The translations under genes and the position numbers were made by a program. The notes below the pieces were generated by a model. That model did no database searches. It worked only from the letters and a program-made list of their open reading frames with translations, and was not told the DNA's origin. Of a DNA stretch of 64,000 nt, positions 1 to 64,000 are shown one piece after another; position 1 is the first letter of the stretch, and every line of letters begins with the position of its first letter. The stretch is from Apostichopus japonicus (taxonomy: Eukaryota > Echinodermata > Holothuroidea > Aspidochirotida > Stichopodidae): positions 17,905,984-17,969,983 of the forward strand of contig NC_092564.1 in assembly GCF_037975245.1 (NCBI RefSeq), in the 5' to 3' direction.

Positions 1-433
1 GATTTAAGTATATATACCACCTAATAATGTCCTAATAATCATGGTGTGATTTTGAATTTTTGATTGACTATTAACTTTAAATTAAGCAAAAGATTGTATT
101 TTAAGTAACTTATCTAGATATAATATTGAGCATTGTCATCTGTTCCCTAAGATCACAGCAAATTAGTCTTATCTTAATGAATTACACATTTGAACTTTTC
201 ATCATATAATGTAGTAACTGACCACGGTCATCCAAAGAATATTTTCAGCCCTAAATTTTCATTCCCACACCCCTCCTGAGAGCACCACTTTTATAATTTC
301 ATCAACTGGACTCTGGGCTGACATCTCACATATTACAGTACAAACGACCATATTACAAACCATTACATATGACCATTCAACACTCAATTGTTATATACCC
401 AAAGTGTGTGTTACCATTGCACTCTGTACTTAC
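1..433. other. Intron of the uridine phosphorylase gene, no feature seen
   Basis: AT-rich sequence following the exon B donor on the minus strand. No further exon of the phosphorylase (for example the HGMG..S or catalytic EMESS-type segments) could be found here, so the next exon must lie outside the window. Confidence 0.6.
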
Positions 434-3400
434 ACTAACTGTCACAACTGGTCCAACTTTGAAAAAGGCATAACGGTCTCCACTGGTGAAGTCCAGCACC
501 TCTTCTTTGAATAAATCGCTCAACTTCTCTGCATATAGTTTCATTCTCGACGGTGTTCCACCAATAATCACAAACTACGGTAAAACAGGTAAAAATGAAA
601 AGAATAAATTGCAATGTTGAAATTCTATCTATCGCTGTTCTTTCTTTTTTCTTTCCCTGCTTTTTCTTGTTTTTTTGTAGGAGAGTATTTTATCACAGAT
701 AGTCTAGTCTAGCTGCCTTAGAATCATGTGCTAACTTCAACCTTCAATGTAGGCCTTACATTATTTTTAATCTCAGAACTGTTGATCATTGCTGTACATG
801 TATACATTTTCATATTCTATTCATCAAATTAAATACTCAATGACCTTTACACTGACTCAAAATACTGCAAGTGAAACTACTTTGCTATTACTGAGCTAAC
901 ACAAAGACACTTATATGCTCAGAAATTGATAATTAACTATTATATAATTACAGACACAATCATGCATACATACATGTATGTATTTAACGCAAATTCCTAC
1001 CATAGCTAATTGATGTATGTATATATACATATATATATGCACTGGATGTAGGCAGCACTTAATTGTGATCCTTGAATATGATGGATTGACTTCAAATATC
1101 AAGGATGCTATAAAGTTTAATCAAACTTCAAGGGTTCTGGATTTACATTGACTTGCAGCGATTACAGAAGCATATTTTAAATTAAAATACCCTCAAAAGT
1201 TGGAGTGCCAATTGATTATGTTTGACAAGTGAACCAGGAGATTAAAAAGTCCAAGGATAGAAGGCACAGTACTTTACCAGACTACTGTAGTGTTAACATA
1301 CATATGTATGTATATACGGCAATTAATTGCAACAAAGAAATATCAACCAGCATGATATATGTCGTAAAGATCAATGTTTTGGTCTTCATGGATACAGTAT
1401 AATCTTGTATCTGAACTACGTACATGAAGATGTCAGAGTAGCATCTTTCAGCAGTGACTGATGTTTAAGTGGGAGAGTTAACAAACATGCGCATAAATTA
1501 TGAAGTAGGTACTGTACTTGAAGGATGTTAGTCACTTACAGTACTGAAAAGCATCATAGCATTGGGGGTGATGTAGATATCTATATCATCAATACAATAT
1601 AGATTGTACTTCTCCCACATGGAAAAGAATTAACGTGTTTCTACATGTGTGTATAATGATTGGATCAAACATTTTGTCATAATCCGCATCGGTGATTTCT
1701 GCATTTTGTTATATATTGCTTGAGTTTCTCTTGCTCCCCAGACCTTAATGACTGACATGCTGACCCGAGTTATTATGTCACTTTTCAGGGGCGTATCCAG
1801 GATTTTCTAACCCGGGGGGCGCGAATTACTATCTAAGCGGAGCGCCACCATCGGTTGGCGCGCAGCGTACAAGAAAATTTCTGGTTTTGATACACCCCCA
1901 GATCACCGGAAATGGGACATCTCGGGCTTTAAAATGACCAACCAGATCTACACTTTTGCCCGAGAATCAAGTATTTCCCAATAGTTTTGTTTTCATCCCC
2001 AAAATTTTTGAAGATTGTCACCAGTCACGCATCATGTTCGACCTCATGGCATCTCCTGTGGGTCATTGCTTTTGTAGATGATTCTACGTCGCGGCCCAAA
2101 ATACCCGTCAGCCCCACTTTTAAAGGTTTTAAGCCGATTAGCATATTTGTTCAGAATTTGAAAGTTCACATTTCTCGTGAAATAAATTCACTTCAAAACA
2201 TACTCATAATGTTGCACAAATTTTCATCTATGGACAACCATTATAGAAAAAACCTCCTTCAACCCCTAACAGACCGGATACCGAGCACTACACACATAGA
2301 CAGTTTGGAGGCTGTTCATCATGGAACGGCATTTTCATGCTCACTGATATGATGTGATATTTGCTGTTTGCTTTACATAATGTTGCACAAATTTTCATCT
2401 ATGGACAACCATTATAGAAAAAACCTCCTTCAACCCCTAACAGACCAGATACCAAACACTACACACATAGACAGTTTGGAGGCTGTTCATCATGGAATGC
2501 CATTTTCATGCTCACTGATATGATGTGATATTTGCTGTTTGCTTTACAAATTCGAATAATTGAAATGAGACTGAAATAAATAACTTTTATCTGTTTATTG
2601 GCAATGCCCCACATTCTTTTCATTTTGAGTTTAAGTTCATTACACACTGAAGGCTTCGATTCTCTATTTGCCTTCAGTTTAGGGAAGATCTTGGGATTTT
2701 CATCCCTAGATATCGCTAGATATTGCTAGATATCCATACAGTAAAGTGTCTTTGTGATTTCTTGGGATTTTTCGGGGCCTGATCTTGGAAAATTGCAAAA
2801 TCAGGAGTGGTCACACTCCATGTAGGTCAGTGCATGACCTTTTTACATCACTAAAACACAACCCGATCACTTGTTATCGATGAAGCGGTCTGTTGCCGGA
2901 TTTTGTCAGGAGTCTGGGTACTACGGGCAAAGGTCATTAATTAAGTTTCGCATGAGAAATTTAATTTTTAGATTCATTGTATGTGTTACGGTACTATAGG
3001 TTTGGGGTACAATTAGCATTCAAGTCGGGGTGTATAACATTTTATCTCTGGATGGCAGTGCTGCATCGAAGGACATATGTCTAGTGCAGTTCTCATATAG
3101 ATCCTGGTCTAATACCGAAATGCATCATGTTCCCTAACGACTCGGTCGAGTTCTAGACCAGCCACAGTTGGTTTCAGAGCACAATTGTACAATTGTGTAA
3201 GGCGTCCATACACACACACGCGTCATCAGGGGCGGTGATCTGTTTCAAATATTGGGGGGGACGTTTGCTTGGGTGCAGGCGCGTAGCAACCACATCCCCA
3301 AATTTTTTCGCGCGCTTCGTGATATTTTGTATATATACCAAATTTCATTACAGATGCTGTCTGTCTTATGGGCGCAGATCAGTTTTGGATAATGGTGGGG

Positions 3401-5843
3401 ACGCGTATCTGTTAATCTCTGTTACTATCTAAGCGGAGCGCGACCATTGGTTTGCGCGTAGCGTACAAGAATTTTTTTGGGCAAATATACCTCCCAGATC
3501 ACCGGAAATAACACTTCCCAGACACAATAATGAACCAAAACCGCCTTAAATTTGAGATCTCATGGCTCAGAAATTTAAGTTGGGGAAACACATGGACTTC
3601 ATGCAGAAAAAAAAATCAGGGGACAATAATCCAAGGAGACTTTTGTATACGATGGGTCTGGGTCCTCTCCCAGAAAACAATTATAGACTGCCGCAAATGC
3701 GATATCCTTCCAAAAGTTAACAACTGTGGATAAATGTAATAAAGTGAGAACTGCTGCATGTCATTTGCACAATGCTGGATCAAACTGCGCCAAAGTTCAA
3801 TACAGGGAAATTTGCTATGCAGCGTTTGTTCAAGACAAATTGGTGGGGACAAAGTATATCATGTCCCAACCACTGAAAAAGTTGGTGGGGGCGCGTCCCG
3901 TTGTCCCCACCAGGATCTGCGCCCATGGTCCATCTAGCTAATTCATTTCGAAAATAAGTAAAAACTACTCTCCGTGAAAGTCTGTGTCGTTTTTTGGTGA
4001 TATTTAGTAACAAATTGTGACACGGTTAGACAGGCGCATAGCAAGGAATTTGCCAAGGGAGGGGCGAAGCTTGTTGGCAAACTATCTAAGCGTGGCACCA
4101 CCATGCATGATTTGGCGCGAAGCGTAAAAGAAAATTTTGGCCAAAAATGTCTCCTAGATCGCTGGAAATGGCACTTCCCTGGCCTTGAAAGTTGCATCTA
4201 AGCATTTTCTATTTTGAAATTACAAGCGATATCATAAAAAATATGCTCTTATAGCCACAAAAAACTATGCCACCAAATATTGGGGGGGGATATTAGATAC
4301 TATATCCCCCACCTAAAATATTGGGGGGGACATGTCCCCCCCGTCCCCCCCATGATCGCCGCCCATGCACGTCATGATATATATATATTAGTGAGAGAGG
4401 AAAAATGGGAACGTCAAAAATGGAATTTTCGGTGTTAGGCTCAGAGGTGCACGCCCCTTCCGAAATCCTCAATCCGTCACTGGCTACCCTGCGTATATAA
4501 TAGGGATCAGCGCTGTAATTATGTCACTGTTCCTCTTTCTCTTCCCGGTGTCTTGGCGTTTTTCTTCTGCTCCCTCCTTTTCTCCTTTCCTCCTTTTTCT
4601 CTCTCTTTCATCTTTTTCTTTTCTTTTCCCCTCCTTCCTCCTCTTTTCCCTTCTCTTTTTTTTCTTTCTTCTTCTCTTTTTTTCCTCTCCTCTTTTTCTT
4701 ACCCGGGGGCGCGCGCCCCCAAGGCCCCCCCCTGGATACGCGCCGGACTTTTCCATCATTTACCTTTCCAATTTAAACTTTTTTTCATAATTTCAGATTT
4801 TAAAAATAATTGAACATTATTATAGAAACTGTTCCCAAGAAAGCATTTTTAAACCCTGTATGGCACTTATTGCCGGCTAAACTGTCTGAAATCCTTTCCA
4901 TGGTCACATTTTAACTTGCCAAAGTTCTTCTTGTCTCAGTATGTATACTAATTTGCACAGTTGGAGGAATATAAGTAAGGCCTCCCCTATAATTCACATT
5001 CTAGGAGAGCTACTTACTTTAAGCTCCTTGATAATAACATGTAACACCCAATATTAGTTATGGATATGTGTAAAAGTACTGTAGAATGCAGGAATTAACC
5101 ATTACTCTGCTCATATAGGGCACAATGCATTCCAATTAAATGGTTAAATCTATATCTGTGGCTGAAAAGTGGTTCCCTGCGTGATAGTGTAGCTAACAGA
5201 TAGGCTAAAAAGTTATTATTAACTTGGTTTAAGCAATGAATGTATGCCATTGTCTAAACGATCGATGCTATGTACCTATCAATACTAATCAATACTATCA
5301 TCATGTTAAGTGTGTGATACTTGATGCATACATGTACCCAAAGAACATTGCACAGTATTTCAAGACAACCTTGTAGAGCTAATATGAATCGATCAATAAT
5401 CGTTGTATTGTGTGTTGATACGCTATGCTATGCTTCGAAAAGGTCACGTTTGGTGATGCGTATGGCTATTCGTGTTTGTGCATGTACATACTGGTTAGTT
5501 TGAGTGTAATGAACACAGCAAGGATAGGTTTTAATTTCACAAAGACCTGTAGAATATCAGGGCAACTGAGGTTGCTGGCAGGACAACATCATTACGTTGC
5601 ATAAATGAGTCAAGCTAATCAGGAAGTATAGTGTATGGTAACCCTGGTTTTCAATATCACTACTTGAAAAATTAGAAAAATTTAAAAAAACTAGTACCCA
5701 TACCTTTGTATCTCTAAATTTCTGAATATTCTTTGGATCACGAGTGTTCGGTCCCAAGTGAAAGAGAATGTCTTCTTTGAGGTCAGAGAGAAATGGATTT
5801 GGGAGTGACATAGTTGCTGTTGAAACACTCATCTTTGCTGCAC
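434..5843 (-). CDS. UPP: Uridine phosphorylase (UPP1/2-like), 5' part, gene continues off the left edge
   Basis: Uridine phosphorylase reversibly cleaves uridine to uracil and ribose-1-phosphate in cytosolic pyrimidine salvage. Two coding exons are visible. Exon A is 5843..5704, with ATG at 5832-5830, an acceptor at 5844 and 5' UTR before the ATG; it encodes 43 residues including NPFLSDLKEDILFHL, matching the vertebrate N-terminal NPNIAKMKEDILYHF pattern. Exon B is 574..434 (47 residues) and contains FVIIGGTPSRMK and SGDRYAFFKVGPVVTVS, the family's phosphate-site segment (GGSPSRMK) and the following DRYA.YKVGPV block. The intron 5703..575 is phase 0, with donor GTATGG and an acceptor ending in TAG; exon B ends at donor GTAAGT (433-428). 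The remaining exons lie beyond position 1. A non-coding first exon should lie upstream of 5844 but was not located. Identification is by recalled family motifs; UPP1 and UPP2 cannot be told apart from this fragment. Confidence 0.88.
1787..1990. mobile_element. hAT-like terminal fragment
   Basis: Begins with CAGGGGCGTATCCAGG, a hAT-style CAG...GGCG terminus, and continues with an 'actatctaagcggagcgcc...gcgcagcgtacaagaaaat' module that recurs at 3424, at 4081 and, inverted, at 7214-7511. The other end is not recognisable, so this is treated as a truncated non-autonomous copy. Confidence 0.55.
2208..2548. repeat. 171-bp tandem duplication (two copies)
   Basis: The 171-bp unit beginning aatgttgcacaaattttcat at 2208 is repeated head to tail at 2379 with only a few substitutions (for example ccggataccgagc versus ccagataccaaac). 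Short apparent reading frames across the unit show no protein similarity. It lies in the large uridine phosphorylase intron. Confidence 0.85.
3237..4367. mobile_element. Non-autonomous hAT-like element with nested repeats
   Basis: The ends are inverted: the left begins CAGGGGCGGTGATC and the right ends GATCGCCGCCCATG. Flanking octamers CGCGTCAT (3229-3236) and CACGTCAT (4368-4375) differ at one position, as expected of an aged 8-bp hAT target duplication. The interior is a mosaic: a CAGGCGCGTAGC end at 3286, the 'ctatctaagcgg' module at 3424-3540, and a second family member from 4031 (CAGGCGCATAGCAAGG) to about 4245. Direct repeats of an 'aaatattggggggg' motif lie near both ends. No transposase is left. 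Confidence 0.6.
4031..4245 (+). mobile_element. Truncated copy of the 7214-7511 MITE family
   Basis: Starts CAGGCGCATAGCAAGGAAT and matches the reverse complement of 7214-7511 over 'ctatctaagcg...gcgaagcgtaaaagaaaatttt...agatcgctggaaatggcacttccc'. Similarity is lost near 4245, before the second terminus. It is nested in the 3237-4367 element. Confidence 0.65.
4430..4745. repeat. Polypyrimidine-rich stretch ending in a GC-rich transposon terminus
   Basis: Between 4525 and 4700 the plus strand is almost purely C/T (tcttctcctttcc type). It is followed by a GC-rich end, cccccctggatacgcgcc, which is the inverse of the CAGGGGCGTATCC-type terminus seen at 1787. Long apparent frames on both strands (poly-Lys/Arg/Glu or poly-Phe/Leu/Ser) are products of this low-complexity composition, not genes. 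Confidence 0.55.
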
Positions 5844-7205
5844 CTGAAAATTAAGTAAACCAATTGAGATCTTTGTCATGTAGGGATCTGGAAATGGTTG
5901 TTGCCAAAACGTTTCAGCAATACCTTCTGCTTACTTCACAATCTTACATTGTACAGTAAAATCCTTCTGATTCATCTGATAAAATAACTACACATATGAA
6001 GGTTATATACGGCAATAAATAAATACAAATATCCTTAGATACAGTAGTAGTTACAGCACCATTGTTTACTTTGAGTAATAAATCAAACATAAGACATTTC
6101 CTGTTATATACTAATAGGGCTAGGCCTAGCCTTCAGATTAGCACGTATTAAAAAATCCACATCTTTAGTCCACGTAAGATCAACATTATGTGGCCAATTA
6201 ATCTAATCCAAACCAAGTAGATGAAAGGTTGTCATACTCACAAAACGTTATGTGTTCGTCCGGAGTTTACAGACTGAATATAAAGTAGTTCTATTGCGGG
6301 TGGACTGTAAATCGTTCAGACCTATGTAGCCTGATATGTTACTTGCTTAGAGTTCACCAGAATCTTGACAAGATCAGCAGTAATAAGACCCACCACTTCT
6401 TTGGATAATTTCCTTTCGCCGGTGATCTGGCCGCTCGCGCGCGATATGATTTGCTGTACACGTATTACGTAAAGTAGTGTGTTCGTATTGCATAGGGATA
6501 TCGTGTTAGTAATGGCAAGCTATATAACAAAGAGAAGTTTGTTTACACCAGTACGTGCAGCTGCCACTTATAGAGTGACATTTAATGTCGCTGGGGAGAA
6601 TCAGCACGTTTGTTTATTTATCTAACGGGAGGTGCGGCTTATCTCAGCGATAAAATAGCCAATCACAATTGAATATTAGGTCGACGCCCATCTTAAAGCC
6701 GGCAGTTATATGCAGCTGTGAATAAATTTGGAAATGTAAATCTGCTCAGGTATGGAAATTATAGTTTATTGTTTCAAACAATTTAATACTGTAAAAGTGT
6801 AAATTCTGATTTGGAGTTATGATCGTGGAAATGTGATGATTTAAACCGCTGGCACCCATCGGTCGTGGCAATTAATATTGCACGTCAGGTCGGAATAGAC
6901 TCTTTACTTGATCACCGCATTTGCCACCGTGTTTTATTAACTGCCATTTCGTCACTTTTCATTCGATTTGGCTGAAATTTCGTGAGTGGTGTGTATTTCT
7001 TTCAATTTTTTTTACAACTTTCTAACATTGTAATAAACTATATATGTCTTCTACTAGAGGGACCATGGACACAAGGGGGAAAAAGAAATGGGAGGAAAGG
7101 ATATTACCAATATATATTACAAAACAAATTTCTCAAATATAGAAGCAATTAGATGAGCGTCTGCACTCGTTGCTGCTCTTGTTTTAATAATTAAGTGCTG
7201 CTTTA
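5844..7205. other. Intergenic region / upstream region of uridine phosphorylase
   Basis: No coding exon was recognised. The stretch should contain the phosphorylase promoter and a non-coding first exon. A locally GC-richer patch around 6410-6450 is the most promoter-like spot by composition alone. No TATA box or CpG island could be firmly called. Confidence 0.4.
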
Positions 7206-7213
7206 CCGAAGCA

Positions 7214-7511
7214 CATGCGCGTAGCCAAGGGGCGAAGGGGCGACCGCCCCCCTACCCCTTGAGCAAATTTTTTTGTACGTTTTTATGATATCGCTAGTAA
7301 TTTCAAATACAAAATGCTAAGATGTAACTTGCAAGGCCCGAGAAGTGCCATTTCCAGCGATCTGGGAGGCATTTTCGGCCAACATTTTCTTGTACGCTTC
7401 GCGCCAATATGGTGGCGCTACGCTTAGATGATTTCCAATGCCGAATCTACGACTCTGATAATTTGCCTACAGGTTCACCCCTCCCTTAGCAAATTCCTCG
7501 CTACGCGCCTG
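7214..7511. mobile_element. 298-bp hAT-type MITE with perfect target duplication
   Basis: The ends are short inverted repeats (left CATGCGCGTAGC, right GCTACGCGCCTG), flanked by a perfect 8-bp direct repeat CCGAAGCA at 7206-7213 and 7512-7519. An 8-bp duplication with CAG-type ends is typical of hAT elements. The interior has no coding capacity and belongs to the family also present at 1787, 3424 and 4031. The perfect duplication suggests a fairly recent insertion. Confidence 0.8.
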
Positions 7512-7700
7512 CCGAAGCATCTAAAAGAAAAGGTGGTACAAAGCACGGCCGTACCAACATGAACGGTGCAACAAGATTGTTCGTGAGTCTGATTGAACTT
7601 GTGGCAAAGTTCTCCGTCCGACTGTATGGCGGGCCATCAGTCTCAAATCATGGGAGATCGACTTATACCGATTTAAATCGACATATACCAGTTTCCTTCG

Positions 7701-7770
7701 ACATATCATCGATTTATTTTACTTATCATCGATTTAAATCGATGATAAGTAAAATAAATCGATGATATGT
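7701..7770. repeat. Perfect 70-bp palindrome, copy 1
   Basis: The sequence from acatatcatc at 7701 to gatgatatgt at 7770 equals its own reverse complement over all 70 bases, centred on TTTAAA. It contains four ATCGAT sites. An identical palindrome lies 163 bp downstream. Confidence 0.95.
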
Positions 7771-7863
7771 AGAATTAATCGATGATATGTCGATTTAAAT
7801 TGACATATACCAGTTTCATTCTACATATCATCGATTTAAATCGACATATACCAGTTTACTTCC

Positions 7864-7933
7864 ACATATCATCGATTTATTTTACTTATCATCGATTTAA
7901 ATCGATGATAAGTAAAATAAATCGATGATATGT
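7864..7933. repeat. Perfect 70-bp palindrome, copy 2
   Basis: Base-for-base identical to 7701-7770 and likewise a perfect 70-bp palindrome. Its flanks differ from those of copy 1, so identity stops at the palindrome boundary. Confidence 0.95.
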
Positions 7934-8156
7934 AGAATGAAACTGGTATATGTCGATTTAAATCGATGATATGTAGAATGAAACTGGTATATGTCGATTT
8001 AAATCGATGATATGTAGAATGAAACTGGTATAAGTCGAAGGAAACTGGTATAAGTCGAAGGAAACTGGTATATGTCGAAGGAAACTGGTATATGTCGATT
8101 TAAATCGGTATAAGTCGATCTCCCATGATTTGAGACTGATGGCCCGCCATACGACT

Positions 8157-11100
8157 GATGTAGTACATATAGGCAGTGACCTGAATCTTTATAGGAGGGC
8201 GACATATACCAATGAAGTATTTTATAAAGGAGAGGTACGTGCTGCATATGCCGTGAGGTCATGATTGATTTTATTTTAAAGTTAATACGTCAAATGGTGC
8301 ATTCTGCGACTACAATTAGGTCTGAACGCAAAATAACTTAAAATGTGTCTATAAAGGGAATGTATGTATTTGTATTGTGTATTTGTATATTTATTTGTAT
8401 TGTATTTATTTAAATGTGTTATGTATTTGTATACTTTTCAAATTATGTATTTGTATGTATATTTGTATGGGAAGGGTTTATATGCCAGTACAGTAATCTC
8501 AGAGTTTACAAATCATACGAACAATAAACTTTAAAATGTTGGTTGCCTTTAAACTCCAAATGTTGAAAATAGTTATCTTTAGCTTTGCCCAAGGGATGCG
8601 ACAAATATCAATTGAAGTTCACAGTTTGCCTGGAATTCCCATGCAGCATTTGAGTACGCAATTACCTGTATTTTAATACACTATAGCTGTTCCAGCACAG
8701 TGACCAGTTTAGCGGGCCAAATGAAGTATTTAAAGAAGACCACTTTTTGACAGAGACGTACATAGCTGAAAAACGTGTGTAACAACCAGGGACCGGATAG
8801 AAAGCTTCCAAGGTGGGGGGAGGGGGGGGGCACAACATCAGAGGGCACTTTCTCATTCCACAACCAGCACTCGTTATGCTATAACTATAAATATATATGA
8901 TGTGTTAGTATGCTATCAATACCACTATGGTGTACGTGAATAATAAAAATAAATATTAAAATTAACAATTAAAGGCTTAAAATATACAAAAGACAGGTCT
9001 TCATCAAAGGGGCACATTTTATTTGCCAGTAGGGCACATTTGCTATTTTGGAAAAAAGTGGGGGGGGGGGCGGCACGTGCCCCCACTGCCCCCGGCTCCT
9101 ACCCCCTGGTGTCAAAAAGATCATGAATGTTGAATTAAACTTTCTCAATCGCTCCAGCATAACTTGTTAATTCATTAACAATTAATTATAACCGGTCACC
9201 ATGCAGCTGTCCTTCATACTGCCCCGACTGCATGCACAACGATCTAATGCATGTTTATACCATAGGTTAACACACAGGGGGGGGGGGGGTGGTAGAGTGT
9301 TCAGCTATCCTCACTTTGTGTGGGTAGGGTCAGGGGTATGTTTCTACCCCATCGACTTGCTTTAATCAGAAATGCACGATTTGCATATCATTTACCGTCG
9401 ATTTTTTTTTTCAAGAAAAAGAATTCCAAGTGGAAATTGAAATTAATTTGTCTTTTGACTGTTTTGAGATAATAATAAAATAAAAGGAAACTTTCAATGT
9501 CCCTCTTAATTAGGGAAGAATTTCAAAGTAACCTTGATTGTCTTCCTCTCACTTTTTATGTTTCTTCGTCACTGCAGTTTTTAGTTTCTTCAGTTTATAA
9601 TTTGGATAAACTATTTATCTGACATGTTTTTTTCCCCTCGCCTCATTGTTTACTAGCATAATCGCTATTGCAGTAGCAATTATCCACAATACAGTAGTGG
9701 TAACATGTAAATATACACAAATGACGTGCGGAAAGTAAAAGTTAAGACAACGGAAATTTGTGAGACTGTGTTCAATTTTCAGACAGTGAGACAGTGAGAA
9801 ATATTTTAATGTTAAATCGCATATGTTTTGCCAAGTTATTTTTGACGGAGTGAAAAAGCTGTCTGCCGTTAATTACATTCTGAACTGGTCTCTCATTCAT
9901 ATCCCGTTGACTTCAAAGTAGGTACCAGTAGCACGAAACATTCTACGTCAGGTTAGGACCACACTTTCTATTAGAAAGTACGCTGCAAAAGTTATGCTGG
10001 CCTATAGTTATATACCGTTTGCATAAGTTAAGTCAAATTTCATATTATGTACTATGGTCATAGATCATTTCGTTGGTCTTGTCTATCATTCCATAGTGGC
10101 CAAAACCCTGTGTTCACTCAGTGTTATCCTACATTCCTATTTCAAGAGAGTGGAAAACAACAAGGTACATTGAGAACTGTCTTGATATATATACTGTACA
10201 GTAGTAAAGGCTTCATAATTGACACACCTTCATAATTGACGCACCTTCAAACATTACTAGCAACGATACAGCAGGCAACCTAAAACTTTTTGCAGTCAAG
10301 CAGTTACATATTTGATGAGTTATAATCCACTTCAGGTACAGTATATGCTGATCAATTTGTGGTTTTTCTTTTAGTTTTTAACACACTCCCCACAATTTTG
10401 CACATTTTTTCGGCATTTGGATATCATACCCCCTAAAAATATCCAAAACTAACTCAGTTTGATACCACTACTCTCTGGAACCTGACCTGTCTGAGCTTAG
10501 AAGTTAGAGGCTCAAAGCATAGCAAACAGCATCCAAGGTCAATGGATACACGTATACATACTTTGGCCTACACTACAGAACTTTAGCTTATTGACGAATG
10601 TGTCAAATTAGGCGCATGAAAGAATTTAACACGGCAGACGTTTTGTGGTCATATTCTGCTCAATTGTACGTTGTGTAGGCACAGAACTATAAATATTTTG
10701 AGATCATTACATTTCTGAGGAACTACACATACAGTATGAAAAACTAATACAGTTGATTTTGATTTTTTGTTGATCATACATGATAAACATCGTTAATCAA
10801 ATCCGTAAGTGCGTCAATTATGAGCCCACCATGCTACTAGATAGCCTAAAAAGTAACAGTAACAGTTGTGTTCACAATTACGTGCAATCTTGGTAACAAC
10901 CTGCAGTGAAGTTCTATGCAAATGATAAATTATGCCAGATCAGCAAAGTTATATTTGTCTGAAATTTTTTACCTAGAGGCTAACTTATCTATAATAACTG
11001 TACCACACTGCACATTCCAGTGTGTAGTCATATCCTGTAATATGTATAATACTTTACACTTACACTTACAGTATGTACATCACAGTGTGTGTTCTCATTT

Positions 11101-11313
11101 ACTACTCACCTATAAATCTCCCACACACTCTACAGTCACAATGCTGAGTAGTTTTTGGTCACACGTGCATTCACATGGACTGTTCATGCACAAGCTGAAT
11201 GTGAGCAATATACTTTCTAAAAGATATATTTTTGTTAAGCTGGTTGCGTTATTTACAGTATATATGTCTTACAGTATAATGCATTATAAGCAATGTCTTT
11301 TCTTATTTTACAG
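8157..11313. other. Intergenic region between the foldback element and cyclin H
   Basis: AT-rich. It holds a low-complexity (TATTTG)-like stretch at about 8370-8470 and long G runs at about 8815, 9060 and 9277. A GC-rich patch at 9060-9110 (gcacgtgcccccactgcccc) may be a transposon end. The start of the cyclin H transcript should be in the right part, because the first coding exon has a clear acceptor at 11312-11313. No gene was recognised. Confidence 0.5.
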
Positions 11314-14300
11314 GAATTGTTTGTGTAGACTTGTTAACTGATCCATCATGTTTCATAGCAGTTCACAAAGAAAGCATTGGATATTCAGCAGTCCTGAAGA
11401 AATTCATGAGCAACGAAAAGGAGTGAATGAAAAGTACTATAAAGCACATATTAATAGGTGCAAGGTTAGTACATATTAGTACCTTGTAGTACTTATATAT
11501 ATATTTTATTGGTAGTTAATTGGAAGACTTGTGTAGGCACTTGTGTGTAGTTTACTGCAAGTGGTCTTCACCGACTGACTTTTTACTAGCTGTTGACTGC
11601 CAATTTCCTTATAATACAGTACATCATTCATGTCTACAAAATTGCAAAATTTAAGGCTGTGTATATTCTCATTCTTGTTGGTATTCTTTTTGTACATAGC
11701 ATAACCTACTGTACTGCAGGTCATTAGAATAAAATTTCATAAAAAATATAATTATCTAAGGTGATCCTGTTAAATGGCACAGTAACTCAGTTCTCGTAAT
11801 CCCTCTGCACATGGTGAACCTAAAAAATGCATCGCTATAGAATATAGGGCATTACTTAAACTTATTTTTCACCACTCATAGAATTGGAAGTCTGCAAATT
11901 TTTGGATGTCCCCCCCCCCCTCATTCCCCATAGGTTCCTGGTTCACAACCCTCCAGGGACCTGACTTGTTCAACTTGTTCAAAATTGTTGCAGTATCTAG
12001 GGTTATTGAGCAGAGTCCCTCATGGATGTGGTATTTAATAGTTGAATTTTCATTGAGGGTTGGAAGTAGGCCTACTGTAATTTGGTTTCCATCATCACAC
12101 CAAAAGGGTTGTAAATAACCAAAGTAGTGACTCCACAACTCTCAGGATCCACTAAAGGTTCGTTCGGACTACATTTTTCTAGAAGTGAAAATTGTCTAGC
12201 TGAAAATTTGCCTTTTTATAAACAATATATTTTGTTCAGGAAATGGAATATATTCCAGTTCATGAAATTCAATGGTCCTTCAAAAGATACAAAAATAGCA
12301 TAAAAAGCTATAAAGTATTACTATTCATGTCTGTGCCATTCTTCTTTTATTTACTAGAAAAGATTATCCTTCTGTAGCATTCATTATTGAATTTGAACAA
12401 GTAGAGAACTATATCATAACACTTGTAGTGACAAAAATTATGGCAATAGTTTTTGCAATTTTGATAGGGCGCCCTCACTTTTCGTAGTTCTTGCAGTGTG
12501 CTCTTTGAGTCATGAATGGCCCGGCAATTAGTTTTAGGGTTTCGGATAAAGGGAATCCATGACCACCTTTCCGCATGGCTCCGCAAGATACAGAGGTTTA
12601 TCCTCTTGTCTTTGTTATACATATATCCTACTGGAAATACGCGCTTTTTCTTGGAACTTACACTCAACCACTAAATCGTTTCTTTTCTGGAAAGTCACAA
12701 TCTTCGTGATTGGGTTTCAATCCCTGATATTGTTTATATCATTTATATATTTCATGCCGGACCCCTTTCTATTTGTGGACTTTGGAAGATCCGTCGTAAA
12801 AAGTCAAGAGGTCGTCTAAATTTTAATTTGTTGTGTTGCAATTTCATTAACAAGTATTATTAATATCCCCCATAATACCTACTACCCTAAATCGATTAAA
12901 CATTCATTAAGATATGATCAGATAACTTTATTGGTTTATCACAACGGACATAATAAGTGGAATGTTCCGGTATGAACAGGGTCCGGCTAACTGTACTTTG
13001 CTCCTTCATTCTTTGTTTACAGAAAAAGGATCCAAGTAGTTTCTTTCTTAGAGAATCAGAAGAGAGAAGTCTCCTTAGATATTATGAGCATCTCTTGAGA
13101 GACTTTTGTCGGAAGTTCAGGCCTCCCATGCCGGTACCAGTAATGGTAAGTAAAGTCCTGGTTGAATGGTGTAACTACTAAAATTATGTAGCACGCTCCT
13201 TACCAACCTGCTCGACTACTGTACTATGAAGTTCAAGAAACATAAATAGATCTAATTCATTTGAGCATGTTGTATCATCTCATTACATTCCTCCAAGGAG
13301 AGGCTAACACCAGTTAATACTTATGAACTTTGCATCAAATTATTATTGGATCGTAGAATATCAGCGATATTGCCAGTGAAAGTCTTTAGTACAGTATTTT
13401 TGGAGCAATACTTACGTAAGTACTGCTATTGTAGCCAGATTGTGTGTTTGCTTTGATGTCAATGATAAACTTTTGTCTAACAAATTGGTGAGCAAACTTA
13501 CTACTTTGAATGGGTGTTTGGGTTATCAGACCATGGGCATTGTATGGAATCATTTAAGGTATCGAAGCTGTGGTTGATTTTCTTTCTAGTTTGATTACTA
13601 ATTTCTGGAAGGAGTAGGTTAGGTACCATATGTACAGAGTGTTACCCAAAATGAGAGAGTTCAAACTAAGACCCTCTCCTATAGGTTTGTTCAAATGAAG
13701 TTAAATTATTCCCTTTGATTCTGGAAATGATGTGACCATTGACTATTTCTTTGTTAACCACTGTTGTTGTACAGTGAAACAGTCATGACCCCAGATGCTC
13801 AACTTCATATGTGAGGTCACTCCCAACAGGTTTGTCAACTTTTTTGCCACAAAGAAGTTATTTACACCCAAGTCAACGAAAAGTGACTGGCAACGATTGG
13901 ACTCGACCATGAAATGTAGAGACTTGTTACAGAGGTCTCTGTTGTAATCCGAAATTAGTTTCGATTCGTCAAGCTATGAGCTGCTTGGACATTGTATTTC
14001 AGCATCAGTTTCAGTAGTAGTAAAAAAACTCAACCAAGCCAACTGTGCCAATGATGGAAAAGTTCAGTTTGTAGCACAGAAACTAACCTATTATTTATCC
14101 TCCCTGCTTCAATGACCATCTTTTAACATTCTTTTATTTCAGGGAACTGCATGTACTTATTTCAAGAGGTTTTATATGAACAACACAGTCATGGACCATC
14201 ATCCAAAGCATATCATGTGAGTTGTCAGGGAATAACTTTATCCAGTATCGCATTGTTGCAAAATGATTTGCAAAATGGTCAAGTTGCTGTAGAAAGTCAA

Positions 14301-17300
14301 AAGAGTTTCATTGTTTTTCTAGACAGGAAATAATATTTTACAAGAGACAAAATTCAGAGCCGGCAACACTGCTACACAAAATTTGGAGGCTAAATTATTC
14401 CCAGGTTGTGTTATAATGTTATATGTTAGGGTAAGTACAGTATATTAGATATGACTCACAATTGGCAAATATGGAGTACTGTTTTAGAAAATACATATAT
14501 TGGAATTTTTGGTCACCCCTGGGGCCTTTGTCAGCCATACAGTACTTGGCTGTGGATTGAACGGGACAAAATGTAACATAATGAAAGTATGATTCTAGAA
14601 AAGTACGAGCAGATGCCGAAAAACACCATTGACATTCGACCGGTGGGAAGTGGTGGGAAGTTGGGGTGGTGGGAAGTGGTGGGTGGGGAGTAGGGTTGAC
14701 CCAGTTGACTAAAAATAAAGGGAAACAGTCTCTTTAATAATCTCAGTATGTTGAGTTTTTAACTTTAATAACAATTGAGAATGAGTGTATGTCAATATTT
14801 TTTCACAGCACAATCTATGAAACTGTAGTATCAAAACACCAAAGAAGGAAACTGAAATATCTCAGTCTGATTCTCAGGTTGAGCATCTGGGAAAATTCCG
14901 TCGGGGTATGTCGGTTTTTTCCACAGCTCAGTTCTATGAAACTGTAGTATAAAACCAAAGAAGGAAGTGAAATATCTCAGTCTGATTATCTGGTTGAGTT
15001 CCTGGGAAAATTCCGTTGCTGTTTTTAAACTATTGTTATATTCACTGTTTCTCTACATGCATTGACTGGTGTCTGTTATGTTACGCTTCACCAAACCAGT
15101 GGTTGCTATGCCAGTAACAGTTCACTGGCAGGATTGATTGTTTATGGCATCCTGTACCAGTCATAAAAGTTAAAAGACTTTGTTCAACACATGAATGATT
15201 TATGTGAATGTAAAGTGCAAGGGTGAACCTAGCTCTAAAGCAAATTTGAAATCAATTATTTTCACATGTTTACATGAGAACAATGTTCTAACGTAACAAC
15301 TTTCTGACCTCATTCCTTATAATTCAAATCTGATTTGAATAGTCAAAAGACTGGAAAAAAAAAGAAGGAATGGTTTAGATAACTGTAGGGTGCCAGGGTA
15401 GTACCAGCTCTTAAGCAACTTGAAATAAATCCTATAGATCTATATCTTTACATGTGAACAATTTTATACCATAAGTTCTAACTGTTCTAATTTACTCAAA
15501 TTGGAGTTCAAAATAGAAACTAAAAGTAAAACAAAAACCTGTTAGCAAACTGCTTTATATCCACTAAAGATCCTGTGTAAGAGAATATGTCAAAGTAAGT
15601 GGGCCTGACGTTTCGATCCTAGCAGGATCTTCTTCAAAAGGCTGAATGACAAATAGTATTTTATAAGAGTAAGTTTGTCCCAAAAAGTTTGCTCAGTATA
15701 TCCATACCATGAACATTCTGTTATAAAATTTCCTTCTTGTTTTTGTCTGTTCCTACAGGTTAATCTGTGTCTACCTTGCTTGTAAAATTGAAGAGTTTAA
15801 TGTTTCGATATCTCAATTTTGTGATAATCTACCCCGTGGCAACGAAGAGGCGAGTGAGAACATACTTAACAGTGAACTCCTCGTCCTGCAAGAACTCAAC
15901 TTCCAGTTGACCATTCACAATCCATTCAGGCCATTGGAAGGATTCCTTATCGATTTGAAGGTAACTATGTTATCAAAGATCTTCTTATGGATAAAAATTG
16001 TTAGCACCTCTAACTTTCAAACACTTAGCTTTCACATCTTTGACCTCTGGAATGCACAATAAGTTGACAATGTTCAAAACATGAAGCTGAATAAAAGAAG
16101 AGTCATTTTTTGATAACCTAAAAACATTTTTCACCTCATACTGATTAGGAATTTGAGAAAGAAAACAGTTTGTGTTCAAAAGTGCATTTTTAAACAACAA
16201 TATCGGAATTCCCCACTTTTGTATTAAGTATTATACAATGTGAGATGGATATCACATCATAATAAAACAGAGAATTTTTCGTTTCGTTCGTTAAGACGAG
16301 GTATCCACTTCTCAAAGAGCCTGAGCTACTCCGAAGAGGTGCGGAAGAATTTTTGCATCGTTGCATGGCCTCTGATGCTGCGTTTCTCTTCACACCTTCC
16401 CAGGTAAACAAAATTAAACACATGCAGAGTCGAAATAGATTAACAACTGTCAACATTTATGGTTAAGATTGAATTGTGTAGTTCCCAAAAAACCTTTTTT
16501 ACTTCAGATAATTTGTGGTATGAATCATCAAACACAATTTTGGGTAAAAGTCTTCTTTTTTTCAACATTTCAAATGTTTTGAAAGGGCAGCTATGAATAC
16601 CAATCTACTGAGGAATAATTCATGTCTACCATCCATTCCTTTCATATTTTTCCTCAAATACATCAAGGGATGGTCAGAAATGGGACCAATGTTTCTCTAA
16701 ATAAACAATATTGCTGTTGAAAAAAGTATTACACCAAAATGCAACAACATTGTCATTGTTTTTTTATCTTTCTTTTGTTATGCCTTAATTTGGAGCATAG
16801 TGTTTGGGTTTTCTTTCTGTATTCATATAATGATATCAGTGAATGGAACATTTCGCATGTTCGTGTCTTTTTACTATCTCAACATATCTGCCGGGAATAA
16901 TTTATCCGATATCTCATCTCATCTGTCTTCTTCTTGCCTAGAGGCAAATAAGGCCTCCACAGAGCATCTCCATTCGTCTCGGTCGGCAGCTGCGTTTCTG
17001 GCCTCATTCCAGGATTGCCAACCAGTCCTCTCTCTCTCTCTCTCTCGCAATGTTAATGTTCTGACATTCCACTTACCAATTCTCATCTTACTCTTTTGGG
17101 TCCACTAGTGACCTAGTCAGCATAGGAGCGTCCTCTCGGCTTTGGCTCAGATGCGAGCGAGAGCTGCCACTGTGTCCCCAAGATTTAATAAATTTGCTCT
17201 ATTGATGGTTTCCGTAGCAAGTGTTTGTCTTTTAATGGGTGGGGTTGCTAGCCCCAAGCCCAATCCTCCTCCTTTCGCATCCGGGCTTGGGACCGGCAAA

Positions 17301-20300
17301 GGCAAATAGCAAAAATGCTATGTAAAATGGTCAAATTGCTATAAAAGTGCAAAGATGCTTGTATAGCGTTTTTTTTTGTTTATACAGGAACTATAGTAAT
17401 TTATATGAGAATAACGTCATAGGCTTCAAAATTGCTAAACAATATTTGAACGCTAAGTTATTGCCTAATCTGCGATATTTCTTCTTCATTTTTTTGTCGT
17501 TTTCAGATCAGTTTAGCCGCAATTCTGACCAGTGCCTCCAAACAAAAGATGAATATCGATAGGTATGTACACAGAATAAAATGTGAAATTGTTCAAGGTT
17601 CTTGTCCTTCAAATCCACCCCTTAAAGGCTCTTTTAATATGATTAAAATTTGGATTAAATTCACCCAATAGCCATTCTGAAGAAAGCCTTCAGTCGGTCG
17701 GTCAGGTCACTAAGGTCAATCTCTGTCAGGAGTCAGTGTGTATAGCAATGATGCTACGTACAGTATACTAGTCAAAGTTGTCTTAATATTCAGTTTACCC
17801 TCGGAGGACTCGTTTATGTTTGTGATAAAAAAATGTTTGTTATTAAAAAAAAAAAAGTAAATATAGTCTGTGTCATTTGAAAGATGTAGAGGATGATATG
17901 GTTTAAACCGGTGCTGTGGCACAGTGGATAAAGGCTGTGGCAGTTCAAAACAATGAGGCTGAGCAATCGGGAGGTTCCAGGCTCGATTCCCGGCCGGGTC
18001 ATAGTAATGTGGGTTTTTCATCCAAGAACAATCTACAGATTTTCCCATCTGAAATGACTTTCTAAATCGAAAAGATTTCAAATTTGAGTTAAAGTGTTGA
18101 ATTGGAAGCCACCCGACGTGTAAGTTGTTATCCATATGCCCTTGCAGGTTTCTCCCTCATTTGTGGTCGCTTAAGCGTCTTAAAAATAACTGCTGATTAT
18201 TATTATTTTTATTGTTATTTTTATGGTATTATCAAGGAGAAATGGCAGGATCCTGCTTTAACACATAATATATCTGTACATTAAGTGATTGAATAACGGA
18301 AAACCAAACCAGAGGTCAACTGGTGCAAATCATGTTCTAGCCATAAATTTCTTTGCCCTTTCCAATTACATAGTACATCTGTTTAGAAATTTACACATAT
18401 TGCTAAACTTCTGTTACAGGTATGTGACAGAGTCTTTGCTCGGTGGTGAAAAATCTGAGAACCTCAAGGATATTATTTCAACAATAAAAAGTAAGTTGTT
18501 AATCCAGTTGAATCATCTTTAAAGACTATTTTTTTTTGGCTTGTATTTGATTAGTTAATTTACTCACAAAATTTAGAACAGAATTTTCAAGCTACAGTAT
18601 ATGCCAGCTGTTTATAAACTTTAGCAGCTTTTTGTATTTGGTAGATAATTTTACTAAACCTACGAAGTATTTCGTGAAGTACGATTCCAATTGGTCAATG
18701 TATGGTAAGATGATCTCAGAAATTGTATGACCCAATGAGATAAATATTTCATTGCAAATGAGTAATTAGTCCAACTCAGATCTTAACATTGGATTGCCCA
18801 GGTTCTTTCTCACATTTTGTATAAATTGGAGTCTTTTTGACAATTACAGCATTTGTTTGTAAAGAAGTTTGACTCAAGTTAAAGAGATTTATTAGTTTTG
18901 AATAGTTTCGAAAAATTTATGAAAATCTGCATTTAAGTAAGACAAAATGTAATACCTTGCTGACCGAAGGGAAAATACTTTTCATTGTATGAAGCAAACA
19001 TTACTGCAAGCAAATTGTCGCAGATAACCATACAAAGATTAGACTGCAAGAATTTATAACTATACAGCTGTAAGGAATACAGATTTATTACAAGCACTTT
19101 GTATTTGTCTGAGAAATTAAAAACAAATTCAGTCAAGCTTTTTGCACAGAACACAAGTGCTATCCAACTTAGTTATTGTGATTTACATAAAAGATAAAAA
19201 TAACATAGTGCTATATAAATACTGTTGCCAGAGCTGAGGGTCATTTTCACTTTAAGTTCAGTATTAATCACCAATATGGTCTGGCAAAAATGTCAAAGGA
19301 ACTAATTTCATTTAGTTGTGATTACAGGTTGTAAAATATGCAAAGTTCTGTGGAATTTATCAGTTAATATCATAAAATGATATCATCTTTGCCTTTGCTC
19401 TTTGCTCTCAAGAAATCAAGCAGCTAGTCGCCCAGGTCCCAACCGTAAATTTTGAAGAGGTCAAGAGATTGGAGAGGAAATTAGAACATTGCTTAAATGA
19501 AGAGTTTAACCCTGAGAGTGAAATGTGAGTAACCATGTATTTTGAAGGGTTTTTGTGTTTGTGTGTGTTACCACTGTTTTTGTAGCATTATTCAAATGAC
19601 AAAAATTAATATTCTTATCATTTTTTGTTGTATTGACATATGATCAGAGTATATTGAAATGATTGGTTTCAATTTTTCTTCAAAGGTCAAAGAACGGTGT
19701 ATTTATTTCAGAAGATAGCTCTGTTTGATCTGTTACGATCAATACATATAAACTTTATGACATTGTAACTCTTGTAATATCACTTTGCTATTCTCTGTCA
19801 GTAAAAGATGTTTAAGTTTACCATGGATGGGTTGTGTAAATGGGAAGTTAGATAGGCAGGGGCATTGATATGGGAAGGGGCATGGAATGGATGGATACAT
19901 GGATAGGATGTGTAATTTGAAGTTAGATAGGCAGGGGTATTGGTATGGGAAGGGGCATGGAATGGATGGATACATGGATAGGATGTGTAAATGTGAAGTT
20001 AGAGAGGCAGGGGTACTGATATGGGAAGGGGAATGGAACGAATGGATACATGGATTGGTTGTGTAAATGGGAAGTTAGAGAGGCATGGGTATTGATATAG
20101 GAAGGGGCATGGAATGGATGGATACATGGATGGTTGTGTAATTGGGAAGTTAGGGAGGCATGGGTATTGATATAGGAAGGGGCATGGAATGGATGGATAC
20201 ATGGATGGGTTGTGTAATTGGGAAGTTAGGGAGGCAGGGGTATTGATATGGGAAGGGGCATGGAATGGATGGATACATGGATGGGTTGTGTAAATGTGAA

Positions 20301-21827
20301 GTTAGAGAGGCATGGGTATTGATATAGGAAGGGGCATGGAATGGATGGATACATGGATGGTTGTGTAATTGGGAAGTTAGGGAGGCAGGGGTATTGATAT
20401 GGGAAGGGGAATGGAACGAATGGATACATGGATTGGTTGTGTAAATGGGAAGTTAGAGAGGCATGGGTATTGATATAGGAAGGGGCATGGAATGGATGGA
20501 TACATGGATGGTTGTGTAATTGGGAAGTTAGGGAGGCAGGGGTATTGATATGGGAAGGGGCATGGAATGGATGGATACATGGATGGGTTGTGTAAATGTG
20601 AAGTTAGAGAGGCATGGGTATTGATATGGGAAGAGGCATGGAATGGATGGATACATGGATAGGCATTTCACTAGTGATATGATTTAATATTTTAAGTTAA
20701 CTAAAATGAATAAACCTTCATGGCATTGTGGTTTGTGGATGTGTTTTGTAATTCATTTGGGATAGCAGTATACTATTTTGGGGTTCATATTCTCTCATTT
20801 TCTGTCTGGTTTATAATAGATACAAGAGAAGACTACAAGAGCAGTTAGATTTTGAGGATGATGATGGCATGATGGGGTCAAAGGTGAGGTCTTATTCACA
20901 TATTTACCTGCAACACTGTCAATGTACAGTGTCAGAATTCTCTCACTAGGAAATCAAACTTGACTTGTTTTAACATAGCTACCAATATCCAATATATCAA
21001 AAATCATTGGGTAGTGAATACAGTGACTTTCTGAATACCAAGTAGCACCTATCTCTAAGTGCTTTCCAATTTGCTTCACTTAAACACTTAAACTATTCCT
21101 ATATACTAAATTACTAACTATATATGATACTATTCCGTAGAAAAATACCATAACAGTTCTGTCCACAGTCAACCCATAGTGGCGGCAAGTAAGAATAATA
21201 TTTAAAACAGTGACATATTAGATACAAGCTATTTAACAGTGCTGGGATAACAGCAGTAACCTATGCTGTCCATAATCACCCTGTTAAATAGGGTGAATAC
21301 TAAATAACCTTTTAATAGTGACATATCTGAGTTCAGAAAATCAATGACTGCATCAAAAAAAAAAAAAAAATTTTCATTTTTTCATCTTTTCATCATCAAA
21401 ATTTAGCTTTTGAGAATTTTCATTTTGAATCATGCACCTATCCATTCTCATGAGAAAAATAAAATCATAAGCATAATTATGAGCAGCAAAAAGTGCTATG
21501 TAAATGTGCATTCATCTCTACATTTAGTTATTACATTGTCACTTTATAATATCACATGTGACTTGCAATTGGTAACATCTAAGGATGCATGTTTAGGAGA
21601 TGTACTCTTATATCTCTTCTTGCTGAATGTTGTGGGCTTGGGAAAGGAGGGAGGTCATTGGGGGGTGGGGGGGGAGGGCGGCTGGTGGGAGTGTAGGAAA
21701 GAGAACCAGAGGGTTGAGGGGGTAATTCATTATTCATTTGGAAAAGAGTCGTCTGAAATGAAGCCCGGTACTAACTCATCACTTCCTTTCTCAGTCGTTA
21801 GATAATGAAGATTTTGATATGGACTGA
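11314..21827 (+). CDS. CCNH: Cyclin H, CAK/TFIIH regulatory subunit (complete coding sequence)
   Basis: Cyclin H binds CDK7 and MAT1 to form CDK-activating kinase, which works free and within TFIIH in the nucleus. Coding exons: 11348-11464, 13023-13145, 14143-14216, 15759-15960, 16296-16403, 17507-17562, 18420-18490, 19413-19524, 20820-20883, 21795-21827 (TGA). They sum to 960 nt (319 aa; human is 323) and every junction is in phase with GT/AG borders. The N-terminus [15 protein letters not shown] matches human MYHNSSQKRHWTFSS. Cyclin-box landmarks are [11 protein letters not shown] (about residues 81-91), [12 protein letters not shown] (about 110-121) and [20 protein letters not shown] (about 149-168); FLFTPSQ ends exon 5. 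A charged helical region near 255-300 precedes the acidic tail NEDFDMD. A 5' UTR segment 11314-11347 follows a TTTTACAG acceptor, so an upstream non-coding exon exists but was not found. Confidence 0.95.
14797..15020. repeat. Tandem duplication of about 115-120 bp in cyclin H intron 3
   Basis: Two head-to-tail diverged copies share cacagc..a..tctatgaaactgtagtat, accaaagaagga, and tgaaatatctcagtctgatt...gggaaaattccgt. The second copy begins near 14912. No coding potential. Confidence 0.75.
15601..15643 (-). ncRNA. Degenerate hammerhead-ribozyme-like motif, copy A (Penelope-like end)
   Basis: Read on the minus strand: stem I strand GCCT; a core that should be CTGAAGA but reads TTGAAGA; stem II GATCC-TGCTA-GGATC; core GAAAC; GTC; then AGGC, which pairs with GCCT. 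Only the first core base is lost, with one extra T. The motif is shared with 45682-45723 and 57031-57062, inside a conserved aagtaagtgggcctgacg context. It is inactive as written, given the mutated CUGANGA box. Cyclin H intron 3. Confidence 0.55.
17909..18225 (+). mobile_element. tRNA-derived SINE
   Basis: The 5' part is tRNA-like: an A-box-like TGGCACAGTGG about 17920 and a B-box-like GGCTCGATTCC about 17979 (canonical GGTTCGAATCC). It is followed by a non-tRNA body (gccacccgacgtg...gcgtcttaaaa) and an AT-rich (TTA)n-type tail. It is in sense orientation within cyclin H intron 6. No clean target duplication was identified. Confidence 0.7.
19810..20670. repeat. 75/76-bp minisatellite, about 11 copies, in cyclin H intron 8
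   Basis: The marker gatacatgga recurs at 19894, 19969, 20045, 20121, 20196, 20272, 20348, 20423, 20499, 20574 and 20650, spacing 75 or 76. Variant units (aaatgggaagttagagaggcat versus aattgggaagttagggaggcag) alternate, giving a two-unit 151-bp higher-order pattern in places. On the minus strand runs of 75-bp units stay open and spell [15 protein letters not shown]-like peptides. These are fragmentary and not considered coding. Confidence 0.93.
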
Positions 21828-22086
21828 GAAATCATCTGGAAAGAAAGAAGAGTTACCAGAGATGTGTCTGAGCAGATTAGAACAGAAGACAACAAAGTTC
21901 TTGTAGTCATTACGATCTGCCTGAATTTGCCAGACAGGAAGCCTTCAAAGGTGTGACTACAGTGCAAGTTCTTAGTTACACCAAAGCTGCAAAAACTTGG
22001 AGTTTGTTTTGAAGTGACTCTTGGCATGAACTTGAGAACAATACCTTTGGTTTTGAAACAGAGCTTTTTAAAGTTAACAACTTTCT

Positions 22087-22092
22087 ATTAAA
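22087..22092 (+). promoter_or_regulatory. Possible polyadenylation signal of cyclin H
   Basis: ATTAAA about 260 bases after the cyclin H stop codon. It is a common variant hexamer and the only candidate noticed before the downstream minisatellite. Position alone supports it. Confidence 0.3.
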
Positions 22093-22237
22093 CAAGATAG
22101 AATGTGCTTGAATGTAAGCAAACTGGGGTAATTGTAGACTTGATTTAGTATGTTGTCTTTTAATCTCTGTTATTCTTGTCTTATATAAAGATTTCATTTT
22201 TGACAAAGAGCTAGAAAATGCTATTTACAGAGTGGTA

Positions 22238-23245
22238 AGTATATTTGGCAATGTTAAATCTGTGATTTTTCTTACTGATGGAGTTTTGAGTGGTCTTATG
22301 TGTAATTAGTCATCAGCTATGTCCTTAGGTGGTTTTTTGTTTAATTAGTCATTAGCTATGTCCTATAGGTGGTCTTTTGTTTAATTAGTCATCACATATG
22401 TCCTATAGGTGGTCTTTTGTTTAATTAGTCATCAGCTATTTCCTATAGGTGGTCTTCTGTTTAATTAGTCATCAGCTATGTCCTTTAGGTGGTCATTAGT
22501 TTAATTAGTCATCAGCTATGTCCTATAGGTGGTCTTTTGTTTAATTAGTCATCAGCTATGTCCTATAGGTGGTCTTCTGTTTAATTAGTCATCAGCTATG
22601 CCCTTTAGGTGGTCTTCTGTTTAATTAGTCATTTTCAGCTATGTCCTATAGGTGGTCTTTTGTTTAATTAGTCATCAGCTATGTCCCTATAGGTGGTCTT
22701 TTGTGTAATTAGTCATTTTCAGCTATGTCCTTAGGTGGTCTTTTGTTTCATTAGTCATCAGCTATGTCCCAAAGGTGATCTTTTGTTTAATTAGTCATCA
22801 GCAATGTCCTTAGGTGGTTTTTTGTTTAATTAGTCATTACCTATGTCCTATAGGTGGTCTTTTGTTTAATTAGTCATCACATATGTCCTATAGGTGGTCT
22901 TTTGTTTAATTAGTCATCAGCTATGTCCTATAGGTGGTCTTCTGTTTAATTAGTCATCATTAGTATATTTGGCAATGTTAAATCTGTGATTTTTCTTACT
23001 GATGGAGTTTTGAGTGGTCTTATGTGTAATTAGTCATCAGCTATGTCCTTAGGTGGTTTTTTGTTTAATTAGTCATTAGCTATGTCCTATAGGTGGTCTT
23101 TTGTTTAATTAGTCATCACATATGTCCTATAGGTGGTCTTTTGTTTAATTAGTCATCAGCTATTTCCTATAGGTGGTCTTCTGTTTAATTAGTCATCAGC
23201 TATGACCTTTAGGTGGTCATTAGTTTAATTAGTCATCAGCAATGT
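22238..23245. repeat. 40-bp minisatellite with a 724-bp internal duplication
   Basis: The unit ggtggtcttttgtttaatta plus gtcatcagctatgtcctata repeats about every 40 bases from about 22290. The leading segment agtatatttggcaatgtt... at 22238 recurs at 22962 with the first several 40-bp units behind it, so about 280 bases were duplicated at a distance of 724 bp. A few units carry a 3-base 'ttt' insertion. It begins about 400 bases after the cyclin H stop. No coding content. Confidence 0.93.
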
Positions 23246-26200
23246 TATGAACAAAGGAAAGGAAAATGATAAACAGTTTGAATGTAACAGTATTAGATGC
23301 ATCTATAACATGGTGTGCTGTCAATGTTAGCCTAAGTTTGATTAGTGATTACTTTGTGAGTAGAAGAAGGAAGCTGATAAAACAGATTTAATGTAACAGT
23401 ACTATAGACTTACAGAGTACAAGAGATGTCATTTTTGAGTTGCAAAATAACAGCCAGTCCTATTGGCTTAGCTTTCTCAAAACGAGGTGTGTCCAAAATG
23501 TTGCTTAAAACTGACAAACTGCTTGAAAAATTATCATTAGATGACAATGGGTTGCACATGTACTATTTCGTATCTCTGAAGATAACATATGGATGTATTT
23601 AATTTTTTTTCTATTTTTCTGTTTCTCCCTCTCCCGCCCCCCCCCCCCTCCCTCAGACCAGGCTCTCGCCTTCTTTCTTGCAGTGTCAATCGATGATTGA
23701 AAACTGAACTTGAATTTATTATGTATCTCATTAAAGGTCAAGACATAAAGCTGTTCAGATGTATTTAGCAAGGAATTAAGTCCCCTCAAATTAAAATTGT
23801 GATATGTCAATTTTATCGCTGATAAAAGCTGTGTTTATAATTTTGGGAGGAGCTTAGCATCAGGCGGTGACTAAATCTTGTCATATTCATGTGTTTACAT
23901 AACTGTATTCCTTTCATTGTAAAATAAGAGGATCTCATCTAAAGTGGGTTTGAATAACAACAATTGGTTTCTTCTAATTAGCGAGTTGTTAATGGTTCAT
24001 TCCAATGGAAAGTACCTTGTGTCCCACAGAGTTAATTTACTGAACTCTGTTTTCTATTTGCGGAACGATTAATGATACATTATGCATTATAAGATGACAA
24101 TTTAGTGGAGTGTATAAGTACCAGATGACATTTTCATGGACATTGCCTTTTCCTTTGTCGATGGAATATGTCCTGAGAAATATGACACACATACCCACAG
24201 CTGTAAAGGAGCTATAAGAACACCAATGGACATAGATCCATCGTATTGCTATCATTCAGGTGTATTTAGTCCCTGCTAGATGTAACAAGTCTTGTAATGA
24301 GTCATGAATCAAGTCACTGACTTGTAACAAAAATTCCAACTGAATCTAAGTTTAACAAGGTTTTTTTTTGCTCCCAAGGATAGTACAGTGAATTAAGTAC
24401 ATGACTCATAGGCAAGTCAGATTAAATCATTGGCAATGACTCAACTCGACTTTTAAATTGATGCGACTTGGTAAAGAAACATAACTTATTTTTCTTTTAA
24501 TCCTTTAACCCTCTACCACGATGTGTTATCCTAACGACAGACATTTGGTGCAAGTCCACCAAAATGCTTGATTTTTTACCATAAACAGTTACCAACCAAC
24601 ATGAAATATTAGACACATAAATGATGAGTTCTTTTTTCTTTTTCTTTTTTTCTCTCATTTTTGTAAGTTTTGGAGCAATTGTTTGACAGACTTTTAAATT
24701 GTTGAAAGTTTAGTCACAAAGAGAAATAATTGCCTTGACAAAAACATGCGTCAATCTGTCATTTTGTTGTTCTTATTCTTGTTACTGGTTTCTATTCTCT
24801 GCGTGAACTCTTTTTGCCTCTCTCTGGCTCTCTATCAACAACATTCATAATTTCATATGGTGGACCTAAATATTTTTGTGATATATGAAATATTCCCATG
24901 AAAAAAAAAAAGAAGCTACATGACCAGGATCTATACTAGCCCCCTCGCCCCTAGAGGACAAATCTCTCCATTCCTTACTCATTTATTTCCAATTATTTGT
25001 AGGCCTATAGGTAACCGCATATTCATGCAAAAACAACAACAGCAAATGAGGGGGGGGGGGGCAGGGGGGTTCCAATATCCCCAACAAATGTGATAAAAGT
25101 ACAGTACAGTATAGTTTTAAATACTTGTCCCGTATTAATTGCTAAATTTGACTTACTATAAATTGTATTATGTAACTCATTCGATATCTCTATAAATAAA
25201 GACAGTTGAAAGGAATTCGTCCCTTTGCGTGTAAAGCTTATTTATAGTCTAAATACGCCTCAGAATGTACCATTTTAGGTCTAATATTTCATTTTCTTCT
25301 GGGTGTGGGGAAGAAACCCCTCTATACATGGAGTCAGTTTCAGACACCACAGGGCCACATCTCATAATCCTAGGTCCGCCCCCTGATGAACGTACTAAAG
25401 ATGCGTTAATTTATCTCAAATGACCCTTGACCGATTGAATTTGGATAAAATTTCATACCTTCCAATTTCAAACTACATACATATATATATACCACCACGT
25501 GCATCTCTTTCGAAAGGAAGGAACGCACACGCGACTCGTCGCGACATTGTGATCATAAGTGCTAATTTGAAGTGTTTACCGGAGAGATTTTGAAGGTCTT
25601 AAGAACCGATCCGAACATCGAGGAGTGGGGTAAATATAGATGCAACAGCCCGCATGTTTAACGAGACTTTGATTAGTTTGGAATTCTTTCAAAGTTTCGA
25701 GGTGACTATGTTGATTTGTTTAATTTCTTTGCCTTGGTCTACGTTTGGTTGGTGCCTCTCAACTAAAAGGTGGAGGGTCAGCACACTAATACATGCCGCC
25801 AGGAGTTTTCAATATAAATAAAAGTACTAAATGGGTGGAAATAAACAAAAGCAACTCATGTGGCCGGTCTGAGGGTGATTTTTCGTGCATGGTTTTATGT
25901 GTGTCAAAGTTTACCTTGCGCAAAGTTAATGGTCTTTCGTCACCTAACATAGCTCACAATATATCTGCAGGTTCACATGCCATGACCGATAGAAAGCTAA
26001 TATGTAGACATTTGAAAATGATTTCGCTCTAGTACATATGCTTTCAAACTTTTAATACTAAGTTACACTTACTTGTGATAATGATGAGGTATATGTCTGC
26101 AACTTCTCATATAATGAGTATAGAACAAAAGAAATGGACAAAGAACTACGTAGCCAAGATATGTGATGAGGAGTGAGTGGTGTTAGGGGGGGGGGGACGA

Positions 26201-27159
26201 AGAGGAGGGAGGGAGATAGATAATTTATAACATTAAATTGACGTGATACATACTGAAGGCTTTGCATGCGAGATAAGAGGGGTGGGGGGGGGGTGTAGAG
26301 TGTCCGTCTGACGTCATCTGTGGTTATGGTTCGATAAACTGTACTATCATTTTCAGCAAAATAATTTCCAAATTGTCAAAAAACGTGTGTTAAATTGAAA
26401 ATTAACAATTATTGATAAATTTCTTTAACCTCGTGATCCGTTACTCCTTAAGACATTGTGAAATGTTATATCACGGAGTGTTACGTGATACTGCAGTAAA
26501 CTTTGAAAACAGAGGGCGCTATTGACAGGTCACCGATTCAACAAAGCATTTGTGACGTCTTGTGTCCTGCTTGCTTGTCCTGTTGGTAACGCCCACCTTA
26601 AATTGACTGGAGATCAAACTAAATGAACATTGTTTAACAAGTACTTGAACGGCAAGAAGATAGGACAACAAAACATGACTTTTTCCAGAACAGCCTTTTC
26701 TTTTTTTCTGGGCAGTAATTCTGAACACTTCAGTATATTCGTAGCTAAGGGTTCCAGTAAACGTTAGATATACCATCGCGTGAATTTGTTAAAACTGATT
26801 TTATATATATCCATATCAATAGATATAGCTTCTTTTCTGAGGATGTTATTAATATCTCTAAATGTAGGCCATTGAAAGAAAAACACCTCTTCAATCGATA
26901 CCGTATACTATTGTTCAATGGGAGTGATCTTCTCTGCTTAGTAAAACGTTTTATATCTACTCCTATTTGTAGCTGGCTGAGAATGCAAACTTTTAATTGT
27001 TGTTTGCCGGCCTTTTAGCAAGGTTATTATCAGATATTTAGTGGAATTTACAAGGCGTGTTAAAATGTTCGCGTCGAAGACAGTTCAATCTTAAACGAGC
27101 AGAATTAAAAGAAGAAATATTTTTTTGTTCGAAGTAACCGTCTAGAGATAAACTTTAAA
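23246..27159. other. Intergenic region between cyclin H and the class-V aminotransferase
   Basis: No protein-coding exon was recognised on either strand. Visible structure: long C or G runs at about 23638, 25050, 26190 and 26283, and scattered TATA-like stretches. Upstream sequence of the next gene is expected in the last kilobase; a start at ATG 27160 is preceded by about 100 bases that could be 5' UTR. Confidence 0.5.
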
Positions 27160-28876
27160 ATGCCGGAAATGACAGAAAATATATTACCTGGTATGATACC
27201 GGAGAAAATCAACCCAGATTCTTTCGATCTAGATGAAGCAGAAAGATATCTTATAGGGGATACTATTGGACACGAAACAACTGCGCATGACGAAAGAAAC
27301 AGAGGCGCTCTGCTAAGTCAACGAAAACAACGTCTTTTGAGATATGTGGAAGAAAACACTATTGGTCATCGTTCGGAGTTTGTTGGACCTTACGGTAGAA
27401 AACGAGGTTTGTAAATAACGTTCTAAAGCACGGGCGGTTTCAGGAAATTTCGGAGGACGGGGGCCGGGAGAAATGTGTTAGTAGATACCGAAATTACCAC
27501 CGACAACGAGGTGCATTACAGAGCATCGGTAAAAAGCAAGGACTGCCTGCTCAGTGAGAAGGGGTTTAAGATGTTCAACTTGGTTTCGGGCAAATTATGT
27601 TTGCCACTAAATTTTTAGTACCAAAAAGAACAAAAGAAAGAGAAGAGGGATCCAGGCTTTAGCACCCCTCCCCTCCCCACTCCTGGACGAGCCCCTTATA
27701 CGCTTAAAATAAATTGACCACGTTCAATTGAGTAGATAGGAAAGGAAATGCAATCATTTGATAAGATGTATGAGGGAGAACAATTCTTGGATGTAAATAA
27801 ATAGGTATATAGAGCCTTTGTATTTCATTAATGAATATTAGCCTAATATTATATAATATTACTCTAATGTGCTCAAACGTTTGATTAGATTCTCATTTGT
27901 TTTTGATAAATCATCAAAAATGCAGACAAAAAAAAAAAAAAAGAAAGAAGAAAATAAAGAAAGGAAGGGATTTTTCTTAAATGTTTGCATCTTCCCTATC
28001 GCTCTTTAACCATAGATATTACAATATTTTTTTTAAAGAATTTATCGGATATTTTCATGAGAGTAAATTTGCTGGCATACCAAAAGCGATATTTTGTACC
28101 AAATACGTTTATGTGTCACTGTTCACTCCGTTTCATGTGTTTTTCAGCCATCTACTGCGATTACACAGCTTCCGGTAGGTAAGTTCCAAGTTGTTCTCTT
28201 TTCCGCATTAAAAATGTTGTTCGTGGACCCAGAGTGTCATAATCACATATTCGACAGATGTCTTGATTGTACATCCATGCTAGAACTGTAAAACACCATA
28301 ACTAATAAACGAAAACGTATAAACCTTTCCTCAAAAAGCTGTGTATATATAACTATAGACCATTTATTTACTGCATGTACAGATAGGTTGTTATAGCATC
28401 GGATATGTCTGTGATAAATAAACGTCAACTTGTATACATTTAATTCATGTGTACATAGGACAATATGTAAAAGAAAAATTAAAAATAAAAGTCTCGGAAA
28501 ATGTACCTAAAAGATTTGCCCATATACCTATTAATAATTATTGTGATAGTAAAATCGATATTAAGTAAGTATTTATGAAGATATAAGCACAGGCAAAATA
28601 ATTTAGAATCTTTACTACATGCCATTTCGAGTGTTGCTATACATACGATATGGTTACTTCTAAAAACGTATCTTTCGTGCTATGAACGATCTCCAGTTTT
28701 TCTCGCTGCACTCTTGTTCATTATTTCTCGTCGTTTGCTGTTATTATTATTAATTAATATTAATATTATTATTATTATTATTTTTAGTATTATTATTATT
28801 ATTAATATTAATATTATTATTATTATTATTAATATTATTATTATTATTTATTATTATTATTATTAATTAATATTAA

Positions 28877-28910
<34 letters not shown>

Positions 28911-29006
28911 TAATATTAATATGATTATTATTATTATTTATTATTATTTATTATTATTATTAATTAATATTAATATTATTATTAATTAATATTAATATTA
29001 TTATTA

Positions 29007-29105
<99 letters not shown>

Positions 29106-30784
29106 TATTATTTATTATTTATTATTATTATTATTATTATTATTCGTATTTTACACCACTTATTTCGCTGTATAGCTTTTATTTGATGTTAATCGATGCG
29201 GTACACGGAGAAAATCAGCTCGACAGGATAATGAAATCTCTGTGAAGTAATAAATATAACATCAAACAAATATGTTTAATTTTCTATCATTAAATATACT
29301 GCATATTCAGTAAATCATTCTCCATTAACGAATGGCATTGTTCTAATGATTAATGCCATGTAAAATATCTGATTCCGAAAGTAACCGAGTTTAAAAAATT
29401 CACTAAAAAACTAAGTGGTAATTTGTTGAACACTAACCACTTCAGCGGTTTCATTATAACAATGCATATACCTTGATTTTTGTTTTTATCTTTTGTTATC
29501 AAGACCAGTGAATTTCATTGAGGATTACATCAGGGACCACGTCCACCCCCTTTATGCCAACACTCATACAATCACAGGAGTGATGGCACGGCAAACTACT
29601 CGTTTCAGGCATGAAGCAAGGTAAAAATAATTTTTTCTTCTTTTGCCAAATCGTCAGCTAATCACGTATATTATTATGATAACATATCTTTAAAAATAAA
29701 ATAAAATATAACAGAAATCATGCTACAGTTGATAATAATATCACCAGATCTCCACCCCTATTTAAAGTCTTCATATTTCCTTAAGCCTGATACCATACCC
29801 CCCCCCCCCCCTCCCCATCATTTCCCGGCTTAGGAATTGACCCATGGCCCTGGATTGGATTCCCCTATACCACTCATGTGGTTAGACCGTGAACGACTTT
29901 GAAAGATACAATAACAAAAGATAACAATTAACATTTTTAATTTGCAGAGAATTGATCAAGAAATACGTGAACGCCTCTAATGATGATGTTTTAATCTTTA
30001 CGGGAAGTGGTACAACCGCTGCAGTTCACAAACTTCTCCATGCAATAAATCTGCGCGGTGAAAAAGCCCAACACACGGTAGGTCGAGATTGCAATTTTGG
30101 GACCTTTAAAAAAGGTGAAACTGATAGATTTTGTTTACAACGCTTCAGGCGTCATTTGAATTCAAGGTATTAGGCCGCCATTGTAAATTAAATTTTAAGA
30201 TAACGTCATTATGATCGAATTCAATATCTGTCTCTGTTGGTAATAATGGTTTTTCTTTTGTATAACATGTCCAATTAAAGATTAAACATGTTAGGCTAAA
30301 TTGCCTCGGTGATTTTCAATATTATGTGATACTAGTTGATAAATTAAATCAATTGGTTTGTCTTTATAGTTATGAATATAATCATATAATGCTATTTCTT
30401 GACATTTACTTATCATTTTTATTTCTCGCAATGTCAGGTAGTCTTCGTCGGTCCGTTTGAACACCATTCGAACATATTACCATGGAAAGAAGCTGGGGCT
30501 GCCGTAAGTATTTGTTCTTAGTTAAACAGAGGTCAGACAGAGGTCAAACAGAGGTCAAATGGAGGTCAAACAGATGTTACACACAGTTTAGTAAGAGGTA
30601 TCTGTATCTATATATGATCCAATACATTTCATCATCTATGTTATATCATCAATTCGTGATTAAACGTTATGAAGTATTTTTATTGTGACAGATTGTAAGA
30701 ATACGTGCCACAGATGACGGGATCTTCGATGTGTCACACCTGGAGGAAGAACTTAAGGTGACATTATATCTTACTTTATAATTG

Positions 30785-30843
<59 letters not shown>

Positions 30844-30866
30844 TATATATATATATATAGACATAT

Positions 30867-30899
<33 letters not shown>

Positions 30900-33800
30900 C
30901 ATTTATATATATACACACATATATATATTGTACAGATGCTTCGATAGCAGTAACTAAACATAACTTAATAGTTCGGCCAAAATGTCCGTTTCGTTCTGCG
31001 CTGGAATTGTGTCAATGTTCTTCAGGTTTCCTAGTTCGAAATTACAATACACATTAACATTTACAGTTATTTTCATAGTTTACAATGGGAGCAAAAAATA
31101 GTGTATGCCAATTTAATATGATGTAAGCCTGTACTATTACGGAGTATTTTAAAGACCCTTCATCACTTAAAATCAATGGTCATCGAAACTTATTAAGTTA
31201 CGGTACATCTTTACAAACTGTTTCCGGATTGGTAATCGTGTTTTTCCGACAGAATTACACACAGAAGAAGCGATACAGAATCGGTTGTTTCTGTGCAGCT
31301 TCCAACGTTACCGGTATTATAACGGATACAAACCACGTGACAGCTCTTCTGCACAAGTATGGCGCTCTAGCATTTTGGGACTTTGCTACCGCGGGTAAGT
31401 TAATATATGGAAAGGGTGTAGAAGACGAGTATGTGCGTGTTCGTGTGTGTGTGTGCGTTTGTGTGGGAATGGTGAGGGTTGGGGTTGAGAAAGACATTCA
31501 AATTTATTTCATTAGCTACTGTCCTACTACGAAATTACGACCACAAAAGTATTTTGCTGATTTTCTGAAACATGCAGACGCATATGACATTCTGCAAAAC
31601 TATTAACACAACAACATAATTCCCTGTTGTTTGCTTATTTTGCTTGTATTTTTTTTCATTTTTCTTTCATTTATTACTGCTTTCTCGGTCTGCGGATAGG
31701 TCCATACATGAGAATCGATATGAATCCACCTACAACGCAGTGAGTTCCATTTATTGACTAATTCGTTAGGCTTATACCTTTTTTCATTAAATAGAATGAA
31801 GTATGATACTAACTTTTATTTTGATTTAAAAACAAACAATAAAACAATGATCATGCATATTGATTATGATACCAGGATTGTATTATGCACAATTTTTTTT
31901 GATGTTGACACAAACCGTACATTTACTTTTTTTTCATTCATCTTTATTTTTGTTGCTCTGTTTCCTGCATGTCATTATTCTTTTCCTCTCGTACACAGTG
32001 ACGGACTAGATTGTTCTAAGGATGCCGTTTATCTTTCTCCACACAAGTTTATCGGCGGCGTCGGAACACCTGGTAAGCCGGTCATATATCGCACAAAAGA
32101 AAATAAATGAATACGGTACAAGAGATTTTGTATTCGTTACCTCCTTATGACGTGCCTTTACTTTCGTTTCACGCATGCGCATTCAATTTTTGTTCTTCAT
32201 ATATAAATGTAACTAAAACGCCTTCAGCCATTGCTGATACCCGAGTTAGCGTTACTGAATATATTTTTAAAATTTTTTAAACACCTTTCTTTGTACAGGA
32301 ATCCTCTTAGCAAAGAAGAAGTTATTTACGAATTCTGTACCAAGTCAATGTGGAGGGGGCACTGTTTTATATGTAGGTATTTTAGGGCCATTTCGATAGA
32401 AAATGCTTTGACCAAACTGTTCAGTTGCCTATCAATAATAATACTGAAATTATTTGTCTTTGTCATATTTATATTTCAAGTGGTTGCTGTATGTATAATA
32501 CTAACCATGTGCCTATATGATGCTATGTGCAATCCAATGTTAATGTACTTACCATTTGTATAACTACAGGTGACCAGAAATACACATTTCTATTTGCGGA
32601 ATATCGAAGACAAAGAAGAAGGTGGTACGCCCGCAATTGTAGAATCTATAAGAGCAGGACTCGCATTCAAATTGAAACAGGTCCGTTTTTTTTATTTTTA
32701 GTATCAGCTTGAAAGTCTGCCTCATAGTTAAGGCTAACAAAGGGCCTAAAGTATTTCCATTTCTAATCATAGGGTGCCTATAAATAATGGTCGGCAGAGC
32801 CGATCTGAAGTAAGCAAGTGTGGGGATGGGGTGGGGTGGGGGTGGGGGTTTTGGTGGGGGGGGGGGGCTGGACAAAGCCGGTTTCCTAACATTTGTCCTC
32901 TGTGAAATCAAGAGCAAAAAACACAATCGATGCTTTTTTCAGCGGCTTTTACAATGGAAAACTTTTTTAATGGTTATAACCAGTTATAATTATTAATATT
33001 TTATCAATCATGCGTTTTCGATATATTTTGTGCAGAATTTAAGACGATGAAAAATGTGTATTTTCACTATTTGATATACGTTTTTGTGTGTGCTTTTCTC
33101 TATATACAAGGCAATCGGAACAGACGCAATAATGGCGAGAGAAGTGGAACTTGTGAAGTAAGTAGTTTTTTTAAATAATTTTGTAATATTTTTTTTTCAT
33201 TTTTGCTGATACAGTAAAGGCCACTCCTTAACATTGAAACTGTTGATTTAATTTTGATGATGTCACTTTATCAATACAACAAAATAACATATACGGCGGG
33301 CCCACAGATGAACTATATATGTTCCAGGTTTTTAATAATTAACTCAGTTTTTGAAGAAAGTCAAATCATTTCATATTTCATGGCATCATAGATTTTTGCG
33401 CAATGTATATACTCATGCAAAATAAAGTGGATTGATGAAACTAATTTGTAATATTTAATATTGCAACGACAAACCCTTGCAGGTTTTGATTCTGAGAAGT
33501 TGGATCAATGTGATTAGTCTCAAAAGCTCTGAATTATATATTCTTTAAGGTGTCGGAATTCGTTCTATTTACTTTAAAACTTTAATTCAAATGAATTATT
33601 TTTTATATTTCTGTCTTGTCAAGGACCGCCTTGGAGACTTGGAAGAACAATCCCAACATAATCATCCTGGGGAGTACAGAAGCTGAACGCCTTCCAATCT
33701 TCTCATTTATAATCTTTCATCCGGAGAGCGGTAAACTTCTTCATCATAACTTCATCGCAGTTCTCCTCAATGATCTCTACGGTATCCAAGCACGTGGAGG

Positions 33801-36800
33801 CTGCGCATGCGCAGGTCCTTACGCCCAGGTAAACCAATGCATATACAAACGATTGGCAAATGAAAGGGTCAACGTTATTGCTTTAAGCCTTTTGACCATT
33901 CGATACATGACCATCTGAATTATTCTCAGATATGTTGGGAATGTATGTGTTTGTGTGTGTGTGTGTGGGGGGGGGGGCGAACTATCAGATCGCTTAGTTT
34001 ATAACACTGGTTGAAATTGGAACATAACTAATCATTGTTCGCCTTTCTAGTACTTACATATGACCTGGTCATTCTCTAAGGGTCGAACAGTTATTTCATT
34101 ATCTCGAATAGATGCGTTATCATGTCTAGCAACAATCATAAAAACGTCAACATCATCTTTTCACCGCCAATACCGATGTCCTTTAATGAAACTCGTTAAT
34201 CTCTCTCTCCCCCCCCCCCCCCTTGTTTTTAGGATCTTCTGGGAATCAGCGAGGAACTGGCGGAGAAATTTATCTACTATCTTCTAGATGAAGAGTAAGT
34301 CATTTACATTTTTGCTTTTCTTCTTCAACACTGCAACGTCAACATAAAGCTATACTCACGTAATGGCAGTCATAAACGCTTTCTCTTAATTAGTTATGGT
34401 AACTCTTGCAATTAGTTTTGTTTTATTCTTTTTGAAAACAAAAGTATAACTGACAAGTCTGTATCTGTCTATTCATTTTTCAAATATCATTTTCATCCTA
34501 GAATATGTCTAACATTTGACTCTTGATGAAAACAACTCACTTATGAATAATAACATTTTGTTTGACATGACATTCCAATTTTGTTTTTTTTTCTCTAGAG
34601 ATATTAGGCTGTCTAAATTGACAAAGTTCGCAACAACAGAAGGCAAAGTATCACTGGAAATTCTGAAGTAAGTGTTACATATACGCAGTGGCGGCTAAAA
34701 AACTAATTTACATAGTGGAGGGGACTTGGGGGCGGGGGGGGGGGGCGGGCGGGAGGGGAGGTTATGGCACGCAAACAGTGTTTGGGAAAACATATTTTGG
34801 AAGCGCATCAATACACATGCATGAAGTGCACATCATCGGCAAAGTTATGGTGCAATATTCTTTATGCCATATATTTTCCTGGGCACCTTCATATTACCCT
34901 GTCCCGATTATTTACCCCCACCCCGCCCCCAGCTGTATCCCCTATCTTCATGCCTGAACACGATTAGTTTACTTATTTCTTAAGAGCTTAAAGTTACAAT
35001 CGAAATCTTTATAATTCGAATCTGTCTGTCACCAGAGAGAATTTTTAACTTTATTTCTTGTTTTAATGTCATTCAAGCTGTCTTCAAAATAGGTCGTTTA
35101 CTAACGTGTTATAATTGGGCCTATACAGGAAATGTAACAATTGGTCATTTACATTACAGTTTACATTACAAACTTAAACGATGCCATATTTGTGTTAGAT
35201 AGCTGTGTGTCCACTACAGAGACGAAAGAGAATTGATCTGACTGGTGCTGGGGGAAGGGGTAAGAGGGAGTATCTTATTGACTGGGGTGGAGGGGCCACC
35301 AACGGGGAAGGGGAACCTGAGAGAATTTGATTGGCGAAGAAAAATGAAAATGTATCTTCCTTAAATATCCCTCCCCCTACCGCCCCAACCCTCCCGACCT
35401 CTAGATCTCTAATTAATGGTTCATCTGTTACAGATTTTTAAATACATTTAAATATTTATCATAAATAACTGGTTATTCTGAATATTCTATTATTGTAAAT
35501 CGGTTCTGTCTGAATACATTCATCGTTTAAATTGTTTAATAAAAAAAGAATCAAACTATTATTTACCTCCTCCACAGACCAGGATTTTTGCGTCTTAATC
35601 TCCCATTCTTCTTTTCGGATGAGTTAATCGCCTATGTTCTACTAGCAGTGGATCAAATAGCTAAATATGGATGGAAGCTTCTGCCTCAGGTTAGTCTATC
35701 TCTCTTCTTCATTACTCTTTATTTGATAATTGTTTGTTTTGTATTGTTTGTCTCAAGAAAACGACTCAATTAGTCCAAAAAGTTTGCAAATGAAAAAAAA
35801 AAACATAAACTTTGTCTGACAGAAACATTTTCTTTTCAGTTAATTAACCAGTTCAATAGAAAATAAGACAAAACAACTACATTATATGTAATATTGTTTT
35901 CCATTATATATCCACGTGAAACAATTAATTCCTATTGTTTCAAACACAATACAGTTATTATTTCTTTCGTTCTTTCTTCTTTTCCGTCCAAATTGATTTA
36001 TAGTATGCTCCCAACATAGTGAGTGGTAACTGGGAGTTCATTGGTAAGAAGAGTTATTCAGATGACTGCATCATCACTGAGGACGATAGTTTACATACAA
36101 TCACCTTCAAAGATGGTCACTTTACTGCCCCTAATAGTCCCTATACTGGCTCTCAGCTAGCTAATGTGGAGTACCATCAGTTGCAAGGGGAATATCTGGT
36201 AAGTTTTTTAGATTTGGATGTGAAATGAGAAATCGTGGGCTTACATGGTTTCTTCTGGAGTCGTGGTGTACCGGGAGTCGGAGAGGCGATTCTATCCCTT
36301 ATAGGACACCGTCAACCAATTGATATACTTTAAAGCTACAAATTCCGAATCCGTTCATTCCATTTCCAGTATATTGATATAGAAAATGCAAATTGGATCT
36401 TTCGAGGGTAATTGTCTTTGCTATTATAGCCATAGACATGTAAAAGGGCTTGTCCGGGTTAATGACAAAAATCTTTTGGTATAAATATACGGACAGTACA
36501 TACCACTAGTAAACTACTAGGAATCTCAGGCATATGTCCAGTATATTTGGAAGCCTTCGATACAATGTTAACTTACGCTCAAAGCTTAAACTCAGTGTAG
36601 CTGGAAATAATGGAGAAGACGTCAAAAGGAGCGTTTTGATTGGTTGATGATCAGACGTGTCTAAATTTGGCAAACGAACGGTGGGTAGCAATTCGTTAAC
36701 ATGTACTAGTTATGAGTGGTGAGTACCATATGTTAGTTCGAATATGTCACACTATGTGTGCATCAGGGTATATACAGGTAGTTTGTCTAGAAATGTTTCG

Positions 36801-39669
36801 CGGAACTAAATAGGACCAATATGACAGCGCCCTCTGTTAATTTATAGCTTGGCTGGAGATCCATATTGTGATGGTCTTAAATTCATTGAAGACTCGCCCC
36901 GAACCGCATGCCGCCCTCTGAAAAAAGTTAACTTTCCGTTGCTTGCAAGTGAAGTTTTCTTCTTGTCGCTACAAAATGCAGACAGAAATGAAATGTGATA
37001 CCTTGTTATCTTTTATATAGACCTGAGATGTCCATCGCTGCTTTGTACACTGTGTTGTGGGTATTGACCGTAGCTGCATGTATTGACTGTACACTAGTGT
37101 CTAATTACCGACGGTAGCAAGCTGTGTGTGTATTTTCTGGGATCGATGGTGGTGTCTATCACTTCTGTTAGAACTCATTCAAAACTAGGTCAGATTACCG
37201 GTATCAGAAGTTTCATTGTGCGCGAGTCTTCACTCCCTTTAAATTAGAAACAAAAATCGGTTCATGTAATCGCTTTCTTTGTCTCCAAAAGAGATAAGTA
37301 TCTGAAATGAATCATTGCTAACTAATATAATACTATCCTTTTCATGAGCCGGTCCAGGACTTAAAAATAATAGAGACAAAGATGGGGTGGGTCGTGTAGC
37401 CGACAACCAGGAAGGGTGTTTACTTCCCAAGAGACAATTAAACATTGAGATGTAAAATGGCCTATAAGGCTCATAACTTATTTTAATGGATTGCATGGTG
37501 TTCAAGGGGGAGGAGGGACGGAGGGGCGGTGAGGAGGGGGTCACCCCACATACCCTGCATCCGTGCCTTTTCATTAAGAAAAAATATCATGATCGTGACA
37601 AGTCGGCGGCGAAACATGTTATATTAACATAATTAATTGATCAGAATTCGACAAAATCCTAAATACAAATTGTATATTGATTTAATTGCTAAGCATTAAA
37701 ACTTGTAATTCAGGAACATTTACATCCCACCATTTTACCCTTTTGCCTGTTGTACAGAAACTAACAGGGTGAGGGGTGGTGGATGGGTGGTGGATGGGTG
37801 GGAGGGGGTGGGGGATACTTTCCAGTTTTTTAAAGGAAGGTGTTACAAGAGTTGCGGGATCCATGAGGGTTCTGAGAGGTGTACACATATCCCCTTTCAA
37901 CGTCACAATAATTCAACAGTAGTTATTTAAACAATTGTAATATCTCTTTGTCTGGAAGGAGGATGCTCCCAGACCCACGTAGGTTGTATGGGGGAGTGGG
38001 CGTCAACGACCCCATGGCCGAAACCGCGTCTTTCATTAAAACCCTACCTCCGCTCATGGCCAGCATGTATCTCCATGTCTTGTATTAACGGCTATCGAGT
38101 AACACAGGCTTTTACTCATTCTAAAAATAATTTGTTAAATTGGCTTCTAAACTACCATCTTAAAAAACAGATGCCGAAGTGCGTGGACGTCCATGCATGC
38201 ACACACTATACGGTCAAACCATTTCTCGCAACTGCTACTGAATAATGCCAGCAAATATTTGTATTAGGTCTAACCTAGAATGGAGCTAAATTGCTTTGGG
38301 AATTCCAAGTAATTTGATTAAACTGCCACAAAAGTCTCAAAGTGGATTAAGTCCTTTTTTTTGCTACTTCAAAAGTGAAGGACAGGTTCAGCCGTAGCAC
38401 ACATACTTTTCATGTCCGTTTCCATTTCACAGACAAAATCGATTCGAGATGCGAGTAAAATTTATCAACAGGCAGACAGGATGATGAGTGTGAGTATATG
38501 GTCATACACACATACTCTGATATATTGTTTGAAATTTGTTACCTTTTTTCTGTTCTTGTTAAGTGATGCAAGTGACTGAGGGGATATCCGGGCCTATAGA
38601 ACCTAGTCGATTCAACGACAAGAGGAGGGAGGGGAGAAGGTAACAGGGAGGGGAGGTATAGAGCAGGGTGGTGAAATTCAACATTGTAACTATTTTAGTG
38701 TCATACAAGTCTGTTGAATGGTTTAAGCACATTTCTAATAGTATACATTCTAGTACTACCTGCTCGAATTCCTAATTAAAACCCCTCCGTACACACAGAC
38801 ACACACACACACATAAATCAAAATCATTAAAAAGAAGTAAAGATAAGAGTAGCTGAGAGAAGTAAGTAGCTGAAACGGAGTGCTGTATCCGCCCCTGGAT
38901 ACTGAAATCACGTACCTGGGGAAAAGGAGAAGAAATTATACAGTCGTTTCATTTGATTTAGTTGATTAGCCGAGATCGGAAACTTATTAGCGCGCATGCA
39001 TGCTGGATCCACAATTAGCAGGTTAAGTGACTTATAACCAAGAGATTGATCTATAAAGCAGAGTACACCTCCCACCATTTTGAATTGCAAATAATAAGCA
39101 GCTTCGACATTTTGTTTTTGGGGTTAATTGTGATGTCATTAAGAGACGTGTTCATTGGAGCACGTATTGGAGAGACTCCTCTGTCAAGGTTTACATATAC
39201 TCAAATCATTTCTACTTATATATGTCTCGACTGCAACGTTGATTGACCTATTTTTTTTTTACAAGAAAAAAAAAACAAAGACCTTTATATGATATATTCA
39301 AATGGACACAATCTACTACCCCTATTTAAATACATAATTATGTTTATGATTCTCCATGTACAGTTCCCTATTGAATCATACCGTGATGATCTTGGTGGGA
39401 AAGTTGTTAAAGACGACCTTGTTTGGTTTCTTAGACCACGTGATGTTGCTCAGACTCTCTCGGTACGAGTTGCATTTCCGATTCAGCCTAAATTGTCACC
39501 AGATGGCAGCACATCTTCTACCGGTAACCTACCGACAGACAGACGTCTGCTTTTCGTCCCGTCTGGTTTCGACGAAAGTCACGCGAACAAAAAGCGTCAA
39601 CGCAACGCAAAGAGCTTGTCTTGGAAGCAAAAATTCAAATCAGGCTACCCGAGTTGTTCTGTGTCATAA
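27160..39669 (+). CDS. Class-V PLP aminotransferase / cysteine-desulfurase-like protein, 716 aa
   Basis: Exons: 27160-27406, 28148-28178, 29504-29620, 29948-30077, 30438-30503, 30692-30757, 31253-31394, 31700-31739, 31999-32072, 32299-32372, 32570-32680, 33111-33157, 33624-33828, 34233-34294, 34599-34667, 35578-35689, 36004-36198, 38433-38489, 39364-39669 (TAA). They total 2151 nt, in phase at all 18 junctions. Class-V marks: [10 protein letters not shown] (84-93), the PLP-phosphate loop FTGSGTTAA (149-157), [19 protein letters not shown] with Asp262, and SPHKFIGG with Lys296 as likely Schiff-base lysine. [12 protein letters not shown] (439-450) holds Cys442/Cys444 at the place of the NifS/CsdA active-site cysteine segment. 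Residues about 1-80 and 480-716 match no domain I recognise; the C-terminal part is basic near its end (KKRQRNAK). Without signal peptide or membrane segment it is probably intracellular. The substrate is unknown; cysteine desulfurase or lyase chemistry is inference from the family. Confidence 0.9.
28738..29145. repeat. (ATT)n microsatellite, about 400 bp
   Basis: Almost pure TTA/ATT triplets interrupted by aattaatattaatatt blocks, in intron 2 of the class-V gene. The interruptions are palindromic (ttaattaatattaat). Confidence 0.97.
30788..30930. repeat. (TA)n microsatellite with TAGACACA interruptions
   Basis: Dinucleotide TA tract with short acacac inserts, in intron 6 of the class-V gene. 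Short frames of repeated Ile-Tyr across it are artefacts. Confidence 0.97.
31999..32072 (+). other. Exon 9 of the class-V enzyme: PLP lysine
   Basis: This exon encodes [20 protein letters not shown] plus GVGTP. The HK pair (His295-Lys296) sits as in NifS/SufS-type enzymes, where the lysine forms the internal aldimine with PLP. It directly follows the exon that ends the WDFATAG...PTT segment. Confidence 0.85.
33624..33828 (+). other. Exon 13 of the class-V enzyme: [12 protein letters not shown] cysteine segment
   Basis: Encodes residues 382-450, ending in [12 protein letters not shown]. In cysteine desulfurases the R-x-G-x-x-C region near here carries the persulfide cysteine; both cysteines of CAC are candidates in this protein. 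Donor GTAAAC, phase 0. Confidence 0.8.
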
Positions 39670-40006
39670 AAGCAGACGTTTGGTTTGGGAAGAAAGTGAT
39701 ATGTTTTTTTTGTGTGCCAATTTCTGATATGATATGGTGCCACTATAGGACATGACTGCTCTTAAATATCTCTTTGTTTTGATTTATAAATGTATTAACC
39801 ATGTCAAAAGAAACTGAGTGTAATATAATGAGTGAATTGAAAGACTTTTATTTGAAATTTTTAATCACCACATTATATGCTCTGCATGTGATATCTCATC
39901 AAGTCAAAGTATGGTGAGCTTAGCGAAATATCAAGGACCAACGAATGCACTCAGGAAGGGTACAACTCAGGGTCTGTTCTAGAAACTCACGTTCAAATAT
40001 CTCAAG

Positions 40007-40012
40007 AATAAA
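40007..40012 (+). promoter_or_regulatory. Possible polyadenylation signal of the class-V gene
   Basis: AATAAA 338 bases after the TAA at 39667-39669. It is a canonical hexamer in AT-rich sequence and is supported by position only. Confidence 0.4.
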
Positions 40013-40129
40013 TATTTCCTTTGTGTTGATAGACAGATTTCAACTCAGCGTCTCATTCAAACTAAAAGTCATGAAATGAACATGGTGAAAAATGAAATTG
40101 ATACACAGAAGCCGCTTCGGTCTTGTCCT

Positions 40130-40590
40130 TAATTCCCTCCCTACCCATTCCCTTCCCTCTCTATCCATTCCCTTAATCCCCTCTCTATCCCTTCCCTTAA
40201 TCCCCTCCCTACTCATTCCCTTAATCCCTCTCTACCCATTCCCTAATCCCCTCGATCGCTATTCATTCCCTCAATCCCCTCTCTATCCATTCCCTTAATC
40301 CCCTCTCTATCCCTTACCTTAATCCCCTCTCTACTCATTCCCTTAATCCTTCTCTATCTATTCCCTAATGATCCCCTCTCTACTCATTCCCATAAACCCC
40401 TCCCTACTCATTCCCTTAATCCCTCTCTATCCATTCCCTAATGACCTCCTCTCTACTCATTCCCATAATCCCCTCTCTATCCATTTCCTTAATCCCCTCT
40501 CTATCCATTTCCTTTATACCCTCGATCTCCACCCATTCCCCCAATCCCCTCTCTATCCATTAATCTCCATCCTATAGCCACTCCCTCTTC
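40130..40590. repeat. Polypyrimidine minisatellite, unit about 25 bp
   Basis: Degenerate repeats of cattcccttaatcccctctctatc run from about 40130 to 40590. One strand is almost purely C/T with regular ttaat interruptions. It lies between the class-V and ACE genes; apparent Pro/Leu/Ser-rich frames are not genes. Confidence 0.9.
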
Positions 40591-41907
40591 TCCTAACCGA
40601 ATGCCGCTCTTCTACTCCCTTCTCTCAGAAATGTCTATTTTCCTGCATCTTCGATCCCTCTACATCTTTAATGATCTCTTTAAGTTATAATTTGAATTCA
40701 TATAGTTTATATTTTAATTTGAATTACCACGGCCGATAGTTTCGGGTTTGGATATAAGTATACGTATACGATGTATCCGTGTTTAATTTTAACTTTTTGT
40801 GTGTGAAGGGGGAACATTTGGCCGAACGGAAAAGAAATTTTACATTATTAGGGTATTACGATATCTGAAGGAGTAACACACAAACCTATATTGTATATGC
40901 TGCGTACCGTCATCACTATTAACAGTTGTCTATTAACACTTCCTGTATACGGACGTCGTTATCGGTGATTTACTTGTTTTTCAGTTAGGCCGCCTACAAA
41001 GGTGAATGAAGCTATACTAGGATCACTGAAGATAGATTTTATTTTGGCTCGTGATACGGGGTAAAGACAATTTTGTGAATCGGTTTTGTCACCTTCCTAG
41101 CTAGGCCTCCTCTGCTTGGATTGAAAGCCTCCCAGAGATCACGCGAGACATATATATGACGTCGACTATTCAAAAATACCATTGTTATTATTGCTCCGAC
41201 TGAACATCCCACGACAGCTTATATGTCAAGGGAACATTTTCCACCCTTTTTCGCTACCGATTGTGCTTCTGCACATTGTGACAATACACTGTGACTTTCT
41301 ATTGAAATGTTGGATGAATCATTCAACCTTTCCCGTCGGATTACTATACCCAACGGTATACTGTGTTGTATTCATGTATATAGGTGCCGCGACAATGAAT
41401 GAACAGTCTTCCTCCAGGTGCGGACATGTCTATGACACATATTTATAAAAGCACTGCTAGCTCAATGGGACCATTGTAACACTTCTTGTTGGTGGTCTTG
41501 TCAGTATACTGTTTATATCTGTAAAATAGTGTTCCGGCCATACATGCACAGGCAACAACTTACTGTTTTCTGCATGGATGAACCAGCATTGCAGGCGTTA
41601 CTGTAAGAAAGAACAAAATTGTCCTTTTCAAGGAGGCATATATAATGCCATTCGTATCTTGAGGAAGATTTTTCTCATTAAAGTACACGTTTGAAATTAG
41701 GAATATTTCAAAAGTGGAATAATTCGTGGTATTCCGGTCAACAGCAGTGGGAGAGGAACTCATCATTTTGTTAAACAGATTTGCAAAATTTATTATTTGC
41801 TGCTCAAATCTCAATCGACCCTCGAGGAAATATTAGTTCCAGACCTCAATCGGATCATTGAAAATTGAAATTGGACCATCCAAATTGTCCAAATTTACTG
41901 TCGCAAA
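40591..41907. other. Intergenic region upstream of the ACE-like gene
   Basis: No coding sequence recognised. This 1.3-kb stretch should include the ACE promoter and 5' UTR; no clear TATA box is seen near the start codon. Confidence 0.5.
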
Positions 41908-57526
<15,619 letters not shown>

Positions 57527-57796
57527 GTATACTGCAAAGTACCGTTCTTTTTTCTTTTTTATCCTCCAAATGATTCTATTGTTTCCAATTCAGTCTCGTA
57601 TATGTATATCTGACTTTTTTCTAGAAGATTTAAGGTGCTTTCAATTGACATCCGCAAAGCAAAATGGAAATTCCTTTACAACATTATAGCTTAGTTCTTG
57701 TTTTCCATCTCTTTTTGTTGAAAGTATAATAACATATATATATCATTAGATTAAACAAGAAAAAGCAGAGATATTGAAGAGATTAACGATAGGACG

Positions 57797-57856
57797 CCGA
57801 AGATGACGACAACGACGACGAAGATGATGACGACGATGACGATGGTGACGACGATT
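57797..57856. repeat. (GAC/GAT)n trinucleotide repeat
   Basis: Imperfect gacgacgatgac triplets 270 bases after the ACE stop codon. Confidence 0.9.
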
Positions 57857-57973
57857 GTAGAAACTATTCCTAAAAGTTTGGTTTAAAAAGTTCAGATACG
57901 ATTTATTAAATCAGATACGACTTATTATGATTTATTAAAACCAGAAGGAGGAGTGATGTCCGATAGCTGCACT

Positions 57974-59351
57974 CAGTGGCGGGCTGGCCACACGGGCATT
58001 GCCCGGTGGGCCGGTAGGCTGGGGAGCCTGGTAAAAATTACAGCCCATTTTCACAGTAGTTAATAGAAAACAGACGGGCTGTGTATGGTGGACGAATAGC
58101 TGCTCACGATGCAGCTGCAAAGTTTGTTCAATGGGCTAATGACCAGCTGGAAGAAATGGAAGAAGATATTGTTATGAAAGAGTCCCTTCCGGTAAAACGG
58201 CAAAGATAGAAGAAACGAATATATGGCGAACGAGCCACAGATGATGCTACATCAGCTTCTGACCCAGTGAACAGGTATCGCATTGAAGTGTATAACCCGA
58301 TAGTGGACGGTGTTGTTAGCGGCACTGAGCGACGATTTGCAAGATCATCAAGAGCAACATCAACATCACATGCTGATCTTACACCGCTTTAACCAAGGAA
58401 CTTTGGTCAAGTGCCATCGGGAGCTATGGAAGAGCTGCATAGATATTTGCTGAGATGTGATGATGCTGTCACCGCGGAACAACCACGAACAGAACTGCGA
58501 AGCCTTGGAGAACAGTAGTGAACACTGAAACAATCAGTAGCAAATGCTTATACGTTGCAGAAGGACAGTGACGGTGAGTCTGAACAGAACAGAGAGAGAG
58601 CTTATCAAGTGAGTCATGTAAAGATTGTCCTCTCTGCTGCTACAAGGTGCTCCCCGAGTTGAACCTTTCCTCCGATGCTTACAAGAGCATTGGGGTTGCC
58701 TGCAAGCTGCTGCTAACGCTACCTGTGTCACAAGTGGCATGTGGACGTTCTTTCTCTGCCTTGAGGAGAATAAAAAACTGTTTGAAGAAGTAATGACACA
58801 AGAACATCTTGAGGCGTTCTTGTTGATGTCTGTGGAAAAAAAGGATCTTGGCCAAACATGACACTCAAAACATCATTGATGGTGTGGCTGCCTGAAGCAG
58901 CGAATTACGTAGGCTCCTACTCACGTAGACATGACATGTGCTCGTGTTTTTGAAGCTATATGTTTTAGTAGATTTTATATAGATTTTATATAGGTTTTAT
59001 TTTCTTTACTTTCTTAAGCATGTTGTCACAAAATGCTTGAAAAACAAAATAAAATCCAAACGAAAACATGTATTTTTGTTTACATTTTTAACTTTTCCCA
59101 CTTTAATGAAGTGGTAAAATTAGTTTTGAGTGTTTTTGTAAGGATTATTGTAACCTACAAAATTGAGAAATATAGCACCATTTTGCTTCTAGGCATTCCT
59201 TAACTTAAAAAAATCTCAATGAGAAGGGGGTCACCCCTCCTCTTAGACCCCTCCCTATATCGGCGATCACTATGAAGTAACACATCAATGATTGATTGGC
59301 CGGTCTAGGTGAAAAATGCCCTGGCCGGTTTTAAGACCCAGTCCGCCCCTG
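57974..59351 (+). pseudogene. hAT transposon with degenerate transposase
   Basis: Ends: left CAGTGGCGGGCTGGCC, right ...CAGTCCGCCCCTG, inverted to each other. Flanking octamers GCTGCACT (57966-57973) and GCTGTACT (59352-59359) match 7 of 8, as for a hAT target duplication. Inside, around 58640-58790, one frame reads VLPELNLSSDAYKSIGVACK, LLLTLPVSQVACGRSFSALR, RIKNCLKK, the hAT C-terminal dimerisation block (LPVS..xCxRSFSxLRRIK). It is followed by in-frame stops, and upstream coding is broken by stops and shifts. At 1.38 kb the element is internally deleted and cannot make a full transposase. It lies downstream of the ACE gene. Confidence 0.85.
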
Positions 59352-59359
59352 GCTGTACT

Positions 59360-61042
59360 GATATTTTATTAGTGTTTTTACCACACTTCTGTCTTTGTTG
59401 TAAATTTGATGAAGGTCACACAATTTTTTTTGGAGAAACTATGTAATTTGTAAATAATCTAATATCAATTTATAAGTTTTCTTTTCAGTATTATAACTAA
59501 CTTACGACAACTAATCCTTAAACAGTGTAAATTATAACCGTTGCACGATAGTGACTTTATATTACGATATTACAATGGTTTACTCTCTGTGTGCCGCTTG
59601 CCCTTCCACAACGTTTCTTGTCTTTGTACCCTTTAATGAGTCTAGGGACATTTTGATGATGGCCCTCGATCTTTGAATCTCCTGCATCGAATATCTGGTC
59701 CTATATAATCATCATGTTAACATGTTCTGTATGCAATCTGTACTGAGGTGGTTGTAGTGGGGTTGAGAAACGGTTATTTGCGTGACTTTCTTTAAACACG
59801 ACATCAATATGTTTTTTGAAAGTAATTGTGTGGTGGGGAGGGGGAGTGGCAGGGGCAGGGAGTAGGCAATCGGCTGTGTGTACCGATATCACATTGTCCA
59901 AATAAAATTGCAGGTTTGTTAAAAAGTGAATTAAGAAAAAAACTTATCAAAACCGTTAATCAACATTGGTAGCATTCTAATTCAAAGTTCACAAGAATGT
60001 TTAAACTGCAACCCCCCCCCCCCCCCCGCCTTGACTATTCGTTCAAGTACAATACTGAGATAATATGTGTTGCATCCAGTTTATATAATTCAAAGTTAAT
60101 CAACCTCCACCCATCATGCGAAATGTGAATAAATCATATCTTATACTGCCAACACCCTAATAGGACTGTTTCAATGCAATATCATTATACAATATACGTG
60201 GTATTGACTATTGGATATTGATCACTTGAGTGGCCGACAGTACTTTTGTTAATTTAAAGCATCCATGATCCGGTGATGACATTAACCGCGTAAGACAAGG
60301 CGAGTGCAAAAACATTCTCCTGCCCGACATTCTTTGAATGTATTGGACCCTCCATTACCTCTCCCAACCACCCCCCCCCCTACCTCCCGCTTTGACCTAC
60401 GCCTTTGTTTAATGCCATGTCCTTAACCTTTAAAATTTTAAGATAAGGAACTTAATAAATACAGTTTATTGAGACTCTGATAGAATCAATATCTGCATAT
60501 CTCTGCAATTTGACTTAGATCCATGTGGCGACCAAATAAAAGCTAGGTAACTAATTGAAGAAATAGCTATAAGCCTGGCAGATTTTAGGAAGAACGTTTT
60601 GATCAAAAACTTTCTAGTTGAAATATTTGCTGTTTATCAGATCCGTGACGTAAGTTGGTGTCTGCAGAAAGATGGGAAGTCAAGTCCATGAATCCATGTC
60701 TCTGGCAGAATTAATACTACCTGAACAATGGAATAAGAAAAGAGTAAACTAAGACATTATTTCATAGCCGTAGTGTAGTGTTGCACTGTCGCATGTAATG
60801 TTATACAACGTATTTAACAGTCATTGTTGTTGGTTCTACTTGTAACATCGTGAAATAAATCTGCAAGGTTATAAATTTACATGATAACCCGTCTTCATAT
60901 TTCATTCTTTATGGTGTATTTCAATTTTTTTCATAAGCAATGATTGATTGGCGATCTTCTCGAGTGTGGCGAGTTGGCAATCACTGCTAAGAAATTTTAC
61001 CCCTATACTTACCCATTCGTACCACAACGTGACAATCTATGT
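59360..61042. other. Gene-free sequence downstream of the hAT element
   Basis: No exon of a known protein is seen. It contains C runs at about 60011 and 60370, and the left member (about 60068-60770) of a diverged duplicated block described separately. Confidence 0.5.
60068..60770. repeat. Dispersed repeat, copy 1 (pair with 62909-63830)
   Basis: Blocks such as gttgcatcca.tttatataat, ctatgtggcgaccaaataaa-like gatccatgtggcgaccaaat and ctggcagatttt.ggaagaacgt occur in the same order in the second copy, separated by unalignable stretches. Fragments of the same family appear near 47590 and 56140 (tatatctcga, catccaatcaaccatatctc). Confidence 0.65.
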
Positions 61043-61050
61043 ATATATAA

Positions 61051-61674
61051 CAGGGGTTCCTTAACTGGGGTGCATGAACCCCCATGGAGTGCGTGAGTCC
61101 ATCCCAGGGGGTTCGTGAGACGTTTCTGAATGTCAAATCTAGAGTACTTTTTTGTTGAACTAAAATCTGAAGTATCATATAATTTAGTAATGTACAAAAG
61201 TCGTACCTATATGGACAAACTCTTTTCGCATTCCATACGCATATGTTGCCATAGTAGTATACCGTACCGTGCATGTGATAAATAACTGAATTATGAAACA
61301 GACACAGGCCGCATGACTTTGGTGAAGTTGGTGTACGCATAAAGAGCTGAGAAAGTAACTGAAAGTCTGGCCAAAGTAATTATTATTATTTTGGAAATTC
61401 CAGATGACCTCCATTTTGCCCAACACAAAGGAAAGTTAGCATAAATTCTTGCTTGAAAATTGTTGTTGAGCGACAACATGCAGTCACTAGCCTGTTTAAA
61501 CATGATATACCAATTCAATATTACAATATGGACTTGATCTTTTACGAAGCACTATTATGCGTATTATAGTTTAATAATGACTCAGATCGTGTCTTGAAAA
61601 GTTGGGGGTTAATGGACAACTCTGACATCCACAAGGGGTTCGTAGGGGGGGGGGGTAAAGTTAGGGATACCCTG
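61051..61674. mobile_element. Probable hAT-type MITE
   Basis: Left end CAGGGGTTCCTTAACTGGGG; right end, read inverted, CAGGGTATCCCTAACTTTAC. Flanking octamers atatataa (left) and gtctataa (right) match at 6 of 8 positions. The gggggttcgtgag motif near the left end recurs as ggggttcgtaggg near the right. The interior is non-coding. Confidence 0.5.
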
Positions 61675-62434
61675 GTCTATAAAATGATGTTAATGGCAAT
61701 ATGCCAAGTACTAACGGTATTATGCCCATGCAATGTGCTTTACAACTCCAGTCGAATTAACACTTTTATTTACTGTATAAATACGTTAGCCATGTGACGT
61801 TTCGGAGCCTGTTAAATAATCCGTGGTTTTTCTTAAAGGCAGACTGCGTTGACTAATGCAGTTGGGTATTGGTATTTTATAGGTGTTTATTAATGCAGTC
61901 GGGTAAACGCATTTTATATAGTTGTTTTTTCTGCAGTTGGGTATAGGCATTATATAAGTGTTTTTTATCCTCCATGAAGATTTTAACCTCCTTCAAAGTG
62001 TCCTGGCGTGTCCTGGGGCAGATGTGACGGTTTACACTCCTATGATGTAAATACTATGCGGATGGGTAACACTGAAAACTCCATCCGCTCCTAGACGCTT
62101 TCTATTCCAAAATTATTTCGCTGTAATGATTTGTCAAGCCTTACAAAACGGGCAATGGGATACCTGTCACGAGGTTGGGCAACTTTGAAAGCTGATATTA
62201 AGAGTGGTGCCTTGAAGCTTCAGGGTCATTTGTCTATTTTATAAGCCAATCATAGACAATATTAAAGTGATATATTGTTAGGAAAAGTGCAACGTCATAT
62301 ACTAATGTGAAATTGTGATCATTATTGTAAATGCTACGCAATATACTACATTCACAAACAGAGATCGAAATTCGCTAAAATAACTAAATGAATAAAAGGG
62401 GTTGTCAAATAATGACAGAGAAGTATATACAAAT

Positions 62435-62467
62435 ATATATATATATAGCCTATATATATATATATAG

Positions 62468-62529
<62 letters not shown>

Positions 62530-62546
62530 GCCTATATATATATAGC

Positions 62547-62581
<35 letters not shown>

Positions 62582-62610
62582 TATTAAGACTAGTATATAT
62601 ATATATATAA
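62435..62610. repeat. (TA)n microsatellite with periodic TATAGCC
   Basis: TA tracts punctuated by five or so 'tatagccta' units; long Ile-Tyr frames here are artefacts. Confidence 0.95.
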
Positions 62611-62752
62611 AGTTGGTTAGTTGGCGTCTATCTTGGCGCAGAGTGCTCTATGTTCAGTGGACAGAGCGAAATATATGTTGTTTGAAGATCGCTCAACGTG
62701 TGAAACTCCGAGTAACAGCTACTAGTGTTCCACTAGTCTCAAATAGTCTCAA

Positions 62753-62754
62753 AT

Positions 62755-62808
<54 letters not shown>
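62753..62808. repeat. (CA)n(TA)n compound microsatellite
   Basis: acacacac followed directly by tatatata. Confidence 0.96.
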
Positions 62809-62809
<1 letters not shown>

Positions 62810-62908
62810 AATGGGCTCAGTGGGTAAATGTGTACGAGGTGGATATATCGCCATGGAAACAAGTTCACCATCATGCTCAAAATACCGAGAAAAGAAAGAC
62901 ACATGAGA

Positions 62909-63830
62909 TACGTTGCATCCAATTTATATAATATGAACTGAGTAAACCTCAACCAATTATACGAAAGTTAAATGAATTATATCTCATAAATCAGTCCAAC
63001 ACCTGAACAGGACTGTTTTAAAAGTAAGCACAACCAACTCTGTTGTTTGTATGTGCAACAACATATTAAGATAATACAACGAATTTCAGAGGTACAATAG
63101 AAATTAAACAACCCTAAATCATTGGATTAAATCTCGGGTATAATAGTATATTACGGTAAATTCACATCAATGTTCCCTGACTCTGCTCATGTCTTGAAGT
63201 TTACTGTATAATTCCGCTAAATGTGTGGAATAATCCACGAGACTGTCTCATAATACAATATTTATGTTTCCTTGCTTCACTGAGGCAGGTTTGGCCGTTT
63301 TGGTTAAGGATTTGTAGATTAAAATTGCGATTGAATAGTGGTTAGTCCTAAAATTTCACTTCCGAAAACATGCAGGCAACTACGGTCTATCAGTGCAGCT
63401 ATTATGTAAAAACATACTTCTGCCTGCATCCCTTTCCTTAAAATACAATTAAAGCACCATGTACCCCCCCCCCCCCCACACACACACATACCTCCCCTCT
63501 CCCACCCACACTCGGTCCTATTCCCTTACTAGATGTCATTTACACATTATAATATCGAGTTAATTAAACTAAATATACACAATGTTTGGCACGTATCTCT
63601 GTAATGTATGTTAGACCTATGTGGCGACCAAATAAAAACTTGAAAGTTAATGAAGAATAGCTCTAAGCCTGGCAGATTTGGAAGAACGTTTTGATCTTAA
63701 ACTTTCAAGGTTCAACTATTTGTTGCATGTGAGGTCCGCTACGTTTGCTAGTATTTTGTTGTTGTTGCTTTCTTTGTTTGGAATGCGAAAGAAATCCCTG
63801 GATCCACGTGTCTTGTAGATTATTAACGCC
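62909..63830. repeat. Dispersed repeat, copy 2
   Basis: Second member of the 60068-60770 pair, about 2.8-3.1 kb downstream in the same orientation. It contains a poly-C run and a (CA) tract near 63463-63490. Confidence 0.65.
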
Positions 63831-64000
63831 TTTACAATGAAAGGGGGGTGGGGGGGGGGGAATCGACTGATTATCACATTTATAAGCTTTGCTGTATTTC
63901 TTGTATGTAATGCTTTTCAATGTATAATACGTTACTGTCGGTAGTTCTACCAACGTTTGATGTGGGGCAGGCACTTTATAAAAAGTGCCTAAACTTGTAC

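Follow-up and report, generated by a model that had tools for sequence, protein, structure and literature searches.

It was in 2014 that Penelope-like elements were found to carry minimal hammerhead ribozymes (Cervera and De la Pena, as cited by PMC6155905, PMC7229834 and PMC11167929), whose role in the life cycle may be traced in the ends of insertions. In the green anole, the protein of the Poseidon element PAc cuts and extends both strands in vitro, and starts internally at two sites; elements with a mutated ribozyme still insert, and RNA-seq reads starting or ending at the cut were not detected (PMC11167929). In bdelloid rotifers, Penelope families carry inverted terminal repeats with an optional tail on one of them, 8–10 bp target duplications, and palindromes at the inverted junction, and self-priming was proposed as their origin (PMC3846280).

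Here we describe a family of such elements in the genome of Apostichopus japonicus, starting from a 64 kb stretch (the window, C4:17905984-17969983) that contains three damaged copies of a hammerhead motif. The family resembles the published minimal hammerheads in its element class, in the position of the motif in terminal repeats and in the lack of stem III, and differs from them, as the citing papers present them, by one additional A next to the CUGAAGA box on its 3′ side and by a subfamily with U at position 3 that has spread. Among the works cited by PMC6155905 is one on a viroid hammerhead that has an additional core nucleotide. Like PAc, the family has a single open reading frame (ORF) with a reverse transcriptase (RT) and a C-terminal GIY-YIG endonuclease, tandem units, a hammerhead at the junction of repeat and ORF, and two reverse transcription start sites that explain the "tail" (PMC11167929). 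Unlike PAc, whose two strands did not apparently differ in their start sites in vitro (PMC11167929), the family has start sites approximately 64 nt apart that appear to be used one on each side of head-to-head insertions. The rotifer features listed above recur here as well, except that our data favour two primed ends over self-priming.

The presence of hundreds of intact and hundreds of C3-to-U copies in one genome lets insertion ends serve as a record of RNA templates, and in the sampled record these templates were mostly uncut at the cleavage site, with the two sides of an insertion using different start sites. The rule of one start site per side, the spread of a C3-to-U lineage, and insertions of 60 bp consisting of the ribozyme and its tail were not found in a literature search that lacked the 2014 original; we do not claim that these three are absent from print, and the tail on one inverted repeat is already noted in PMC3846280.

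Hammerhead motif copies in the window

The sequence-only reading of the window had proposed that three minus-strand loci share an ordered set of hammerhead boxes, each copy being broken at a different place, and reading the sequence at each locus confirmed both the shared order and the position of the breaks. Positions within the element are numbered from the predicted cut, GTC^+1. Copy A is a 3′ terminal piece on the minus strand (15523..15652) that spans the cleavage site, reaching from about -45 to +79, and comprises the ribozyme motif and a long (+86-type) tail. In its motif (15603..15642, minus strand; GCCT-TTTGAAGA-A-GATCC-TGCTA-GGATC-GAAAC-GTC-AGGC) stem II and the GAAA box are intact and the first core box is altered to UUGAAGA, with C3 changed to U and one extra U. 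The change in this box is present as had been noted, although it is not damage private to copy A but common to a C3-to-U subfamily with 537 exact copies. The motif of copy B (45684..45722, minus strand; GCCT-CTGAAGA-A-GATCC-TGCCT-GGATC-AACAC-GTC-AGGC) is broken in the GAAA box. Copy C (57013..57339, minus strand) consists of 3′ UTR, damaged ribozyme and a tail to about +22, and its motif (about 57033..57061, minus strand; GCCT-CTGAAGA-A-GATCC-TGCTA-AAC-GTC-AGATC) is without the 3′ strand of stem II and the start of the GAAA box, including G12. All three copies have one unpaired A between the CUGAAGA box and stem II.

Short box patterns were barely above chance in the 64 kb, with at least three matches in 16/100 and 5/100 shuffles for the two patterns used, and of the three window matches of the second pattern, the one at 4742 was unrelated. 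A profile derived from intact-motif copies of other genomic regions (13 of 24 copies, all outside the window) recovered copy A (E = 3e-36), copy B (E = 5e-23) and copy C (E = 3e-13), together with a fourth piece that the sequence-only reading did not include, on the plus strand at 46618-46695 (E = 6.5e-19). A 25-bp tandem repeat array at 56387-57019 abuts the 3′ end of copy C. Peptidase M2 was the only domain recognised in a Pfam scan of five window frames, in an exon-like plus-strand frame of the angiotensin-converting-enzyme family at 51385-51804 (Peptidase_M2, E 8e-32).

A Penelope-like family with young copies

Further copies were sought in the genome from which the window comes, 671.6 Mb in 35 contigs. 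A loose hammerhead pattern gave 3296 matches versus 1240 in the reversed control; the exact intact motif (AGCC..GTCAGG) was found in 791 copies and its exact C3-to-U version in 537, each with no match in the reversed control. An ancestral element with an intact ribozyme motif had been postulated, and the intact form does exist in these 791 copies; it is not merely a reconstructed ancestor, young copies being present.

With the endonuclease of a single copy as protein query, 150 of 2181 candidates were scored, and by our count 17 of these 150 lie in open frames of 923 to 953 aa. Several of the loci lie in arrays with a spacing of approximately 3.25 kb; the array at C11:15.67-15.69 Mb has a right end of the +22 type. 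L189, the one locus examined at sequence level, has plus-strand ribozyme motifs at 2517-2547 and 5768-5798, 3251 nt apart, and a minus-strand motif at 162-192; its inverted arms, 466 and 972 nt long, show 100% complementarity. Its ORF of 953 aa contains RVT_1 at residues 466-617 (E 6.5e-9) and GIY-YIG at residues 856-891 (E 3e-4), the latter at 21.4 bits, just below the curated cut-off of 22.6. The element had no sequence match in the PDB at E 0.01. The family shows units in tandem or partial tandem with pseudo-LTRs, and likewise inverted copies, the tail and target duplications. From the single RT and GIY-YIG ORF and from the alignment of copy B to L189 it follows that the host of the motif is a Penelope-like element of the RT and GIY-YIG type with young copies in this genome. 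Some of its reading frames are open over their full length and some arms are identical, and the family is thus not extinct.

Identity of the motif and the C3-to-U subfamily

By its sequence the motif is a minimal type-I hammerhead, a type already published, with stems I and II and no real stem III: only A-C-G-U stands between GAA and C17, where an intramolecular stem is impossible. The proposal that the window copies are hammerhead-type motifs of a Penelope-like element is borne out by the family, whose 791 exact copies combine the full set of core boxes with both stems and the GUC site; the CUGANGA box, GAAA box and NUH triplet are present in order in these copies and in none of copies A, B and C taken alone. 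The minimum free energy fold of the intact form (-11.5 kcal/mol) consists of stems I and II, with one added loop pair in stem II, and copies A and B fold in the same way; copy C does not. Among 120 unique motif-covering copies, 95% and 97% of stem cells were paired, with just one compensatory change. Covariation was dropped as proof of a ribozyme because these copies are too alike, a single compensatory change in 120 speaking neither for nor against it.

Two expectations of the sequence-only reading fared less well. The Rfam hammerhead covariance models that it had named as a check gave no match in the window, or in copies A and B alone, at the gathering threshold or at E up to 10, and none in L020 and L058 at E up to 1. 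A dimer of two ribozymes paired through ACGT, which it had also suggested, drew no support from an estimate of two-strand energies: the hammerhead-like dimer, held together by an ACGU:ACGU helix, came to -19.5 and was not the most stable form, compared with -30.8 for a plain self-complementary duplex.

Position 3 varies in the same 120 copies, with C in 68 and T in 50, and the share of T is underestimated because the set includes loci chosen for C; the next most variable core or stem position, -9, was changed in 17/120. The two states are linked to position +26: among copies that have C or A there, C was found in 48/48 with T3 versus 20/40 with C3 (p 4e-9). Mean divergence within the two position-3 groups is alike (3.7% and 4.0%). 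The changed-core lineage has thus spread to a number comparable with that of the intact lineage (537 versus 791 exact copies). In the anole element, C3G abolishes cleavage (PMC11167929), and PMC7151607 places a natural hammerhead with U at position 3 among rare core variants that cleave more slowly and presumably still work. We infer that C3U may abolish cleavage here, leaving a dead ribozyme.

Target-site duplications and the complete insertion at copy B

Copy B is part of a complete insertion of 1030 bp (45666..46695) with two head-to-head arms, both tails pointing outward. It is flanked by the target-site duplication TGAATAAAGA on the left (45656..45665) and on the right (46696..46705), in each case directly outside a tail, and this 10-mer has exactly two plus-strand occurrences in the 64 kb, one at each end of copy B. 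The main arm (45666..46618, minus strand, 953 nt) contains the C-terminus of the RT, a GIY-YIG remnant, the 3′ UTR, the ribozyme motif and a tail to +22, and is 81% identical to positions 2383-3333 of the L189 unit. Within it, the decayed endonuclease region (46034..46376, minus strand) is frameshifted and interrupted by stops but still aligns with the endonuclease of copy L002 (tblastn, E 3e-38); Pfam found no domain in the decayed frame at 46137-46493. The inverted arm (46618..46695, plus strand, 78 nt) is the fourth piece found by the profile. It covers +2 to +79 on the long-tail side, shares one base with the main arm, and its inner end adjoins the predicted cleavage position.

Among the insertions sampled, which for all statistics here and below come from contigs C1-C5 of this one genome, a share is flanked by target duplications with lengths of 10-16 bp. 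Duplications of at least 11 bp close to the 3′ end were recorded for 14 insertions from 62 rows (39 + 23, some rows being the two arms of one insertion), comprising four head-to-head insertions (L019, 11 bp; L022, 15 bp; L045, 15 bp; L048, 13 bp) and ten simple ones (L010, L011, L013, L023, L026, L028, L030, L032, L036 and L047). In the remaining rows the exact-match script found no target duplication, only 8-10-mers, or doubtful cases (L020, L027). The insertions at L013 and L028 are approximately 60 bp long and consist of the ribozyme motif and tail, with nothing more.

Insertion ends relative to the predicted cleavage site

Two classes of 3′ ends predominate among the insertions, one at about +22 and the other at about +86. 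For the statistics on 5′ ends, loci were chosen by an exact stretch of the tail, +30 to +59, which avoids the bias of choosing by intact motif. We took the 100 listed places for tail variant 1 (2690 genome matches with up to two mismatches, reversed control 0) and 40 of the 100 listed places for tail variant 2 (210 exact matches, reversed control 0; two earlier-sampled places skipped). Collapsing seven groups with a common 3′ flank, with the longest arm kept, reduced these 140 loci to 124 events, all from contigs C1-C5 of one genome. Ten loci with an identical 3′ flank (L159-L162, L166, L168, L171, L172, L181 and L186) represent one short head-to-head insertion that was seemingly multiplied inside another repeat.

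Half of the events (62/124) reach -60 or beyond. The other 62 have shorter 5′ ends, with 12 in the range -40 to -36, 10 in the range -10 to -5, and 3 in the range -1 to +3. There is no peak of cDNA ends at the predicted cut, the 3/62 short ends at -1 to +3 being what a uniform spread would give (p 0.57), and the histogram shows the scissile bond crossed by 110/124 insertions, with 14/124 ending at +1 or later. Because most insertions cross the site and no ends accumulate there, the templates of most tail-selected insertions were uncut at the cleavage site. Among the tail-selected copies that reach -33 (n=94, uncollapsed), 46 have TTGAAGA, 23 have CTGAAGA, and 25 are other or unscored; many of the crossing copies are thus C3-to-U, and their uncut templates therefore say nothing about an active ribozyme.

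Head-to-head arms and a proposed two-ended mechanism

Many insertions consist of two head-to-head arms, often unequal in length. Within the 300 bases examined for each of the 124 events with a +86 tail there were 32 inverted matches, 24 of which were scored, the other eight being omitted because they were cut by the edge of the stretch (three) or had E above 1e-3 (five). Opposite the +86 tail, the outer end of the inverted arm lies at +18 to +31 in 21/24 pairs and at +75 or beyond in none; the exceptions are L050 (+7), L156 (-3) and L133 (+69, a weak gapped alignment). Seven further pairs of a short-tail and a longer-tail arm were found at L022 (a second pair), L035, L048, L015, L021, L012, where the arm ends at +60, and copy B of the window. 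The arms meet at ACGT (L049, L152), at GATC (L088) or at the stem II hairpin (L121, L159).

By analogy with the anole element in vitro, the endonuclease would open both strands of the target, and both ends would prime reverse transcription inside the RNA, one at the +22 site and the other at the +86 site. The two cDNAs would afterwards be joined, in many cases where the sequence is self-complementary, as it is at ACGT or in the stem II hairpin. Two cDNAs of equal sense have no other stretches than self-complementary ones through which to pair, and palindromic junctions would thus follow from the joining of two primed cDNAs. With both start sites on the 3′ side of the cleavage site, only RNA uncut there can yield copies that reach past it; most likely, then, the ribozyme is inactive, or held off, until after copying, and it would act, if at all, in RNA processing at another stage. 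We assign a probability of roughly 0.78 to this explanation as a whole, that is, a Penelope-like element with a terminal minimal hammerhead, two-ended priming at +22 and +86, and a ribozyme that stays idle until after copying.

Alternative explanations

Head-to-head copies might instead arise by fold-back of one cDNA that primes itself on the antisense template, as PMC3846280 has argued for the rotifer elements. The agreement of inner ends would fit such an origin: they are equal within 1 nt in 11/24 pairs, versus a mean of 1.7 and a maximum of 8 in 10000 shuffles, although such equality is partly expected because both arm alignments run through a common self-complementary centre. One folded cDNA would predict equal outer ends, whereas 21/24 lie near +22 opposite +86, and direct target duplications flank both tails at L019, L022, L045, L048 and copy B of the window; we consider self-priming unlikely here. 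Less probable still is that the reverse-transcribed RNA owes its 5′ end to ribozyme cleavage, with cDNAs ending at +1 and the window arm at 46618-46695 as a footprint. That arm does begin at +2, and the counter-test includes copies with a possibly weak or dead ribozyme (46 of the 94 have TTGAAGA), which dilute it, but the number of short ends at the cut equals the uniform expectation and 110/124 insertions cross it. The end of the window arm at +2 was accordingly dropped as a candidate for a ribozyme-made RNA 5′ end, as 3/124 ends fall at -1 to +3.

A further alternative concerns the motif itself, whose resemblance to the hammerhead boxes could be due to chance or be purely structural, the stretch being kept for protein binding or priming and not as a ribozyme. 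The silence of Rfam for the window, L020 and L058 would agree with this, as would a C3-to-U lineage of at least 537 exact copies. Set against it are the co-occurrence of core boxes, both stems and GUC site in 791 exact copies, the minimal hammerheads already described in such elements, and the protein-assisted cleavage published for one of them (PMC11167929, PMC7229834 and PMC6155905), and we find it quite improbable. The two-ended insertion of an element with a terminal minimal hammerhead remains the explanation that we prefer.

cDNA ends at the 5′ edge of the ribozyme motif

The cluster of short 5′ ends near -36 to -42 coincides with the outer end of stem I. This cluster was first noticed in intact-motif loci, which are biased, and then tested on tail-selected loci. 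A range of -38 to -36 was named first, and the range of -40 to -36 was not settled until set 1 had been inspected, in which 9/40 short ends fall in that range after collapsing (p 5e-4 versus a uniform spread); in set 2, also collapsed, the figure is 3/22 (p 0.14, not significant alone). The wider range of -42 to -36, chosen after set 2, holds 16/62 short ends. Some loci of set 1 are places sampled earlier (for example, L064 = L019, L067 = L022, L068 = L023 and L080 = L045), and T-rich flanks may inflate the ends at -39 to -37. Runs of T are present at several of the 5′ edge junctions (L129/L130, L080, L090), as expected if the polymerase runs off the end of the RNA and adds A. A second, weaker excess of ends, at -10 to -5 (10/62, p 0.012), is found immediately 3′ of stem II, where the polymerase may have stopped.

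The cluster at the 5′ edge of the ribozyme motif, as moderate evidence, suggests that the RNA starts there. The sequence has TCATTT or TCATTC at -42 to -37 and GGATC at -13 to -9; TCATTY would match an initiator whose A lies at -40, and counted from such a start GGATC would stand at +28, the place of a downstream promoter element. These observations can be combined in a reading that we offer tentatively and, taken whole, regard as rather doubtful. The hammerhead would form approximately the first 40 nt of a transcript that starts at about -40, and would serve both as promoter (TCATTY and GGATC) and as the site where cDNAs join. The 60-bp insertions would be run-off copies, priming would be fixed at +22 and +86, and the C3-changed subfamily would spread with a crippled ribozyme, which within this combined reading would make cleavage dispensable for movement. 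Should the ribozyme stretch also carry a promoter, Pr77 of the trypanosome element L1Tc would be a precedent, with the differences that its ribozyme is of the HDV type and that it belongs to an unrelated retrotransposon (PMC4748587 and PMC4035085).

Other repeats and motifs

A second hammerhead family was noticed at about 1501-1530 in L003, L005 and L006 (CTGATGAGTC..GAAACCGGTC or similar), directly 3′ of a tRNA-like B-box that reads GGTTCGATTCCTACC in L005 and L006 and is diverged in L003. Rfam matched HH9 in L005 (35.5 bits) and type III in L006 (27.1 bits), both below their cut-offs, and ARAGORN found no tRNA at these loci. Judged from the arrangement of these motifs, it looks as if a tRNA-derived SINE carried the ribozyme. 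Within the window, an inverted repeat at 7669-7965 has arms of 135 nt that are 93% complementary, lie 27 nt apart and contain internal repeats. Tandem repeats with a period of approximately 76 bp occupy 19754-20809, and others, with a period of approximately 66 bp and open frames in two registers, are found at 54528-55023.
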